From assembly GCA_033391075.1 (NCBI GenBank), contig JAWPMV010000001.1:6448001-6512000 (forward strand): a stretch of 64,000 nt of DNA. The letters are read 5' to 3'. A model generated the notes under the pieces. That model had not been told where the DNA came from, searched no databases, and saw only the letters and a program-made list of their open reading frames with translations. Numbering within the stretch: the first letter of the stretch is position 1; each line of letters opens with the position of its first letter. Both the position numbers and the translations under genes were made by a program. Source of the stretch: Bacteroidia bacterium. Its GTDB lineage: Bacteria > Bacteroidota > Bacteroidia > J057. Positions 1 through 64,000 of the stretch are shown here, one piece after another.

Positions 1-116
1 CCGCTAGCCTCCTGATCGGGATTGCCCACCAGTAATCCTACATTATCGTAAGATTCTGCGATAGGGGCGGGCGCCCAATCTTCCAATACAGCTGCTATTT
101 CTCTAAAGCTAGGCAA
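1..116 (-). CDS. NIF3-like dinuclear metal centre protein, N-terminal fragment
   Basis: Only the first 38 or so residues lie in the window; the gene runs off the left edge. The frame reads FREIAAVLEDWAPAPIAESY followed by DNVGLLVGNPDQEA, the characteristic N-terminus of the NIF3/YbgI family (a helix ending in LE.WAP, then ..DNVGLLVG). The family forms toroidal hexamers that bind two metals; its biochemical role is unsettled. There is no ATG in frame before an upstream stop, so the start is probably the TTG at 116, which fits the family alignment. It follows infB on the same strand, 62 bases away with a hairpin between them. Assignment rests on the N-terminal motif only. Confidence 0.75.
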   Translation of the reverse strand, partial: MPSFREIAAVLEDWAPAPIAESYDNVGLLVGNPDQEAS

Positions 117-133
117 TAGAACGATATAATTTT

Positions 134-170
134 CCAGATGCCTCTAAAAGAGACATCTGGATATTTTTTC
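134..170 (+). terminator. Hairpin between infB and the NIF3 gene
   Basis: CCAGATG-CCTCT and AGAG-ACATCTGG form a near-perfect 12-bp stem (134-160) with a three-base loop, followed on the plus strand by ATATTTTTTC. The T-run lies on the plus strand while both neighbouring genes are on the minus strand, where the hairpin is followed by AAAATTATAT. It may still reduce read-through from infB, but by sequence it would terminate plus-strand (antisense) transcription best. Confidence 0.5.
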
Positions 171-178
171 TAAATGAT

Positions 179-3106
179 CTAAAGTTTACGGCGAATCTCG
201 TTGACGTGGTAGCATTCCAGCACATCTCCGACTTTGATATCATTGTAGTTTTCTACCATGAAACCAAATTCCTGCCCACTTACTACTTCTTTCACATCGT
301 CTTTGAAACGCTTGAGTGAGGAAAGCTTGGAGTCATAGATGACCACACTATCACGAATGACGCGAATCGGCTCTTCTCTCTTAATTTTTCCACTGAGACA
401 CTGAGATCCAGCGACATTACCCACTTTGGTAACTTTGAAGACTTCTTTTACTTCTGCAGTACCAATGATCTCTTCCTTGATTTCCGGAGAAAGAAGTCCT
501 TCCAATGCATCTTTGATATCATTGATGGCATCGTAGATAACACTATACATGCGGATATCTACTTCTTCTCTTTCTGCCAAAGCTCTTGCAAGAGAGTTAG
601 GCCTAACGTTGAATGCAAGGATAATCGCATCAGAAGCAATCGCGAGGTTTACATCTGCTTCACTGATAGCACCAACACCTTTCCAGATGATGTTTACTTC
701 AACCTCATCATTGGAGAGTTTCAGTAATGATCCGGAGAGTGCTTCTACCGAACCGTCCACATCACCACGGATGATAATGTTGAGTTCTTTGAAGTTACCG
801 ATGGCGCGACGACGTCCAATCTCTTCAAGCGTAATACGCTTGGTTTGACGGAACTGCTGCTCACGATAAAGCTCCGAACGCTTTTGCGCAATATTTTTGG
901 CTTTCCCATCTTCATCGAAGATGTAAAACTTATCACCTGCTTGTGGGTGTCCACCCAGTCCCAACATCTGAACGGGTACCGATGGACCTGCAGTTTTTAC
1001 TCTCTGCCCATTCTGATCAATCAGGGCCCGTACTTTTCCATAGTGAATACCGGCAACCATTTCGTCTCCTACTTTCAGGGTACCTGTCTGAACCAGAACG
1101 GTTGCAACATTACCCCGACCTTTATCTACCCTTGCCTCAATGACGGTTCCTACTGCAGATCTATCAGGATTGGCTTTGAGTTCGAGGAGTTCAGATTCCA
1201 GAATCACTTTCTCCAATAGGTCCTCAACACCATCTCCTTTTAAGGCTGAGATATCCTGAGACTGATATTTACCTCCCCAATCCTCTACGAGATAGTTCAT
1301 CTCAGCCAATTGGCCTTTGATTCTCTCAGGATCGGCACCATTACGGTCTATTTTATTGATGGCAAATACGATAGGTACACTTGCTGCTTCGGCATGGTTA
1401 ATGGCCTCTTTGGTCTGAGGCATCACAGCATCATCCGCTGCTACTACAATGATAACCACATCGGTAGCTTTGGCACCCCTTGCACGCATGGCGGTAAAGG
1501 CTTCGTGACCCGGAGTATCCAAAAAGGTAACTGTATTTCCACTTCCCAACTTAACCTGGTAAGCACCAATGTGCTGGGTGATCCCTCCTGCTTCCTGAGA
1601 AGTAACATTAGTTTTTCTCAAGTGGTCAAGCAGTGTGGTTTTACCATGGTCAACGTGTCCCATAACCGTAATGATCGGGGAACGGGGTTGAAGCGTAGCA
1701 GGATCGTCTTCCTCTTCTTCCAGTTCGAGCTCCGTTTCCTTCGCATCGATGAAGTTGATATCAAATCCGTATTCTTCTCCAATTAGTGTCAATACTTCCG
1801 CATCCAGTCTTTGGTTGATCGATACCATGATTCCCAATTGGAAACATTTGGTAATAATCTCATTGACGGGTACGTCTATAAGGTTGGCAAATTCATTTGC
1901 CGTGATGAATTCTGTTACATCAATGATGCGTTCGCCTTCTTCCTGTTCTGCAAGCTCCTGCGCACGTCTTTCTGCATCTGCATCCCTTTTTGCCCTACGT
2001 AAGCGCTGACGGTTTCTGGAAGCACCTCTTCCCATTTGAGAGAACGTATCCCGGATGGATTTGTCCACCTCTTTCTGGGTAGGTTTCTCTTTTCCACCTG
2101 ATCCTCCTCGGCCTCCGGATCCTGATCCTCCTTTTTTGCCCACGTCTTCCTTAACGGCAGACTTGCGCTTTCTTTTCCGTCTTCTTCTTCTCTTCTTATT
2201 TGCGTCACCTCCTTCTTCATCAGAATCTCCACCTGAAGAAGATTTTTTCTCTTCCTGATTAGGCTTATTCTTTTCTTTCTTAGGCTTGGCACCTGGTAAT
2301 TCGATCTTACCTTTGATCGTCAGACCAGATAATTGAGGCATATTATCTCCCGCCCTGATTACCGTTTCTTCTACTTCTGCAGCTGGTTCTTCTTCCTTAA
2401 CGGGTTCTGTTTTTGCTACAGGCACTTCTTTTTTGGGCGGAGCTTTTTTCTCAACCTTAGGTTCTGCCTTAGGCTGTTCTTTTACTTTTGGCTTCTGTTT
2501 TGATTCAGAAGTGCTGACCTTTTCGGCTTTTTTCCGGGTTCTTTTCCCCTTAGGGCCAATCGTATCAAGGTCAATTTTATCTACCACTTTCAATCCAATA
2601 GCCGGTGTCTCCTCTTTTGGAGGTTCCACTTTAGCTTCTGGCTCAGGAGCGACAGTTTCAACCACAGGGGCAGGGGTTTCTACTACTTCTTCCACAACAG
2701 GAGGAGTTTCCACTTTTACTTCTGGTTCAGCTTGTGGTTCTTCTGTTTTGGGTTCTGTAGGCGCACCTCTTCTTTTCCGGGTTTGAATTGTGTTTCTAAG
2801 GTCATCCGCAGATAACGGATCCGGCGCCTTTTCTTCAACCACAGGGGTTTCCGGTTCGGGCGGTGTTTGGTTGCTACGGACCTCTTCTTTGCGTTTCTCA
2901 GAGAGCTGCTCAGCTTTTTCCTTCATGAGTTTTTCCGAAGCAAACTCTTTGAGCAGGATATCATAGTGCTCAGCCTCTAACTTGGTGTTAGGGGTATTCG
3001 CTACCTCATGACCATTCTCACTCAGGTGGTCCACGATCAAGGTAGTCGAGACATTCAATTCCTTCGCGACTTTAAATAACCTGTACTTTTTTGTCTGTCC
3101 TGCCAT
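179..3106 (-). CDS. infB: Translation initiation factor IF-2
   Basis: GTPase that places initiator fMet-tRNA on the 30S subunit and promotes 50S joining. The 975-aa product has an N-terminal IF2_N helix bundle (about 5-55), a long low-complexity Lys/Glu/Pro/Val-rich linker (about 60-400, including runs of Arg/Lys near 310), a second IF2_N-type domain (about 405-455), then the G domain with GHVDHGKT (about 481), DTPGHEA, NKID and SALKGDG, and finally domains II-IV ending in EVLECYHVNEIRRKL-like sequence. The long linker is usual in Bacteroidota. The ATG at 3106 is the only sensible start. It is the last member of rimP-nusA-infB, but the 200-bp gap after nusA carries hairpins and a good promoter-like site, so it is probably also transcribed separately. 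Confidence 0.98.
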   Translation of the reverse strand: MAGQTKKYRLFKVAKELNVSTTLIVDHLSENGHEVANTPNTKLEAEHYDILLKEFASEKLMKEKAEQLSEKRKEEVRSNQTPPEPETPVVEEKAPDPLSADDLRNTIQTRKRRGAPTEPKTEEPQAEPEVKVETPPVVEEVVETPAPVVETVAPEPEAKVEPPKEETPAIGLKVVDKIDLDTIGPKGKRTRKKAEKVSTSESKQKPKVKEQPKAEPKVEKKAPPKKEVPVAKTEPVKEEEPAAEVEETVIRAGDNMPQLSGLTIKGKIELPGAKPKKEKNKPNQEEKKSSSGGDSDEEGGDANKKRRRRRKRKRKSAVKEDVGKKGGSGSGGRGGSGGKEKPTQKEVDKSIRDTFSQMGRGASRNRQRLRRAKRDADAERRAQELAEQEEGERIIDVTEFITANEFANLIDVPVNEIITKCFQLGIMVSINQRLDAEVLTLIGEEYGFDINFIDAKETELELEEEEDDPATLQPRSPIITVMGHVDHGKTTLLDHLRKTNVTSQEAGGITQHIGAYQVKLGSGNTVTFLDTPGHEAFTAMRARGAKATDVVIIVVAADDAVMPQTKEAINHAEAASVPIVFAINKIDRNGADPERIKGQLAEMNYLVEDWGGKYQSQDISALKGDGVEDLLEKVILESELLELKANPDRSAVGTVIEARVDKGRGNVATVLVQTGTLKVGDEMVAGIHYGKVRALIDQNGQRVKTAGPSVPVQMLGLGGHPQAGDKFYIFDEDGKAKNIAQKRSELYREQQFRQTKRITLEEIGRRRAIGNFKELNIIIRGDVDGSVEALSGSLLKLSNDEVEVNIIWKGVGAISEADVNLAIASDAIILAFNVRPNSLARALAEREEVDIRMYSVIYDAINDIKDALEGLLSPEIKEEIIGTAEVKEVFKVTKVGNVAGSQCLSGKIKREEPIRVIRDSVVIYDSKLSSLKRFKDDVKEVVSGQEFGFMVENYNDIKVGDVLECYHVNEIRRKL

Positions 3107-3165
3107 GCTTTATTTATATCCAGCTAAATAATAAGCTAAAATGCTTATTCGCCTGAATTAAGGCT

Positions 3166-3173
3166 CAAATTTA
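3166..3173 (-). promoter_or_regulatory. Candidate internal promoter for infB (-7 box)
   Basis: On the minus strand TAAATTTG matches the Bacteroidota -7 consensus TAnnTTTG exactly. It lies about 60 bases upstream of the infB ATG. No clear TTTG is present 19-21 bases upstream, so the -33 element is weak. Confidence 0.45.
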
Positions 3174-3195
3174 CGATAAATCCAGAAAATAAGAA

Positions 3196-3252
3196 CTAGG
3201 GTAAGCCGAAACTTGCCCTAGTGGTACGTATATTTTTAGTGTAAAAACGTAC
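3196..3252 (-). terminator. Hairpins in the nusA-infB gap
   Basis: Read on the minus strand, a first stem GTACGT/ACGTAC (3224-3252) with an A/T-rich inner stem is followed by a 10-bp stem CTAGGGCAAG/CTTACCCTAG (3196-3221, one mismatch) and then TTCTTATTTTC. The second hairpin looks like an intrinsic terminator or a processing site separating nusA from infB. Confidence 0.5.
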
Positions 3253-3306
3253 GGAAGACCGATGCTCTGTTAAGTTTACAACATAGCAGATTATATAGTC
3301 TGTTCC

Positions 3307-4581
3307 TTAACCATCATTACTACTATCTTCATCGAATTCAGCTCTAAGTACGGTAAGTACTTGCTCTGCTGTTTCTTCCTCCAAGTTAGATCTTCGTACC
3401 AATTCATCCCTGGAAAGAGAAAGAACGCTTTTGGCTGTATCACAACCAATTCGCTTGATTTCATCAATTACCCACTGTTCGATCTCATCGTTAAATTCGT
3501 CAAGATCTACGTCTTCTTCGTCGGGATCAAGCTCCCTGTATACATCAATTTGGTAGCCGGTCAATTTGCCTGCAAGTTTGATATTGAGGCCATTTTTACC
3601 GATTGCCAGTGATATCTGATCTGGTTTCAAGAACACATGGGCTCCATTATCCTCCTCATTAATTTTAATGCTGGAGATTTTTGCCGGGCTCAATGCTCTT
3701 TGGATGTACAGCTGCTCATTGCTGGTGTAGCTGATAACATCAATGTTTTCATTTCGAAGCTCTCTCACAATACCGTGGATACGGCTACCTTTCATCCCTA
3801 CACAAGCTCCTACCGGGTCAATACGATCATCGTAACTTTCTACTGCTACTTTGGCTCTTTCTCCCGGCTCACGAACAATCCCTCTGATATTGATCAATCC
3901 ATCAAAGATTTCTGGTACTTCCTGTTCGAATAGTTTCTCAAGGAAGAGTTCAGAAGATCTGGAGATGATGATCCTCGGATTATTATTCTTCATCGTAACC
4001 TCAAGCACAACTGCGCGGATGGTATCACCCTTGCGAAAGCGGTCCTTGGGGATCTGCTCTGTACGAGGCAGGGTAAGTTCGTTTCCTTCATGAAGGATCA
4101 GGATTTCATTTCTCCAAACCTGATACACTTCTCCGACAATGATCGTCCCTACCAGTTCTTCATATTGCTCTACTACAGAAGCTTTCTCCAGGTCGCGAAT
4201 TTTCTGCGTCAGGGTTTGCTTTGCAGTCTGAACGATTTTTCTACCAAATGAGAAGAAATTGATTTCTTCTGCCAGGTCATCTCCTACCTCATAATCCTCA
4301 TCGATTTGCAGTGCTTCACTCAGCGGGATTTGCTGAGTTTCATCCTCCAGCTCAAAATCCTCTACTACTACCCGCTCACGAAAGCCCTGAATATCTCCTT
4401 TATCAACATTTACAATGATCTCGAAATTCTCATCTGATCCATACTCTTTACGAATCATCGTTCTGAACACTTCTTCCAGAACGCCCATCAAGGTTGCCCG
4501 ATCAATATTTTTGAATCGGGAAAACTCGGTAAATGCTTCTACCAAGTTAATTTTCGGATCTACTACTTTTCTTTTTGCCAT
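3307..4581 (-). CDS. nusA: Transcription termination/antitermination factor NusA
   Basis: RNA polymerase-binding factor that modulates pausing, intrinsic termination and antitermination. The 424-aa protein has the NusA N-terminal domain (about 1-130), an S1 domain (about 140-210), and the two KH domains with VGACVGMKGSRIHGIVREL (about 240-265) and ISLAIGKNGLNIKLA (about 315). The C-terminus is short and acidic (..DEEDVDLDEF..) with a single helix-hairpin-like segment around 365-410, as in other Bacteroidota, not the repeated AR domains of enterobacteria. It lies 35 bp from rimP in the conserved operon. Because NusA itself enhances intrinsic termination, the hairpin in the operon leader could give autoregulation. 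Confidence 0.97.
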   Translation of the reverse strand: MAKRKVVDPKINLVEAFTEFSRFKNIDRATLMGVLEEVFRTMIRKEYGSDENFEIIVNVDKGDIQGFRERVVVEDFELEDETQQIPLSEALQIDEDYEVGDDLAEEINFFSFGRKIVQTAKQTLTQKIRDLEKASVVEQYEELVGTIIVGEVYQVWRNEILILHEGNELTLPRTEQIPKDRFRKGDTIRAVVLEVTMKNNNPRIIISRSSELFLEKLFEQEVPEIFDGLINIRGIVREPGERAKVAVESYDDRIDPVGACVGMKGSRIHGIVRELRNENIDVISYTSNEQLYIQRALSPAKISSIKINEEDNGAHVFLKPDQISLAIGKNGLNIKLAGKLTGYQIDVYRELDPDEEDVDLDEFNDEIEQWVIDEIKRIGCDTAKSVLSLSRDELVRRSNLEEETAEQVLTVLRAEFDEDSSNDG

Positions 4582-4625
4582 TTTCGTCTAAGCTTTTGCC
4601 TTGAAGGCGTACTTAAAATAACTGC

Positions 4626-5117
4626 TCAAATTATAATGACTTTTGCTTCTCTTATTTCTGTGAACAAAATGTCTCTGTCTTCAGGTTGTTCTGCTTTTTT
4701 CTTTTTGGAAGCTTTTTTGCCTCTCCTGTTTTTCTCTGGCAAAGGACCCAAAATGAGTTTTTCTTCATCCAAAGCTTTAAGTGTACCTTTTTCGACTTCG
4801 CCAGAACTCAGAATTATCTTGAGATGGCGGCCAACATTTTTGGTATACTGTCGATGTAGCTTGAGGGGATAACCTACCCCCGGAGAGGAGACTTCCAAAA
4901 GATACTGTTGAGACATAGATTCTTCCTCCTCCAGTTCCCTTCCAATATTCCGGCTGATCTTTGCACATTCTGCCAGACTTACTCCAGCATCAGTATCTAC
5001 CTTAATATTGAGAACTCTCCGTTTGTTTTTATTCAATACTACATCTACCAAATAAGCTCCTGGGACGCTGTATTCTACGATTTCCTGGATCTTATTGCGC
5101 AAGTCTTCTGTCAACAT
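4626..5117 (-). CDS. rimP: Ribosome maturation factor RimP
   Basis: Assists late maturation of the 30S subunit. The product (163 aa from the ATG at 5117) has the two-domain RimP architecture: an N-terminal alpha/beta domain (about 1-80, with LVDVVLNKNKRRVLNIKVD and a CAKISRNIG helix), the YLLEVSSPGVGYPLKLHRQY signature (about 80-100) and a C-terminal Sm-like barrel with an inserted Lys-rich loop (..RRGKKASKKKKAEQ..). A TTG nine bases upstream is in frame, but it lies directly against the T-run of a terminator hairpin, so the ATG is preferred. First gene of rimP-nusA-infB; a strong promoter lies just upstream. Confidence 0.95.
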   Translation of the reverse strand: MLTEDLRNKIQEIVEYSVPGAYLVDVVLNKNKRRVLNIKVDTDAGVSLAECAKISRNIGRELEEEESMSQQYLLEVSSPGVGYPLKLHRQYTKNVGRHLKIILSSGEVEKGTLKALDEEKLILGPLPEKNRRGKKASKKKKAEQPEDRDILFTEIREAKVIII

Positions 5118-5124
5118 ATCTAGC

Positions 5125-5152
5125 AAAAAAATGAGGGAGTGAAACTCCCTCA
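5125..5152 (-). terminator. Intrinsic terminator in the leader of rimP-nusA-infB (attenuator candidate)
   Basis: On the minus strand a perfect 9-bp stem TGAGGGAGT/ACTCCCTCA with a 3-nt loop is followed by seven T residues (5131 down to 5125), then the rimP ATG at 5117. No gene on this strand ends upstream; the neighbouring gene is divergent. The hairpin therefore sits inside the operon leader, about 25 nt after the predicted transcription start. Confidence 0.75.
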
Positions 5153-5177
5153 GTCATTAAAGTCTCGCACGACGCTG

Positions 5178-5209
5178 CAAATGTAGGGAATTTTTTCTTC
5201 ATTTTCAAA
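5178..5209 (-). promoter_or_regulatory. Promoter of rimP-nusA-infB
   Basis: On the minus strand TTTG (5209-5206), a 20-bp spacer, and TACATTTG (5185-5178) match the Bacteroidota primary sigma consensus TTTG-N19-21-TAnnTTTG completely. Predicted start near 5170, giving a leader of about 50 nt before rimP. Confidence 0.8.
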
Positions 5210-5246
5210 AATCTTAAGCTCTTAGGAAATTATTTCAGAGGAAGTG

Positions 5247-5278
5247 TTTGGGATTCACGATATAAGGAGTGTTATTTG
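5247..5278 (+). promoter_or_regulatory. Possible promoter of the MATE gene
   Basis: TTTG at 5247, a 20-bp spacer and GTTATTTG at 5271 resemble the Bacteroidota promoter with two mismatches in the TA of the -7 box. The predicted start would leave only a very short leader before the ATG at 5299. Confidence 0.35.
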
Positions 5279-5298
5279 CGCCTCACCCCTGAAAGACC

Positions 5299-6669
5299 AT
5301 GATCAGAAGCCTCCTTCGCGGATTCAATTCTTATAAAAAGGACCTGAAAGAGACCCTGTATCTATCCGGGCCTGTTATTGTCGCTCAACTGGGTCTCGTC
5401 CTTATGGGAGTGATCGACAATATCATGATCGGCAATATTGAAAATATTGGTCATGAATTGCTTTCAGCAGCCTCTTTAGGTAACAGCATCTATTTTATTG
5501 TCGGAGTCTTAGGGATCGGGATTACTTTTGCGATTTCTCCCCTTGTTGCGGAAGCAGATGCGGCAGGAGAAGTCTCACAATGTGGTCTGTATCTACGGCA
5601 GGGAGTATTGGCCAGCTTGATCAGTGGGATATTGCTTTGTCTCATTATGCTGGGCCTCACGTACCTTCTCCCTTATATGGACCAACCGGAGCAGGACGTC
5701 CGCCTGGGCACACCTTATCTACACATCATCAATGTTTCCCTGATACCGATGATGCTTTTCCTTGCATATAAGCAATTTTCTGATGGGCTTTCCTTTACCA
5801 AAGCTGCGATGTATGTAACGCTTTTCGGCTTGATTTTCAATGTAGGAGTGAACTGGCTATTGATTTACGGGAATTGGGGGTTTCCTCGCTTGGAATTGAT
5901 AGGGGCAGGGATAGGTACCTTGAGTAGTAGAATTTTCATGTTAATACTTATCGCGATCTATATCAATTATACGCCTCGATTTAAAATATATAAGCCCCGA
6001 TTGAATTTTCGAGAATGGCGAGGAGACATCATGAAGAAAATATTTGAGATCGGTTTGCCCTCTGGATTTCAGTATTTCTTTGAAGTGGGAGCCTTTGGAG
6101 GAGCAGTTATTATAATAGGTTGGATTGGGATAAATGAAAGGTCTGCCCATCAGATTGTCATCAATATGGCTGGCGCTACCTATATGTTGGTTTCCGGTTT
6201 AGCGGCAGGCGCTGCGATCCGGGTCGGCAATGCATTAGGCCGAAAGGACCTTCCCGGCATGCGAAAAGCAGGCTTTGCAGGTATTTATTTAAGTGCATTT
6301 ATCATGTTCCTTGCGGCCATTGCTTTTATTACGGGCAAAAATTGGTTGCCCAGCCTCTATGTGGATGATGTTGAAGTATTGTTGATCTCTGCTCAACTCA
6401 TGCTTATAGGAGGTCTTTTCCAGATATTTGATGGGGTTCAGGCGGTTGGTCTTTCCATTCTAAGAGGTATGCAGGATGTACGTGTGCCTACCATAGTGGC
6501 TTTCATTAGTTACTGGATCATTGCTTTGCCAGTTGGCTATCTACTTGCTTTCAATTATGAGATGGGGGTCAATGGAATATGGTATGGATTTGTTTTTGGA
6601 CTCTTTGTCGCTTCCGTAGGACTTGTATTTCGTTTTCATCAACTTACTCGCAAAGCTAAACTGGCTTAG
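5299..6669 (+). CDS. MATE family multidrug/Na+ efflux transporter
   Basis: Inner-membrane antiporter that uses a cation gradient to export drugs or metabolites. The 456-aa product has about twelve hydrophobic segments in two pseudo-repeated halves typical of MATE (NorM-like) proteins: N half with LYLSGPVIVAQLGLVLMGVI.DNIMIG, the signature of TM1, and C half with IGLPSGFQYFFEVGAFGGAV and ISYWIIALPVGYLLAF. Length agrees with the family. It is divergent from rimP and followed 53 bp later by the prenyltransferase gene. Substrate cannot be inferred. Confidence 0.93.
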   Translation: MIRSLLRGFNSYKKDLKETLYLSGPVIVAQLGLVLMGVIDNIMIGNIENIGHELLSAASLGNSIYFIVGVLGIGITFAISPLVAEADAAGEVSQCGLYLRQGVLASLISGILLCLIMLGLTYLLPYMDQPEQDVRLGTPYLHIINVSLIPMMLFLAYKQFSDGLSFTKAAMYVTLFGLIFNVGVNWLLIYGNWGFPRLELIGAGIGTLSSRIFMLILIAIYINYTPRFKIYKPRLNFREWRGDIMKKIFEIGLPSGFQYFFEVGAFGGAVIIIGWIGINERSAHQIVINMAGATYMLVSGLAAGAAIRVGNALGRKDLPGMRKAGFAGIYLSAFIMFLAAIAFITGKNWLPSLYVDDVEVLLISAQLMLIGGLFQIFDGVQAVGLSILRGMQDVRVPTIVAFISYWIIALPVGYLLAFNYEMGVNGIWYGFVFGLFVASVGLVFRFHQLTRKAKLA

Positions 6670-6722
6670 CTTTTTGAAATATGAGTTGTGAATATTAATC
6701 AGGAATTCTTTTTTTGCCTAGC

Positions 6723-7592
6723 ATGCTGAAAGAATACATCAGCCTTTTACGGCCACATCAGTATATCAAGAATCTCTTCCTTTTTTTGCCGGCTTTTTTC
6801 TCCCTGCAAATTATAGAAGCAGAGGTGGTAATACGAACCAGTATTGCCTTCATAGCTTATTGCTGTATGGCTAGCGCAGTGTACATTCTGAATGATTACA
6901 AAGACATAGAAGCCGATCGAGAACATCCCGTGAAGCGTTTCAGGCCTTTAGCTGCCGGTACAATAAAAACTCCGACAGCCTTCTTCCTGATGAGCAGTCT
7001 GATTATCATTGGATTTCTACTTAGTATATATCTGGGGAAAAGCGTTTTCTATCTGCTTACGGCTTATGTCTTTATCAATGTTTTATATTCTTTTAAACTG
7101 AAACATATAGCTGTTGTCGATATTTTTATTATCGCCCTGGGATTTGTGACACGAATAGCTGTGGGTGCTTATGCAGCTCCTACTCCTATTCCTTATTCCA
7201 AGTGGATTGTTCTGATGACTTTTCTGGGGGCTTTGTTTTTGGCGCTGGCGAAAAGAAGGGATGATGTCTTGCTCGCGGCTCAGGGACAAAAGGTGCGAAA
7301 GTCTATAGATGGCTATAATCTGGAATTTATCAATGGAGCAATGATGATCATGGCATCCGTATTGATCGTCGGTTATATATCATATACGATCGCTCCGGAA
7401 ATCCAGGAAAACTTTGGGAGTGAATATTTATACCTGACTGTTGCCTTTGTGATTTTGGGAGTTCTACGGTATTTGCAGATCACTTTTGTAGAGGAAAGGA
7501 GTGGGAATCCTACCCAAATTTTATTGACAGATCTCTTTCTGCAGATTACGATTGTTGCCTGGCTCCTTAGCTTTGTCTTTTTGATTTACTAG
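6723..7592 (+). CDS. UbiA-family prenyltransferase, resembling decaprenyl-phosphate phosphoribosyltransferase
   Basis: Polytopic membrane enzyme of the UbiA superfamily. The product (289 aa from the ATG at 6723) begins with LLRPHQYIKNLFLFLPAFFS and contains the first Asp-rich motif as NDYKDIEADREHPVKRFRPL (about residues 57-76). That motif is typical of the subgroup containing mycobacterial decaprenyl-phosphate phosphoribosyltransferase, which moves 5-phosphoribose to a lipid carrier, rather than of quinone or haem prenyltransferases. About eight membrane segments follow. A TTG nine bases upstream is also in frame. Its stop codon overlaps the stop of the convergent glycosyltransferase. The exact reaction is inferred from motif similarity only. 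Confidence 0.8.
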   Translation: MLKEYISLLRPHQYIKNLFLFLPAFFSLQIIEAEVVIRTSIAFIAYCCMASAVYILNDYKDIEADREHPVKRFRPLAAGTIKTPTAFFLMSSLIIIGFLLSIYLGKSVFYLLTAYVFINVLYSFKLKHIAVVDIFIIALGFVTRIAVGAYAAPTPIPYSKWIVLMTFLGALFLALAKRRDDVLLAAQGQKVRKSIDGYNLEFINGAMMIMASVLIVGYISYTIAPEIQENFGSEYLYLTVAFVILGVLRYLQITFVEERSGNPTQILLTDLFLQITIVAWLLSFVFLIY

Positions 7593-8653
7593 GCATCCAC
7601 CATTCCCGGGACCAATACTTTTTCTCCAAGACTTTCAAGCTCTTCCAGCAGTTTAGAAGTAGAGGAGTTCCAAGTCAGCCTGTTAGCCAATTGTTGCATG
7701 TGTTTACCCTGATCGAAATGGGATTGTTTTACTGCTTTATGCAAGGCAGTAAGGAGCTGACTGTGATTGCTAAAATAGGATGCTTCACCTTCAGTTAAGC
7801 TTCGGGAGAAACTACTATTAAAGCAAAGAACATAAATCCCCATTTTCATAGCTTCCAACAAATTCAATCTGGCTTTTACCGTAGGTTCCAGATGAATGTA
7901 CATATAGGCAGCTGCAATATATGGCTCATATTTTTGCGTTGGCTCGATAAAATGGATATGCGTGTATTCCTGATAGGCCTTTAATTCTTCAGATAATTGC
8001 TCATACTCCTTCTCCAGAATCATATAATAATCATACTTGGGATACTGGGCGAAAGATTTGAGTGCTATGAGCGCCTGGGAGGATGAAGCAGGCATAAAGG
8101 ATACAGCATATTTCTTTTGAGGGATGAAAGCCTCTTCATGGATTTCGTCTATATGATCTGCACCATAAGAAATGAGCTTGGTTTCCTCTCCATATTCCTC
8201 CTTGAAAAAGGAACGGGCCTGTTCATTGTCCACAAATACCCTATCAGAAAATTTAAGGGTCAGTCTTTCAGAAATTCTTTCCCACAATCTGTATCGATAG
8301 TTTTTTCTATCGGTTCTTTTATGTCTGTAGTGGATTTGGGTAAAAAGCTTTGCACGTGAAAATAGGCGAATCAAGGGAAGTATTAAACCTGCGTCTTTAC
8401 CCATGACATATACGATGTCTTTTCCCAAGGAAGCAAAGAAACAAGCCATCAGAAAATTGAGGTATTTGATCAATGATCCCAGTAGTGGGAGGGAAGTTCT
8501 GAAAGAAAATCTTTGAGGGGGGGAAACGATAACAAGCTTGGCTTTTAAGTTTGGCTCAATAGCTCTGGCCATTTCCATTGCAATTCGTTCAAAACCCAAA
8601 GATTGGGTTTGCGATTTTTGAACGATAAAGACAATTTCTTTGAATGAGCTCAT
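7589..8653 (-). CDS. GT-B type glycosyltransferase-like protein
   Basis: The 354-aa soluble protein looks like a two-domain GT4-style glycosyltransferase: an N-terminal Rossmann part with hydrophobic helices (about 70-110, ..LGKDIVYVMGKDAG..), an FSDRVFVDNEQARSFFKEEY segment near 150 (the usual VD...A...F inter-domain helix), YGAD, and a C-terminal half in which the family EX7E region appears as NLLEAMKMGIYVLCF (about 285-300). Similar proteins add sugars to cell-surface glycans or lipid carriers. The ATG at 8653 is clear. Its stop overlaps that of the prenyltransferase in a palindromic CTAG. Donor and acceptor unknown. Confidence 0.65.
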   Translation of the reverse strand: MSSFKEIVFIVQKSQTQSLGFERIAMEMARAIEPNLKAKLVIVSPPQRFSFRTSLPLLGSLIKYLNFLMACFFASLGKDIVYVMGKDAGLILPLIRLFSRAKLFTQIHYRHKRTDRKNYRYRLWERISERLTLKFSDRVFVDNEQARSFFKEEYGEETKLISYGADHIDEIHEEAFIPQKKYAVSFMPASSSQALIALKSFAQYPKYDYYMILEKEYEQLSEELKAYQEYTHIHFIEPTQKYEPYIAAAYMYIHLEPTVKARLNLLEAMKMGIYVLCFNSSFSRSLTEGEASYFSNHSQLLTALHKAVKQSHFDQGKHMQQLANRLTWNSSTSKLLEELESLGEKVLVPGMVDA

Positions 8654-8922
8654 GTGTTCTTGTAATGGGGAAAAGCTTGTGTTGTGCTACGAAATTAGAA
8701 TCAGCTTACAACTTTCCAGCATCATTAGCTGGCAAAAACAAACATGTGACGCTTCTTGGGAAAATCTTACACGGGCTGGAATATTACTTAATTAAAGCCT
8801 CAAATGAAGCAAAAATTAAATTCTTAAAGGACTCAGTTTTCGATTTTGAATAAAGACTTTGTAGAATTTTCAATTTTCTTAACATGCCTGCTTCAGATTT
8901 TTCAGTGAAATTTGATTTACTC
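8654..8922. other. Intergenic region without a gene
   Basis: A+T-rich stretch upstream of the glycosyltransferase. A short plus-strand frame (8644-8853) overlaps the glycosyltransferase start and has no coding character. I see no complete promoter; TAATTTCG on the minus strand (around 8695) is a one-mismatch -7 candidate without a partner. Confidence 0.5.
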
Positions 8923-8964
8923 ATAAACAAAAAGCCCAGATCTTCATCTGAGCTTTTTGTTTAT
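8923..8964 (-). terminator. Strong terminator of the subtilisin gene
   Basis: ATAAACAAAAAGC.CAGAT and ATCTG.GCTTTTTGTTTAT form an almost perfect stem of about 18 bp with a CTTC loop. A-run and T-run on opposite sides make it usable in both directions; it lies just after the stop of the minus-strand protease gene. Confidence 0.85.
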
Positions 8965-8978
8965 AATTTATGCTGTAC

Positions 8979-11900
8979 TTATTCTTTCACAAGCTTCTGA
9001 ACCCAGGTAAGACCTGCGATTTTTACTTTCAGCAGGTATATCCCTTTGTTTGCAGAGCTAAGATCCATTTCCACCCGATCTTTCAGATAGGTATCCGCTG
9101 ATCTACTCCATATTCTTCTTCCCGGAAGATCGAAGATTTCAATTTCTACTTCCTCACGTTTCAGCAAATCCATATCAAGTACAAAGTTTCCTGCACTCGG
9201 ATTCGGGAAGACTGTTAACTCTCCAATATTGGCGAGGTCTTCTTCAATACCGACAATGCCCGTCGCTTCAATTTCCGCAGTCGCAATATCAGTACAGCCA
9301 CCTGCAGCCTCAACGGTCAATGTAACTGTATATTTACCTGCCAGGGTATAGTCATGAGAAGGACTTTGATCTGTGCTAGTAGTACCATCTCCAAAATCCC
9401 AGAAGAAACTGGAAGCTCCTGTACTTTGGTTATTGAAATTGACTCTTCCGCTATTGGCAAGATTGAGTACGGTTCTGGAAGGAGTGAAAGCCGCATTGGC
9501 AGAAGTTGGACTTACCGTTACTTCCTGAGCCACTCTTTCGCAATTAAAGCTTGATACAACTTCCCAGTCATAAAAGAAATTGTAGAGCCCATCATTAGAA
9601 CCCGTAATCGTAAGTACCTCAGGAATTTCAAGTGGGAAAGAGAAGCCATTTACTGTAGCAAATAATTCGTCCACCTGTCCTACTTGTTCCATTCGATATC
9701 CAGTCCCTTGTGGAACAGAAACATTTAGTTCGATAATATTTTCTCCCGCCTGAAGGTTTAAAAAAGCACTTCTGCCGACAAGAGTTCCATCAAAGTTATT
9801 TACAGCAATTCTTCTGATTCCGGCAGAGGCTGCATAAACTTTTACTGATCTTATTTCGAGATCATTCAAGGCATCAAATTCCAAATAAGAATCATCAGAA
9901 ATCGAGGCAAAAGATTGTCCGGCATTTAAATCCGGGAGACCTGCATTTGCAACTTTCATCGCTTCTGCATAAAAAGTAGTATTCTGAGAGAGGTCTGGAG
10001 TAATAAATGGAGAGCCTATTCCGACAATATCGCCCCCAGTAGCTGCATCATACCATACAACTTCCCGATCAGATCCTCCGGTATTGGCTTCGATTACAGC
10101 AGCTCCTCCGGTACATGCGACTGGATTGGTCGTAACAACTGTCGGAAGGACTTCATCAAAAATACTGAAGCTTTCTTCTATCGCATTATCTCTTATAGAA
10201 TATTCCGTTTTACCATTGACCTGAACCAGTTCAATACTGAGTGAGTAGTTTCCAGCCGGCAAACTTTCAGCAGGCAAAGCAATTCGCTCTGTGCGATTCT
10301 TGGTCAGACTACCTGTCCAGTTAATTGTACCTGTGATTCCATTGGAGTAGGTATAGTTAATGGTAGCAGCAGTCATCGTAGACGTTCCACTATTTTCCAA
10401 TAAGAAAGAAGGAACCACATCTTTTGCGCAAGCGAAAGAATTCAGATCATTTAAGTTATGAAGGAGTCCATCTGCATCCGGATTTCTGGGAACCGGAGTG
10501 TTGCCCTGATTCACGAGGTAGTTAAAGGCAGCTACGGCATCAACCAATCCATTTCCGTAGTTATTGTCTTCTCCCAAAACCCCCAAATCCGTAGCACTAT
10601 TATAAATACCAAGCTTAATTTCTTCCCCGGAAAGAGTTGGGAAAGCTTCTTTAAGCAGGAGAAATAAACCTGCTACATAAGGTGCGCTAAATGAAGTCCC
10701 TTGTACGTTTGCATATGCATCTCCATTTGAGGTAGTCCTGATTGTTACTCCAGGTGCCACTACTTCTGGTTTTATTTCCAAAGAGGCTCCATCATCAGAA
10801 CAAAGGCCCGGGCCTCTACTTGAAAATGAAGCGATATTAGAAGCCTGCGTTACAGAACCTACTGCAAAGGTGTTTACCAAATTTGTAGCTCCATTTGCGG
10901 GAGGTCCTACTGTACTTGCATTAGGGCCAGCATTTCCAGCTGCAATAATTACTCCAACCCCAGCTGCTTCCAATGCAGTGATTTGTTGGAACCTGGGATC
11001 TGTACAATCTGCAAAATTTGAATTACCAAAAGACATATTGATTACGTCTGGCATATCATCAACTGTATTAGGATCACCATCTGGATCCAAAGCCCACTGC
11101 AATGCAAATGAATAATCTCCTGCTGCGTCCTGGCAACCAACTCCCCCCTGTCCATCTCCAAGAGCCAAGGGGCTGGACATCCACAATGCATCAGGAGCTA
11201 CACCTATCGTATCTCTCCGACTAAAGTCATTTCCTACAACTGTACCTAATACCAGGGTTCCGTGGTCTCCAAATGCAACACATTTTGAAGGGACCGTATC
11301 TGCTGCGGTGCCAGCAGGATCGAAATAGGAAACACTATTGCCATCTACCAGCCCTCGATAGTTGTTGAATAAAGCAGGATGTCGAAGATCAACTCCTTCG
11401 TCTATCATAAACAACCTGCGATTTGTCCCGGTATAACCTAAAGCCCATAAGCCTGGAACATTCATAACATCATGCCCGGGTTCATGTCCATTTGGGGTAT
11501 AAAGAGAAGCTTCCAGAGATTCTACTTTTTCTTCTGCCAAGCGTTGATAAGGATATTGGAAATACAGATAGTCAATCTCACTTCTTAAACTGAGGGCCGA
11601 AATCCCTGCTTTATTTACCCTTACTTGAATTTCATTGGAAATCCATAAAGATCTTATACTCCCGCTCTCTACTCCATTTACAGTATTTAAATAGGAGATG
11701 AATTGAGGCTGAGTTGCAGCAGCTTTGGCCTGAAGGCTAGTGATCACCTGTTTGGCTCTCCTTTCTAATGGCACTCTCTCTGTCCGGAAGTAGCTCATCA
11801 TGGATTCCAGGTCAAGCTGGTCATACATAATGATACTCACCTGGATGTATTCATCCTCCGGTGTTTCCTTCATTTTTGCCTCCAAAGATTCTGAAATTCT

Positions 11901-11987
11901 GGCCCAGTTAATCTGAGAATTGCTTTGGGCAAGTCCCATAGATAGTAATAGGCCAAAAAAGGACATGAAGCATATAAGTTTTTTCAT
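8979..11987 (-). CDS. Secreted subtilisin-like serine protease (S8) with PKD and T9SS sorting domains
   Basis: Extracellular protease, 1002 aa. A signal peptide (1-20, ending SMGLAQ) is followed by a prodomain of about 130 residues and the S8 catalytic domain with Asp196 (MIDEGVDLRHP), His242 (GDHGTLVLGT), oxyanion Asn352 (AAGNAGPN) and Ser432 (GTSFSAPYVAG). Then come beta-rich adhesive modules (an Ig-like region with a GGAAVIEAN..VWYDAATGG motif near 625), a PKD domain near 850-910 (FFWDFGDGTTSTDQSP) and a C-terminal type A sorting signal (..LTVFPNPSAGNFVLDM.. to ..LLKVKIAGLTWVQKLVKE), which marks it for export by the type IX system. Monocistronic, with its own terminator. No T9SS machinery genes are in the window. 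Confidence 0.95.
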   Translation of the reverse strand: MKKLICFMSFFGLLLSMGLAQSNSQINWARISESLEAKMKETPEDEYIQVSIIMYDQLDLESMMSYFRTERVPLERRAKQVITSLQAKAAATQPQFISYLNTVNGVESGSIRSLWISNEIQVRVNKAGISALSLRSEIDYLYFQYPYQRLAEEKVESLEASLYTPNGHEPGHDVMNVPGLWALGYTGTNRRLFMIDEGVDLRHPALFNNYRGLVDGNSVSYFDPAGTAADTVPSKCVAFGDHGTLVLGTVVGNDFSRRDTIGVAPDALWMSSPLALGDGQGGVGCQDAAGDYSFALQWALDPDGDPNTVDDMPDVINMSFGNSNFADCTDPRFQQITALEAAGVGVIIAAGNAGPNASTVGPPANGATNLVNTFAVGSVTQASNIASFSSRGPGLCSDDGASLEIKPEVVAPGVTIRTTSNGDAYANVQGTSFSAPYVAGLFLLLKEAFPTLSGEEIKLGIYNSATDLGVLGEDNNYGNGLVDAVAAFNYLVNQGNTPVPRNPDADGLLHNLNDLNSFACAKDVVPSFLLENSGTSTMTAATINYTYSNGITGTINWTGSLTKNRTERIALPAESLPAGNYSLSIELVQVNGKTEYSIRDNAIEESFSIFDEVLPTVVTTNPVACTGGAAVIEANTGGSDREVVWYDAATGGDIVGIGSPFITPDLSQNTTFYAEAMKVANAGLPDLNAGQSFASISDDSYLEFDALNDLEIRSVKVYAASAGIRRIAVNNFDGTLVGRSAFLNLQAGENIIELNVSVPQGTGYRMEQVGQVDELFATVNGFSFPLEIPEVLTITGSNDGLYNFFYDWEVVSSFNCERVAQEVTVSPTSANAAFTPSRTVLNLANSGRVNFNNQSTGASSFFWDFGDGTTSTDQSPSHDYTLAGKYTVTLTVEAAGGCTDIATAEIEATGIVGIEEDLANIGELTVFPNPSAGNFVLDMDLLKREEVEIEIFDLPGRRIWSRSADTYLKDRVEMDLSSANKGIYLLKVKIAGLTWVQKLVKE

Positions 11988-12035
11988 ATGGCTTTTGGGC
12001 TTTTTATAGGATAGATGTATTCAATAAGTATATTC

Positions 12036-12055
12036 AATCTCCTTACCAGGAGATT
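12036..12055 (-). other. Hairpin in the leader of the protease gene
   Basis: AATCTCCT and AGGAGATT form a perfect 8-bp stem with a 4-nt loop, about 50 bases upstream of the protease ATG. It could be an mRNA leader structure or an operator; no T-run follows on the minus strand. Confidence 0.35.
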
Positions 12056-12150
12056 ATGATTTTACAAAAAACCAAATTATCCTTTTTTCCTCGTTTTTGC
12101 GAACGAATGAGGATGAAAAGGAAGGGCATTTCTTAAATATATAGAATTCC

Positions 12151-13341
12151 CTATGTTATGACTCCCAACTCTTCCCCTATCTCTGTAAAGGCTTGAATCG
12201 CTCTGTCCAGATGTTCACGGGTATGGGCGGCTGAAAGCTGAACCCTGATCCGTGCCTGTCCTTTGGGGACGACCGGATAAAAGAATCCAATTACATATAT
12301 CCCTTTCTTCAGAAGCTTATCGGCAAACTGTTGAGCCAGAACAGCTTCATATAGCATAATAGGTACGATCGGATGTTCACCTGCCTTAATATCAAAGCCT
12401 GCAGCAGTCATTTCTGTTCGAAAGTATTTCGTATTCTCTTCCAGTTGATCGCGCAATGCAGTGCTTTCAGTCAACAAATCCAGAACTGCAATACTCGCTC
12501 CCACAATTGAAGGAGCAACTGTATTGGAAAACAGATATGGTCGTGAACGCTGGCGAAGCATATCAATGATCTCCTGACGTCCGGAAGTAAATCCTCCCGA
12601 GGCGCCTCCAAGGGCTTTTCCGAGGGTTCCGGTTATGATATCTACTCTACCTAATACATCCCGGTATTCAATACTCCCTTTCCCCTTTGCTCCCATAAAT
12701 CCGGTTGCATGGCACTCATCCACCATAACCAGCGCATTGTACTGATCAGCCAGATCACAAATTTTATCCAACTGTGCAATTGTCCCATCCATAGAGAAAA
12801 CTCCATCCGTTACAATTAGCCTCGCTCTACAATGCTGACTCTGCTTCAAAGCATCCTCTAGCGCTTCCATATTGTTGTGCTTATAGCGATAACGTTCAGC
12901 TTTGCACAAACGTACCCCGTCAATGATACTTGCATGGTTCAATTCATCAGAAATGATCGCATCTTCTTTGCCTAGTATCGGTTCAAACACTCCGCCATTT
13001 GCATCAAAGGCAGCGGCATACAAGATGGTATCATCCGTATGGAGGAATTCTGATATCTTTTTTTCCAGTTCTTTATGGATATCCTGGGTTCCGCAAATAA
13101 AGCGCACGGAAGACAGACCATAACCATGGGTATCAATGGCTGCTTTAGCGGCTTCAATCACTTTGGGATGAGAGGATAGTCCCAAATAGTTATTGGCACA
13201 AAAATTCAAGACATCTTCGCCCGTCGAAACGTGGATGTTTGCTCCTTGTGGACTGGTGATGATTCGTTCTTTTTTGTAAAGGCCCGCAGATTCGATCTCG
13301 GCAAGTTCCTCTTTGAGGGAAGTTAAAAATTGAGGATTCAT
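12151..13341 (-). CDS. kbl: Glycine C-acetyltransferase (2-amino-3-ketobutyrate CoA ligase)
   Basis: PLP enzyme of the alpha-oxoamine synthase family; cleaves 2-amino-3-ketobutyrate with CoA to glycine and acetyl-CoA in threonine breakdown. The 396-aa product has the full family pattern: [20 protein letters not shown] (about 45-65), [37 protein letters not shown] with the PLP-contacting Asp and His, and the Schiff-base Lys in GTLGKALGG (about 245). VRFICGT separates Kbl from AONS (BioF) and serine palmitoyltransferase. It overlaps the preceding 512-aa gene by four bases. Threonine dehydrogenase is not adjacent. Confidence 0.95.
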
Positions 13342-14876
13342 TCGCTTGGAATTGGAAGTTTTGTTTTTACTTCTTCGTTTAGTAGTTCGTAATAAGAATG
13401 TTCTTCAGATAATTTTGACAGAAGATAAACTTCGTATAAAATAATTTGGTTCTCACCAATTTCTGATTTCGGATAGGTTTCGATAAAATTCTTGTAGGCC
13501 GCTTTCAGGAATACTTTTTTCCCTTCTATTGCTGCATTGTTTAGCCGGACGACTAATTCCAGAAATTTCTGGGCTTTGGCATAGAATTCATCTTTCAGGA
13601 AGTGCTTATATTTTTTCCGCAGGATTTTGTTCAGTTTTTGAGCTTCCTGATAAGCCCGGGCTTCGTAGTGATTGACCACTTCGAAAATGGCAACATAAAA
13701 TCGAAGTTCTTCATCCAGATATCCTACCCCTGTATGGGATTTTATGCGTGTGATGACATCTGCAGCTTTGCTATGTAATTCCTGACTGAAATATTGATCC
13801 GCCAAACTGATCAACATGTATAACTCATGCAATTCATTTTGTAAAAGCTCTTTATGTCTAAAAGCTTCTTTGAGCACTTCTCCCGCTTCATCCAGTTCTC
13901 CTATCAGTTTGAGGTTATAAACTTTGGGAGCATAGTAGTGGAAACCCAGCTCATTAAAGTTTTGCTTATCATACATTTGCAGATCCTCATAAAGGGCTTC
14001 GATCTCTTTGCTTGAGTCATCCAGCTTCAAAACTTTCTGCAAAGAATTGATTCGCCAAATGCGAAGCATGAGTCTTGTATGATGATTTTCTTTATTAAAG
14101 AGCTTATTTGCCTCAAAATCCTGGAAAGTTTGCTTTACATATTCCCCTAACTCTTCATAGGCCGACTTCTGAATAAGAATAGAAACCACTGTCTTCAGGA
14201 TCATGGTCTTACCGGAAGTAGATTGGAATATATCTTTATGTTCCTCTAGCTGACGCTTTACTTCTTCCAGGGTTTCGATCACCGTCTCACTTCGCTTACT
14301 TCGGGAATAATTTCGCTTCATAAGCTGCTGGGTAACCATTCCCAGTATTTCCCGGTTTCCTCTGATCAGATCCAGTTTCTTCTGGTTATCTCTCCGTCTT
14401 TGGATCACAGCCTCAATATCTACTTCATATTGAGCGGCCAGGGTTACCATTTCATCATAAATCACTTCCAGCAGCGTAAACTGATCATATTCAATGGCTA
14501 CTTTTTCTGCTTTCTTGAGGTTATGATAGGCTTCTTTGTAAAGGCCTCTATCCCGCATCAAAATATATAGCTGAATATTGCTATAGGATTCGATTGAGTT
14601 TTTATAGTTGAAATGATAAAAGAGCAAACTCTTTTCGAGATTGCTTAGCAATTTATTTCTAAGACGGTAATAACTATTCTTGGCCTTGGACTCAGTACTC
14701 CCATAAAACTGAGTAATGACATGTTCCTCAGTATCTTCAAAATCACCTGAACGAATAGCATCAAAAAGCACGAGCAGCTTTTTCTTCTCATCAGCTTTAA
14801 AACGATTGGAGAGGATTTTAAATCTCCGCACTTCGTCGCTGGTAAGGCTCTCTATGATTCGTTCAAGTATGTCCAA
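13338..14876 (-). CDS. Uncharacterised helical-repeat protein
   Basis: Not recognised as a named family. The 512-aa protein has no signal peptide or membrane segment and is almost wholly alpha-helical, with many helix pairs of TPR-like spacing (for example [20 protein letters not shown], and [20 protein letters not shown]). The N-terminus ([20 protein letters not shown]..) resembles a small helical domain followed by a basic [16 protein letters not shown] segment. It is translationally coupled to kbl by a 4-bp ATGA overlap and lies 53 bp after the queuosine transporter. A cytosolic scaffold or regulator is possible but unproven. Confidence 0.75.
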
Positions 14877-14929
14877 GGTTACGAGTGTTTTCTCTTCTTA
14901 AGGTAAAGAATATGGGCAAATATTGGAAA

Positions 14930-15691
14930 TTAAGTTGAAGTGGCAGCCTCTGCCTTTAATCTTCCTGCCAGCTCTTCTCCTAAAAATTTATCAATTACAT
15001 AATGGGCTCCGTAGATAGCAGGGGTCAATAATATGGCTGCTGAAACCTTGTAAACATAGTTTACAGTAGCTACCGCAAAAAATAAACTTAAAGACCACTG
15101 CGCCGGTCCCAATACAAAAGCAATATATAAAACAACTAAACTATCGATGAGCTGAGATACGATCGTTGATCCTGTTGCCCTAAGCCAGACTTTTGACTCT
15201 CCGGTCCAGGAACGAATTTTATGAAAAACGATAACATCCAGAATTTGCCCCAGGAAGAAAGCGACCAAAGACCCCACGATTATCCACATTCCCTGGCCAA
15301 AAATATTTCTAAAGGCTTCCTGCATATCCGGAACTCCTTTTTCAGCAAAAGAGCCTACCCACCAATCCGCAGGTGCCAAATTGATCGCACCATAGGCCAT
15401 AATAAAAGCATAACTGATCAAACCTACGGCCAAATAAGAGAGTAAACGCACTCCTTTTTGCCCATAATATTCATTGATCACATCTGTCATAATAAATACA
15501 ATGGGCCACAATAAAACGCCAGCTGTAAAGGAAAGGGAACCCTTTTGTCCAAACAAGTTCCAGTTTAGCGGATCCATTCCCAAACTAGCCTCCAGTGCAA
15601 ATATTTTCACCCCAATAAACTCTGCGATTAGGGCATTGCTTATAAAAAATCCTGCCAGGATGACGAATAGTAGTTGGTCTTTCTTAAACAT
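14930..15691 (-). CDS. yhhQ: Queuosine precursor transporter (VUT/YhhQ family)
   Basis: Inner-membrane importer of the preQ0/preQ1 type precursors for queuosine tRNA modification. The 253-aa protein has about six membrane helices and family hallmarks: SNALIAEFIGVKIF in TM1 (about 18-31), WPIVFIMTDVINEYYGQKG (about 62-80) and TIVSQLIDSLVVLYIAF (about 190). It sits 24 bp after RNase Z in the same operon, so two tRNA-metabolism genes are adjacent. No room remains upstream for a preQ1 riboswitch. Assignment of substrate follows the family. Confidence 0.88.
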   Translation of the reverse strand: MFKKDQLLFVILAGFFISNALIAEFIGVKIFALEASLGMDPLNWNLFGQKGSLSFTAGVLLWPIVFIMTDVINEYYGQKGVRLLSYLAVGLISYAFIMAYGAINLAPADWWVGSFAEKGVPDMQEAFRNIFGQGMWIIVGSLVAFFLGQILDVIVFHKIRSWTGESKVWLRATGSTIVSQLIDSLVVLYIAFVLGPAQWSLSLFFAVATVNYVYKVSAAILLTPAIYGAHYVIDKFLGEELAGRLKAEAATST

Positions 15692-15715
15692 AGGCTAGAA
15701 GGCTATTTCTGCTAG

Positions 15716-16639
15716 TTACGCATAATCTTTGAGTTTATGCACATCTCCTTCAATAGCAAGAGCGCTCTGAGGAAAAACACTTTGAGCCTCTGCCAGCAAT
15801 TGGTCCAGATCTTTATAGCGGGCGGAATAGTGGCCCAATAAAAGCTGCTTAACCCCTGCAGCTTTAGCAATACTCGCCGCTTGCATAGCCGTACTATGAG
15901 CGGTGGAACGAGCTCGATCTTTCATATCCTCTGTAAAAGTGGATTCGTGATACAGCAGTTTGGTATCTTTTATATAATCCACCAGGGCCTCGTTGTAGCG
16001 GGTATCCGAACAATAGGCATAAGATAGAGGAGGCTCGGCAGGGGATAATACCTCATCCGGAGAAATGACCCGTCCATCTTCGAGAGTCACCTCATTCCCT
16101 TGTTTCAGAAGGCCAAAGTATTTATTGGGAATTTCCATGGCCTTGGCTTTGTAGAAGTCAAATTTCCGCTTCTTTTTTCCCTCTACAAATCTGAATCCCC
16201 GACAAAAAACGCGATGGTCCAGCGGCAACAACTCAACATGAAAGGTCTTATGCTCATAAATGATGTCTCCGGGCTCATACTCTTCCAGCGGAATAAAGTT
16301 GAGCTCATAGCCTAAATAACTTTGGGTAAGATCAAAAATGGTTTTAAGTGCCTTTTGGAGATCTGCAGGTCCGAAAAGGTATAAGGGGAAATTTCTTTCG
16401 TAAAGACTCAAAGAATTGAGTAAACCCGGTAAACCCAGAATATGATCCCCATGCAAATGGGAAATAAATATAGCGTCCAACCTTGAAAAGCGGACTTTAT
16501 ACTTGAGCAATTGCATTTGGGTGCCTTCCCCACAGTCTATCAAATGATGGCGATCATTGATAGAAACCACCTGTGCAGATGGGTTTCGGGTTGTGGTGGG
16601 AATAGCAGCGCTGGTTCCGAGGATTTGAACTTCAAACAC
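15716..16639 (-). CDS. rnz: Ribonuclease Z (tRNA 3'-processing endonuclease)
   Basis: Zinc-dependent beta-lactamase-fold endonuclease that trims tRNA 3' trailers. The 307-aa short-form protein carries TSAAIPTTTRNPSA near the N-terminus, the metal motif H61-L-H63-G-D65-H66 followed by GLPGLL, the flexible-arm region (about 150-190), CSDTRY with a metal Asp (about 212), HESTF and the C-terminal LLGHYSARY histidine motif. The start is a GTG whose G is shared with the stop codon of the STAS gene (TAGTG), indicating translational coupling. Confidence 0.96.
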   Translation of the reverse strand: MFEVQILGTSAAIPTTTRNPSAQVVSINDRHHLIDCGEGTQMQLLKYKVRFSRLDAIFISHLHGDHILGLPGLLNSLSLYERNFPLYLFGPADLQKALKTIFDLTQSYLGYELNFIPLEEYEPGDIIYEHKTFHVELLPLDHRVFCRGFRFVEGKKKRKFDFYKAKAMEIPNKYFGLLKQGNEVTLEDGRVISPDEVLSPAEPPLSYAYCSDTRYNEALVDYIKDTKLLYHESTFTEDMKDRARSTAHSTAMQAASIAKAAGVKQLLLGHYSARYKDLDQLLAEAQSVFPQSALAIEGDVHKLKDYA

Positions 16640-17034
16640 TAGGCGTCCTGTGCTTTTTCTCCTTTTTCGTTTAAGATATCATTTTCAACTTCCAGCATAT
16701 GGATCTCATCGCGAGCTTCTGACTCGGTAGGAAAGATCTTCAATACGGTTTCCAGTTGGGATATCTTTATCAGCTTTTCAACGTGAGGGTTGATATTGGA
16801 AATAGCCAATATACCTTGTGCAGCAGCACAGACTCTGTTGGCCGTGAGGATCGAACTTAGGCCCGAACTGTCCACATACTTTACCTCAGAAAGGTTCAGC
16901 AATACGTTCCTTACCCCCTGTGCATTGAGGTTGACCATCTCACTTTTCAGAGCAGGGGCAATTTGAGAATCCAACTTCTCTTCCAACAGTTTGATAACTG
17001 TATGACGTTCTTCTACACTCTTTTCAAATCTCAT
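16639..17034 (-). CDS. STAS-domain anti-anti-sigma factor-like protein
   Basis: Small soluble STAS protein, 131 aa from the ATG at 17034. The central strand/helix LSEVKYVDSSGLSSILTANR contains the SSGL site where SpoIIAA-type proteins are phosphorylated by an anti-sigma kinase. The C-terminus is a short acidic tail. Such proteins take part in partner-switching control or act as scaffold; no cognate kinase or phosphatase is nearby. The TTG at 17049 lies almost on the predicted transcription start, so the ATG is chosen. First gene of the operon that continues to kbl. Confidence 0.85.
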   Translation of the reverse strand: MRFEKSVEERHTVIKLLEEKLDSQIAPALKSEMVNLNAQGVRNVLLNLSEVKYVDSSGLSSILTANRVCAAAQGILAISNINPHVEKLIKISQLETVLKIFPTESEARDEIHMLEVENDILNEKGEKAQDA

Positions 17035-17060
17035 ATTTCGGGATATCAATAGTTAGTACC

Positions 17061-17093
17061 CAAAGATAAACAATCTTGGCTATTAGCAACAAA
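17061..17093 (-). promoter_or_regulatory. Promoter of the STAS-rnz-yhhQ-kbl operon
   Basis: On the minus strand TTTG (17093-17090), a 21-bp spacer and TATCTTTG (17068-17061) fit TTTG-N19-21-TAnnTTTG. The predicted start near 17054 gives a 20-nt leader before the ATG at 17034. Confidence 0.7.
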
Positions 17094-17244
17094 TTCAATC
17101 TGTCTACTTGAAACATTATAACTTCTTGTGTCTTTTTTTCTCTTCCTGGCTTATCCTCCGTGATTTTTACAAATCTTTTGATAGAAATTAGTCGTAAGAG
17201 AGTCTAAGAAATACAGAACATTCTATTTTTTTCACCCTGGTATC

Positions 17245-17823
17245 ATGCTGCAAATAAATTTCATTCCCCTGCTTCTCATTATTTCTGTATTAGGAATCGG
17301 ATGTGCTACAGATGAACATAAAACCAAAGCCGTTCCTGAAATCAAAGAAGAAGTTCTCACAGAAGAAAGTACTCCTGTCTATATTAGCCTTGAAGAGGAC
17401 AAGGGTTTTGAGTCTTCAGAATCTTATTTAGAAATCAAAAAAGAAGTACTTAAGCACTCTAATATTTACCGAAAATCTCAAAAAAGAAAAACCTTAAGTG
17501 TAAGGTCTGAGTTAAATAAAATTGCCCAAAAGCATAGCGATGATATGGCCGCTGGCAGGGTTGATTTTTCCCATGCTGGTTTTCAAAAGCGATTCAACGA
17601 AGTGAAGAAATATGCTACCTTCCCGGTGAGTGTAGCCGAAAATCTCTATGCTACCACAGATCCCAGAGGCGTAGGGGAGGAGGCTGTAAAAGCGTGGATT
17701 CTTAGCCCGGGCCATAAGAAAAACTTAAGAGGTAAATTCATTTATTCCGGAATTGGCGTATCAAAATCTTCCTCAGGTGAATTTTTTGTCGTACAATTGT
17801 ATGTCGGAAAAAGTAATAAGTGA
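17245..17823 (+). CDS. CAP/SCP-domain lipoprotein
   Basis: Exported lipoprotein of 192 aa: hydrophobic signal (1-19) with a lipobox ending GIGC (Cys20), then an acidic linker and a CAP (SCP/PR-1) domain from about 70. Visible family residues are the histidine in KHSDDMAAGRVDFSHAGF, VAENLYA, and WILSPGHKKNLRGKFIYSGI with the second His. CAP domains occur in secreted proteins of varied function; the bacterial ones are mostly uncharacterised. It overlaps the next gene (TGATG), so the two are probably coupled. Confidence 0.9.
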   Translation: MLQINFIPLLLIISVLGIGCATDEHKTKAVPEIKEEVLTEESTPVYISLEEDKGFESSESYLEIKKEVLKHSNIYRKSQKRKTLSVRSELNKIAQKHSDDMAAGRVDFSHAGFQKRFNEVKKYATFPVSVAENLYATTDPRGVGEEAVKAWILSPGHKKNLRGKFIYSGIGVSKSSSGEFFVVQLYVGKSNK

Positions 17824-18545
17824 TGATCCTTGAACTCGGTACAGAAAAGATTCCCTGTAAAATAGAGAAGACCAGAGGTCGAAGGACAAATATTAGCTTC
17901 CGAAACGACCAATCTGTACTGATCATCCGCACACCCGGCGGCAAATTTACTCCTCAAGTCCAGGAATTTCTGTATAAAAATGAAGCCTGGATTCTCAAGA
18001 ATTTTAAAAAACAAAAAGGGAAACTCTCTCAGAGAGATGAATTCCTGAAAAAACTAGATCGGGGTATCGTTCCATATTTGGGCGAAACCTATGGGATAGA
18101 ATTTCTTCTGGATTCAAAAAGATGGGTACAAAGAGAGGAAGAAGAAAAGAAGATATACATCTATATGCTCAAGAAGGACAGTCCTGAAATGCGGATGTCC
18201 TTGCTTTATGGAGCGCTTCGAAGTCTCGCTAAGTCCCATTTGGAAAGAAGAACCATCGAATTAGCCAAGGCAACCGATTCGAAAATAAATCAAATCCGCA
18301 CCAAAGACCTGAAAAGTAAATGGGGCAGCTGTAGTTCAAAAAGAAACATAAATTTAAATTGGCACCTGATTCTCCTTCCACCTCCCATCGTGGATTATGT
18401 GATTATCCATGAACTCATGCACTTGAGAGAGATGAATCATAGTGCGAGTTTCTGGAATTGGGTCGCACATTATTATCCCAAGTATAAAATGGCCGAAAAG
18501 AGCTTGAAGCAAAATCAGTGGATGATCGGCGTAATGGAACAGTAG
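17823..18545 (+). CDS. YgjP-like zinc metallopeptidase (DUF45)
   Basis: About 240 aa, no signal peptide. The C-terminal half carries the YgjP/DUF45 signature KSKWGSCSSKRNINLNWHLI followed by VIIHELMHLREMNHSASFW, where HELMH (about 195) and the downstream His form the zinc site of an M48-related fold. The N-terminal half (about 1-120) is the usual beta-rich domain. Biological role unknown; some relatives accompany restriction enzymes, but none is here. A GTG at 17820 is an alternative start; the ATG at 17823 overlaps the stop of the CAP gene. Confidence 0.9.
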   Translation: MILELGTEKIPCKIEKTRGRRTNISFRNDQSVLIIRTPGGKFTPQVQEFLYKNEAWILKNFKKQKGKLSQRDEFLKKLDRGIVPYLGETYGIEFLLDSKRWVQREEEEKKIYIYMLKKDSPEMRMSLLYGALRSLAKSHLERRTIELAKATDSKINQIRTKDLKSKWGSCSSKRNINLNWHLILLPPPIVDYVIIHELMHLREMNHSASFWNWVAHYYPKYKMAEKSLKQNQWMIGVMEQ

Positions 18546-18556
18546 CTCAAAAATAC

Positions 18557-19291
18557 ATGGCAACTAGCAAAAAGAAATATATAAGCAGCCTTAAGGATCT
18601 CATCCTCTTTGAAGATGAGCATATCATCGTAGTCAATAAGCCGCTGGATATGGCGAGTCTGGATGACAAACAAGCCAGGAACCTGATCGGTTTGGCCAGA
18701 AAATATCAGGAAGATATCCAACTGTGTCATAGATTGGATAAAAATACTTCCGGCGTATTATTGATGGCTAAAGATTCAGAAAGCTATCGGTCAATGGCTT
18801 TACAATTTCAAAAAAGACAGGTAGACAAAACCTACCATGCCCTCGTGGCAGGGATACATCGATTTGAAGAAGAAGAAGTCGATCTCCCTTTACTCGTAAG
18901 TACCAATAAGCGAGTAACAGTCCACAAACAGGAAGGGAAAAAAGCCACTACCCTCGTATCCAGCATAGAGCAGTTCCGAAATTTCACCCTGCTTTCCTGT
19001 AAACCTGTTACGGGCCGTATGCACCAGATTCGAGTTCACCTCAAAGCTTTGGGATGCCCCATTGTGGGAGATATTCTCTATGGAGGGATAGACATTATGC
19101 TTTCCAGACTTAAAAGAAACTACCGCTCCAGCAATCGAAAGGAAGAGAAAGCCCTCAATCATGGATACTTATTGCATGCCCATAGCCTGAGTTTTGCTCA
19201 TCCACATTCTGGAGAAAAAGTAAGCTTTACTGCAGAGGCACCTAAAAATTTCCAGGTCGTATTAAAGATGCTGCGTAAATATAATAGCTAA
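18557..19291 (+). CDS. RluA-family pseudouridine synthase
   Basis: Converts uridine to pseudouridine in rRNA or tRNA. From the ATG at 18557 the protein has about 244 aa, with FEDEHIIVVNKPLDMAS (about 15-30), the catalytic Asp in CHRLDKNTSGVLLMAKD (about 58-74), VDKTYHALVAG and the GRMHQIRVHLKALGCPIVGD motif (about 155-175). There is no S4 domain, as in RluA/RluC-short forms. An upstream ATG at 18518 lies inside the end of the peptidase gene and would add 13 residues without family support. Target nucleotide cannot be deduced. Confidence 0.92.
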   Translation: MATSKKKYISSLKDLILFEDEHIIVVNKPLDMASLDDKQARNLIGLARKYQEDIQLCHRLDKNTSGVLLMAKDSESYRSMALQFQKRQVDKTYHALVAGIHRFEEEEVDLPLLVSTNKRVTVHKQEGKKATTLVSSIEQFRNFTLLSCKPVTGRMHQIRVHLKALGCPIVGDILYGGIDIMLSRLKRNYRSSNRKEEKALNHGYLLHAHSLSFAHPHSGEKVSFTAEAPKNFQVVLKMLRKYNS

Positions 19292-19429
19292 GCCCAGGCT
19301 AATTCCTTTCTATGTAACATTTGCAAAGCAAGTGATTTAGAGCTTCTGTATATATTATTCATATTGGTATATACGGAAGATCAAACAAATCTTGATGGAC
19401 TCTTCTATCTGATTCTTTAATCCCTTGTA

Positions 19430-21031
19430 TTGAAGGAAAAGCTCGCACACATATTAACACCAACGGCACTCTTAGAGTTAGCACTTAGCTTTAGTCAGGA
19501 GGAAGATCATAATCATAATCTATCCAACTTCCTGAAGACTCTCTGCAAGCTAACAGATCTCTCATATGCGTCAATCTGGATTCAACATAATGAAAGATCC
19601 CAGGCAATTTTGCGTGCTTCATATCCCTCAGATAGAACAAAGATCTTCCGACTAGCAATTCCCAATCTTGCAAAAGAATGGAGCATTCTTTCAGAAGAAG
19701 AAAGACCTCTGGAGATTCAGGAACACTCAAAGGAAGAAAACCTGGCTGTTTTCTCATTTCCCGGAACCGGATTCCTTGTTTTACATAAAGCCAAAAGGGG
19801 AGGAGCTTTTAGAATCGAAGAGTTGGAACAACTTAAGCCTGTCTTAAAAAATTTCGGCCAATTTCTAAAAGCAGACATTTCTCATCAGCGATATAAAAAT
19901 GAATCCTTTGAGAAAGCATTCTACGCGACGCGACTTCAGTCGATGATAGATTATGCTTTAGACGGATTCATTATTATCAATGCTGATGCTGAAATATTGG
20001 ATTGGAATCCCAGAGCAGAAGAAATTTTGGGTTGGCAAAAGGAGGAAGTTATCGGACAAAAACTGGATAAATTCATAGATCCTTTCAATTATTGCGATAT
20101 ACACCTAAAAGTCATCAACAAATTTTTGAGGCAGATAGATAGGGAGACTGCAAAGCAGGATTTGGAACTGGAAACCAAAAACAAAGCTGGGAAGAACTTA
20201 AGCTTGAGCCTCAACTTCGTTCGCGTTGAAACAAAAGACCTTCCTGTTTACTATGGATACATCCGGGACATCACGCGACAAAAGATAGAAGAAGGCAAGC
20301 AAAATGAACTCCTGGAAAAACTGGAGGAGGCGAATAAGGAGCTTAAAGATTTTGCTCATGTCGTTTCCCATGATTTGAAAGCTCCTTTGCGATCTATCAA
20401 AATGCTTTCAGACTGGATAGGTGAAGATTATGCAGACGAGTTAGGAGCAGAGGGGAAAGAGCAATTTGAGCTGCTAAAAAGCAAAGTGGACCATATGAAG
20501 GATCTCATAAACGGGATTTTGGAATACTCTCAGATGGGAAGGAGGAATTCGGAGGAAAAGGTCATTAACTTAGCTAAACTGCTGGAAGGTATGATCGATA
20601 TTCTTGCACCTCCAGATCATATCGAAATAAAGCTAGCCAGCAATCTTCCCCATATCCGGATAAATGAGGTCAGCATCAATCAGGTTTTTCAGAACCTCCT
20701 TTCCAATTCTATCAAATATATGGATAAAGAAGAGGGAAAGATCGAAATCGGTTTTAAGGAAAGTCGAAACAGACTTACTTTCTGGCTCAAAGACAATGGA
20801 CCTGGAATAGCCAAAAAAGACTTTCAAAAAATATTCAGGATTTTTGAAACCTTAGGCAATAAGTCCTTTGAGTCCACAGGCGTGGGACTAGCCATTGTAA
20901 AGAAAATTCTTTCCAATTATAATGGTAAAATTTGGCTGGAGTCAGAAGCAGGTGAAGGCTCGACCTTTTTCTTTAGCCTACCGAAAAACCGTAAAGTACA
21001 TCCTGATAAATTGCAGCAAATAGATTCCTAG
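19430..21031 (+). CDS. GAF-PAS sensor histidine kinase
   Basis: Soluble 533-aa histidine kinase with no membrane segment. N-terminal GAF-like domain (about 15-150), PAS domain (about 165-285; LDGFIIINADAEILDWNPRA..), a short coiled coil, the HisKA domain with phosphoacceptor His314 in VSHDLKAPLRS, and HATPase_c with NLLSNSIKY, DNGPGIA and GVGLAIVKK. This arrangement resembles phytochrome-like and light/redox sensor kinases. The start appears to be TTG at 19430; no ATG precedes the GAF domain. No response regulator is adjacent, so it is an orphan kinase. It converges with nuoF with only six bases between stops. Confidence 0.93.
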   Translation: MKEKLAHILTPTALLELALSFSQEEDHNHNLSNFLKTLCKLTDLSYASIWIQHNERSQAILRASYPSDRTKIFRLAIPNLAKEWSILSEEERPLEIQEHSKEENLAVFSFPGTGFLVLHKAKRGGAFRIEELEQLKPVLKNFGQFLKADISHQRYKNESFEKAFYATRLQSMIDYALDGFIIINADAEILDWNPRAEEILGWQKEEVIGQKLDKFIDPFNYCDIHLKVINKFLRQIDRETAKQDLELETKNKAGKNLSLSLNFVRVETKDLPVYYGYIRDITRQKIEEGKQNELLEKLEEANKELKDFAHVVSHDLKAPLRSIKMLSDWIGEDYADELGAEGKEQFELLKSKVDHMKDLINGILEYSQMGRRNSEEKVINLAKLLEGMIDILAPPDHIEIKLASNLPHIRINEVSINQVFQNLLSNSIKYMDKEEGKIEIGFKESRNRLTFWLKDNGPGIAKKDFQKIFRIFETLGNKSFESTGVGLAIVKKILSNYNGKIWLESEAGEGSTFFFSLPKNRKVHPDKLQQIDS

Positions 21032-21037
21032 TAATCT

Positions 21038-22333
21038 CTAGGATACTGCATGTACTGAGCTTCTGCTAATCTTGGCTTCAAAATCCGACCTGAATCTTTT
21101 GATGGTATTCCGAACAGGCCAGGCTGCAGCATCTGCTAAAGCACATACCGTCTTTCCTTCCATCGTATCGCATAGCTCCAACAAAATATCGAGGTCCCTC
21201 ATTTCTCCATGACCTGCATCGATCTTCTTGAGCATCTTTACAAACCAGCCGGTTCCCTCTCTACAAGGAGTACACTGGCCGCAAGACTCATGATCATAAA
21301 ACTTTGCAATGCGAATCAGGAATTTAACGATATCGGTATCTTCATCCAGGATACACATACCGGCTGTACCGACAAAGGTTCCTACCGTTCGAAGAGAGTC
21401 TGCGTCCATGGTTATGCCTTCTATCATTTCTGCAGTCAGAATAGGTACAGAAGAACCTCCGGGAACGACAGCTTTTAGTTTTTTACCTCCTTTGATACCT
21501 CCAGCAACCTTATAGATAAGATCAGAGAGAAGCATCCCTGATGGGTATTCATACACCCCTGGACGGTTTACATGCCCAGCAATCCCATAGAGCATCGGCC
21601 CCGGGAAAGTAGGACATCCAATTGAGAGATAATTGTCTGCGGTATTATTGATCACATAAGGTACATGAGCAACCGTCTCGACATTGTTAATTGTGGTGGG
21701 TTTTCCCCAAAGCCCTATTTGCGCAGGGAAGGGAGGTTTGGAGCGTGGGTATGGCCTATTGCCTTCGAGAGACTCCATAAGAGATGTTTCTTCTCCACAG
21801 ATATAGGCTCCTGCTCCTCGGTGAACAAAGACATCGATGTTTTCCCCACTCTTCAAGATATTTTTCCCGGCATATCCTTTTTTATAAGCCTGATCAACCG
21901 CATCCTGAACCATATCGATCCAGTCTACATATTCACCACGGATATAGATATAGGCAGCATCCATTTCCATAGCATAACAGGCAATCAAGGCACCTTCGAT
22001 GATTGCGTGAGGATTGTATTCAAATAATCTTCTGTCTTTGTGAGTTCCGGGTTCTGATTCGTCCCCGTTTACAGCCAGATAGCGTGGCACTCCTTCTTGT
22101 TTAGGAGGCATAAAGGACCATTTCAATCCCGCATTAAATCCTGCCCCTCCACGTCCTCGGATATTGGCTTTCTTTACCTCATCAACTACGGCTTTACGAT
22201 CCCACTTCTTCTGTTTCAATACGGTCTTCAGGGCCTTATAACCGTCCCCTTTGGATTCGTAAACAGAAATGTCATGAAAATCTGGAATGTCTGGTAGTAG
22301 TATTTTCTTGTAGTTTCTCCAGTCGCCTGCCAT
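21038..22333 (-). CDS. nuoF: NADH-quinone oxidoreductase subunit F (solitary nuoF)
   Basis: NADH-binding, FMN- and N3 4Fe-4S-containing subunit of respiratory complex I. The 431-aa product has the FMN/NADH region RGRGGAGFNAGLKWSF (about 60-75), NGDESEPGTHKDR, the glycine-rich GAGAYICGEETSLMESLEG, and the cluster motif ESCGQCTPCREGTGW plus the fourth Cys in TVCALAD. All key residues are present. What is odd is the context: no nuoE or nuoG next to it, only a histidine kinase and a 157-bp upstream gap. NAD-dependent hydrogenase/formate dehydrogenase flavoprotein subunits are related, but the length and motifs fit NuoF. Confidence 0.93.
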   Translation of the reverse strand: MAGDWRNYKKILLPDIPDFHDISVYESKGDGYKALKTVLKQKKWDRKAVVDEVKKANIRGRGGAGFNAGLKWSFMPPKQEGVPRYLAVNGDESEPGTHKDRRLFEYNPHAIIEGALIACYAMEMDAAYIYIRGEYVDWIDMVQDAVDQAYKKGYAGKNILKSGENIDVFVHRGAGAYICGEETSLMESLEGNRPYPRSKPPFPAQIGLWGKPTTINNVETVAHVPYVINNTADNYLSIGCPTFPGPMLYGIAGHVNRPGVYEYPSGMLLSDLIYKVAGGIKGGKKLKAVVPGGSSVPILTAEMIEGITMDADSLRTVGTFVGTAGMCILDEDTDIVKFLIRIAKFYDHESCGQCTPCREGTGWFVKMLKKIDAGHGEMRDLDILLELCDTMEGKTVCALADAAAWPVRNTIKRFRSDFEAKISRSSVHAVS

Positions 22334-22490
22334 AATTATTCAGCTTCTATTGATGAGTGAATATGTAATGAAAGATCATTACTCACATCCCTTCGGGATT
22401 GTTATAAGAGAATGAATCAATCTGTCTTACACGAACAAATGATCTTTCGAACAAGTGAAGTTAAGGATTTTTTAGAATAGATCAACTGGC
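22334..22490. other. Intergenic gap upstream of nuoF
   Basis: Contains an imperfect stem with arms GTAATG/CATTAC (about 22351-22368) nested in GAGTGA..TCACTC-like ends, and a short ATCCC/GGGAT stem. These may be leader structures of nuoF or end signals of the lspA operon. No gene seen. Confidence 0.35.
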
Positions 22491-23096
22491 TTATGACAAA
22501 AGGCCTGGAGAGTCATCTGGAACCGTAACCGGCTTGCTAAGTCTTTCGTGGCGAGCCTGAAATTTATTCTGAAAGATGAGGATACTGATTATGCCCAGGC
22601 TGATCGCGACATCAGCAATATTAAAGATGGGAGAGGTATAGCCTCCATCGCCAAAATTGAAGATAAACATATCGACTACCTGTCCCTGAAATAGGCCTCC
22701 TTCATAGAGGTTGTTGCTAGCGAAAAAGACCCCATAAAAAAGGCGATCAATAATATTCCCTGTTGCTCCTCCTAAAATTATAGCAATAAAAACAGGCAGC
22801 AGGGATTTGTGACGGGAAAACTTTTTCAGAACCAGGATCAGTCCTAGAATTGCCAATAAGGAAAAAATACTCAGGATGAGTTTTCCAGTATAAGGGGAAA
22901 GACTCAAACCAATTGATTCCGATATTTCGCTAAGCGTCAAGCCAAAAGCAAAGCCATTATTTTCGGCAAAATAAAGACTCAGCCAATTCCCCAGTAGAGG
23001 AATCTCTTCACCTAGATACATCGAATTTTTAACTGAGACCTTAACCCATTGATCGAGGAGTAGAACTCCCAGGCTAATGCTCAGATATCGACGCAT
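22491..23096 (-). CDS. lspA: Signal peptidase II, second copy in tandem
   Basis: Inner-membrane aspartyl protease that removes the signal peptide of prolipoproteins. The 201-aa protein has four membrane helices, the FAENNGFAFGL segment, GGATGNIIDRLFYG with one catalytic Asp and PIFNIADVAISLG with the other, plus the conserved VVDM. Both catalytic Asp residues are retained, so it should be active. It lies 7 bp after the other lspA copy, is shorter at the C-terminus and clearly diverged from it. Last gene of ileS-dksA-lspA-lspA. Confidence 0.95.
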   Translation of the reverse strand: MRRYLSISLGVLLLDQWVKVSVKNSMYLGEEIPLLGNWLSLYFAENNGFAFGLTLSEISESIGLSLSPYTGKLILSIFSLLAILGLILVLKKFSRHKSLLPVFIAIILGGATGNIIDRLFYGVFFASNNLYEGGLFQGQVVDMFIFNFGDGGYTSPIFNIADVAISLGIISILIFQNKFQARHERLSKPVTVPDDSPGLLS

Positions 23097-23103
23097 AAAA
23101 AAT

Positions 23104-23853
23104 TTACTTGGTGGTCAAATGGGTATCGTCCGGGGTATCAGCTTCCGGTTTTTCTGCAGGAGAAATAGTTTTTTCTTCTTTTTTCTCTGCTTCCTTTGCC
23201 GTCTCAGCTTCGGAAGTTTCTCCACTTATTCCTCTTGCTTCTTCATCCATTTTGAAGAACTTTCCCTGAAAAATCAATAAGACGATAATACCGACAGTAA
23301 TGGCCGAATCAGCAATATTGAAGATCGGCCAAAGATGGTAGTAGCCTCCTCCCATAAAGTCCGGTAAGGATACGTTCCCAATATCAAAGTAGAACATATC
23401 GACTACCCGGCCATAGAAAAGGCCACCACTGTAATCATTGATATCAGAAAAGAAGAGTCCGTAAAAGGTCCGATCTATGATATTCCCCATTGCTCCCCCA
23501 AAGATCAAAGCTACGAAATAGGGGAGAGGAGATTTGTGAGTAGCCAATTTATACAGGACGTATCCTATAGCTGCTACTGCTATGATAGAGAAAATCGACA
23601 GGATCAGCTTCCCGGTCGTTTCCGACATATCACCTCCAAAGAGCTTGACGAGTTTAGGGACGGTTAAGCCAAAGGCTGCGCCCCTGTTCTCTATGAAATG
23701 TATCTTAAAAAGATCGCCTATTACATGAATTTGTCCGGCTACCCCTTTCTCCATATTCAGCTTTACGATGACCTTGAGGATCTGATCGAAAGCGACTATA
23801 AGTCCAGCAATTAAAAAATACTTCTTGGCAGCCTTAAACGAGTTCTCCTTCAT
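23104..23853 (-). CDS. lspA: Signal peptidase II, first copy, with charged C-terminal tail
   Basis: Second complete prolipoprotein signal peptidase: 249 aa, four helices, FIENRGAAFGLT, GGAMGNIIDRTFYG and PIFNIADSAITVG with both active-site Asp residues, and VVDMFYFD. Between the two motifs it has the longer loop common in Bacteroidota. After the last helix it carries a tail of about 45 residues rich in Glu, Lys, Ala, Thr and Pro that the other copy lacks. It follows the DksA-like gene by 14 bp. Tandem copies may divide substrates or protect against LspA inhibitors. Confidence 0.96.
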   Translation of the reverse strand: MKENSFKAAKKYFLIAGLIVAFDQILKVIVKLNMEKGVAGQIHVIGDLFKIHFIENRGAAFGLTVPKLVKLFGGDMSETTGKLILSIFSIIAVAAIGYVLYKLATHKSPLPYFVALIFGGAMGNIIDRTFYGLFFSDINDYSGGLFYGRVVDMFYFDIGNVSLPDFMGGGYYHLWPIFNIADSAITVGIIVLLIFQGKFFKMDEEARGISGETSEAETAKEAEKKEEKTISPAEKPEADTPDDTHLTTK

Positions 23854-23867
23854 TATGGATTGAGTAT

Positions 23868-24266
23868 TTACCTTCTTCTATCGGCGTTGCTTTGATTCAT
23901 TTTAGCAGCAACGGTGGTTGTCGCATGAGGAACTACTCTCAAACGTTCGGGTGGAATAAGTTCACCTGAGATCCGGCAAATACCATAGGTACCGTTCTCT
24001 ATACGGACCATCGCTTTCTCCAACTTGTCAATAAATTTAGATTGACGAGCCATCAATACTTCGATGTTCTCTTTTTCACGGCTTTCATTGCCGTATTCGG
24101 TGAAATTGATGCTATCCGCGGAACTTCCACTAAATTCCCTTAAGCTATCAGCCTGCTTCTTATGTTCAGCGCGTGCAGACTCTAATTTTTGAGTAATAAT
24201 TTGGCGAAATTCTTCTAGCTCAGATCTGCTATAAAATTTCTTTTCCATACTTTTTTCCATGTTCAT
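23868..24266 (-). CDS. TraR/DksA family protein with degenerate zinc finger
   Basis: Small 132-aa protein with a coiled-coil hairpin (about 10-85) and a C-terminal TraR/DksA module, ENGTYGICRISGELIPPERL (about 92-111) then RVVPHATT. DksA-type proteins bind RNA polymerase in the secondary channel with ppGpp. Here only one Cys of the expected zinc site (C in GIC) remains; loss of the others is common in Bacteroidota members. It is located between ileS and lspA, a conserved neighbourhood in this phylum. Several Met codons at the start (residues 1, 3, 7) leave the exact start uncertain. Confidence 0.88.
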   Translation of the reverse strand: MNMEKSMEKKFYSRSELEEFRQIITQKLESARAEHKKQADSLREFSGSSADSINFTEYGNESREKENIEVLMARQSKFIDKLEKAMVRIENGTYGICRISGELIPPERLRVVPHATTTVAAKMNQSNADRRR

Positions 24267-24300
24267 ACAGTTTAGTAAATAGTAGAATGAAAAAAGAGCA

Positions 24301-27300
24301 CTACCCAGACGTTGCCAGGCGGGTTAGGGAAATATGCCCCCTAATTCCATTTATTTCAACTTCATCTGCACCTGCTTCCAGGTCCCTGAGCCACAGGTTT
24401 TCTCCCAGGGTTTCTTTACAGATGTAGCTCGTAAACTCATTTACAGCATCACTCCAGTCATCATTGTCTGATATTACGATATCGATTCTATCAGTCAACT
24501 CAAATCCTTTGGATTTGCGAAGATTCTGGATGCGATTCACAAATTCTCTGGCAATACCTTCTTGTTTCAAAGACTCTGTCAAGGTAACATCCAGGGCGAC
24601 GGTATAAATTCCATCAGAGGCCACAGACCAGCCCGGGATATCTTCACTCAGTACTTCTACATCAGATAATTCTATGACGAAAGTTCCGGTAGAAAGTTCC
24701 AAATTTGCTTGACCTTTTACTTCCAGATCCCGGATATCTTCCTGAGAAAATTTTGCCAAAGCCGGACCTATTTCTTTGATCAACGGACCAACCTTTGGAC
24801 CCAGAGACCGAAAGTTCGGCTTCATCTTCTTTACAAGGATTGAATTATCTCCAGTTATGTATTCAATTTGCTTCATATTTACCTCATTTGCAACTAAATC
24901 TTTGACTCTAGCTAACTCATCCTCTCCCAATTCAGGGTCCATGATAGCCACCATCGCCTTGGCCAAAGGCTGACGAACTTTGAGCTTTTCTTTACGTCGC
25001 AAGCTGAGTATCAGGCTGGTAAGCTTTTGAGCCATCTCCATCCTTTTTTCAGCATCGAGGTCGATTTCTTCCTCTATTACTTCAGGAATTCTTGATATAT
25101 GTACACTCTCATATGAGGCTCCTCCTGTCAAATCTTTGTATACTTTTTCCGCAAAAAAAGGCGCAAAAGGACTCATCAGAATAGCCACTTTCTCCAGACA
25201 TTCATACAAAGTCTGGAAGGCATTTACATCCCCTTCCCAGAAACGTCTTCTGGACAGACGAACGTACCAGTTAGAGAGTTGTTCGTTGACAAAATAATCT
25301 ATGGCGCGAACGGTACGTGTCGGTTCGTAATCATCCATAAATTCCTGAACTTTCTTCACCAGAGAGTTCCCGACAGAGATGATCCATTGGTCCAATTCGC
25401 TGCGATCAGCTACCGGGATTCTTTCCCCATAACTGAAGTCAGCGATGTTGGCATAGATCGCGAAGAAATTGTAGGTATTGAAAAGGGTACCAAAGTACTT
25501 ACGCTGTACTTCCTGAACCCCTTGCAGGTCAAATTTTAGATTATCCCAGGGCTGTGCGTTGCCGATCATGTACCATCGGGTCGCATCAGCACCATAGGTA
25601 TTGATGGTTTTGAAAGGATCTATTACGTTTCCGACCCTTTTTGACATCTTTTTCCCCTCTTTATCGAGCAGAAGTCCCGTAGATATTACGTTTTTGAATG
25701 CAACACTGTCTTCCAGCATGACCGCTATGGCATGCAAGGTAAAGAACCATCCACGGGTTTGGTCCACCCCTTCAGAGATAAAATCGGCGGGAAAGCTTTC
25801 CTTAAAGACTTCCTGATTTTCGAAAGGGTAGTGCCATTGGGCAAAAGGCATGGCACCAGAATCAAACCATACGTCGATTAGGTCTGGTTCGCGATGCATA
25901 GCTTGACCGCTTTCACTTACCAATACCAAATTATCTACATCCGGCTTATGAAGATCAAGTTCCTCAAAGAAATCATCCAAACCAGCCTGACTCATATGCC
26001 CGGCAGCGATAGACTTTTCTACTTCCGTCCTCAGTTCTTCAACCGATCCTATGCACTTTCTTTCTTTTCCATCCTCTGTACTCCAAACAGGTAGCGGAAC
26101 TCCCCAGAAACGAGAACGGGAAAGGTTCCAGTCCACCAGGTTTTCCAACCAGTTTCCAAAACGACCCGTCCCGGTAGATTTGGGTTTCCAGTTGATCGTA
26201 TTGTTGTGCTCGATCAGCTTATCCTTCACTGCAGTGGTCTGGATAAACCAGCTATCCAGCGGATAATACAATACGGGTCTGTCAGTTCTCCAGCAATGCG
26301 GGTAACTGTGGACATATTTTTCAACCTTGAAGGCTTTATTTTCTGTTTTGAGTTTGATGGCGATATCTACATCCAGCGAGCGGGGCTCATCCTGTCCGTA
26401 GTCTTTCACATAGCGATCCGCAAATTCGCCCATTTCTTTTACATACTTCCCTTGCTTATTTACAATGGGAGCATCATTGCCATCCTCATCTTTCACCAAT
26501 AGAGCAGCTATCCCATTTTGCTTGGCAACAAAAAAGTCATCCGAACCAAAAGTAGGGGCCGTGTGAACAATCCCTGTACCGTCTTCTGTAGAAACAAAAT
26601 CTCCGAGTACCACTTCGAAAGCTTTGCCTTCCGGCTGAACGTATGGCATCAATTGCTCATATTTCATCCCGGCAATATCTTTCCCCTTCATTTCAGACAC
26701 CACCTGATAGGGGATAAGCTTGTCTCCCTCGGCGTAATCTTCCAAAGCCAGCTCAGCAGCCTTCTCATTGAAGTACTTATGCATGAGGTCTTTGGCAAGG
26801 ATTACTTTTATCCGTTTGTGGGTGTAAGGATTGAAAGTATCAACCTTTACATAGGTGATATTCTTCCCCGCAGCCAAAGCCGTGTTTGCTGGCAGTGTCC
26901 AGGGAGTCGTCGTCCAAGCAAGGAAGTATTCGTCCTCCGTCCCTTCAATCTTAAACTGTGCGGTAACACTGGTATCGGTGATCTCCTTATAGGCACCGGG
27001 CATATTGAGTTCATGAGAACTCAAACCAGTTCCAGCTGCAGGAGAATAAGGCTGGATAGTAAATCCTTTATACAAATAGCCTTTGTCCCAGATCCTCTTT
27101 AGGAGATTCCAGACAGACTCTATGTAGTTATTTTCGAAGGTAACATAAGGATCATCGAGATCTACCCAGTATCCCATGATACGGGTCAGGTCATCCCAAA
27201 GGTCCTTAAACTCCAATACATCATGCCTACAAGCGGCATTGTATTCTTTAATTGAAATCGTTTTTCCTATATCTTCTTTGGTAATACCTAAACGCTTCTC

Positions 27301-27594
27301 TACCTGCAATTCTACGGGTAGTCCGTGGGTATCCCATCCTCCTTTCCGCTTTACTTGAAAGCCTTGAAGAGTTTTGTAGCGACAGACAAGATCCTTAATG
27401 GTTCTTGCAATCACGTGATGGATCCCCGGCTTTCCATTAGCAGAAGGTGGACCTTCATAGAAGGTAAAACTCGGTTGACCCTCGCGACTGGAGATACTTT
27501 TGTCGAAAGTTCCTTCTTTCTCCCACAATTCGAGTATCTCTTTGTCTATTTCCGGCAAGGACAACTTTTTGTACTCCGGGTATCGTTTGGACAT
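24301..27594 (-). CDS. ileS: Isoleucyl-tRNA synthetase
   Basis: Class I synthetase that charges tRNA-Ile and edits Val. The 1097-aa protein has the HIGH-type motif in PSANGKPGIHHVIART (about 50-65, GIHH), the CP1 editing domain (about 190-410), the WDTHGLPVE segment, the KMSKR motif in GKKMSKRVGNV (about 650), the anticodon-binding domain (about 700-860) and a C-terminal extension without an obvious zinc ribbon. Length and the GIHH form match the eukaryote-like ileS2/Bacteroidota type rather than the E. coli type. This class is often less sensitive to mupirocin; that is family knowledge, not shown here. Promoter candidate at 27682. Confidence 0.97.
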   Translation of the reverse strand: MSKRYPEYKKLSLPEIDKEILELWEKEGTFDKSISSREGQPSFTFYEGPPSANGKPGIHHVIARTIKDLVCRYKTLQGFQVKRKGGWDTHGLPVELQVEKRLGITKEDIGKTISIKEYNAACRHDVLEFKDLWDDLTRIMGYWVDLDDPYVTFENNYIESVWNLLKRIWDKGYLYKGFTIQPYSPAAGTGLSSHELNMPGAYKEITDTSVTAQFKIEGTEDEYFLAWTTTPWTLPANTALAAGKNITYVKVDTFNPYTHKRIKVILAKDLMHKYFNEKAAELALEDYAEGDKLIPYQVVSEMKGKDIAGMKYEQLMPYVQPEGKAFEVVLGDFVSTEDGTGIVHTAPTFGSDDFFVAKQNGIAALLVKDEDGNDAPIVNKQGKYVKEMGEFADRYVKDYGQDEPRSLDVDIAIKLKTENKAFKVEKYVHSYPHCWRTDRPVLYYPLDSWFIQTTAVKDKLIEHNNTINWKPKSTGTGRFGNWLENLVDWNLSRSRFWGVPLPVWSTEDGKERKCIGSVEELRTEVEKSIAAGHMSQAGLDDFFEELDLHKPDVDNLVLVSESGQAMHREPDLIDVWFDSGAMPFAQWHYPFENQEVFKESFPADFISEGVDQTRGWFFTLHAIAVMLEDSVAFKNVISTGLLLDKEGKKMSKRVGNVIDPFKTINTYGADATRWYMIGNAQPWDNLKFDLQGVQEVQRKYFGTLFNTYNFFAIYANIADFSYGERIPVADRSELDQWIISVGNSLVKKVQEFMDDYEPTRTVRAIDYFVNEQLSNWYVRLSRRRFWEGDVNAFQTLYECLEKVAILMSPFAPFFAEKVYKDLTGGASYESVHISRIPEVIEEEIDLDAEKRMEMAQKLTSLILSLRRKEKLKVRQPLAKAMVAIMDPELGEDELARVKDLVANEVNMKQIEYITGDNSILVKKMKPNFRSLGPKVGPLIKEIGPALAKFSQEDIRDLEVKGQANLELSTGTFVIELSDVEVLSEDIPGWSVASDGIYTVALDVTLTESLKQEGIAREFVNRIQNLRKSKGFELTDRIDIVISDNDDWSDAVNEFTSYICKETLGENLWLRDLEAGADEVEINGIRGHISLTRLATSG

Positions 27595-27681
27595 AGAAAA
27601 TTATAACTTGTTGGCAAAGCTGAGGTAACATTTTTGCACCCAGGCTTTACACTCATTCTATAGCATCTGAAAATTGAGGTG

Positions 27682-27689
27682 CAAATATA
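27682..27689 (-). promoter_or_regulatory. Candidate promoter of the ileS operon (-7 box)
   Basis: TATATTTG on the minus strand matches TAnnTTTG exactly and lies 88 bases upstream of the ileS ATG. No TTTG at the proper distance. A 6-bp inverted repeat AGCCCT/AGGGCT (27695-27718) followed by TTTTCTTA on the minus strand overlaps the upstream side and might be an operator or small terminator. Confidence 0.5.
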
Positions 27690-27812
27690 AGAAAAGCCCT
27701 TAAATTTTGCTTAGGGCTAAAAGGAATTCTTTCAGGCATCCATTTTAAAGCTGGCTTGTCATTAAAGCACCCCTCTATTTTCTTCAAACAATTACATTTT
27801 AAACTTTCACAA

Positions 27813-28283
27813 ATGACACAGAAGCAGTATCTCATTTATGTCTTGATTCTACCCCTTATCCTTTTTAGCAGCTGCATCCCAAGTAAGCAACTCAAAATGC
27901 ACCGCCAGGCACTACGAAGCATTGTTTCCAGTCCCATGAGTCCTGAAGACAAGTTTGATGCCTTTGCACAAATCACAGCAGATGTACTCGACGAAGCTAC
28001 CAGCTTAAATTCACCAGTAAAGACTTATCGCTACCTCAACAAATTCTCCAATCAAAATGACCGCGAATTAGGAATCCTTCTCAATGAACTGGAACCCTGG
28101 CAGGCAAATATGAGTTTTAAGCAAAAAGCCAACTTTGCTAAAAATGCCGTTACAAAACCTTATGGAAGGAAACTGGTTAGATTGGTGCCGAAGGTGACGA
28201 AAATGATGGCCAATGGGGAGTACAAAATCGGCAAGATGGAACAGGTCCTTCTCTTATTTAAGCTGAGGAAAGTTCTGAAATAA
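27813..28283 (+). CDS. Uncharacterised lipoprotein
   Basis: 156 aa from the ATG at 27813. N-terminal hydrophobic segment (about 5-20) ending LFSSC, a clear lipobox, then a helical and basic mature domain with no motif I recognise (..KQLKMHRQALRSIVSS..). The longer frame starting 57 bases upstream would bury the signal peptide, so the internal ATG is chosen. The gene ends before a good terminator (28320-28365). Function unknown; likely a periplasmic lipid-anchored protein. Confidence 0.75.
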   Translation: MTQKQYLIYVLILPLILFSSCIPSKQLKMHRQALRSIVSSPMSPEDKFDAFAQITADVLDEATSLNSPVKTYRYLNKFSNQNDRELGILLNELEPWQANMSFKQKANFAKNAVTKPYGRKLVRLVPKVTKMMANGEYKIGKMEQVLLLFKLRKVLK

Positions 28284-28319
28284 ATTTTATATATAATTTT
28301 TTCTATATAAACATCCAAA

Positions 28320-28371
28320 AGGCTCCATTAGTTCGTATCTTGAGAAAGGTGATATAATGGAGCCTATTTTT
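28320..28371 (+). terminator. Terminator upstream of the sigma factor gene
   Basis: AGGCTCCATTA (28320-28330) and TAATGGAGCCT (28355-28365) are perfectly complementary over 11 bp, followed by ATTTTTG. It ends the lipoprotein transcript and lies only 12 bases before the sigma factor start, so it could also act in the sigma leader. Confidence 0.8.
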
Positions 28372-28382
28372 GATCCAGTACC

Positions 28383-28928
28383 GTGTCAAAGTCTTCTGCT
28401 ATCACTACCGATGAAAAGATTATTGAGCTATTGCAGCGCAATGATCAGAAGGTGATTCAGTTGATCTATGAGAATTATTCTCATAACCTTTTCAATATCA
28501 TTTATCGAGTAGTAAAGGATCAAAGCATGGCACAGGATGTCTTTCAGGAGGTGATGGTGAAAGTGTGGAGAAAGGGACACTATTATGAGCGCAGCAAGGG
28601 GAGTTTGTATACCTGGTTGGTGAGTGTATGTCGAAATGCAGCCATAGATAAAACCCGATCCCGGGAATTTATCAAGGCCATGAAGACAGCAAGTCCGGAA
28701 GAAATCGTGGAGAGGAATGAGCACTCAGAACAGAAGCTAGAAAAACAGGAGCAGGTACAGGAAATGCTCAGGCGTTTACCTGAAAAACAAAAACTCATTG
28801 TGGATATGGCATATCTTCAGGGTTATACCCAGGAAGAAATCGCCAATAAATTGGATATCCCTTTGGGTACTGTAAAGACGAGGATTAGATTAGCGCTTAA
28901 ACATCTGAGAAATACCGTTCAGAAGTGA
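28383..28928 (+). CDS. ECF RNA polymerase sigma factor (SigK/RskA-type)
   Basis: Group 4 sigma factor, 181 aa, starting at GTG. Sigma-2 domain with NLFNIIYRVVKDQSMAQDVFQEVMVKVW (in two stretches, about 32-60) and TWLVSVCRNAAIDKTRSR; sigma-4 domain with LPEKQKLIVDMAYLQGYTQ and EEIANKLDIPLGTVKTRIR as the helix-turn-helix (about 145-172). It overlaps the RskA-like anti-sigma gene by 4 bp (GTGA), a strong indication that the pair work together. The signal sensed is unknown. Confidence 0.94.
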   Translation: MSKSSAITTDEKIIELLQRNDQKVIQLIYENYSHNLFNIIYRVVKDQSMAQDVFQEVMVKVWRKGHYYERSKGSLYTWLVSVCRNAAIDKTRSREFIKAMKTASPEEIVERNEHSEQKLEKQEQVQEMLRRLPEKQKLIVDMAYLQGYTQEEIANKLDIPLGTVKTRIRLALKHLRNTVQK

Positions 28929-29740
28929 ATGTTGAATCATACATAGAATCCGGAGTATTAGAAGCCTATGTAGGCGGCTTTTTATCTGATGCCGAAAATA
29001 AAGAGGTAGATCAGATGGCCGAGAAGTATCCGGAGATCAAAGAGGAGATCGAGAAGATCCAGAAAGCTGTGCGTATATATGCCCAGCAAAATGAATCAGC
29101 CGTTCAGCCGCCTTCTCTGGACAGCATCATAATGAATTTAGCCGAGGAAGGGGAGGAACAGGCAGCTGAAGAAAAAATCAAAAGTCCCAATTGGATGCCT
29201 TACGCACTTGCAGCGGCAATCACTTTATTCCTCTTAAGTTCCTTTTTCGCTTTCAACTTATATCAGGACATGCAAGCTCTGAGGTCTGAAGTTGCCAGCT
29301 TATCTGACAGGACCGAGAACCTCGAACAAGAGAAAAACTATATCTCCGAACAATATGCAGCTCTACGTCAAAATCCCATTGTTATAGAGCAGCATCAGAA
29401 GATCATCAATGATCCTGCGAGTATTCCGATCATTATGACGGGTTTGGAATCAGCTCCAGATTCCAAAGTTCATGTCTTCTGGCATAGTACATCCAAAGAT
29501 GTTTACCTCCTCATCGATGAGCTCCCCGAACCTCCCAAAGATCATCAATATCAACTCTGGGCCATTATCGATGGAGTTTCCCTCGATGCAGGAATTTTCG
29601 ACCACCATAGCAAAATGCAGAAACTTCGGCACGTAGAAGGTAAGGTAAGTGCTTTTGCAGTTACGCTGGAAGAAGCGGGAGGAAGTCCGACACCGAGACT
29701 GGATCGCATGTATGTGAAGGGGGAGTTGAAGGAAGCATAA
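28925..29740 (+). CDS. Anti-sigma factor, RskA family
   Basis: Single-pass membrane protein of 271 aa: cytoplasmic N-terminus with the anti-sigma zinc-less ASD-like segment (GVLEAYVGGFLSDAENKEVD..), one membrane helix (about 98-116), a coiled coil (about 120-150) and a periplasmic RskA C-terminal domain with PEPPKDHQYQLWAIIDG (about 200-215), DAGIFD and a final FAVTLEEAGGSPTP. The last motif is typical of anti-sigma-K factors. Starts with GTG overlapping the sigma gene stop. It should hold the upstream ECF sigma factor inactive until proteolysis. Confidence 0.92.
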   Translation: MNVESYIESGVLEAYVGGFLSDAENKEVDQMAEKYPEIKEEIEKIQKAVRIYAQQNESAVQPPSLDSIIMNLAEEGEEQAAEEKIKSPNWMPYALAAAITLFLLSSFFAFNLYQDMQALRSEVASLSDRTENLEQEKNYISEQYAALRQNPIVIEQHQKIINDPASIPIIMTGLESAPDSKVHVFWHSTSKDVYLLIDELPEPPKDHQYQLWAIIDGVSLDAGIFDHHSKMQKLRHVEGKVSAFAVTLEEAGGSPTPRLDRMYVKGELKEA

Positions 29741-29744
29741 GAAA

Positions 29745-29827
29745 GTGTTAGGGTGTTTGAGTATTAGTGTGCCAGGGTAGGAATTGTAGATTTTCGCTAA
29801 TACCCTAACACACAAATACACTAAAAC
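29745..29827. repeat. Octamer-armed palindrome, copy 1
   Basis: Left arm reads as 8-nt units GTGTTAGG, GTGTTTGA, GTATTAGT, GTGCCAGG; the complement of the right arm reads GTTTTAGT, GTATTTGT, GTGTTAGG, GTATTAGC. The arms pair imperfectly around a short centre. It almost fills the gap between two convergent genes and overlaps the stop of the downstream one. Confidence 0.8.
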
Positions 29828-30624
29828 TTCTCTAAGTAGGCCTTCCTCAATGCTTCTGTAGCTTCAAGCATTTCCTTTTTTGCAAATCGCTGTGTCAACA
29901 TGATCCTGGGCGTATCTCGACTATTCGGAGCTACCGTATGAAGAATTCTCAAATCCATCAAATAGACATCCGTCGGCTTTCCATGCATTTCGACTACTTG
30001 AACACTTCCTCCTTTATCGCTTAGGGTCTCTTCCATAAGTGAGGTGCGATTGGGATATTCTTTGGACCAAAGATTTCGAAAAAAGGCCTGCTTTTTCAAT
30101 ACACTTCTCAGGGCTTTCGGTTTGAAATGGGAAAGCTCGTCTAATTGACGATGAGATCCAGCTACCGCCAACGTGCCTCCTCCTCCGGGTCGTACTTCGG
30201 TCAGAAAGCCAAACATTTGTATTCCCTGTAAGCCCGTGTTCGGAATCTGTGGCAAATCCAGGTGCCAGGTAGTCGCAGGAACCTCCCATTTGGAAGTATC
30301 CGGAACAGAGATCAGGGACTGGAACTTCATCCACGGAATGGCATCTTCGCCCATCAATTGTGAAATCACTTCGAGTAAATCTGAAGTCAGTAAAGATTTG
30401 AAAGGCTTGAGGCTTCCCAGCTCTTTATTGAAAACTTTGTTGGCTTTCGGAAAGGATAAGTCTTGCACGGATTCATAGTTCCACTTTCCGTTTTGGTGAA
30501 ACTTGTTGATCTTTTCAAGGGCTATTTGCTGAGCCTCATCTGCAATGCCTGCAGGAATGAAATTCTTCAGCCGAAGAATGCCTCTTTCTGTGAATTCCTG
30601 TATTTGTTCTTGGTCTAGCTTCAT
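29821..30624 (-). CDS. Phytanoyl-CoA dioxygenase-like Fe(II)/2-oxoglutarate oxygenase
   Basis: 267-aa soluble protein of the PhyH fold. Metal-binding triad appears as TWHLDLPQ (His and Asp, about 120) and the distal His in LRILHTVAPNSRDTPRIML (about 230), whose Arg would bind 2-oxoglutarate. The start region FTERGILRLKNFIP matches the family N-terminus. Bacterial members hydroxylate varied small molecules; the substrate here is unknown. It converges on the anti-sigma gene, and its last codons are part of repeat copy 1. Confidence 0.88.
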   Translation of the reverse strand: MKLDQEQIQEFTERGILRLKNFIPAGIADEAQQIALEKINKFHQNGKWNYESVQDLSFPKANKVFNKELGSLKPFKSLLTSDLLEVISQLMGEDAIPWMKFQSLISVPDTSKWEVPATTWHLDLPQIPNTGLQGIQMFGFLTEVRPGGGGTLAVAGSHRQLDELSHFKPKALRSVLKKQAFFRNLWSKEYPNRTSLMEETLSDKGGSVQVVEMHGKPTDVYLMDLRILHTVAPNSRDTPRIMLTQRFAKKEMLEATEALRKAYLEKF

Positions 30625-30669
30625 GGCTAAAGGGATTTATAGATACTGTATACCTATGCCCAAACAGTC

Positions 30670-30774
30670 CTGTCCTTGCGAGTCGAAATCTCCGGCGAAG
30701 CAATCTCCTTGAAATCAAATAAGCTTTTAAATCAAGGGGATTGCCGCGCTCTTGTTAAGAGCTCGCAATGACAG
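30670..30774. repeat. REP-like palindrome of the CATTGCGAG/GAAGCAATC type
   Basis: Outer arms CTGTCCTTGCGAG and CTCGCAATGACAG, inner arms CAATCTCCTTGA and TCAAGGGGATTG, give an imperfect palindrome of about 105 bp. Related intergenic palindromes (CTGTCATTGCGAG..GAAGCAATC) are scattered in many bacterial genomes. It occupies the gap between the dioxygenase start and the ABC-F stop. Confidence 0.7.
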
Positions 30775-30816
30775 TTTGTTTTGCCTATCCTTTAATTTAC
30801 TCAAAATTCTCTCCAT

Positions 30817-32406
30817 CTATTCCAGCACAATCTCCGACTCAATATGGATTTCCTCCAAAAAGCGCTCATCATGCGACACCACCAATAGCGTCCCATGATA
30901 CTGATTGATGGCTTTGGTCAGGATTTCTATATTCTGAATATCAAGATTATTGGTCGGTTCATCCAGGACAATGAGGTCAGGCGCTTGCTGAGAGAGTGTC
31001 AGGCAACAGAGGATCAATCGCATTCTTTCCCCTCCACTCAAAGCCTCACAGGATTTACCCCAATCTTCCTTTCCAAATAAAAAGCGGTTTAGACGAGTTT
31101 TGACTTTATACTCCTGGAGATTTGAATTATTGAATATTTGCGTTTGCTCATATAAGCTGAGTTTATTATCGAGTAATGAGTAATTCTGGTCGATGTAGAC
31201 TGAATTATTTATTGCTCTTTTCAGCTTGCCAACTTGAGGATCTAAATCCCCCAAAATCAATTTGATCAAAGTAGTCTTTCCCGAAGCATTCAATCCTTTC
31301 AAAGCCAGTCGTTGTCCACTTTTTATATGAAGACTAAGGTTTTCTTTCCAAATAACTTCCTTAGTATAGCTGTAATTTATTCCCTCTGCCTCAAACAAGA
31401 TTTTTCCTTTATGTAAAGAAGAATCCTCAAAGCCAAATCTCATTTTGTCTATCTCTGGCAGAGAAGCACGCAAGTCTCTCAATTCCTGCGAAATATCATC
31501 TACTCTCTTATTGTGCAGGTTTTTCAGTTTAGAAGATGTATTCTCTGCATCATTTTTCAGCTTATTCATCATGATGCGAGGGGTGCCAGTCTGGAGCTGC
31601 TTTTTCTTTCCCCGGGCGTCCAGTTTATTCTGTCGCTCCTTTGTCTCCCTCTGTTTCTTTTTGGCCTTACGCAAAGAAACCTCCTTGTTCTGGAGGTCCT
31701 GATTTAAAGCTTTCAACTCTTTCTCTTTCTGCTCACGATAGAAATCGTAGTTACCGCCATAGCTAGTGATTCCATCTCTTTTCATTTCGCAAATCACAGG
31801 CAGTTGATTCAGTAATTTTCTATCATGGCTAATGATAAGAAGGCTACTGGAAGTGGATCGAATAAATTGGTATAAAAGCTCTCTGCCTTCTGTATCCAGA
31901 TGATTGCTAGGTTCATCCATCAATACCAATAAAGGCTCATGAATAGAAATTCCCGCTAGCAGGACCCGCGTTTTCTGCCCTCCACTCAAGTGCTCTAGTT
32001 TCTGATCCAGTTCCAAATCTGTCAACTGCCAATAATTGAGAGCCGCTTTACACCTTTCTTCTATCGTCCAGTCATCATCCAGCAAAGCATAGGTTTCTTC
32101 TCTGCCATCCCCTTCAAGAATGGCGTGAAATGCCTGAATCTTTTCTTTCACTCCCAAAGCTTCTGCGATAGTCAGATGATTATACTGGCCATAGACCTGA
32201 GGAAGGTAATAGGGATGCGCTTCTAAATGGAGTTTCCCTTCGACAGGAAATACTTCACAATTTATCATCCGTAAAAGGGTAGATTTCCCAACCCCATTTT
32301 TTCCTATCAGGCCGATTTTGTCCTGAGGATTTAGTTTGAGCGAAATGTTGGAGAAAAGTAAATCCCTATTAGGTAGGGTATATGTGATGTCTTGTAGAAT
32401 TAACAT
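30817..32406 (-). CDS. ABC-F family ATP-binding protein
   Basis: Soluble protein with two ABC ATPase domains and no membrane part, 529 aa. First domain: Walker A GLIGKNGVGKSTLL (about 33-46), signature LSGGQKTRVLL, Walker B LLVLMDEPSNHLD. A charged linker with long Lys/Glu/Arg helices (about 230-310) is the ABC-F P-site tip region. Second domain: LKGLNASGKTTLI, LSGGERMRLIL, LIVLDEPTNNLD. ABC-F proteins bind the ribosomal E site and either aid translation or protect from antibiotics; the basic, long linker does not decide between them. Starts at 32406 with ATG. Not in an obvious operon. Confidence 0.93.
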   Translation of the reverse strand: MLILQDITYTLPNRDLLFSNISLKLNPQDKIGLIGKNGVGKSTLLRMINCEVFPVEGKLHLEAHPYYLPQVYGQYNHLTIAEALGVKEKIQAFHAILEGDGREETYALLDDDWTIEERCKAALNYWQLTDLELDQKLEHLSGGQKTRVLLAGISIHEPLLVLMDEPSNHLDTEGRELLYQFIRSTSSSLLIISHDRKLLNQLPVICEMKRDGITSYGGNYDFYREQKEKELKALNQDLQNKEVSLRKAKKKQRETKERQNKLDARGKKKQLQTGTPRIMMNKLKNDAENTSSKLKNLHNKRVDDISQELRDLRASLPEIDKMRFGFEDSSLHKGKILFEAEGINYSYTKEVIWKENLSLHIKSGQRLALKGLNASGKTTLIKLILGDLDPQVGKLKRAINNSVYIDQNYSLLDNKLSLYEQTQIFNNSNLQEYKVKTRLNRFLFGKEDWGKSCEALSGGERMRLILCCLTLSQQAPDLIVLDEPTNNLDIQNIEILTKAINQYHGTLLVVSHDERFLEEIHIESEIVLE

Positions 32407-32766
32407 AATCTCTTCCTGAGAAATGAAACAATAGGCAAAGGGCTTTGCCGGAATTATTGTTTGGAAGAAATTATAGCTTCATGATTTCTATTCTACTTAA
32501 ATGAATGGATATGTGGGTATACTATAAGGGCGGAATTTTGTTTCAGGGGAAGGGGTGCTTGGGAAGGTGTTGTTGTGTTTTAGTGCCAGGGTGCGGTAGT
32601 TAATTTGAAAAACGAACTACAACACTAAAACACAACAACACATTTTTATCTTCCTCTAAATCAATCGCTTGTAAATTTTGTTTAAGTTTTATTCAACAAA
32701 AAGATCTAAACGATCAAGCTACTTCGTAGTTCTGGTACAATTTCATTTTTTATCAACAACACTATT
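32407..32766. other. Divergent intergenic region
   Basis: 360 bp between the ABC-F gene and the divergent fasciclin gene. It holds repeat copy 2 (32567-32642) and otherwise A+T-rich sequence with no recognised promoter pair. No gene seen. Confidence 0.6.
32567..32642. repeat. Octamer-armed palindrome, copy 2
   Basis: Left arm units GTGTTGTT, GTGTTTTA, GTGCCAGG, GTGCGGTA; complement of right arm GTGTTGTT, GTGTTTTA, GTGTTGTA. The outer two units are identical in both arms, so the stem is perfect over 16 bp there. Lies in a divergent promoter region, unlike the other copies. Confidence 0.8.
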
Positions 32767-33342
32767 ATGAAAAGTAGCCAAGTAATCAAATTGATCGTTA
32801 GCGGAATATTCATCGCAAGTATCAGCCTAAGCCTCGGATTTGCACAGTGCAGTAGCAAATCAAGCAACAAAAATGTTCACAGAGCGAGCTACAAAACTTC
32901 TTACAGAAGTCCAGCGAAAACTTCTCATCACAAAGATCTGGTAGGAATCGCAGCTTCCAGAAAAGATCTTTCTACTTTGGTAGCTGCTGTTAAAGCTGCC
33001 GGTTTGGTAGAGACCCTACAAGGAAAAGGACCTTATACCATCTTTGCTCCGACAAACTCAGCCTTTGCTGCTTTGCCAGAAGGAACGGTAGAAATGCTCC
33101 TCAAGCCTGAGAACAAAGACAAGCTTATCAAAGTCCTGACCTATCACGTTGTACCCGGTCGCATCGAAGCCAATGACCTGAGCAATGGAAATGTAGGTAC
33201 TGCTGAAGGAGGAAATATCAAGGTAGATTTGAGCACAGATGCAGTTAAAATCAATGATGCCATCGTTACCTCTGCAAACAAGAGAGCAGTAAATGGAGTC
33301 ATCCACATCATCGACAGAGTATTGATCCCCGCCAATTTATAG
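32767..33342 (+). CDS. Secreted fasciclin (FAS1) domain protein
   Basis: 191 aa: signal peptide (1-27, ending LGFAQ), a short basic Ser/Lys-rich stretch, and one FAS1 domain (about 58-190) with the H1 motif FAPTNSAFAALP (about 96-107), YHVVPGRI (about 126) and the H2 end VNGVIHIIDRVLIPANL. FAS1 proteins mediate adhesion in matrices or on surfaces. The Cys after the signal is not in a good lipobox context (FAQC), so it is probably a soluble periplasmic or secreted protein. Monocistronic. Confidence 0.92.
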   Translation: MKSSQVIKLIVSGIFIASISLSLGFAQCSSKSSNKNVHRASYKTSYRSPAKTSHHKDLVGIAASRKDLSTLVAAVKAAGLVETLQGKGPYTIFAPTNSAFAALPEGTVEMLLKPENKDKLIKVLTYHVVPGRIEANDLSNGNVGTAEGGNIKVDLSTDAVKINDAIVTSANKRAVNGVIHIIDRVLIPANL

Positions 33343-33370
33343 GCAAAGATGTGTAGGTAGATGTGTTCAA

Positions 33371-33405
33371 AAAATGAAAGGCGCAGATATAAATCTGCGC
33401 CTTTC
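33371..33405 (-). terminator. Terminator of the PBP1A/MiaE operon
   Basis: GAAAGGCGCAGAT (33376-33388) and ATCTGCGCCTTTC (33393-33405) form a perfect 13-bp stem with a 4-nt loop; on the minus strand it is followed by ATTTTTTG. It sits between the stops of the fasciclin gene and the penicillin-binding protein gene. Confidence 0.88.
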
Positions 33406-33412
33406 CTGTATC

Positions 33413-35818
33413 CTAGTTTCTATAATTTCTTTTGAAACGGCTGTTGTTTTTCTTTCGCCTTCGTTTCTCCTCCCGCTCTATCTTTTTCTGCATCTTTCGC
33501 TCCATATTCCTAATCTGTCTTTCCATCCGTCTTTGTTTGAGGATGAGGAAAAACTCTTCCAGGCCTTCTCCCGGAGCCTGATCTCTATACATATCACAGT
33601 CCATAGAATTGAGGGCCGAAGCTCCCGGATCCTGAAATCTGGCATTTCTATGTTTGCTGTAAAGCTTATAATAACGCTGCATAAATTTGCCGTAAATAGG
33701 CAAAGCCGTATTAGCTCCTTGTCCGAGACTCAAGGAACGGAATCGGACTTTGCGGGTTTCTCCCCCCACCCAGGCACCTGCTACAAGGGTAGGAGTGATG
33801 CCAATGAACCATCCATCGGTTTGATCCTGGGTTGTTCCGGTTTTTCCTCCGATTTGATTGTTAAGTCCATATCGACTTCTCAACCTTTGGCCCGTCCCAT
33901 TTTTTACTACGGATCGTAGCATATAATTCATCATGTCTGCCGTATTGGCATCTATGACACGTTCTCTTTCCGGCTTATCCGGCCATTCTACAATCACATT
34001 TCCTTGCGCATCCAGCACCTTTTTGATCAGTACCGGTTTGGTTCGCAATCCTCGATTGGCAAAAACTGAATAGGCAGAAAGCATTTCTCTGAGACTCAGT
34101 TCCGCCGTTCCCAATACCATACTTGGTGCTTTGGGAACTTCTGATTCAAAGCCAAATTTATTGACAAAACGGTGGGCATCTTCCACCCCAACTTTATTCA
34201 TTACAGCTGCGGAAACGGTATTGACAGATTTAGTCAATCCCCCTTGCATAGAATAGTATCCTTCATACTTCCCATCAGAATTTCCCGGCGACCAATTTTC
34301 ATAATCTTCATATACCACCTGCTGATTCTCGATATACTCACAGGGGTCCATGCCTTTGGCCAAAGCCGCTGTATACACAAAAGGCTTGAAAGTTGATCCT
34401 ACCTGACGGCGGGAAAGTACATGATCGTATTTAAATTCTTTGAAGTTAATCCCACCTACCCAGGCTTTTACATAGCCGTTTCGGGGATTCATCGCCATAA
34501 AGCCTGCATGTAAAAAGGCCTGATGTAACTTGATGGAATCCAAGGGCCGCATTTCCTTTTCGACCATTCCTTCCCAGGTCCAGTATTTGATCTTGGTGGG
34601 CGTTTGAAAATGCTCCAGGATTTGAGCTTCTGTCATGCCCGATTCTTTGCGATACTTATAGCGATCTGTCTGGCGCATGGCCTTCAGAATTTGCGGATCT
34701 TCATCCCGAAAGATGGTTCGTCCTTTCCAATGCTTATCAAAAATTTTCTGTAATTCCTTTAAATGAGAAGCAATCGATTCTTCGGCATATCGCTGCAAAC
34801 GGGAATCTATGGTTGTATAAATCTTGAGCCCATCTGTATAGACATTGTATTTTTTGCCGTCGGGTCCGGGATTGTCGCGGAAATAAGCTTTGAGTTCCTC
34901 GGCTACCTGCTGACGAAAATAGGGCGCGGGCCCTTCCAGTAGCGTTACTTTATTATAGTCCAGCTCAAGAGGAAGTTCCTTTAGCGAGTCAGCTACGGCC
35001 TCAGAAAGGTATTCATAGCGCGCCATCTGCTCTAATACGACATTCCTTCTTTCTGTAGATCGCAAAGGATTCCTTCTGGGATTATAAGCTGTGGTTGCCT
35101 TTAGCATACCCACCAAAACGGCTCCATCCTCTATGGAAATATCTTTGGCGCTGGTATTGAAAAAACGCTGACATGCGGCGTCTATACCGTAGACTTTTTC
35201 TCCGAATGGAACGGTATTCAGGTAAAGGGCGAGAATTTCATCCTTGCTATAATTCTTTTCCAGTCGTTTGGCGATGATCATTTCCTTGAACTTCGCTACA
35301 GGCAAGCTCAGGATACTATAGTCTTCCCGGGGAAAGAGGTTTTTGGCCAATTGCTGTGAAATGGTACTTCCTCCTCCGGCACTTTTATCTCCTAACAAAA
35401 TAGATTTGAATGCCACTCGAAACATACTGCGGGTATCAATACCGGCATGCTCATAAAAACGTGCATCCTCCGTTGCTACCAGAGCTTGAAGAAGCTCAGG
35501 CGAAATATTTTCATAGGCAACATTGCTCCTGTTTTCGATATAGTATTTCCCCAACATCTTGCCATCTGCAGAATAAATCTCGGAAGAATTATGATGGCGA
35601 ATATTGGCGAGTTTATCTGCTTGAGGTATTTCTCCAAATGCTCCGAAATAAACCGTGAGGAAAAGGATCAATATACATGCAAGACCCGCTCCCATAAGAA
35701 TGAGAGAGATTTTTCCGGCTTTTCGGACACGAGGATCCTTAAAAAATTCCTGGAATTTATCTTTGAGCGTTTCTTGCGAGGTGGAATCTGTGGTGCTATG
35801 TTGAAAATCTTCCATCAT
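33413..35818 (-). CDS. Class A penicillin-binding protein 1A
   Basis: Bifunctional peptidoglycan synthase, 801 aa: short cytoplasmic N-terminus, one membrane anchor (about 38-62), GT51 transglycosylase with ATEDARFYEHAGID (catalytic Glu, about 112) and GGSTISQQLAKNL, then the transpeptidase domain with the active-site Ser in GSTFKPFVY, the SVN motif in TKSVNTVS and KTGTTQD. The C-terminal tail is strongly basic (..ERQIRNMERKMQKKIEREEKRR.. region). Situated four bases after miaE on the same strand. Confidence 0.95.
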   Translation of the reverse strand: MMEDFQHSTTDSTSQETLKDKFQEFFKDPRVRKAGKISLILMGAGLACILILFLTVYFGAFGEIPQADKLANIRHHNSSEIYSADGKMLGKYYIENRSNVAYENISPELLQALVATEDARFYEHAGIDTRSMFRVAFKSILLGDKSAGGGSTISQQLAKNLFPREDYSILSLPVAKFKEMIIAKRLEKNYSKDEILALYLNTVPFGEKVYGIDAACQRFFNTSAKDISIEDGAVLVGMLKATTAYNPRRNPLRSTERRNVVLEQMARYEYLSEAVADSLKELPLELDYNKVTLLEGPAPYFRQQVAEELKAYFRDNPGPDGKKYNVYTDGLKIYTTIDSRLQRYAEESIASHLKELQKIFDKHWKGRTIFRDEDPQILKAMRQTDRYKYRKESGMTEAQILEHFQTPTKIKYWTWEGMVEKEMRPLDSIKLHQAFLHAGFMAMNPRNGYVKAWVGGINFKEFKYDHVLSRRQVGSTFKPFVYTAALAKGMDPCEYIENQQVVYEDYENWSPGNSDGKYEGYYSMQGGLTKSVNTVSAAVMNKVGVEDAHRFVNKFGFESEVPKAPSMVLGTAELSLREMLSAYSVFANRGLRTKPVLIKKVLDAQGNVIVEWPDKPERERVIDANTADMMNYMLRSVVKNGTGQRLRSRYGLNNQIGGKTGTTQDQTDGWFIGITPTLVAGAWVGGETRKVRFRSLSLGQGANTALPIYGKFMQRYYKLYSKHRNARFQDPGASALNSMDCDMYRDQAPGEGLEEFFLILKQRRMERQIRNMERKMQKKIEREEKRRRKKNNSRFKRNYRN

Positions 35819-35822
35819 TCAA

Positions 35823-36410
35823 CTATCCGTGAATGGCTTCGCTTTTCCCATACCTACTTATAACCTCACCCTCAAACTCGAGAAAAGCTTCCCAGCGTTT
35901 ATCTACGTCCACATTGGGACAAAGTTGTTTTGCGAGCTTGATGAAAAGCGTATAATGTCGAGCTTCTGAGACCATGAGATCATAGTAGAAATCTGCCAAC
36001 TCTTTGTCATCTATATTTTCTGACAAAACCTTGAAGCGTTCGCAGCTGCGAGCCTCTATCATAGCTGCAAAGAGCAATTTATCTGCCAGGCTTTCTTCTC
36101 GCCCTTTTCCTTTTACGCGGATAAATTTCACCAATTCATTGACATAAGAGTCTTTTCGCTCAGGCCCCAGGGTATATCCACGCTTCTGGATTTGCTGATG
36201 GACCATGCGAAAATGGCTCATTTCCTCCTGGGCCAAATCTGACATTTGGGTAACCAAATCCTCGTGCATGGGATATTGTACGATGAGAGAGATAGCCGAA
36301 GAAGCCGCCTTTTGTTCGCACCAGGCATGATCCGTCAGAATTTCCTCAATATTACTCTCTGCTATATTCTTTACCCAAAGCGGGTCAGTCTTCATTTTTA
36401 GCCTCAACAT
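35823..36410 (-). CDS. miaE: tRNA-(ms2io6A)-hydroxylase
   Basis: Diiron monooxygenase that hydroxylates the isopentenyl side chain of ms2i6A at tRNA position 37. The 195-aa helical-bundle protein has the paired iron-ligand motifs AQEEMSHFRMVH (about 80-91, ExxH) and ..MVSEARHYTLF (about 155, ExxH), plus IEARSCERFKVL. N-terminus LWVKNIAESNIEEILTDHAW and length match MiaE. Together with rnz, yhhQ and the RluA gene the window is rich in tRNA/rRNA modification. Upstream of pbp1A in a two-gene operon. Confidence 0.93.
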   Translation of the reverse strand: MLRLKMKTDPLWVKNIAESNIEEILTDHAWCEQKAASSAISLIVQYPMHEDLVTQMSDLAQEEMSHFRMVHQQIQKRGYTLGPERKDSYVNELVKFIRVKGKGREESLADKLLFAAMIEARSCERFKVLSENIDDKELADFYYDLMVSEARHYTLFIKLAKQLCPNVDVDKRWEAFLEFEGEVISRYGKSEAIHG

Positions 36411-36520
36411 CTTATCAGAAGTTTATTTGTGTCTGCAAGTTACGAAAACAAGCAGAATAGACCTTAGGGAATATTTTGGGGAATGATTAACTTATTAATG
36501 GGGAGATGGTCAGGAGAGCT

Positions 36521-36643
36521 AAGAATAAAGAACAAGGAATGGAGAAGTGAGAAGGAGGTTTATTGAGGGTAAATTCAAAATTCTTGCTTTGCACCAAATA
36601 AGACTTCTCCATTTGTCATTCCTTGTTCTTCATTCATATTATA
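36521..36643. repeat. Heptamer-armed palindrome
   Basis: Left arm can be read as 7-nt units AAGAATA, AAGAACA, AGGAATG, GAGAAGT, GAGAAGG; the complement of the right arm reads ATGAATG, AAGAACA, AGGAATG, ACAAATG, GAGAAGT. AAGAACAAGGAATG is shared exactly. The same design as the octamer palindromes but with another unit and period. It ends ten bases before the next start codon. Confidence 0.7.
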
Positions 36644-36653
36644 CCTCATCAAT

Positions 36654-38174
36654 ATGCGCTGGAAAACACAAACAAGCATTTTACTTATTCTTCTGCCAAT
36701 TCTTTCCATGGGGCAAGACTGGAAACGTATTTCAGGAGAAGTAAAAGATATTCGCAAAGGAATGGGTATTCCTTATGCCCAAATTCGAATTCTCAATAGC
36801 TCACTTGGTGTGATTACCAATTTTTCAGGTGAATTTCGAATCAGTATTCCTGAAAGACATTTTGGAGATACCCTTCGAATTTCCTCCATCGGTTACCAAA
36901 GCAAGGACATTCCCATTCAAAGCTTGCTGGATAGCAATTTTATCAGCCTGCCTTTAGGGGAAAGGATATACAGCCTGGAAGAAATAGCCATAAAAGAAAA
37001 AAGAGGAAAAGAATTGGGAGCAGGTGAAATCGTAAGAAGAGCTGTCAATCGTATCAAAAAGAATGTCCCTGATGAATCGATGATTATCAATGGATTTTAT
37101 CGGGATTATCTGCTGAGAGAGGGAGAATATATCAACCTGATGGAAGCAGCTTTAAAGGTTTATGATAAAGGTATTCAAACTTATGATTACAAAAAGACCC
37201 AGATAGAACTGGAACAATTCCGCTTTAGACAGGACATACAGATTGATACTTTTCAAAGTGGATCTTATGCATCGGGAGAGAAAATGATTCCGGAAATGAA
37301 GATGAATTACGCAGGCCGAAATGAATTTTCCATCCTTCGCCTCCACGATCCCATTCGCAACTTTAAGCACCCTTCCTTTGCTTTTGTCTTCATCACCAAT
37401 AAGTACTTTTTAACCTATCACAATTTCAAACTGGATTCGCTAATCATCCAGGACGAAGACTTCCTGTACGAGATATCCTTTGAGCTGGTGGATGACCCCG
37501 TTTACAAACATCTCATTGAGGGTAAGCTATTTATCCGTGCTTCGGATTTTGCGATCCTTAAGTTTTCCTATACCAATTTTTTCAAACCGGAAGAAGAAGA
37601 GGAAGGAGTGCGCTATGAGATTTTGGTAGAATATCAGGACTTTGAGGAGCAGATGGTTCTGAAGTACATTTCCATGAACAACTACCTGAATACACGAATT
37701 GGAAATCCGAGTTTTAAGATTGATACTATACGAGTAGATACCCTGGCCAATAGACTTATTCTTCGATTCAATAAAACCCTGGACTTTCGTAGCTCGGGAA
37801 ATCCTAAAAACTACAAAGTCTGGATCGATGGGCTGAGGTTTAAAGTCGAAAATATTGTGCATAATGATCCAGCAGAGGTCAGCATTCCCTTCAGGAAAAA
37901 ATTAAAAATAGATCGGCCGGATCAAATCAGATTGGAGGCGGAAAATATCCTTTCGGCTTATGGAGAGATTCTCAATGTCTATCCTACCGCTTCTATGTAT
38001 CAGTATCGGGAATTTTTTGTAAATGAGGTTGAGATAGGGGAGTGGGAGGAAAGAGAAAAAGTATTGGTGAATAAAGAGCTACCTCTATATCGAAACGAAG
38101 TTGAGCAGATTCCCGGCTTTTGGGAGAATTACAATATGGTATTGAGCCAGCCTTTGAAGAAATTGGAGAGGTAA
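36654..38174 (+). CDS. Carboxypeptidase-regulatory-like outer-surface protein
   Basis: 506 aa with a signal peptide (1-20, ending LSMGQ), an N-terminal CarboxypepD_reg-like beta-sandwich (about 25-105; ISGEVKDIRKGMGIPYAQIR, then GEFRISIP, LRISSIGYQ) and a large beta-rich remainder (LEEIAIKEKRGKELGAGEIV marks the usual linker, then ..NGFYRDYLLREGEYINLMEA..). Proteins with this layout are abundant in Bacteroidota and are thought to lie in the outer membrane or periplasm; function is unknown. The start is the ATG at 36654, directly after the heptamer palindrome. Confidence 0.85.
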   Translation: MRWKTQTSILLILLPILSMGQDWKRISGEVKDIRKGMGIPYAQIRILNSSLGVITNFSGEFRISIPERHFGDTLRISSIGYQSKDIPIQSLLDSNFISLPLGERIYSLEEIAIKEKRGKELGAGEIVRRAVNRIKKNVPDESMIINGFYRDYLLREGEYINLMEAALKVYDKGIQTYDYKKTQIELEQFRFRQDIQIDTFQSGSYASGEKMIPEMKMNYAGRNEFSILRLHDPIRNFKHPSFAFVFITNKYFLTYHNFKLDSLIIQDEDFLYEISFELVDDPVYKHLIEGKLFIRASDFAILKFSYTNFFKPEEEEEGVRYEILVEYQDFEEQMVLKYISMNNYLNTRIGNPSFKIDTIRVDTLANRLILRFNKTLDFRSSGNPKNYKVWIDGLRFKVENIVHNDPAEVSIPFRKKLKIDRPDQIRLEAENILSAYGEILNVYPTASMYQYREFFVNEVEIGEWEEREKVLVNKELPLYRNEVEQIPGFWENYNMVLSQPLKKLER

Positions 38175-38316
38175 ACTCAAACAACTCGTGTTATCCAGAG
38201 CCCCGTCGGGAACCTCAATCAAATGCCAAAATCACTAATTCAAAAAAATTGACGGAGTTACAGACAAATAGTTTCAGCCCCTCCACTTTGGTCGGAGTGG
38301 CAGGAGATTTTGAGCT

Positions 38317-38344
38317 AAAAAAAATGCCGGGCACAAGGCCCGGC
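38317..38344 (-). terminator. Terminator of the DUF937 gene
   Basis: GCCGGG/CCCGGC stem with 7-nt loop (38326-38344) followed on the minus strand by ATTTTTTTT. Typical intrinsic terminator. Confidence 0.88.
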
Positions 38345-38378
38345 TGCATTCGAGTGAATATGAAATATTGCTATTTCC

Positions 38379-38960
38379 TTATCTTTTGAGGAATCCTCCC
38401 AACATGCCACCGATGTCGTCCAACATACTTCCATCTCCGTCCTGATCCAGGACTTTTCCGAGGATATCCATTACAGGAGAACCTGCACCGCGAGCTTGCT
38501 GACTTTCTCCAGCCAACAATCCAGCAAGATCAGCAGGATTCAAGCCCTGGCTTTTCTGAGTTCTTCCTAATTGTCCCAAAATAACGGGTGCAAGATTTTC
38601 CAGAAGGTTGCCAGACTGTCCTGAGTTCAGACCTGTTATTTGACTAAGTGCAGATTCGATTCCTCCACGCTTTTGTCCAAATACGTGTCCGAGAATTGCA
38701 CCACCGGGTCCATTATCACTTTGAGAAAGGAAACCTCCCAAATTGTCCAGAATACTTCCGTCGTGGTCTTTCTGTAAAGCATTGCTAAGAGATGCGGCTC
38801 CATCATCAGAAGATGCATTTTTTGCAAGTGCTCCTACAATCATTGGAATTGCAGCTGAAATTGCTGCTCCAGTTACTCCTTCGTCAGCGCCAATATTCTT
38901 TGCCAGTCCTTGAAGAACCTGGCCACCAATTTGTTCGGTGAGTGCGTTTAGTAATGACAT
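38379..38960 (-). CDS. DUF937 (YidB-like) family protein
   Basis: 193-aa Gly/Ala/Leu-rich cytosolic protein with two DUF937-type repeats: helices around GAAISAAIPMIVGALAKNAS (about 30-50), DHDGSILDNLGGFLSQ (about 68-83) and again DQDGDGSMLDDIGGMLGGFLKR at the C-terminus. The DHDGS and DQDGDGS segments look like calcium-loop type sequences. Family function unknown. Divergent from aroB; own terminator downstream. Confidence 0.88.
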   Translation of the reverse strand: MSLLNALTEQIGGQVLQGLAKNIGADEGVTGAAISAAIPMIVGALAKNASSDDGAASLSNALQKDHDGSILDNLGGFLSQSDNGPGGAILGHVFGQKRGGIESALSQITGLNSGQSGNLLENLAPVILGQLGRTQKSQGLNPADLAGLLAGESQQARGAGSPVMDILGKVLDQDGDGSMLDDIGGMLGGFLKR

Positions 38961-39127
38961 ACTTATTTGTAAATTTTTTTAATAAAGTGAAATCGTTCAA
39001 TTTTAGGATACTTCGGTTGTGAAAAGGTCACACACAAGTTAAAAAAATCCGGGACACGAATTATATGATCCTCGAATTTTTACTAAGGCATTTGTTATTC
39101 ACTAGCTCTCAGCTTTAACTTCACCCC

Positions 39128-40180
39128 ATGCTTAGTTACCCGATACATATTGGAGCAGATGCCCGCGAGAAGCTCGGAGAATTTCTCAGGAAGTCCGAAT
39201 ATTCTCAAATCCTGATTCTGGCAGATGATAACACCTATGATCTTTGCTATCCCAAACTTCGGGATTATCTGCCGGTACATGAGGCTATCCATATTCCTGC
39301 AGGTGAAAAATTCAAGACGCTTGAAACCTGTGTTGGTGTTTGGAGCAAAATGACCCAAATGGCTATGGATCGAAAAGCCATCCTCGTCAATTTGGGCGGT
39401 GGAGTCATTGGAGATATGGGAGGAATGATTGCCAGCCTTTACAAAAGAGGCATTGATTTCGTCCAGGTTCCTACGACTTTGCTTTCTCAGGTGGATGCCA
39501 GCGTAGGCAGCAAGTTGGGAGTTGACTTCATGCAATACAAAAACCACATCGGTCTTTTCAATGATCCACAAGGCGTATACATCTGGCCCGGCTTTCTCAA
39601 TACGCTGTCTGATCGCGAACTAGCCTCCGGTTTTGCCGAAGTAATCAAGCATCATCTGATTGCCGACCAGGCGGGCTGGGAAGGCTTAAAGCAGATTCGC
39701 GATTTGCGAAAACTGGACTATACGCAGATCATAGAGCATTCTGTCGCCATCAAACAAAGAATTGTCGAAGAAGACCCCTTCGAAAAAGGAGCAAGGAAGT
39801 CTCTGAATTTTGGTCATACGATTGGCCACGCCATAGAAAGTATGCGACTCGAAACAGAAGCTCCTTTGCTTCATGGAGAAGCCATATCCATCGGGATGAT
39901 TTGCGAAGGCTTCCTCTCTCGCGAAGCAGGCCTCATCGATACCAAGGCCCTCGTCAGCATCATCGAACTCATTTCTCATCACTATCCCTCCACCAACTTC
40001 TCCAGCGGAGAATTTGAGGACATCATAGCTCGTGCCCTCAACGACAAGAAGAATGAAGGCAAAAAAATCCTCTGCACTTTCATAGACGGTATCGGTCAGT
40101 TCAAAATCAATCAGGAGATCAATGACGCTGATATCGAAGAGTCTCTGGAGTTTTACAATGATATGGCGAAGGGGTATTGA
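39128..40180 (+). CDS. aroB: 3-dehydroquinate synthase
   Basis: Second enzyme of the shikimate pathway; converts DAHP to 3-dehydroquinate with NAD and a divalent metal. The 350-aa protein shows GEKFKTLETC (about 60), the NAD-binding GGGVIGDMGGMIASLYKRGI (about 97-116), PTTLLSQVDASVGSKLGVD with active-site Lys/Asp, FAEVIKHHLI, and the metal His residues in LNFGHTIGHAIE and LLHGEAISIGM. Complete and of normal length. Starts at the ATG at 39128. Followed by repeat copy 3. Confidence 0.97.
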   Translation: MLSYPIHIGADAREKLGEFLRKSEYSQILILADDNTYDLCYPKLRDYLPVHEAIHIPAGEKFKTLETCVGVWSKMTQMAMDRKAILVNLGGGVIGDMGGMIASLYKRGIDFVQVPTTLLSQVDASVGSKLGVDFMQYKNHIGLFNDPQGVYIWPGFLNTLSDRELASGFAEVIKHHLIADQAGWEGLKQIRDLRKLDYTQIIEHSVAIKQRIVEEDPFEKGARKSLNFGHTIGHAIESMRLETEAPLLHGEAISIGMICEGFLSREAGLIDTKALVSIIELISHHYPSTNFSSGEFEDIIARALNDKKNEGKKILCTFIDGIGQFKINQEINDADIEESLEFYNDMAKGY

Positions 40181-40192
40181 AGAAGTTCGGAA

Positions 40193-40270
40193 GTGTTAGG
40201 GTGTTATAGTGCTGGAGTTGGTATTTTAGCTTTCCAACTATAACACCAAAGCACTACAATACTTTAACAC
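40193..40270. repeat. Octamer-armed palindrome, copy 3
   Basis: Left arm units GTGTTAGG, GTGTTATA, GTGCTGGA, GTTGG; complement of right arm GTGTTAAA, GTATTGTA, GTGCTTTG, GTGTTATA, GTTGG. The inner 8-mer GTGTTATA and GTTGG are shared. Located between two codirectional genes, 13 bases after aroB and 8 bases before the next ATG. Confidence 0.8.
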
Positions 40271-40278
40271 TCATCCTT

Positions 40279-40791
40279 ATGCCTCTCATCAAATCCTTCA
40301 AATCCCACACGCCTGAAATCCATCCCTCCGCCAAACTGGCAGAGAATGCTAGCATCATCGGTGAAGTAGAGATCGGTGAAGAAAGCAGCATTTGGTACAA
40401 TGCTGTTTTAAGAGGGGATGTAGGCGCCATCAAGATCGGTAAGCGAACTAATATTCAGGATGGAGCTATTCTGCACTGCTCTACGGGACTTACGCCTTGC
40501 ATCGTAGGGGATGAGGTGGTAGTGGGGCATAATGCTATCCTGCATGGATGCACCGTCGAAGATCAGGTATTGATTGGGATGGGAGCGATTGTATTGGATG
40601 AGGTAGTTGTTCCCAAACATACGATCATAGCTGCGAATGCTTTGGTAAAGCAGGGGGCTCTTTTGGAGGGAGGCTATATGTATGCTGGCACGCCGGCTAA
40701 AAAGATAAAAGCCCTGAGTGAATCTCAAATTGAGATGATCCGCTCAGGGGCTTTACACTATATAGAAAATGCGAAATTACATTGGGGCTGA
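40279..40791 (+). CDS. Gamma-class carbonic anhydrase-like protein
   Basis: 170-aa left-handed beta-helix (hexapeptide repeat) protein. The three zinc histidines appear in DGAILHCSTG, VVGHNAILHGC, at the expected spacing, and the segment ESSIWYNAVLRGDVGAIKIG matches the family. Likely a carbonic anhydrase or related acyl/CoA-binding trimer; PaaY/YrdA-type relatives cannot be excluded. Its 3' end contains a hairpin that seems to serve the convergent HNH gene as terminator. Confidence 0.92.
   Translation: MPLIKSFKSHTPEIHPSAKLAENASIIGEVEIGEESSIWYNAVLRGDVGAIKIGKRTNIQDGAILHCSTGLTPCIVGDEVVVGHNAILHGCTVEDQVLIGMGAIVLDEVVVPKHTIIAANALVKQGALLEGGYMYAGTPAKKIKALSESQIEMIRSGALHYIENAKLHWG
40707..40754 (-). 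terminator. Terminator for the HNH operon embedded in the convergent coding sequence
   Basis: On the minus strand AAAGCCCCTGAG pairs with CTCAGGGCTTTT (one bulge), with an inner stem ATCTCA/TGAGAT, and is followed by ATCTTTTTAG. The structure lies wholly within the last 85 bases of the carbonic anhydrase gene. Confidence 0.6.
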
Positions 40792-40835
40792 TTTCGGTGG
40801 AATGAGACGAAAATTTGTCAGCACCCGATTTCGCA

Positions 40836-41342
40836 TCATGACATATACAAATACGGTTTCCAGTCTTCACGTACATTCCCGGCAAAATTACTCAGAAACA
40901 TCACGAAGCTCGGACGGAAGGGTTTGTGGGTCATGCTAAGACCCGCTTGCTCCGGGGTCATGCTTCCTTTCTTGGCATTGCAACGCTGGCAAGCCGCAAC
41001 AAGGTTGTCCCAGGAGTCTCTACCTCCATGTGCCTTGGGTTTTACGTGATCGATCGTCAGGTTTTCTCTGCTTCCGCAATAGACACATCTGTTTCCATCT
41101 CGCTTGAATACATTATGGCGAGAAAGATTCACGCGCTTATAAGGCAATTGAACATACCGTCTCAGGCGAATGATTGAAGGGAATTTAAATTCTGAATTTA
41201 TAGAACAGAGTTTACGCTTCGGATTGTCAGACAACATTTGCGCTTTGTCCAGAAATATCAGGACAAATGCACGCTCGACCGAACAAATAGTTATGGCCTG
41301 GTAATCCGAATTCAAGACTAATACACTTTCTCTAACTACCAT
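40836..41342 (-). CDS. HNH endonuclease family protein
   Basis: 168 aa with a C-terminal HNH motif: CVYCGSRENLTIDHVKPKAH (about 86-105), then NLVAACQRCNAKKG, giving the two CxxC zinc pairs and the DH of the nuclease site. The N-terminal part (VLVLNSDYQAITICSVERAF) is typical of a stand-alone HNH family common in Bacteroidota and Cyanobacteria; these proteins are probably DNA repair or processing nucleases and are not linked to a restriction system here. It overlaps the upstream NlpC/P60 gene by 7 bp. Confidence 0.92.
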   Translation of the reverse strand: MVVRESVLVLNSDYQAITICSVERAFVLIFLDKAQMLSDNPKRKLCSINSEFKFPSIIRLRRYVQLPYKRVNLSRHNVFKRDGNRCVYCGSRENLTIDHVKPKAHGGRDSWDNLVAACQRCNAKKGSMTPEQAGLSMTHKPFRPSFVMFLSNFAGNVREDWKPYLYMS

Positions 41343-42100
41343 CTTTTTATGATAATAAGTTTATGTGTCAATTGATTGCTATCAATATCAATGATCCCAG
41401 ATTCTTCGAATCTGTCTTTACGCAGCCTTCCGGATGCGTGGAGTATATGATCGAGGTGTATAAGGATTCCTACGTGAGTAACCCGACTTTGTTGGGGTTT
41501 GGCAAAAAATGCGAGATCGCCTGCCTTATGCTCGCCATAAGGAATCGTTTTACCCTCCAATGCTTGCTTCGAAGAGTCCCTGGGAATAGAAATACCACAC
41601 ATGGCATAAACCATCTGGCTGAAGCCTGAACAGTCTATTCCAAAGCCCGATCTTCCTCCCCATAGGTAAGGGATATTAAAAAAATAGCGGGCAATATCTA
41701 CCCGCTTGTCAAAATCTTGTATGTCGATTGTCCGTAAACTCTTGGACATACTCCACCGATGACCCGCCATGTCAAAATCGGTCTGGCCGCTACTGACTGG
41801 AATCTTTACCCCCAGGGGTATTCGCATCTGGCTTCCATCTTCGAGCATAAGACTTCCATCTAAGACGTATTGCCAATTTTCATAGGATTCATATTCCTTA
41901 GGATCTATTGGCAAAAGCATACGAGGATTTACCCAACCCTCATATCCGTCAGAGAGCATTTTTACTTTGTACCAGTTCCCCTCTTCCTCCAGCTTTTCAA
42001 CCGCCTCTCCAAATAATACCTGACTCACCATCTCTGCCGACTCAGCGGCATTTCCCCGCAGGGGTACAACAGCTTCTCTTGCAACATACATTTTTGGCAT
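41336..42100 (-). CDS. NlpC/P60 (C40) peptidase with SH3 domain
   Basis: 254-aa cell-wall peptidase. N-terminal bacterial SH3 region (about 5-65, VVPLRGNAAESAEMVSQVLFG and WYKVKMLSDGYEGWV), then the NlpC/P60 domain with catalytic Cys in GIDCSGFSQMVYAMCG (about 155), His in RVTHVGILIHLDHILHASG and a following polar residue. Such enzymes cut gamma-D-Glu-diaminopimelate bonds. No signal peptide is evident, suggesting cytoplasmic use in recycling (as for YkfC-like enzymes) or a non-classical route. Coupled to the HNH gene. Confidence 0.93.
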   Translation of the reverse strand: MPKMYVAREAVVPLRGNAAESAEMVSQVLFGEAVEKLEEEGNWYKVKMLSDGYEGWVNPRMLLPIDPKEYESYENWQYVLDGSLMLEDGSQMRIPLGVKIPVSSGQTDFDMAGHRWSMSKSLRTIDIQDFDKRVDIARYFFNIPYLWGGRSGFGIDCSGFSQMVYAMCGISIPRDSSKQALEGKTIPYGEHKAGDLAFFAKPQQSRVTHVGILIHLDHILHASGRLRKDRFEESGIIDIDSNQLTHKLIIIKRW

Positions 42101-42293
42101 TATGGCAAGATTATCTCTAGGTTATAGGTAGCGAAAGTGCTCATTAGCCATAAGTTAAGGGAGAAAAATCAGAAACACATGGGCTTTCCGATATATTTCA
42201 GAATAAAGACTAAAGTCCTTTGAAATACTCCCTCTGCTTTGTATCTTTCTATTCAAATCAAACTTATTTTTTAACTTCTAAACTCCTTGCAAA

Positions 42294-42330
42294 GAAAAGC
42301 TGATTCATTTTTGAATCGGTTTTTCTTTTT
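42294..42330 (+). terminator. Hairpin with T-rich tail in a divergent region
   Basis: AAAAGCTGATTCA pairs with TGAATCGGTTTTT (13 bp including G-U pairs) around TTTT, followed by CTTTTT. It lies between divergent genes, where no recognised gene ends on either strand, and just upstream of the promoter at 42346. Confidence 0.5.
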
Positions 42331-42345
42331 ATGCACTTTTTTATC

Positions 42346-42353
42346 TAACTTTG
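42346..42353 (+). promoter_or_regulatory. Promoter of the YceD-rpmF operon (-7 box)
   Basis: TAACTTTG fits TAnnTTTG and lies 20 bases before the chosen ATG (42374). The sequence 20 bp upstream (TTTC) is a one-mismatch -33 element. Confidence 0.6.
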
Positions 42354-42373
42354 CCAGCCGAAAGAAAGAGCCG

Positions 42374-42934
42374 ATGTCGAAAGAGCGCAACTTTTTGAGA
42401 AAATACTCCCTGAATGTTGCTCGTATGAAGCCAGGGAAAAATGAGGAGGACTTTCACATAGGCCCTGAGTTTTTTGATCATTTTGAGGTTTCGCCTGTAA
42501 AGACAGGAGTGGTTGATGCTCATTTGAAAATGCATAAATATGGCACCCATGTGGATGTCGTTTTTCAAATGCGGGGATGGATCGAACTAAATTGCGATCG
42601 TTGCGGAGAACCCTATGAGCATGAGTTTGAAATAGAGGAGCGCATCATTTATTCTTTTGATTCAGATATGGATTTTGAAGGATATGAAGTGATGTATGTG
42701 AATAGTGGAGAAGATAAACTTGACATCAGCCAGGAATTGTACGATTTTGTACAAATTTCTATTCCGCTGAGGAAGGTTCCGGATACAGATGTACACCTTT
42801 GTGCACCGGATGTTCTGAAAGCACTGGGATTGAATGAAAGAGGCGAAGTGAAGAAAATAAAGCAAGAAAAAGAGGAAGAAGAAATTGATCCTCGTTGGGC
42901 AGCTTTAAAGAAACTCAAGGATCAGAATAAATAG
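42374..42934 (+). CDS. YceD/DUF177 protein, linked to 23S rRNA/L32
   Basis: 186 aa from the ATG at 42374; the longer frame upstream would run through the promoter, so it is excluded. The DUF177 core has LNCDRCGEPYEHEFEIEERI (about 72-91), with the CxxC pair, and a Cys near LCAPDVLKALG. It ends in a Lys/Glu-rich tail with DPRWAALKKLKD, as in the family. YceD is needed for 23S rRNA and L32 homeostasis in bacteria and plastids, which fits the location 42 bp before rpmF. Confidence 0.9.
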   Translation: MSKERNFLRKYSLNVARMKPGKNEEDFHIGPEFFDHFEVSPVKTGVVDAHLKMHKYGTHVDVVFQMRGWIELNCDRCGEPYEHEFEIEERIIYSFDSDMDFEGYEVMYVNSGEDKLDISQELYDFVQISIPLRKVPDTDVHLCAPDVLKALGLNERGEVKKIKQEKEEEEIDPRWAALKKLKDQNK

Positions 42935-42976
42935 ATAAAAAAGAAAGCAATAATTAACGAATAAGAGTTTAAGATA

Positions 42977-43159
42977 ATGGCGCATCCGAAGCGAAAAATT
43001 TCCAAGACCCGCAGGGATAAAAGAAGAACTCACCTGAAGTTGAAGTCCAAGACTTATTACATGGACCCTGAAACTGGTGAGCCGGTATTGTACCACAGAG
43101 TGAGCCTGGAGAGCGGTACCTATAGAGGTCGCCAAATCCTGGAACCTAAAGACGAATAA
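42977..43159 (+). CDS. rpmF: 50S ribosomal protein L32
   Basis: 60-aa ribosomal protein. N-terminus MAHPKRKISKTRRDKRRTHL and the following TYYMDPETGEPVLYHRVSL are characteristic of Bacteroidota L32, in which the four-Cys zinc ribbon is lost. Cotranscribed with the YceD gene and followed by a terminator. Confidence 0.97.
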   Translation: MAHPKRKISKTRRDKRRTHLKLKSKTYYMDPETGEPVLYHRVSLESGTYRGRQILEPKDE

Positions 43160-43188
43160 GCTTAGCCTTAGGCTAATCAATATATTTC

Positions 43189-43231
43189 GGCCTTGGATGC
43201 TTCTTAATCGAAGCATCCAAGGCCTTGTTTT
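43189..43231 (+). terminator. Terminator after rpmF
   Basis: GGCCTTGGATGCTTC (43189-43203) and GAAGCATCCAAGGCC (43210-43224) form a perfect 15-bp stem with a 6-nt loop, followed by TTGTTTTAT. Confidence 0.92.
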
Positions 43232-43358
43232 ATGGGCTTTTTTGAAAAGGGGATACGTAAGAGTAGAGGGAAACTAAAGCATATCCTTCTTTTCACCCAA
43301 ATTCAGGATCTCTCAGCACGAGGAGCCAGCACACCAATCAAGCTTCGAGATGACAGAG

Positions 43359-45173
43359 CTACTTCACCTTCGTCTCCAGCCAATCTTTCCGCATCTCCAC
43401 TTCTTTCCCTTTTACTTTCTTTTTACTCTGAATACTATAGGTTTTGGCTCGGCTATCTCCTGTATAGGTAAATTCTATTTGCTTCAATTCTTTTAGTCCC
43501 AATAAAACCGACAAGCGGACTTCATCTCCGGGCTTCAATTCATTGGCCCATTCGTCCAAATCTACTTCACCGGCTTTCTTTCCATCCACTTCTAACAATA
43601 AATCATCCGCCCCAACACCTGCATTGTAAATATCACTTCCAGGCACCACACGACTGATCAGATGTCCCTGACTAATCCTTTCGGCAGCTGTAATCCCCAG
43701 CGCGCGTTTCCCAGAGGTCTCATTTATTCCAAGCTCTAACTCAAGCCCCATTGGAGCCAGCAAAGATTCATAATCAATCGAAGCCGTACCATGAACATGA
43801 TCAGCAAAAAATTGCTCCCAGCTTTCGCCCGTCAATTTCTCCAGGGCTTCCTGAACCCCATCTTCTGGTACTCCTTTATCTTTTTGGTAGTAGTTTTTAA
43901 AAAGGTATTGAAATACCTGATCAAGCCCTACACTCCCCTTGCTTCGCTTTCTCACTTCAAGATCGATCATGAAGCCCAAACGGCTTCCTAAGGTATAATA
44001 AGAAATTCGATGATCCGGATGAGCATAAGGAGAGCTGGACAACCAGCTATTGAAACTAGAATTGGAAGGAGATACGACTTGGGAAGCATAATTGCCTTCC
44101 AGACTGCGAATGGTATTGCTCATCCGATTCAAGAACTCATCTTCATCTATAATCCCCGCTCGTACTAAAGTCAATTGGGTATAGTAATCCGTTACGCCCT
44201 CTGTAAACCAATGCAAATTGGTGTATTGCTGTTCACTATAATCGTACGGCCAGAGAGCAGCAGGCCGAATTCGTTTCACATTCCAGGCATGCCAGAACTC
44301 ATGGCTGGTTATTCCCATCAGTCCACTTTTTGCGGCTTCCGGACTTTGAGCTACCGATGAAGGCAGGGCAAAGCTGGCGGAATTGCTATGTTCGACCGCA
44401 TGGCGCATCCGATAGGGGAGGAGGCGATAAATGAAATGGTATTCTTCAAAAGGATATCCTCCGAATAGAACGGCCTGTTCCTGCACGATTTTTTTCACAT
44501 CCTCCAGGATTACTTTCTCCGTCTCACTTCCTCCACTAAACTCTCCCTGAAAATGAAGTTTAAAGGCACAGTTTTCATCCGAAAAATCCAGTGTCTTCAT
44601 CTCCTCCGCAAAAACAGTCGGTGAATCTACGAATTCGTGATAAGAAGCGGCTTTATAGGACTTTCTGGATCCATTTTGCTTCAAGGCCGTAGCAATTTTC
44701 CAATCATCAGGCAGCTCAGGCACTTCCAGTTTAACCGGATCATCATAGCGTCCCTGCACATGCATAAATAAATTGATGGGATTGAAATAGGCTTCCCCCA
44801 ATCCATAATAACTGGAACCCGCATCGCGATTATTGGCGAAATAACGATAGCGAATTCGGATTTCGCCTCCCTTATTATGCATGACCTTCCAACTATCCTT
44901 ATTCAGCTTCTGCCATTTCAACTTATTCCCCGACGCATCCCAGGCTTCAAAATGAGAAATAGCCCCCGAATAATCCTGCATAATATATCTCCCCGGTCGC
45001 CAGGCAGGTACCATAAATACCGTATAGCTATCCGTTTGGCTTTGAGCCCGGGCTTCAATTATATAGGTATGCGTATTGGGAGTCAGCCAGCTGAGGCTGT
45101 ATTGATATTCAGCCGAAAAAGCGATGCTTGACATGAAAAGGAATATACTGAGGGAGAGAAAGATTTTATTCAT
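43359..45173 (-). CDS. M61 glycyl aminopeptidase-like peptidase with PDZ domain
   Basis: Exported 604-aa zinc peptidase. Signal peptide (1-20, ending SIAFSA), an N-terminal beta domain of M61 peptidases (about 25-190), the catalytic domain with GITSHEFWHAWNVKRIRP (HExxH, about 287) and the downstream Glu in WFTEGVTDYYTQL, and a PDZ domain (about 490-570; ERISQGHLISRVVPGSDIYN). M61 enzymes prefer N-terminal Gly or Ala. Ends with a basic tail. Repeat copy 4 lies directly upstream of its start. Confidence 0.94.
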   Translation of the reverse strand: MNKIFLSLSIFLFMSSIAFSAEYQYSLSWLTPNTHTYIIEARAQSQTDSYTVFMVPAWRPGRYIMQDYSGAISHFEAWDASGNKLKWQKLNKDSWKVMHNKGGEIRIRYRYFANNRDAGSSYYGLGEAYFNPINLFMHVQGRYDDPVKLEVPELPDDWKIATALKQNGSRKSYKAASYHEFVDSPTVFAEEMKTLDFSDENCAFKLHFQGEFSGGSETEKVILEDVKKIVQEQAVLFGGYPFEEYHFIYRLLPYRMRHAVEHSNSASFALPSSVAQSPEAAKSGLMGITSHEFWHAWNVKRIRPAALWPYDYSEQQYTNLHWFTEGVTDYYTQLTLVRAGIIDEDEFLNRMSNTIRSLEGNYASQVVSPSNSSFNSWLSSSPYAHPDHRISYYTLGSRLGFMIDLEVRKRSKGSVGLDQVFQYLFKNYYQKDKGVPEDGVQEALEKLTGESWEQFFADHVHGTASIDYESLLAPMGLELELGINETSGKRALGITAAERISQGHLISRVVPGSDIYNAGVGADDLLLEVDGKKAGEVDLDEWANELKPGDEVRLSVLLGLKELKQIEFTYTGDSRAKTYSIQSKKKVKGKEVEMRKDWLETKVK

Positions 45174-45181
45174 AGGAGAGC

Positions 45182-45272
45182 GTGTTACCGTGTTACCGTG
45201 TTAGAGTATTAGCGTGTCAGGGACATCTATAAATTTAACGCTAAAACTCAAACACCCTAATACACTAACACC
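45182..45272. repeat. Octamer-armed palindrome, copy 4
   Basis: Left arm units GTGTTACC, GTGTTACC, GTGTTAGA, GTATTAGC, GTGTCAGG; complement of right arm GTGTTAGT, GTATTAGG, GTGTTTGA, GTTTTAGC. The longest copy, with a direct duplication of one unit. Fills the gap between the M61 start and the response regulator stop. Confidence 0.82.
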
Positions 45273-45277
45273 TTATT

Positions 45278-45970
45278 TTACTCCACCACCATCCGAAAGC
45301 CCTTGCCGTGGACATTTTCGATCTTGATATTAGGATCTACTTTAAATCTTTTTCGCAGTTTGCTGATAAAGACGTCCATGCTGCGGGCATTGAAATAATT
45401 ATCATCGCCCCAAAGGGTTTTGAGGGCCTCATCGCGAGGAAGGAGGTCATTTTTATTAACGAGGAGGAGGCGAAGTAGGTCTGCTTCCTTGGGAGAAAGA
45501 CGATCTGCTTCTCCATTATATGAAATGGTATTGAGGCGGTAGTTAAATTCAAAATTCCCAAAAGAAAATTCATCCGGCAGGCGGTCCTGAGGCGCGCTAT
45601 CTCCGGATTTGGCTCTTTTCAAAATCGCTTTTACTCGATAGAGGAGTTCTTCCGAATCGAAAGGTTTGGTAATGTAGTCATCTGCCCCGATCTCAAAGCC
45701 TTTGTGTACATCTTCTTTCATTGTGCGGGCCGTGAGAAAAATAATCGGTATGTCTGAATTGATCTCTCGTATTTCATTACCCAATGCGAACCCATCTTTT
45801 TTCGGCATCATCACATCCAAAATGCAGAGGTCAAAACCTTCACTTTTGAAGGCTTCAAATCCTGCTTCCCCATCTCTTACGAGGGTCACATTATAGTCAT
45901 TCATTTGCAGGTAGTCTCGTAGAACAGCTCCAAAGTTTGCTTCGTCTTCTACCAATAAGATCCTTGCCAT
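45278..45970 (-). CDS. OmpR/PhoB-family response regulator
   Basis: 230-aa DNA-binding regulator: receiver domain with acidic pocket VEDE (8-10), phosphoacceptor Asp52 (LCILDVMMPKKDG), Thr in FLTAR and Lys in ITKPF; C-terminal winged helix (about 130-230) with LSPKEADLLRLLLVNKN and YFNARSMDVFISKLRKRF as recognition helix. It is downstream of its partner kinase by 59 bp. Four TTAAC boxes at helical-turn spacing upstream of the divergent acidic-repeat gene are the probable binding site. Confidence 0.95.
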   Translation of the reverse strand: MARILLVEDEANFGAVLRDYLQMNDYNVTLVRDGEAGFEAFKSEGFDLCILDVMMPKKDGFALGNEIREINSDIPIIFLTARTMKEDVHKGFEIGADDYITKPFDSEELLYRVKAILKRAKSGDSAPQDRLPDEFSFGNFEFNYRLNTISYNGEADRLSPKEADLLRLLLVNKNDLLPRDEALKTLWGDDNYFNARSMDVFISKLRKRFKVDPNIKIENVHGKGFRMVVE

Positions 45971-46029
45971 GTGTTTCTGTTATTGATCATTGATGCAGAA
46001 TAAATTGCTCCGCATCCGTTCTTGTTCTT

Positions 46030-47601
46030 TTATGCTAAAGGCAGCGCAATGCTGAATATACTTCCTTTTCCGAGTGTACTCTGAACCGCAATTTTTCCTT
46101 GGTGTGCGTCTACAATATCCTTCACATAGCTCAATCCCAAACCAAAGCCTTTTACATCGTGCAAATTACCGGTGGAAACCCGATAGAAACGCGTAAATAT
46201 ATGTTGTAAATCAACCTTGCTGATCCCCAAACCTTCGTCCTTCACATGGATCAGTAAATGCCCATCCCGATTTTCGGTTTTCACTTCAATATTGGGAGCT
46301 TCCGGACTATACTTATTTGCATTGTCCAGCAGGTTATACAAAATATTTCCTATATGCACCCTATCTGCCACCAATAAAGATTTCGTAGCCGAAAGATCCA
46401 TCTCCAATTTCCCTTGCCTTTCCAGGACCTGAAGTCTAGTATGTTGTACGGCAGAAGAAATCAGGGCGTGAACATCCACTTCTTCTTTCCGCAACTGAAT
46501 CTCCTGCTTCTCAAACTTCGCTGCTTGCAATACTCGCTCCACCTGTCGATTCATTCGACTATTTTCCTCTTTAATAATGCCCGTATAGCGACCAATCCCA
46601 CCATCTGAGGCCTGAACCTTGGGATTATTGAGGGCATCTGCCGCCAATGAAATGGTTGCGATTGGAGTTTTGAGTTCATGGGTCATGTTATTGATAAAAT
46701 CATTTTTCATCTCAGACAATTGCTTCTGACGAAAAATGGTTCGCACACTCACCCAAAAACATAGCAATATAATTCCAGAGAATATTAAAGAAGCCAAAGC
46801 CTGTGTCCAGACCTCCTGAAGAGCTACAAAACCTTGATTGGGAAAAAGAAGATGCAAAAAAACCTTTTCCCTGCTTTGCTGAAAAGGAAATAACTGAACC
46901 TTATGCCGGGAGTCCATGAATTCATTCAGGGTATTCTGAGAAGAGCGATACAGGATTTCCCGGTAAAGAGGTACTTCGACCAGAAACTCTACGCTTTGTT
47001 CAATCCCATGAGATGCCAGACTTTCTATCAGAATGGTATCCAAATCCAGGGAATCAAATCTGTCTCTGACTGGTACGGGACTGGAATGTACACCCGCTAA
47101 GGTGGCATTGATGATATCCACCATTCGGGGATTGGCAGGCATTTCGATCTGCATATCCAGGAATGCACTGTCCTTACTAACAAAGACAAAGGATTCCATT
47201 CCCTGAATGAGGAAGGCCGAGTCTTCGGGAATCATTTCCAGATTTTCCGTAACGAAAGTGATGCTATCTCTATTCCGCAACTTTCGCAAGGTCCTTTCTT
47301 TCGGCACCTCACCTCCTTCCAAATCGATAGGACTGGCATTGACCTGCACCTTCATTTCATCCTGAAAATTTCCTTCTCTGTCAGCGATATCGCGACTGCG
47401 GCTCACACGTATGTATTTGGTTTTTACCGACTCACTATAAAGTCGATCTACTACCTCATTCATAGCCTGGCTCACACTGGCATTGAATTGCTCCTCATTG
47501 AGGGCCATGGCCCGCCGAGTCTGCTGTACCTGCAAGACTACGATCCCTATCATAGCCAATGCCATTAAGCCTATTATTATATAGATTTGATTCTGCTTCA
47601 C
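46030..47601 (-). CDS. Membrane sensor histidine kinase
   Basis: 523 aa. Membrane helix 1 (about 5-24), a periplasmic domain of about 235 residues without a recognised fold, helix 2 (about 265-287), HisKA with NNMTHELKTPIATISL (phosphoacceptor His, about 310), and HATPase_c with NLLDNANKYSPEA, DEGLGIS and KGFGLGLSYVKDIV. Starts at GTG. It forms a two-gene operon with the OmpR-type regulator and is divergent from the acidic repeat protein gene; the signal is unknown. Confidence 0.94.
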   Translation of the reverse strand: MKQNQIYIIIGLMALAMIGIVVLQVQQTRRAMALNEEQFNASVSQAMNEVVDRLYSESVKTKYIRVSRSRDIADREGNFQDEMKVQVNASPIDLEGGEVPKERTLRKLRNRDSITFVTENLEMIPEDSAFLIQGMESFVFVSKDSAFLDMQIEMPANPRMVDIINATLAGVHSSPVPVRDRFDSLDLDTILIESLASHGIEQSVEFLVEVPLYREILYRSSQNTLNEFMDSRHKVQLFPFQQSREKVFLHLLFPNQGFVALQEVWTQALASLIFSGIILLCFWVSVRTIFRQKQLSEMKNDFINNMTHELKTPIATISLAADALNNPKVQASDGGIGRYTGIIKEENSRMNRQVERVLQAAKFEKQEIQLRKEEVDVHALISSAVQHTRLQVLERQGKLEMDLSATKSLLVADRVHIGNILYNLLDNANKYSPEAPNIEVKTENRDGHLLIHVKDEGLGISKVDLQHIFTRFYRVSTGNLHDVKGFGLGLSYVKDIVDAHQGKIAVQSTLGKGSIFSIALPLA

Positions 47602-47741
47602 TTCTTCAAATATATGGGTAAATGAGCAATTCAGGGGCCTTTTTAAATATCTAAAAAGGAGAAGACCTTACAATAGCTTTCCATAAGCACCTGACTTAGA
47701 GAACTTTATATTTACAGATTGGGTTTCAAAGGTCTCTGAGA

Positions 47742-47778
47742 TTAACTTTTCCTTAACAATCTTTAACTAAGCTTTAAC
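47742..47778 (+). promoter_or_regulatory. Four TTAAC direct repeats, candidate response-regulator operator
   Basis: TTAAC occurs at 47742, 47753, 47763 and 47774, that is with 11-, 10- and 11-bp spacing, so all copies face one side of the helix. This is the usual geometry for OmpR/PhoB-type dimers and resembles PhoP boxes (TTAACA repeats). The last box ends 22 bp before the -7 element at 47801, in the place of the -33 element. Confidence 0.7.
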
Positions 47779-47800
47779 CCTTTGGTGTAGAAAAGCCGCT

Positions 47801-47808
47801 TACCTTTG
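47801..47808 (+). promoter_or_regulatory. Promoter -7 box of the acidic repeat gene
   Basis: TACCTTTG fits TAnnTTTG and is 50 bp before the ATG at 47858. No TTTG at 19-21 bp upstream, in line with activator dependence. Confidence 0.65.
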
Positions 47809-47857
47809 GATCATAACAAATACAGTTTTGAAGTCCCGCACTAACATATTTGAACAA

Positions 47858-49225
47858 ATGAAAAAGGTACTCATTACCCTCGTGAGTCTATTAGTACTAC
47901 TGGTAACTCTCAACAACCTCCATGCTCAGGACAAGAAAGGAAAGCATGAAGTTCATGTAAAAGTCAAGAAAATCATCAACGGAAAAGAAACTATGGTGGA
48001 TTCAACCTTCACCATTGATGGAGATGCCGATCTGGACGAGATTATGAAGATACTTGGCAAGGATATGGGTGAATTACATGAGCATAATGACGGAGATGTT
48101 GATGTTAAAGTAAAAAGGACGAAACGAATTGAGCGCAGAGTCATCAAAGAAGGTAAAGACGGAGAGAAGGAAGTTGAGGTTCATGTAGAAGTTGTAGGTG
48201 ATGAAGATGAGGATGGTGGCGTATACATTTTCAAATCAGATGATGGAGACGAAAAAAAGGTAAAAATTCTCATCGACGAAGATGTGGATGTAAAAGATAA
48301 GAATGTCTTCATCATGAAGAGCGCAGATGGAAAGATCATTGAAATGGATGGAGAAGATAAAGATGTGATTATCATCAAAGACGGAAAGGTCATTGACATG
48401 AAAGGAGAGGATAGTGGGAAGAAGGTAATCCGAATAAATGTGAACAAAGAGGGAGATGAAGATGGAGAGACTATGATTTGGAAATCAGAGGATGGAAAAG
48501 TGATTGAGATTGATGGAAAGGGAGGAGAGAAAAAAGTGATCCGAATAAATGGAGACAAAGACGGAGAGACCATGATTTGGAAGTCCGAGGATGGAAAAGT
48601 AATTGAGATTGATGGAGATGATGGTGAGGAAAAGGTGATCCGAATAAAAGTGGATAAGGATGGAGGCGAAAAAGGGGAAAGCATGATTTGGAAATCCGAG
48701 GATGGAAAAGTAATTGAGATTGATGGAGATAAGGTTCAAAAGAAAGAAATGGTTTTTATCCGCAAATCAGGAGATGGAGAGGGAGAACTGGACGATGAAG
48801 ACATCAAGAAATTGCTCAAGGAAAAAGGAATTGACTGGGAAGAAATGAAAGCAGATGGTGCTACGATCAAGAAAAGCAGTAACATCAATGTGAGTATCAA
48901 TCCCATCAATGATGAAGATAAAAAAGCCCTGGCAGGAATGGGATTAGCTGAAAAAGATTATAACGGAGGTCTGGAAATAAGTGAAATGATGATGAAAGTG
49001 GAAAGCGGAGGCCCTGTTATGATGCAAGTAGCTACTGAAGAGAGTGGGCATTTGACAGCTGTGGTGCGTGATACTGAAGGAGAAGTGATTTCAAAAACTG
49101 TTTTGAAAGAATCCTCAGACGCATACAAAATCTATCTCAATCTTGATCAGTCAGGAAGTTACTTTATCACCTTAAGTCAAGGTGGCAAGTCCCTGACGCA
49201 GAAATTAGTCATCAAAAAAGCATAA
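47858..49225 (+). CDS. Secreted acidic repeat protein
   Basis: 455 aa from the ATG at 47858; the frame can be extended to a TTG ten codons upstream but the signal peptide starts here (MKKVLITLVSLLVLLV.., ending LHAQ). The mature protein is very rich in Asp, Glu, Lys and Gly and made of degenerate beta-strand repeats of 32-38 residues around WKSEDGKVIEIDG; three nearly identical copies start at about residues 203, 235 and 273, and weaker ones precede them (FKSDDGDE.., MKSADGKIIEMDG). The end, YKIYLNLDQSGSYFITLSQG then ..TQKLVIKKA, resembles a T9SS type A sorting domain. Probably an exported, maybe cation-binding, surface protein; function unknown. Likely controlled by the divergent kinase/regulator. 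Confidence 0.8.
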   Translation: MKKVLITLVSLLVLLVTLNNLHAQDKKGKHEVHVKVKKIINGKETMVDSTFTIDGDADLDEIMKILGKDMGELHEHNDGDVDVKVKRTKRIERRVIKEGKDGEKEVEVHVEVVGDEDEDGGVYIFKSDDGDEKKVKILIDEDVDVKDKNVFIMKSADGKIIEMDGEDKDVIIIKDGKVIDMKGEDSGKKVIRINVNKEGDEDGETMIWKSEDGKVIEIDGKGGEKKVIRINGDKDGETMIWKSEDGKVIEIDGDDGEEKVIRIKVDKDGGEKGESMIWKSEDGKVIEIDGDKVQKKEMVFIRKSGDGEGELDDEDIKKLLKEKGIDWEEMKADGATIKKSSNINVSINPINDEDKKALAGMGLAEKDYNGGLEISEMMMKVESGGPVMMQVATEESGHLTAVVRDTEGEVISKTVLKESSDAYKIYLNLDQSGSYFITLSQGGKSLTQKLVIKKA

Positions 49226-49255
49226 AAATATTTTTTCTACGTTTGACGTGACCCG

Positions 49256-49290
49256 AGTGCCGGACCTTTCGTTCGGCACTTTTTCTTTTA
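49256..49290 (+). terminator. Terminator after the acidic repeat gene
   Basis: AGTGCCG (49256-49262) pairs with CGGCACT (49274-49280), followed by TTTTTCTTTT. Clear intrinsic terminator. Confidence 0.88.
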
Positions 49291-49400
49291 TGATGAGTAA
49301 AATATTTGTCCTAATCCGCATCAGGACGTAATTTAGAAGGGGTTTAGCCTAATTCATTCTATGGAACTATTAGTTCCCTTGTTTTTGTTTCATCCTCATC

Positions 49401-52400
49401 ATGAAAAATTTCATCCCCAAACACAGCAAGTATCTGCTACTAAGTCTCCTGCTTGCTGGCCTGTATTCCTGTTTTCAACCCGCCACTCAACATAGCCATA
49501 CCCGAGCAAGTGATCCCTGGGTTTTTCGTTCGGTATTAGATGAAAAGGCGCGTATGATTACGCTTGCCCTGGATTCCAATCTATGGGTCGCCTATGATGC
49601 CCAGTATGCCTCTCTTTACAGAGCCTGGAAAGGTGGAGTTGACCTGGATGGCGCCGTTTATACTTATCGACATGGTCCTCAGCCGACAAGTCTGGGAAAT
49701 CCCTATTTTCAAGGGAAAGAACAGCAGGCCTGGAAGATTCGAGCAAACGGCCAAATGATAACTCCAGAAGTTTCTTATAAAGGCCATCGATTTGAGCATG
49801 GGGGAGTTATTCTCAGCTATGACATCTCTCATAATGGACATAAGATTCATATAGAAGAACATCCAGAATATATCCGCACCGCAAATGGAGATCATGGATT
49901 TGAAAGAAACTTCCATATCGAAGGTGTGCCGGAAGGAAGTGAACTCATTCTATTGAGCAATCTGGAATCTGTATCCATGAACGGTATACAGACTGATGCT
50001 CATTTTGAAACCGATCAGCAATCAGAGTCTATTATCCCCGGAGAGCATGTGTTCAGTTATGAGGGGAAACTTGTATTGGGGAATGGTCATAGCTATTTCA
50101 AAGTCTGGTTGATCGATGAACCCGTACAGGATGCAGCGGTGGCAATGGAAACAGAAGAAATTCATCCGGGTCTGGCTCTGATCGATCAAAGCGATTGTCG
50201 GAGTTGCCACAATCCCAATGTCAAAACCATCGGTCCGGCTTATGTTGAGATCGCAAAAAAATATCCTACCAATGGGCAGTCTGTCCAAAGTCTTGCCCGC
50301 AAGGTAATAAATGGAGGTAGCGGAGTCTGGGGAGAAACCATGATGACGCCACATCCTCAATTGGACTACAAAGATGTGCGTTCGATGATCTCCTATATCC
50401 TGACGTTAGATGGAGAACCTCCTTATCTGGGAGAGTCGGGATTGCCCAATTCAGATATCACCATCTCTGATGATCCATTGAGCACTCCTGAAAATCAAGG
50501 ACTGATCGCCAGTGTTTATCTGTTTGAGGAAGGGCCCGACGCCATTCCTGAATTTGATCCCAATGATCAGGCAGCTGCCTCGGTCATTGTGCCCCTTGTA
50601 TATGCAACAGAAGATGAGCATTTCAGAGAATTGAAAAATGCCCATCATTTTTACATTCGCTTTTCCGGTTTCATTGATATACCCGAAGATTCCAAATACG
50701 ATTTCCGTTTGAGTTCGGATGATGGGTCCCGATTGATGATTGATGATAAAGTAGTTGTTGATCATGATGGTCTTCACGGACCTGATGCAAAGGATGGGGA
50801 AGTAATCCTATCAGCAGGGAAGCATAAGTTTATCCTGGATTATATTGAAAATTCCGGAGGAAAAGCCGTGCTATTGGAATGGCTGAAAAGAGGAAATGAT
50901 GAATTTACGGTGGTTCCTCCCTCAGCCTTTACCTATGATCCGGACGTTTTTACGGAGCTTCTCCCACCTGAAATTACCGAAGTAGCATCAACTCCTCAGG
51001 GAACTCCTGGTGATGGCTATCCGGTAGCAGGGGTTCACCCCTCATTTGATTTGGAGACTGTTCGCCCGGATAATTTCAAACCCAAAGTAGGAGGCCTGGA
51101 CTTTTTAGACGAAAGGGGAGACAAGCTCCTGGTCAGCACCTGGGATCCCGAAGGATCTGTTTATATGCTAGAAGGGGTTCAGTCTGGCAATCCTGAAAAT
51201 GTAACTGTTACTCGCATTGCCAAAGGCCTTGCAGAACCACTTGGTTTGAAAGTAGTGGATGGTGATATCTACGTTCTCCAAAAACAAGAACTTACTCAAT
51301 TGATCGACCATGATGGGGATATGATCATTGATGAGTATAAGACCGTTTCAAATGAATGGAAGGTCTCCGCAAATTTTCATGAATTTGCTTTCGGATTGGC
51401 CTATCAGGATGATCATTTTTATTTCACCCTGGCTACGGCTATCCTTCCGGGAGGAGCCAGCGCCAATCCCCAAATTCCGGATCGAGGCAAAGCCGTAAAA
51501 GTAAATCGCACTACCGGCGAGTTGACATTTATTGCTCATGGCTTACGTACCCCCAATGGAATTGGAGAAGGGGTAAAGGAACAATTGTTTATTGCAGATA
51601 ATCAGGGAGATTGGCTGCCAGCAAGTAAAATTGTCCATGTGAAAGACGGAGCCTGGTATGGTTCGCGATCTGTGGATTTTGCTGGAACGGCAAATTTGAC
51701 CGAGACCTTACCCGTTGTCTGGTTACCTCAAGATGAAATAGGCAATTCGCCTTCGCAACCTGCTTACCTGAATGTAGGTCCCTACAAGGGACAAATGATT
51801 CATGGAGAGGTGACGCATGGGGGAATCAAGCGGGTATATGTGGAAGAAGTTGAAGGTCAATTGCAAGGTTGTTTGTTCCGATTTAGCCAGGGAATTGAAG
51901 CGGGTGTGAATCGTTTGATCTGGGGACCAGATGGATCGCTCTATATTGGTGGAGTAGGGAATCCTGGAAACTGGAGTCACCAGGGCGGCAATTGGTACGG
52001 TCTTCAAAGAATGACCTACAATGAAAAAACAGCTTTCGAAATGTTGAAAGTGAGTGCCAAACCCAATGGAATGGAAATCGAGTTTACAGAAGCCCTTCCA
52101 GAAGCCATGGCAAAGGATCCTACCAGCTGGAATATCCAGCAATGGTTCTACCTCCCAACAGCAAATTATGGGGGACCCAAAATGAATGAAGAACAATTAA
52201 ACGTCAATACTATTGAACTTTCATCCGACAGGAAAAGGGTATTCTTAGGACTCGATGGAATGAAAGAGGGGCATGTAGTTTATATCAACATACATGCTCC
52301 TTTCAAAAGTGATTCCGGCCAATCGTTATGGTCTACAGAGGCCTGGTACACTTTAAATAAGATACCTGCTTCTTTGGGAGCTGGAATGATTAGTTCAGTG

Positions 52401-52406
52401 AAATAA
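49401..52406 (+). CDS. Cytochrome c / PA14 / beta-propeller fusion lipoprotein
   Basis: 1001-aa exported lipoprotein (lipobox LYSC, Cys about 24). After a beta-rich N-terminal domain comes a c-type cytochrome domain with one haem site CRSCH (about residue 266) and a possible Met ligand in GETMMTPHP; then a PA14 domain (about 365-500; GLIASVYLFEEGP.., LSSDDGSRLMIDDKVVVDHD), and a large beta-propeller-like domain (about 550-900; GGLDFLDERGDKLLVSTWDP, LRTPNGIGEG, LIWGPDGSLYIGG) of the kind found in sorbosone-dehydrogenase-like proteins. The combination suggests an electron-transferring carbohydrate oxidase/dehydrogenase at the outer surface or periplasm. Substrate unknown. Confidence 0.85.
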   Translation: MKNFIPKHSKYLLLSLLLAGLYSCFQPATQHSHTRASDPWVFRSVLDEKARMITLALDSNLWVAYDAQYASLYRAWKGGVDLDGAVYTYRHGPQPTSLGNPYFQGKEQQAWKIRANGQMITPEVSYKGHRFEHGGVILSYDISHNGHKIHIEEHPEYIRTANGDHGFERNFHIEGVPEGSELILLSNLESVSMNGIQTDAHFETDQQSESIIPGEHVFSYEGKLVLGNGHSYFKVWLIDEPVQDAAVAMETEEIHPGLALIDQSDCRSCHNPNVKTIGPAYVEIAKKYPTNGQSVQSLARKVINGGSGVWGETMMTPHPQLDYKDVRSMISYILTLDGEPPYLGESGLPNSDITISDDPLSTPENQGLIASVYLFEEGPDAIPEFDPNDQAAASVIVPLVYATEDEHFRELKNAHHFYIRFSGFIDIPEDSKYDFRLSSDDGSRLMIDDKVVVDHDGLHGPDAKDGEVILSAGKHKFILDYIENSGGKAVLLEWLKRGNDEFTVVPPSAFTYDPDVFTELLPPEITEVASTPQGTPGDGYPVAGVHPSFDLETVRPDNFKPKVGGLDFLDERGDKLLVSTWDPEGSVYMLEGVQSGNPENVTVTRIAKGLAEPLGLKVVDGDIYVLQKQELTQLIDHDGDMIIDEYKTVSNEWKVSANFHEFAFGLAYQDDHFYFTLATAILPGGASANPQIPDRGKAVKVNRTTGELTFIAHGLRTPNGIGEGVKEQLFIADNQGDWLPASKIVHVKDGAWYGSRSVDFAGTANLTETLPVVWLPQDEIGNSPSQPAYLNVGPYKGQMIHGEVTHGGIKRVYVEEVEGQLQGCLFRFSQGIEAGVNRLIWGPDGSLYIGGVGNPGNWSHQGGNWYGLQRMTYNEKTAFEMLKVSAKPNGMEIEFTEALPEAMAKDPTSWNIQQWFYLPTANYGGPKMNEEQLNVNTIELSSDRKRVFLGLDGMKEGHVVYINIHAPFKSDSGQSLWSTEAWYTLNKIPASLGAGMISSVK

Positions 52407-52411
52407 ATCAT

Positions 52412-52452
52412 GGGGCTAAGGAAATCCTTTAGATTCTGATTACCTTAGCCCC
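52412..52452 (+). terminator. Terminator after the cytochrome fusion gene
   Basis: GGGGCTAAGG (52412-52421) and CCTTAGCCCC (52443-52452) are exactly complementary with a 21-nt loop. No strong T-run follows. Confidence 0.6.
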
Positions 52453-52501
52453 CCTTTAAGTCAACAATCGTTACACAGGCCTTGGATCTCGGCATACATA
52501 T

Positions 52502-53020
52502 ATGAGCACAGAAGCATCGCAAAATTCCCTGGACGGTCAGGCATTTAAAACCTTGTTCGATACCTATTTCAAAGGTATCCGGAACTTCCTGTACTATAAA
52601 TCCGGGAATATGGAGCTTGCTGAAGACCTCACACAGGATGCTTTTATGATCTTATGGAAAAAGAAAGATCAGATTGATCCCAGCAAGGTCAAAAGTTATC
52701 TGTATACCATTGCTCACAACCTCTTTCTCAACGAGATCAAGCACCAAAAAGTCGTAACGAAATTTGCCCAAAGACCTCAGATCAGAACCTCTTCCAATGA
52801 AACCCCTCAATTCCTGATGGAAGAAGGCGAATTTCAGGACAAACTCATTTCTGCCATAGAAGCATTGCCCGAAAAAAACCGCATCGTCTTCCTAATGAAC
52901 CGCATTGAAAAACTCACCTATAGAGAGATTGCAGAGCGTTTGGAATTGAGTGTGAAGGCGGTGGAAAAGCGCATGCACAAGGCGCTCCTGGAGTTGAGGA
53001 AGATTACTCCGAAGATTTAA
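52502..53020 (+). CDS. ECF sigma factor without adjacent anti-sigma gene
   Basis: 172-aa group 4 sigma factor. Sigma-2 with YYKSGNMELAEDLTQDAFMI and a core-binding WKKKDQID..KSYLYTIAHNLFLNEIKHQK (in parts, about 38-82), sigma-4 with LPEKNRIVFLMNRIEKLTYR and EIAERLELSVKAVEKRMHKA (about 120-165). This is the FecI-like/Bacteroidota type which is usually followed by a FecR-like anti-sigma factor, but here the next feature is a repeat cluster and the IS110 element. It may act alone, or the partner has been lost or displaced. Confidence 0.92.
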   Translation: MSTEASQNSLDGQAFKTLFDTYFKGIRNFLYYKSGNMELAEDLTQDAFMILWKKKDQIDPSKVKSYLYTIAHNLFLNEIKHQKVVTKFAQRPQIRTSSNETPQFLMEEGEFQDKLISAIEALPEKNRIVFLMNRIEKLTYREIAERLELSVKAVEKRMHKALLELRKITPKI

Positions 53021-53053
53021 TCGATTTTCAATTATAATTTCTAGTTAAGTCGC

Positions 53054-53148
53054 GCTGTCACCCTGACCGCAGTGGAAGGGGCTACATTACTTGATTAAAG
53101 CTCAGTCGTACAAGTAACTTAGGTCCCTCCGCAAGTATAGGATGACAC
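53054..53148. repeat. REP-like palindrome of the GTCACCCTGA/AGGATGAC type
   Basis: Left arm CTGTCACCCTGACCGCAGTG then GAAGGG; right arm CCCTCCGCAAG then TATAGGATGACAC. The arms pair imperfectly around about 45 bp. Similar to widely scattered GTCATCCTGAGC..GAAGG palindromes of many bacteria. The 17-bp right end (53131-53147) is repeated exactly at 54451-54467. Confidence 0.65.
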
Positions 53149-53270
53149 CGATGGTGAAGCTCAAGAAACTGTCATCGCGGCCTTAACCTAAGAGCCGGGA
53201 TCTCTCGCAAATGGGATTAAGCTAGAGGTTCCGGACATCTGATAGATTCCGGGATGTACTGTAGTAAAAG

Positions 53271-54236
53271 TCAAATAAAATTGGGATTAAATTGAGTTCT
53301 ATTTTTAGCTACAGCAAAAGCCTGCCTTAAGAGTTTATGAGCAACGGCGACTCTAATGACTTTATGATGTTTACCCTTTTGTTTCATATTTTCTACCATA
53401 GATTGACAAAGAGGATTTACTTTCATCGCGGAAAAGGCTCCCATATAGAGATACTTTCTTGCCAAGGCCTGCCCCATTTTTACGATCCTCTCTTTTCCCT
53501 TTACAGAGCTACCCGATGTGAAAATACGAGGACATAATCCCAAATAAGCGACCAATTGTTTGGCAGACTCAAATCGGCTAAAGTCATGGGTAATACAGAT
53601 CAACAAACAAGCGGTCTTAGGTCCTATACCTGGGATGCTCATAAGCGACTGATAGCTTTGTGAACAATGCTCTTTACTAAGGCTGAGCATCTGTTGCTCC
53701 AGCCGCTTGATCGAAGCTTGTAGTTGTTCAATCAGATAAAGCTGCTGACTTCTTACCAAAGGATCCACTATGGGAACTTGATCCATAGCCTCGAACTGAT
53801 TACGAAGCATCTGGAGCTGTTTTTGAAATAGGTTAATGCTAGTCAAAAACTGCTGTAAGCGGAGAAAAATAGCCGCTGGAGGCTGCCAGGGCTTAATAAA
53901 GCTTCGGTGATCCCGTCCATATTGAGCAATTAAGCGCGCGTCTTGCTGATCGGTCTTGGTTCGCCTTAATTGCATCTGACTGTAGCGGCGAATGACCAGG
54001 GGATTAACTACACTTAGTTTAATCCCATGCTGATGTAAACTAAAGGCCAGGGATAAATAATAGGGACCACTTGCTTCCATGACACAGAGATCTCCTTGAG
54101 AGAGGACTTCGATAAATTTACAATGGCCCGAAGCAGTATTGGAATAGCTTTTTACCCAGCTTTTCCCACTATCATTAAGACAGACTACTTCAAAGCTTTT
54201 TTTGGCAATGTCGATTCCATATACGTTATTATCCAT
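53271..54236 (-). CDS. IS110-family DEDD transposase
   Basis: 321-aa recombinase: RuvC-like DEDD domain with Asp9 (YGIDIAK), Glu54 (VMEASGPYYL), Asp96 and Asp99 (RTKTDQQDARLIA), a central coiled-coil (about 130-190), and the Transposase_20 domain with SIPGIGPKTACLL (about 200-212) and the catalytic Ser region LCPRIFTSGSSVKGKERI (Ser241 in TSG the likely nucleophile). All catalytic residues are present and the frame is intact, so the element may be active. The ATG at 54236 is clear. These enzymes work with a bridge RNA made from the adjoining non-coding end. Confidence 0.95.
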   Translation of the reverse strand: MDNNVYGIDIAKKSFEVVCLNDSGKSWVKSYSNTASGHCKFIEVLSQGDLCVMEASGPYYLSLAFSLHQHGIKLSVVNPLVIRRYSQMQLRRTKTDQQDARLIAQYGRDHRSFIKPWQPPAAIFLRLQQFLTSINLFQKQLQMLRNQFEAMDQVPIVDPLVRSQQLYLIEQLQASIKRLEQQMLSLSKEHCSQSYQSLMSIPGIGPKTACLLICITHDFSRFESAKQLVAYLGLCPRIFTSGSSVKGKERIVKMGQALARKYLYMGAFSAMKVNPLCQSMVENMKQKGKHHKVIRVAVAHKLLRQAFAVAKNRTQFNPNFI

Positions 54237-54254
54237 AATCCTATATTTGAGCAG

Positions 54255-54393
54255 CTCTGATTCGAACTTATCAATCCTACATTCTGGCTCTTAGCCTACT
54301 GTACTGTTCTAGTTTTGAATCAGAGGGAGAGGGAAACCAACATCCCGGACGGTTTTTTAAACCAATGACACTTAACGGATTTATCCCCTCTCC
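54255..54393 (-). ncRNA. Candidate bridge (seek) RNA of the IS110 element
   Basis: Read on the minus strand, the 5' non-coding part forms two consecutive stem-loops: GGAGAGGG/CCCTCTCC (54393-54386 with 54333-54326; 52-nt loop) and CTCTGATTC/GAATCAGAG (54325-54317 with 54263-54255; 53-nt loop). The first loop holds GTTAAG (54376-54371), complementary to CTTAAC at the left target junction (53182-53187). The second loop holds CTAAGAG (in 54296-54286), complementary to CTCTTAG at the right end of the element (54444-54450). Two looped guides, one for target and one for donor, are the known layout of IS110 bridge RNAs. The ends of the RNA are not known. Confidence 0.65.
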
Positions 54394-54483
54394 TTTTGCT
54401 GCTTATTCAAATACCACAAACTAAGAATTCTTTTCTTCCCTAGCTCTTAGGCAAGTATAGGATGACAGATTGTTTTTGTTTAA

Positions 54484-55374
54484 TCAGTGATCAAATCGCT
54501 TCAAATCTCCTCTCAAAAAGCCCCACTCAGGCGTCCTGAGTTGTTCCCCAAAATCCAGTGAATACCAGGGACCCATTTCCTCCGAATTGGGATTGGAAAG
54601 AATCTGAATCTCCTGAGCTGGCATATAACTCTGGGCAAGTAGGAAAAGCTTTTTGCCTGTAGCCTTATTTTCTGCCATATCTACTACAATAACTGCATGC
54701 CCAGGCGAACCTCCCTGAATGAATACATCTCCGATTTTCATATCCTCTGCCGATACCGATTTCAATTCTTTCTCTAAGGAAAGCGTACCCGCGTAGCTAA
54801 AAATGATCTCCATGTATTTCCAAAAACTCTTATAAGAGTCTGAAGGATTCGCAGATTGCGACCAATAACTTTTATTTCCCTTTACCACGATTCGCTTCCC
54901 TTTCCTCCACTCATTATAGTCCACCCGAAAGCCATTAGTAAAATTGAAATGGATTTTATCATATGCCTTTTGCTCATAATGATGCTCCGCCCATAGACGC
55001 ATGACAGCATCTGCACACTGATGGAGATCGCGCTTTCCTATTTCCAAATCTACCACTGCTTCATATACTCCATAGTTTCCTTTCTTTCGCTGATCATAAT
55101 AACTGACCGTTGCTCCATCTTCTTTAAGGGGAAGATTGCGGAGATAGTGAGCAAATGAATTTTCAGCTATAAGATTTCGCTCATATCCTCTCGGTAATAA
55201 AAATCGAGCCTCAATGGTTTTCCCTTCTGGATTGATGAAACTTTCTTCCTCAAGCGGCTGATCCACAGAAACTATTGCCTCATTCGCAGTATGCGATTCT
55301 TTTTCTTTTTGGGCGCAGGCGGGCAGAAAAAGGGAAATGAGCAGGAATGATATAAGCCAGGATTTATTAGCCAT
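54484..55374 (-). CDS. DUF4846 lipoprotein
   Basis: 296-aa lipoprotein (lipobox LPAC after a hydrophobic signal, Cys about 20) with the DUF4846 domain: RFLLPRGYERNLIAENSFAH (about 58), ..HQCADAVMRLWAEH.. (about 118), IHFNFTNGFRVDYNEWRKGK (about 141), and GDVFIQGGSPGHAVIVVDMA (about 215), where a His-containing GHAVIV resembles a peptidase-like core. Enzymatic role not established. It overlaps the upstream esterase gene by 8 bp, so both are cotranscribed. Confidence 0.88.
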   Translation of the reverse strand: MANKSWLISFLLISLFLPACAQKEKESHTANEAIVSVDQPLEEESFINPEGKTIEARFLLPRGYERNLIAENSFAHYLRNLPLKEDGATVSYYDQRKKGNYGVYEAVVDLEIGKRDLHQCADAVMRLWAEHHYEQKAYDKIHFNFTNGFRVDYNEWRKGKRIVVKGNKSYWSQSANPSDSYKSFWKYMEIIFSYAGTLSLEKELKSVSAEDMKIGDVFIQGGSPGHAVIVVDMAENKATGKKLFLLAQSYMPAQEIQILSNPNSEEMGPWYSLDFGEQLRTPEWGFLRGDLKRFDH

Positions 55375-56272
55375 TCTTTTTTGTGTGATTCTTGATAAAA
55401 GCTATAAGGAGATCTCGATAGCTACTCTCATCATCATAAGACATATTACGCCACAAGTCTCCATGTCCCAATTCTGCATAATGAACCTCCGCCTTGTCAA
55501 AGCCGGATTCCCGAATAGCATCTTCAAAAATACGGCAATAATTGGCGGTATTTGTATCACTCATCAATAGCATAGGAGTCTTGAGGTTTTTCATATAGCT
55601 GATAGGAGAAGCTTCCAGAAAGCCTTCCTGATTTTCCCCAAAAACTGCCTGCACATGTTCTTTCGCCAAATGACTCTGTGTTTCACTCTCCTTAAAAACC
55701 CGATAATAATCCGGAACATCATAGGTTCCTCCGATAGGAATCACCCCTTTGAACAAATCGGTATCCAGTTTCCAGTTTTTCAAATAACGAGGATCCAGGG
55801 AAATGAGACTGGCTAAATGTGCACCAGAAGAAAAACCTCCAATAATCATCTCCCGCTGCGAATATCCATACTCATCTGCTTTATCATAAAGCCATTTAAT
55901 TGCCATTGCCACATCCTCGACATGTGCCGGATGTTTTACTCCCTGACTCAAACTCGGATCTTTCCATACCGCAGAGCTCAAGCGATGCCCTATGCTGGCT
56001 ACCGCAATGCCTTCATCGGCAAGCTTTCTCGCTAAATCCATTTCCATATTGCGATCGACATAAGACCAGGCACCTCCACCAATCCAAATCAAAAGCGGGG
56101 CCTTTTTCACTTCTTTCGGCAATACAAGATTGAGTTTGTGATTGGCATCTGCTTCTCCTTCCCCCTGAAAATAGGAGAGGTCCATATATTCGGTATGCTT
56201 AGATGTTTCCTGGCAAAAACCGGGACCCAACAAAAGCAGAAGGAAGCCAAAAAGGAGAATCGTTTTTTTCAT
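55367..56272 (-). CDS. Exported alpha/beta-hydrolase (esterase)
   Basis: 301 aa with a signal peptide (1-20, ending GPGFCQ). Alpha/beta-hydrolase of the esterase/feruloyl esterase-like type: oxyanion region LLIWIGGGAWSYVDRN (GGGAW in place of the usual HGG), nucleophile Ser in GGFSSGAHLASL (about 145), catalytic Asp in MLLMSDTNTANY (about 238) and His in ELGHGDLW (about 270). Probably a carbohydrate or small ester hydrolase in the periplasm. First gene of a pair with DUF4846. Confidence 0.9.
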   Translation of the reverse strand: MKKTILLFGFLLLLLGPGFCQETSKHTEYMDLSYFQGEGEADANHKLNLVLPKEVKKAPLLIWIGGGAWSYVDRNMEMDLARKLADEGIAVASIGHRLSSAVWKDPSLSQGVKHPAHVEDVAMAIKWLYDKADEYGYSQREMIIGGFSSGAHLASLISLDPRYLKNWKLDTDLFKGVIPIGGTYDVPDYYRVFKESETQSHLAKEHVQAVFGENQEGFLEASPISYMKNLKTPMLLMSDTNTANYCRIFEDAIRESGFDKAEVHYAELGHGDLWRNMSYDDESSYRDLLIAFIKNHTKKNG

Positions 56273-56330
56273 AGGATAAGCTTTTAGGGTTATAGCTTAT
56301 TGGTAGGAGGGATATTTAATTCCTTACAAT

Positions 56331-57152
56331 TTATTTTAGAAGAATAAATTCGTCATCCCTGATGACCGTTTGAAATTCTGGTTCGGTATTTCCTTTTTTG
56401 AAAATAACCGAATATCCCTGTTGGGGTTGCTGATAGGTACTACCAGGACCAAAAGAATGAGATACAATCAGAACATTTTTATCGCCAGGGGTAAAGGAAT
56501 TGATAAAGGCCTGGGTTTTGGCATGCCTTTCAGTTTCTTCATACACAAAAAAAGTGATGTCTTTTTCTGTTACATAGGGTTTATCTAAAGCCAGTTCCTC
56601 AACGGTTTGTATACAGCGACAATACTCGCTGACGTAGATAGTATCTGCTAGTGGGATCTCCAACTTTCTAAAGGCCTCTCCAAGCTCCTGGGCCTGCACA
56701 AAGCCGCTAGGCGACAATTGCCTTGCTGTATCCGAACTACAGCTTAGGTGCCAGCCATTAGGGCCAAGGTTAAAGAGGTCATTACCTGTACGAGCTATGG
56801 CATGGCGCAGATAGATAATGTGGCCTCCAGCTAATAAGGGATTAATACTTTCTGCTCTATTGCTGATAAATACGTTTTGTTCTATTCGATTGGTTTCATC
56901 CCCTTTACTTACTACTTCCAGTACAATGCTCCCGCTGCTATCGCCTGCGATCAACAGCCCCTCAGCACTTATACTTGCCAAGCCCTCAGGCAGCAATTTC
57001 CAATCTACGTCCATATTAGCACTCAATTGAATGCTATCTCCAAAATTCAGGACCGGGATTTGGCCGGGATTCAATTCGAGGGCATCTTCTTCACAAGCGA
57101 AGAAACAAATAGAAAGGAAAAGGAGGAAAAGGCTGTGTTTGTAGTTTTGCAT
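56331..57152 (-). CDS. Lipoprotein histidine phosphatase with Ig-like N-terminal domain
   Basis: 273 aa. Signal peptide with lipobox FFAC (Cys about 20), a Big_2-like beta domain (about 30-105; DWKLLPEGLASISAEGLLIA, GDSSGSIVLEVVS), then a histidine-phosphatase domain with YLRHAIART (catalytic RHA, about 116), SPSGFVQAQELGEAF, YVSEYCRCIQTVEEL and the second His in VLIVSHSFG. The catalytic residues are present. Function of such exported phosphatases in Bacteroidota is unknown. Located 18 bp after the aminotransferase gene. Confidence 0.87.
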   Translation of the reverse strand: MQNYKHSLFLLFLSICFFACEEDALELNPGQIPVLNFGDSIQLSANMDVDWKLLPEGLASISAEGLLIAGDSSGSIVLEVVSKGDETNRIEQNVFISNRAESINPLLAGGHIIYLRHAIARTGNDLFNLGPNGWHLSCSSDTARQLSPSGFVQAQELGEAFRKLEIPLADTIYVSEYCRCIQTVEELALDKPYVTEKDITFFVYEETERHAKTQAFINSFTPGDKNVLIVSHSFGPGSTYQQPQQGYSVIFKKGNTEPEFQTVIRDDEFILLK

Positions 57153-57170
57153 AGGAAGCTTGATGAGGTC

Positions 57171-58445
57171 TTATTTAGGCGGCCCTTCTTTGGCCAGTTT
57201 TTTTATCGTTCGTACCAAATGATCCAGATCATCCAGCGAAGTATAAACGTGGGGAGAAATTCTGACTCCTTTGATATCCGGATGAGCAGTTACGGTATTA
57301 TATAATTGGTATTGATTAGTCAAAACCCTACCCAAATCCCCTGCATTCCAGTTAGTCAGTCCGAAATTGCAAATACCGCAAGCATAGCCGGGATTCAGGG
57401 AAGTGAAGTATTCAACTTCCGGGATATCTTTAAGCTTATCAGTCCAATATTTTTTCAGATATAGTAAGCGCTCCCATTTTCTTTTCGTTCCGATTCCCTG
57501 ATGAAAGCGAATGGCTTCGCCTATCCCCAACTCAATAGGGAAGGAGCGGGTTCCCAGGTGTTCGAATTTCGTGATTCGATCCTTTTCTCCTTCGGGATAT
57601 CCATACATAGGCCAGATCTTGCTGATCTTTTCTTTTTTGATATAGAGCATTCCTGTACCAAAGGGAGCTGATAGCCATTTGTGAAGGCTGGTTCCAAAAT
57701 AATCACAGCCCAAATCCGGGATCTTGAAATCCAGATTGGCAAATGAGTGAGCTCCATCGACAAGAACTTCTACTCCTTTTTCATGCGCCATTTCGCAAAT
57801 CTCGCGGATCGGCATGATCTGTCCACTCAGGTTTATGATATGACAAGCTACGATCAATTTGGTCTTGGGAGTGATTGCCGAACGGAAGCCTTCTACCATT
57901 TCCGCAAAGTCCTCACAAGGAACAGGAACAGAAATCTTATTTACCTTGATCCCATGCCTTCTCTCCCTCATGGAAAGCGTACTCAAGATACTGGGGTAAT
58001 CCTGATCGGTAGTCAGAATTTCGTCTCCTGCTTCGAAATCCATGCCTTTGATGACCACTTCCAGTGCTTCGGTGGCATTTCTCTGGATGGCTATTTCTTC
58101 TTCCGAAACCCCTGCCATATCTGCCAGTTGTCGCCTGACAGCTGTTCGCAGTCGTCCCATAACCCGCCACATGTAGTAGCCAGGAGCCTCATTCGCAAAT
58201 TGCGTATAGCGTTCTACTACTTCCTGTACGACTTTGGGATGAGGGCTTACGCCTCCATTATTCAAATTGATAAGGGTCGCGGATTCCGTATACGCTCGTC
58301 GGATTTCCTGCCAAAAATCTTCATCAGATGCATCAAATAGATCTACTCCTAATAAGGTATTAGAAGAGGCAAAAATTCCCAGTCCTGCAAAGAGGCTGGC
58401 TTTTTTCACAAAGGTTCGTCGGGAATTAGCGGAGTTGGCTGGCAT
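57171..58445 (-). CDS. Tat-exported class V aminotransferase-fold PLP enzyme
   Basis: 424 aa from the ATG at 58445. N-terminus has a twin-arginine motif, NSRRTFVKKASLFAGLGIFA, predicting export of the folded, cofactor-loaded enzyme. The fold is that of isopenicillin-N epimerase/cysteine desulfurase-like proteins: NLNNGGVSPHP (about 60), QRNATEALE, DQDYPSILST, VDGAHSFANLD with the PLP Asp and His, and the Schiff-base Lys in GTSLHKWLSAPFGTG (about 250). An upstream TTG would add ten residues before the Tat signal. Activity (epimerase, lyase or desulfurase) cannot be fixed. Confidence 0.9.
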   Translation of the reverse strand: MPANSANSRRTFVKKASLFAGLGIFASSNTLLGVDLFDASDEDFWQEIRRAYTESATLINLNNGGVSPHPKVVQEVVERYTQFANEAPGYYMWRVMGRLRTAVRRQLADMAGVSEEEIAIQRNATEALEVVIKGMDFEAGDEILTTDQDYPSILSTLSMRERRHGIKVNKISVPVPCEDFAEMVEGFRSAITPKTKLIVACHIINLSGQIMPIREICEMAHEKGVEVLVDGAHSFANLDFKIPDLGCDYFGTSLHKWLSAPFGTGMLYIKKEKISKIWPMYGYPEGEKDRITKFEHLGTRSFPIELGIGEAIRFHQGIGTKRKWERLLYLKKYWTDKLKDIPEVEYFTSLNPGYACGICNFGLTNWNAGDLGRVLTNQYQLYNTVTAHPDIKGVRISPHVYTSLDDLDHLVRTIKKLAKEGPPK

Positions 58446-58507
58446 AAAAGCAAGATAAATGCTCCGTCCCTGCAAATCAATAATCAGGGGCTTTTATCTG
58501 CCCAGCC

Positions 58508-59137
58508 CTACCAGCTACTGACAATAATCACGATGATAATGGTTTGAATACCGATGCCGATGCCATAGCCTGTCAGGACTTTTCCCAGCTTCTTCCTCAT
58601 CACCTGCCGTTCATAGCCACTGGCATACTCATGATTATTGAGGTATAAATCAGGATCGGGAAGTTGATAGGGATCTACTTTGGGAGGGATGGCTGCAATG
58701 ATACCTCCGGTAACTGCTCCCGCAAGCACACCATATCCCGGCACCGCAGAAGCGACCAGGGTTCCCCATAAGGGTCCATTTCCTTTATAGGTGGAGCGGG
58801 CATCCTCAGTACCCTGATAATAAAAACCTCGGGGATCAAGGCTTTGAAGATTGGAACCGGGCGTAGAGAAAACCAGGGTATCCGGTTGGAAATCCTGGGC
58901 AGCAAAATACTGTTTCATCCCATCTTCAAAGATGATGAGTTCTATTTTACTTTTGGCCAGTTTTATAGGTTTTGTGTTTTGCTCATCAAAAGGCGTATAG
59001 GTTACGTGATTGGCTTTGACAGCTTTTACTTTTGCCCGTATGTCCTTTGCATCTACATCTCTAAAAATAATGAGGTCTTGAGAGAAAAGAGACATTCCCG
59101 AAAAAAGGAGATAGATGATGATAAGATAAGCTTTCAT
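58508..59137 (-). CDS. Exported protein with glycine-rich membrane segments
   Basis: 209 aa from the ATG at 59137. Signal peptide (1-20, ending SLFSQ), a beta-rich domain (DLIIFRDVDAKDIRAKVKAV.., KSKIELIIFEDGMKQYF) resembling small periplasmic domains common in Bacteroidota, and two hydrophobic glycine-rich segments, LVASAVPGYGVLAGAVTGGI (about 129-148) and a C-terminal helix. Not recognised as a named family. It is 10 bp downstream of the DUF2461 gene. Confidence 0.75.
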   Translation of the reverse strand: MKAYLIIIYLLFSGMSLFSQDLIIFRDVDAKDIRAKVKAVKANHVTYTPFDEQNTKPIKLAKSKIELIIFEDGMKQYFAAQDFQPDTLVFSTPGSNLQSLDPRGFYYQGTEDARSTYKGNGPLWGTLVASAVPGYGVLAGAVTGGIIAAIPPKVDPYQLPDPDLYLNNHEYASGYERQVMRKKLGKVLTGYGIGIGIQTIIIVIIVSSW

Positions 59138-59147
59138 GGTTTGGGAA

Positions 59148-59807
59148 TTACTGTGATATAGCTTCATTTAGAAATTCGACGAGTGGGTGCATTACTTTTA
59201 ATTTTTCTGCTACTTTTTGTGCCAGTCCTTCTTTGCTCAGATCAGCATTTGGCAAACTGGTCATGGCATAAAAGCCTTTCATGCGTAGCAGTTCAATTTC
59301 CGGATGATCTTTGGGATAACCCTTGGGAGCTGTCTTCAGACTGTCCCCTTGAATACTTCCAAAAAGCTCCTGAAATTTCTTATCAGACGTTATCGCATGC
59401 AAATCTGCTGCATTCGTTTCTATAAACGCCCTAATCTTTTTCAGTTCTGCGGCTTCTGGCCTATAGCTTCCTCCGCCAAAAAAGTTTCCGTCAGGGGAAA
59501 GGTGAATGTAGTATCCGGCATAAGGTGATCTTCTTCCTCCTTTAGAGAGACTTGCTCCGAAATTGGTTTTATAAGGATCCTTGTTTTTCGAAAAACGAAC
59601 ATCCCGGAATAAGCGAAAGATTGCCTTTTTCCCTTCAATTCCTATGAGATCTGGATCAAAATCAATAATCTCATCAATCAGATCCTCCACAAAATTTCTA
59701 AAATTATCTCTGGCTTTGATATAAGCGCCGCGATTCTCATCAAACCATTCCCGATTATTATTTTGTGAAAGTTCTGTCAGGAATTTCAAGGTATCTTTTT
59801 CAATCAT
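59148..59807 (-). CDS. DUF2461 family protein
   Basis: 219-aa cytosolic protein. The family signature is clear: FLTELSQNNNREWFDENRGA (about 9-28), RLFRDVRFSKNKDPYKTNFG (about 66-85), and YAGYYIHLSPDGNFFGGGSY (about 97-116). DUF2461 is widespread but of unknown function; its Arg/Asp/Lys pattern suggests a nucleotide- or nucleic-acid-related enzyme, though this is speculation. First gene of a two-gene unit with the exported protein. Confidence 0.92.
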   Translation of the reverse strand: MIEKDTLKFLTELSQNNNREWFDENRGAYIKARDNFRNFVEDLIDEIIDFDPDLIGIEGKKAIFRLFRDVRFSKNKDPYKTNFGASLSKGGRRSPYAGYYIHLSPDGNFFGGGSYRPEAAELKKIRAFIETNAADLHAITSDKKFQELFGSIQGDSLKTAPKGYPKDHPEIELLRMKGFYAMTSLPNADLSKEGLAQKVAEKLKVMHPLVEFLNEAISQ

Positions 59808-59971
59808 GGATAATTATGTTGGAAGATTTTGATCAAATTTAGGAGAGAATAGACAAAAGCGCCAATTGAATCGAACTAAGTGCTTTGTCCTAGTTGCACT
59901 TTTTCCCAAATTTAATCTTTAGAAATTTCTTCCTCCATAACTTAATTAGCTACAAAAGCGTTTTAAAAAGT

Positions 59972-60643
59972 ATGCAAAAATATTTGATCAGTCTTTTGGT
60001 TGTAGTCCTGCTCCCTTTTGAAAATTTGCTGGGGCAAGCTGGTGAACAGTTTCATTTTAAAATAGCAAGGCTCAAATACGAGGGTGGGGGAGACTGGTAT
60101 TCAAATCCGACCTCATTGCCCAATCTGATCAGCTTCATCAATGAAAACAGCACCATTCGGGTAGCAAGCAAAGAGGATGTCGTCGAGCCGGGAGGTTCAC
60201 AAATCTTCCAGTATCCCTATGTCTATGTAACCGGGCACGGAAATCTTCAATTTTCAGATGCTGAATCCAAGAATCTGAGAAATTACCTGCTCTCCGGAGG
60301 CTTCCTGCATTTTGATGATAATTATGGGATGGATAAATACATTCGCAGAGAAATGCGAAAAGTTTTTCCGGAACTGGAATTCACCGAGCTACCCTTCAAT
60401 CACGAAATGTTTACTCAGCATTATGCTTTTGAAAAAGGATTGCCCAAAATCCATGAGCATGATGGAAAACCAGCACAAGGTTTAGCCCTCATACATGAAG
60501 GAAGAATCGTCTGCTTTTATACTGCCGAAACCGATCTGGGAGATGGATGGGAAGACCAAAGTGTACACAATGATCCCGAAGATTTACGGCAAATGGCTCT
60601 TCAAATGGGAGCAAATATTGTGGTGTATGCTTTGAATAATTAA
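59972..60643 (+). CDS. DUF4159 family exported protein
   Basis: 223 aa from the ATG at 59972; the 26 residues upstream in frame carry no signal. Signal peptide (1-22, ending LLGQ), then the DUF4159 domain: FKIARLKYEGGGDWYSNPTS (about 30), PYVYVTGHGNLQFSD (about 87), LRNYLLSGGFLHFDDNYGMD (about 107-126). The fold is a glutaminase-I-like Rossmann domain. DUF4159 proteins are typically encoded with MoxR, DUF58 and VWA genes; a MoxR/VWA pair lies opposite, convergent with this gene. Role unknown. Confidence 0.9.
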   Translation: MQKYLISLLVVVLLPFENLLGQAGEQFHFKIARLKYEGGGDWYSNPTSLPNLISFINENSTIRVASKEDVVEPGGSQIFQYPYVYVTGHGNLQFSDAESKNLRNYLLSGGFLHFDDNYGMDKYIRREMRKVFPELEFTELPFNHEMFTQHYAFEKGLPKIHEHDGKPAQGLALIHEGRIVCFYTAETDLGDGWEDQSVHNDPEDLRQMALQMGANIVVYALNN

Positions 60644-60648
60644 GAGAT

Positions 60649-60732
60649 GTGTTAGTGTGTTTGGGTTTTAGGGTGCTAGTGTTCATTAATTCAACCTACT
60701 CTAACACGCTAATACACTAACACCCAAACACG
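60649..60732. repeat. Octamer-armed palindrome, copy 5
   Basis: Left arm units GTGTTAGT, GTGTTTGG, GTTTTAGG, GTGCTAGT; complement of right arm GTGTTTGG, GTGTTAGT, GTATTAGC, GTGTTAGA. Fills the gap of 91 bp between two convergent genes and ends two bases before the stop of the VWA gene. Confidence 0.82.
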
Positions 60733-60734
60733 CC

Positions 60735-61880
60735 TTAAAAGCTTTTACCCAAAGCTTTCCTAAGGCTATCTATATTATGCGCCGAGGCAAAGATGTCTAT
60801 ATATGGCATAGCTGCTGACATGCCCATTGCTGAGGCTTCAAAATTTGGGTTGCCTGCCAGGGGGTTGAGCCAAATGACGCGTGAGGCTTTTTTGTGGATG
60901 TGCCGCATGGCTTCCTGCAAAACTTCCGCTTCTCCGGTATCCCAACCATCACTCATGATGAGGACTACGCTTTGTTTATTCAGGCAGCGATGACCATGGT
61001 CTTTTACAAATTCAGCCAGACTCGAACCGATTTGTGTTCCTCCCGACCAACCGGGTACCGTTTCCGATAAATTGTCCAGGGCTTTGTAGAAAGTGCGCTC
61101 CTGCATTTGGTCTTTGATGTGATGCAGGGAAGTACTGAAAACGAAAGTATCTATGCGTTTGTAAATGGTCTGGAAAGCATAAATAAACTGGACCAGAAAA
61201 CGGCTGTAGAGATCCATGGATTTACTGACATCACATAAAAGGACGAGCTCTACTTTTCGTTTTTTTCGCTGCCGAAAATACATATCGACAATCTCGCCCC
61301 CTCTCCGCATATTCTTCCGCATGGTCTTTCTGAGGTCAAAATTGGCCGAAGAAGGTACGGTTCGGAATCTGCGATTGAACTGCGCCGCCAGTTTTTTCGC
61401 CACCAAAATGATCAGTTTTTTGACTTCCTCCAGATCCTCTTCCGTAAAGCTGCTGAAGTCTTTATAACCCAAAGCTTCATGGGCGCTATAAGTCGCTATT
61501 TCTGCTTCCTCTTCTCCCGGCTTTCCATATAACCAGTCCTTGATTTGCTGAAGAGAAGGTGCTTGTTGCTTTTTGGGTTTATCAGCAGGCTTTTGGTTTT
61601 CTTCTCCCAATTCCTTCAGCTTGGAATCGACCGCTGCTTCCAGATTCTTCCAATAAATGGGATAAAACTCATCAAAGAGTTCTTGCTGTTTGAGACTGCG
61701 AGGTAAAACGGCTCTCAACGTAAGGCGAAAACGATCCGGATCTTTTACCGGAGTTACGGCCAGGGCTGCCAGGGCATCGGCTTCTTCTCTCGGCCCCAAA
61801 ACAAAACCTTTCTCCCGCAGAAATCTACAGAAGGATACAATGTTTGCACTAAGCGCTGTTTTGCGGGTGATGAGATCCAT
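60735..61880 (-). CDS. CoxE-like VWA-domain protein
   Basis: 381 aa, cytosolic. C-terminal von Willebrand A domain (about 200-380) with the MIDAS motif DVSKSM (about 215), GGTQIG and IMSDGWDTGE; the N-terminal part is the CoxE/MadC helical domain with a charged linker (about 100-130). With its MoxR ATPase it forms the chaperone pair that assembles or activates metal enzymes or membrane complexes in other bacteria (CoxD/CoxE). No cofactor enzyme is nearby. Nine bases after the MoxR gene. Confidence 0.92.
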   Translation of the reverse strand: MDLITRKTALSANIVSFCRFLREKGFVLGPREEADALAALAVTPVKDPDRFRLTLRAVLPRSLKQQELFDEFYPIYWKNLEAAVDSKLKELGEENQKPADKPKKQQAPSLQQIKDWLYGKPGEEEAEIATYSAHEALGYKDFSSFTEEDLEEVKKLIILVAKKLAAQFNRRFRTVPSSANFDLRKTMRKNMRRGGEIVDMYFRQRKKRKVELVLLCDVSKSMDLYSRFLVQFIYAFQTIYKRIDTFVFSTSLHHIKDQMQERTFYKALDNLSETVPGWSGGTQIGSSLAEFVKDHGHRCLNKQSVVLIMSDGWDTGEAEVLQEAMRHIHKKASRVIWLNPLAGNPNFEASAMGMSAAMPYIDIFASAHNIDSLRKALGKSF

Positions 61881-61889
61881 GGGCGAAAG

Positions 61890-62783
61890 CTATTCCATTT
61901 TGGAAACTACTTTTACTTTTTCCAATAGTTCGGATAAAGAGGTTTGCGTATGTCTCATATCGCCCCAGTCTTTCAGCACCACTCCCAGGGTTTGCTCTAC
62001 CAATTCTTTTTCCAAATGATCGAAATGCAGAGAAGACAAAGCGGTCGCCCAATCCAGGGTTTCCGCAACCCCCGGAACTTTCTCCAATTTCATCTGTCGT
62101 AGTTCCTGCATAAAGCGACAAATCTGATCTGCCAGTTGAGTATCTATTTGAGGAACTTTACTCTTGACAATTGCCAGCTCTTTTTCATAGCTGGGATAAT
62201 CGACATAGAGGTAAAGACATCTTCTTCTCAAAGCTTCAGAAAGTTCTCTTACTCGATTGCTTGTGACGACTACATGTGGAATATGGGTAGCCTTGACTGT
62301 ACCTATTTCGGGTATACTGATTTGCCAATCCGAAAGTACTTCCAGGAGGAAGCTTTCAAATTCTTCATCTGCTCTGTCAATCTCATCTATGAGCAAAACC
62401 GGTGCTTTATGATGGGTGATTGCTTGCAATAAGGGTCGCTTCAATAAAAAACTATCTCCGAAGATGGTATCCTCCTTTTCCTCAAGACTCTTTTTGCTCT
62501 GCTCTTCCATTTTGATGTAGAGCAATTGCCGCTGATAATTCCACTCATACAATGCCTGTGTAGCATCCAGACCTTCATAGCATTGCAGACGAATCAGATC
62601 TGTATCCAGGGCATGAGCCATAACCTTGGCTATTTCTGTTTTTCCTACTCCTGCAGGGCCTTCGATGAGAATAGGTTTCCCCAATTGCATCCCCAGGAAA
62701 ACAGACATGACAATACTGGGATCGCTGATGTAGCCTTCTTGAGCGAGCAGGCTTTGCACTTTCGAATATTCAGGATGATTCAT
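61890..62783 (-). CDS. MoxR-family AAA+ ATPase
   Basis: 297-aa ATPase with Walker A EGPAGVGKTEIAK (about 38-50), Walker B VLLIDEIDRADEEF (about 130-143), sensor 1 VVVTSNRVRELSEALRRRCL (about 172-191) where Arg fingers lie, and a C-terminal lid. The arrangement fits the CoxD/MoxR branch. Works with the VWA protein encoded downstream; the target of this pair is unknown. Confidence 0.93.
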   Translation of the reverse strand: MNHPEYSKVQSLLAQEGYISDPSIVMSVFLGMQLGKPILIEGPAGVGKTEIAKVMAHALDTDLIRLQCYEGLDATQALYEWNYQRQLLYIKMEEQSKKSLEEKEDTIFGDSFLLKRPLLQAITHHKAPVLLIDEIDRADEEFESFLLEVLSDWQISIPEIGTVKATHIPHVVVTSNRVRELSEALRRRCLYLYVDYPSYEKELAIVKSKVPQIDTQLADQICRFMQELRQMKLEKVPGVAETLDWATALSSLHFDHLEKELVEQTLGVVLKDWGDMRHTQTSLSELLEKVKVVSKME

Positions 62784-62930
62784 AGTTCGGATCTAAGCTA
62801 ATAAATATAGAAAGCTTTAAGCGAATATTTTGTTTGGATGTAGACTAAAAGGACTAAATGCCATACATTTCAATTTTTTGTAATTTAATCTCCGATTTTT
62901 AAGAACTGATACACATCCAAAAACCTGCTC

Positions 62931-63716
62931 ATGCGAAAGCATCTTACTTCCAGCATCCTCCTTTTAGCACTTTCTCTTTTATTTCTCTTTTCTTGTGGGA
63001 ATAAAAAAGAGGCACAGACTGAAAAAAACGAACCGCTTGAAACGGAAGCGAAAAAGCCGAAAGCCGAAAAAAAGCCCAGGCCTCATCCCTATGAAAAGGA
63101 AATGAAAAAATGGGCAAGTTATGATGGACTTCTAAGTTCTTGTGAAGGGTCGAAACTCAATCTGGCCATCCCGGTAAATATCATTGCTGCCAATATCAGT
63201 AAAGACTCCCTGCAATATAATGTGGAACCTTTTTCTGATTGCTCCGGGGTATTTCTACGCTTTCTCGATAGCCTGGAAATTCGTTGTCCCAAAATGGATT
63301 ATCCCGATCCGGCGAGTTATCGGGATTCCCGCGCTTTGGCCAGGTGGTATCATGAAACGGGCAAATTGATCCGCGTAGAAGAGCCCTTGAATATGGCTCA
63401 GTATATCAAGCCAGGCAGTGTGATGTTTTATGGGGGTAGGGGAGTAGAAAATAAAGAACTCAGTTTGGATGACCTATTTGCGCATGGAGGAATCAACCAT
63501 GTAGGGGTGGTTACAGAGGTAGAAGAAAAAGGAGGGGAAATCGTGGGCTATTCTTTATTTCATGGACAAAGGCCGGGAAAGCTGGCTTCAACTACCAAGT
63601 ATCATAAAAGAGAATATAGAAATCGTCCCAATTATCCGGCATATGGAAATGGAACTGAGCAATGGGTAGCAGTTGCTCCGATTGTAGATACGGATGGAAA
63701 GGTGTTTGGGAAATAA
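62931..63716 (+). CDS. NlpC/P60-like lipoprotein
   Basis: 261 aa with a lipoprotein signal (lipobox LFSC, Cys about 22), a Lys/Glu-rich linker (about 23-60), and a domain with a catalytic-type Cys in FSDCSGVFLRFLDSLE (about 102), and His in GGINHVGVVTEVEEKG (about 185), the pattern of an NlpC/P60 or CHAP peptidase. The PGSVMFYGG segment before the His agrees. Other family boundaries are weak, so the exact class is uncertain. Followed by a symmetrical terminator. Confidence 0.78.
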   Translation: MRKHLTSSILLLALSLLFLFSCGNKKEAQTEKNEPLETEAKKPKAEKKPRPHPYEKEMKKWASYDGLLSSCEGSKLNLAIPVNIIAANISKDSLQYNVEPFSDCSGVFLRFLDSLEIRCPKMDYPDPASYRDSRALARWYHETGKLIRVEEPLNMAQYIKPGSVMFYGGRGVENKELSLDDLFAHGGINHVGVVTEVEEKGGEIVGYSLFHGQRPGKLASTTKYHKREYRNRPNYPAYGNGTEQWVAVAPIVDTDGKVFGK

Positions 63717-63736
63717 CTTAAGCTGGAGATATTAAT

Positions 63737-63770
63737 GGAATTGCCCCTATTTAAAAATAGGGGCAATTCC
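63737..63770. terminator. Symmetrical terminator hairpin
   Basis: GGAATTGCCCCTATTT pairs exactly with AAATAGGGGCAATTCC (16 bp, 2-nt loop). Lies between the convergent NlpC-like gene and the beta-lactamase-like gene; probably serves both. Confidence 0.8.
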
Positions 63771-63808
63771 ATCTTGTCGATTATTAATCTGGAGCCTAGC
63801 CAAGCGAG

Positions 63809-64000
63809 TTATTCCCCCCAAAAATCTACTTTACCTGTGATCAGAAATTCCCGAAGTATTTGAGTCAGCCAAATCCCATTGCTGCCATTGGTAAACAAAG
63901 CAAAGCCTAACTTACCTTCGTCAAATACTTCAAACTGACATCTGAAATCTCCATTATTTCCCCCATGCCCATACATTTTACCGAAAGGGGTATTAGCACT
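63809..64000 (-). CDS. Class C beta-lactamase-like serine hydrolase, C-terminal fragment
   Basis: Only the last 63 residues are in the window; the gene enters from the right edge and stops with TAA at 63809. The frame reads FGKMYGHGGNNGDFRCQFEV then FDEGKLGFALFTNGSNG, which is the third conserved box of serine beta-lactamase/penicillin-binding hydrolases (HGGNN in place of KTG) followed by the last two strands. Such enzymes hydrolyse esters or peptides; the SxxK and YxN motifs lie outside. Confidence 0.8.
   Translation of the reverse strand, partial: SANTPFGKMYGHGGNNGDFRCQFEVFDEGKLGFALFTNGSNGIWLTQILREFLITGKVDFWGE

Follow-up and report, generated by a model that had tools for sequence, protein, structure and literature searches.

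What reads the four evenly spaced TTAAC boxes that separate a two-component system from the divergently transcribed gene of an acidic protein, and which of the two transcription units do they serve? The boxes stand on the plus strand of the window, the 64,000-nt stretch of Bacteroidia DNA analyzed here, at positions 47742–47746, 47753–47757, 47763–47767 and 47774–47778. Their spacing of 11, 10 and 11 nt, described in an earlier note made from the letters alone, is exact, and repeats of about 10–11 nt are the direct-repeat geometry of an OmpR/PhoB-type operator. The array lies in a 256-nt intergenic region. To one side, on the minus strand and divergent from the acidic-protein gene as the earlier note had it, are the genes for a sensor histidine kinase with HisKA and HATPase_c domains (46030–47601) and an OmpR/PhoB-type response regulator (45278–45970). 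To the other, on the plus strand, is the gene for an acidic secreted protein of 455 amino acids, counted from an inner ATG (47858–49225), with an N-terminal NG..T..D domain and a C-terminal type A sorting domain of the type IX secretion system (T9SS). Box 4 occupies the −33 region of the promoter of this gene, 22 nt ahead of the −7 box TAccTTTG, which we confirmed at 47801–47808 on the plus strand. Farther out, the stretch between the regulator gene and that of an M61 peptidase contains short gtgttaccgt-like repeat units (45185–45225), and a sigma-70 region 2/4 protein is encoded at 52502–53020, near an open reading frame (ORF; 53271–54236) that we take, by resemblance, to encode an IS110-type transposase.

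Such an array is not expected by chance. TTAAC is scarcer in the window than expected (58 found versus ~119), and 300 dinucleotide shuffles of the window, searched on both strands, yielded no three-box or four-box array with periods of 10–12 nt. When the 256-nt intergenic region was shuffled 20,000 times, four boxes arose in none and three boxes in one of the sequences. A genome-wide scan for spaced TTAAC boxes, as proposed in the earlier note, was informative in part. The window array is the sole perfect four-box array of such spacing in its 9.49-Mb genome, and the scan led to seven phased promoters, discussed below; the bare pair, on the other hand, is not enriched, with 31 matches against 137 for the reversed pattern. 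Arrays with up to three mismatches likewise gave five matches against five for the reversed pattern. Both counts were left unused because signal was not separated from control. Three exact boxes occur at one other place only (C1:1285899), which we judged to be a chance occurrence: TAnnTTTG is missing from the next 80 nt, and no convincing gene follows.

To follow the array across relatives, we scanned 395 genomes of the same class with the exact four-box pattern, without selecting loci through the kinase. Exact arrays were found at 61 places in 59 of these genomes, compared to one place for the reversed pattern; the remaining 336 genomes carried no exact match to the pattern, which demands 20 exact bases. 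In 51 of the 61 cases, or 53 of 63 when two loci found through a kinase search are added, the array adjoins a relative of the window's kinase gene that points away from it. The ten arrays of this enlarged set that are not beside the kinase (L104, L105, L113, L121, L122, L123, L148, L154, L158 and L159) include six without a −7 box at 22 nt. A second scan, of named records and with the −7 box included in the pattern, returned at least 118 stretches and, among the matches listed, 119 arrays, nine of which repeat arrays of the first set. Among these listed matches, a kinase relative adjoins 94 of the 119 arrays; the share is 94 of 110 where 600 nt or more of upstream DNA are present and 88 of 98 where 1,600 nt or more are. 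The counts are somewhat low, as kinase-like ORFs that stand beside the arrays at L335 and L305 and are cut by the record end were missed. By name, 76 of 80 of these at least 118 stretches presumably come from Bacteroidota, and the other four are titled Chlorobiota (two), Stygiobacter (one) and Alphaproteobacteria (one). Records titled Pontibacter and Pedobacter are among those with an array.

The same association appeared from the side of the kinase. A search with its sequence had matches at E ≤ 0.001 in 59 of 60 related genomes, in many cases through the common kinase domain only. Among 30 kinase loci, the window's included, a TTAAC pair at 10–12 nt stands upstream of the kinase gene in 26, with four TTAAC boxes in a row in 12. 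Loci without a pair were L049 and L050, with less than 100 nt of upstream DNA in view, and L052 and L057, with enough. Comparative evidence, from the 51 of 61 exact arrays beside the kinase, ties the array to this kinase–regulator family.

A second constant is the distance to the promoter. According to PMC7366714, the Bacteroidota promoter consensus is TAnnTTTG at −7 with TTTG around −33. The window promoter carries this housekeeping −7 element, and in 47 of the 61 arrays (49 of 63) the distance from box 4 to the start of TAnnTTTG is exactly 22 nt. The other offsets within 80 nt among the 63 arrays were 23 (one), 25 (two) and 38 nt (one). The 22-nt gap was then compared over 158 distinct arrays, which were chosen for a −7 box at 22 nt and are informative in the gap only. 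The first base after the box is A in 55%, and elsewhere in the gap no base exceeds 41%. No conserved −33 element, that is, TTTG at a conserved spacing, was found in the gap, where TTTG occupies any one position in at most five of the 158 arrays; the TTTG that the window has at 47781–47784, 16 nt ahead of its −7 box, is not kept in relatives. The array therefore appears to stand in for the −33 element, as at activator-dependent promoters, which upholds the corresponding proposal of the earlier note. Through this base-exact distance, kept in 49 of 63 arrays, sequence comparison links the array to the divergent promoter.

On the kinase side, spacing is near-fixed in many relatives. The first set has TAnnTTTG 27 or 28 nt away in 40 of its 53 kinase-adjacent arrays; the second, among the matches listed, in 55 of 94, with 68 of 94 at 26–28 nt. 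No kinase-side TAnnTTTG was seen within 55 nt in nine of 53 arrays of the first set and, among the matches listed, in 20 of 94 of the second. The array would therefore often, but not always, serve two divergent promoters, and autoregulation is likely in many relatives, judged from this spacing. In the window, the −7 box of the kinase gene (TATATTTG, 47607–47614, minus strand) is 127 nt from the array, ~100 nt farther than in many relatives, and the acidic-protein side keeps 22 nt, which argues for an array that belongs first to the acidic-protein gene. The GTG start of the kinase gene comes only 5 nt after its −7 box (47599–47614), an arrangement that looks alike at L035 and L038, and the kinase mRNA may therefore be nearly leaderless.

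The product of the acidic gene is rich in charge of both signs (D+E 23%, K+R 17%). Its C terminus scores 29.9 bits with the T9SS type A model TIGR04183 (cut-off 23) and 22.7 with Pfam PF18962, under the cut-off of 27; apart from this secretion tail, the protein matched no Pfam or NCBIfam model. A predicted structure has a mean pLDDT of 62 and is confident only from about residue 311, in the C-terminal third. Searching the PDB with this model returned nothing at E ≤ 0.001, and many of the top hits were Ig/FN3-like β-sandwiches; we therefore assigned no function from the fold. Among 44 target proteins picked for alignment, 35 matched TIGR04183 at E ≤ 0.001. DegP/HtrA-type protease models matched two of the 44 (best 3.5e-26), and some targets may contain a PDZ or protease part, by sequence similarity.

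For the N-terminal domain, a model of the 'NG..T.iDT' type built from 22 of the 44 proteins matched 56 of 4,056 ORFs of the array loci. Of these, 55 begin no more than 300 nt downstream of an array; the remaining one overlaps its array, with a called start 53 nt before the array end. The search was limited to array loci, and the 22 training proteins came largely from the same loci; within this scope, the N-domain ORFs tie the array to the acidic-protein family as judged by position. At L121 and L148 (the latter found again as L341), the array precedes an acidic-type gene with no oppositely oriented kinase gene beside it, and the upstream DNA at L252, L275 and L278 is too short to judge the presence of a kinase gene.

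Targets are diverse across the 130 distinct kinase-adjacent modules with a −7 box, which we called as protein in 96, short RNA in 19 and no call in 15 cases. The caller was rough, taking the longest ATG-started ORF of at least 60 amino acids within 260 nt as a protein and a hairpin plus T-run as a terminator, with no control, and a few of its 96 proteins rest on doubtful frames, short or of low complexity (for example, L130, L289, L310, L347 and L359). Many of the protein targets look secreted and charge-rich by composition. In Bacteroidales-type records (L249–L366), the targets are in many cases small exported proteins rich in Lys and Cys (for example, L250, L260, L277 and L299), from which the window's protein differs.

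At short-RNA loci, the terminator follows 69–164 nt after the −7 box. Searching 14 such loci against Rfam gave only three tRNAs and no known small RNA above the gathering score. Five of the short-RNA targets (L094–L096, L162 and L163) share TGTTTAGTTAGTGCAA before the terminator, preceded by T in L162 and by C in the others. In family f40 (G053 and relatives), 24 of 46 genomes contain the 17-mer CTGTTTAGTTAGTGCAA, often in several copies, and the reversed pattern had no match there; the 17-mer perhaps marks a multi-copy small RNA family. At L100, L117, L134, L138, L140, L160 and L161, the terminator precedes a gene that we take to be aldehyde dehydrogenase-like; the short transcript could therefore also be a leader with attenuation.

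Which regulator might read the array? The window's regulator belongs to the OmpR/PhoB family (receiver domain PF00072, 103 bits; winged-helix Trans_reg_C domain PF00486, 57 bits). Its nearest curated model is the RprY equivalog NF051850, with 300.4 bits against a cut-off of 370; with the Bacteroidota PhoB model NF053854 it scores 170.5 bits, again short of the cut-off (270). Nine other regulators scored 264–356 (seven, from related kinase loci) and 233–234 (two paralogues from the same genome) with NF051850. For all ten, RprY was the only model at E ≤ 1e-60, and each stayed below its cut-off. We aligned 133 regulators, comprising 131 linked to arrays (the window's included and repeats between the two sets retained) and the two paralogues. 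The residues R196, S197, M198, D199, V200, I202, R206 and K207 are present at 93–100% in the 131 array-linked proteins. The presumed recognition helix, whose DNA-contacting residues we assume by analogy with PhoB, thus looks nearly invariant in the alignment. The two paralogous kinase–regulator pairs (L131, C1 near 4171596; L132, C5 near 114268) each face the gene of an exported protein, with a degenerate form of the array in between. At least three related candidate regulators are encoded in the genome.

To see what else might be controlled in the window's own genome, we read the loci of 30 of the 31 TTAAC pairs. Besides the window's, seven pairs have TAnnTTTG within 80 nt, at 22, 23, 33, 33, 43, 44 and 62 nt, and all but the 62-nt one are in helical register with the box positions; at both 33-nt sites, the slot nearest the −7 box is not TTAAC. 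Including the window's, seven promoters of this genome share the phasing. The 22-nt site precedes a redoxin (AhpC-TSA) gene with a presumed DsbD-like gene behind it, and, by resemblance, we take the targets of the 23-nt site to be BatD-like and those of the 33-nt sites to be MoxR-like and of the TonB/carboxypeptidase-regulatory type. The divergent targets of the two paralogous pairs are a DUF1573-like protein (43 nt) and a Cys/Lys-rich exported protein (44 nt).

Across the 395 genomes, two boxes with a −7 box at 22 nt occur in 107, compared to nine matches of the reversed pattern in eight genomes. We inspected 55 entries for these two-box sites, chosen partly for convenience, with one site entered twice and one kinase-adjacent module (L189) included. 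Recurring targets were DUF1573 proteins (six), MoxR ATPases (five), DUF5916-like (four), GLPGLI-like (two) and thioredoxin-like proteins (two) and one family of lipoproteins beside an ABC protein (seven). Pfam, run on one member each, identified the MoxR protein as AAA_3, confirmed DUF1573 and assigned the GLPGLI protein to Porph_ging, with nothing found for the lipoprotein at L214 or the BatD-like protein at L232; the other target names are presumptive. The resemblances to MoxR, BatD, redoxin–DsbD and DUF1573 suggest an envelope-maintenance set, and we read the phased sites as part of a response tending the envelope and exported proteins.

We consider it highly probable that the divergent two-component system uses the four boxes as its operator and, through the promoter at 47801–47808, drives expression of the charged secreted protein. 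The proposal of the earlier note that the pair activates the acidic protein gains support from the co-occurrence with the kinase, the 22-nt spacing and the link to the acidic-protein family, from which we infer binding and a positive sign. A signal would reach the periplasmic part of the kinase and cause phosphorylation of the regulator. The phosphorylated regulator would sit head to tail on the boxes, most simply as two dimers on boxes 1–2 and 3–4, and would touch RNA polymerase from the place of the −33 element, with transcription starting from TAccTTTG. The output would be a secreted, highly charged protein tailed for type IX secretion. Many relatives have the array 26–28 nt from the kinase −7 box, where it probably serves both directions, yielding more kinase and regulator; in the window's genome, this second link would have been lengthened by ~100 nt. 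Together with its paralogues, the pair most likely runs an envelope-stress-like response because same-phased sites precede other genes resembling envelope maintenance.

The main alternative is cross-reading by paralogues, in which the array would be bound mainly by a paralogous regulator or by several, with the neighboring pair as one reader. In the two other RprY-like pairs, the operators are likewise built on TTAAC, and their −7 boxes follow the first box pair at 43 and 44 nt, in the same phase; the paralogous regulators share most recognition-helix residues. We nevertheless regard this as unlikely, given that exact arrays adjoin a relative of this particular kinase in 51 of 61 cases and that the genome has no second perfect four-box array of this spacing. 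Box 4 lies over the −33 region, and a protein bound there could also block polymerase, which makes repression conceivable; the absence of a conserved −33 and the base-exact −7 spacing are rather what is expected of an activator that replaces the −33 element, and we hold a repressor to be quite unlikely.

The array might instead only autoregulate the kinase–regulator operon, leaving the divergent gene as a bystander. This would fit the kinase-side spacing of 27 or 28 nt, seen in 40 of 53 arrays and, among the matches listed, 55 of 94, and the presence of the kinase beside most arrays whatever the target. It fits poorly with the window, where the kinase distance is 127 nt and the target side keeps 22 nt, and with the acidic-gene loci L121 and L148, which carry the array with no oppositely oriented kinase beside it, and we see little probability in it. 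We give even less credence to a phosphate (PhoB) operator. Direct repeats with a period of about 11 bp fit a PhoB-type regulator, and a two-box site precedes genes at L201 and L202 that we take to be phosphate transporter-like; the regulator, however, scores far higher with the RprY than with the PhoB model (300 versus 170 bits), and none of the seven phased sites in the genome precedes a phosphate-uptake-like gene.

Returning to activation by the neighboring pair, a broader version can be put forward tentatively, as possible rather than probable. It would be an envelope response across Bacteroidota with a fixed four-box, two-way operator, interchangeable output and several module copies per genome. 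If true, the main output would vary by lineage between a type IX-secreted charged protein, a Cys/Lys-rich exported protein and a small regulatory RNA.

Known systems offer close parallels. The E. coli pho box is a direct-repeat operator of the OmpR/PhoB family. Operators of this family and the array share tandem repeats about one helical turn apart over the −35/−33 region and a regulator of the Response_reg plus Trans_reg_C type. They differ in the TTAAC core, the two box pairs and the Bacteroidota −7 box at exactly 22 nt seen here and in that the present array is often common to two divergent promoters. The PhoP boxes of Bacillus subtilis, four TTAACA-like repeats, come very close in core sequence and layout but belong to another phylum and promoter type, and no link to phosphate was seen at the sites read in the window's own genome. 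CpxAR–CpxP, an envelope stress module, resembles the present one in pairing a sensor system with a neighboring exported-protein gene, in probable autoregulation and in envelope-maintenance-like targets. This likeness concerns arrangement and target type, and the exported protein here is, unlike CpxP, T9SS-tailed and charged or replaced by a short RNA in some genomes. RprXY of Bacteroides and Porphyromonas is the nearest curated regulator family, from which the window's regulator is set apart by its score below the curated cut-off. PMC3646045 and PMC6032018 nowhere use the words motif, consensus, binding site or direct repeat, and no report of this Bacteroidota four-TTAAC operator was found in the open-licence literature. 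The operator logic is already known from the OmpR/PhoB family, and the geometry here is unusually clear and widespread. It provides a precise operator–promoter rule for an RprY-like family, namely four TTAAC boxes, 22 nt and TAnnTTTG, which allows the regulon to be predicted from genomes, with a secreted protein family and candidate small RNAs among its members.
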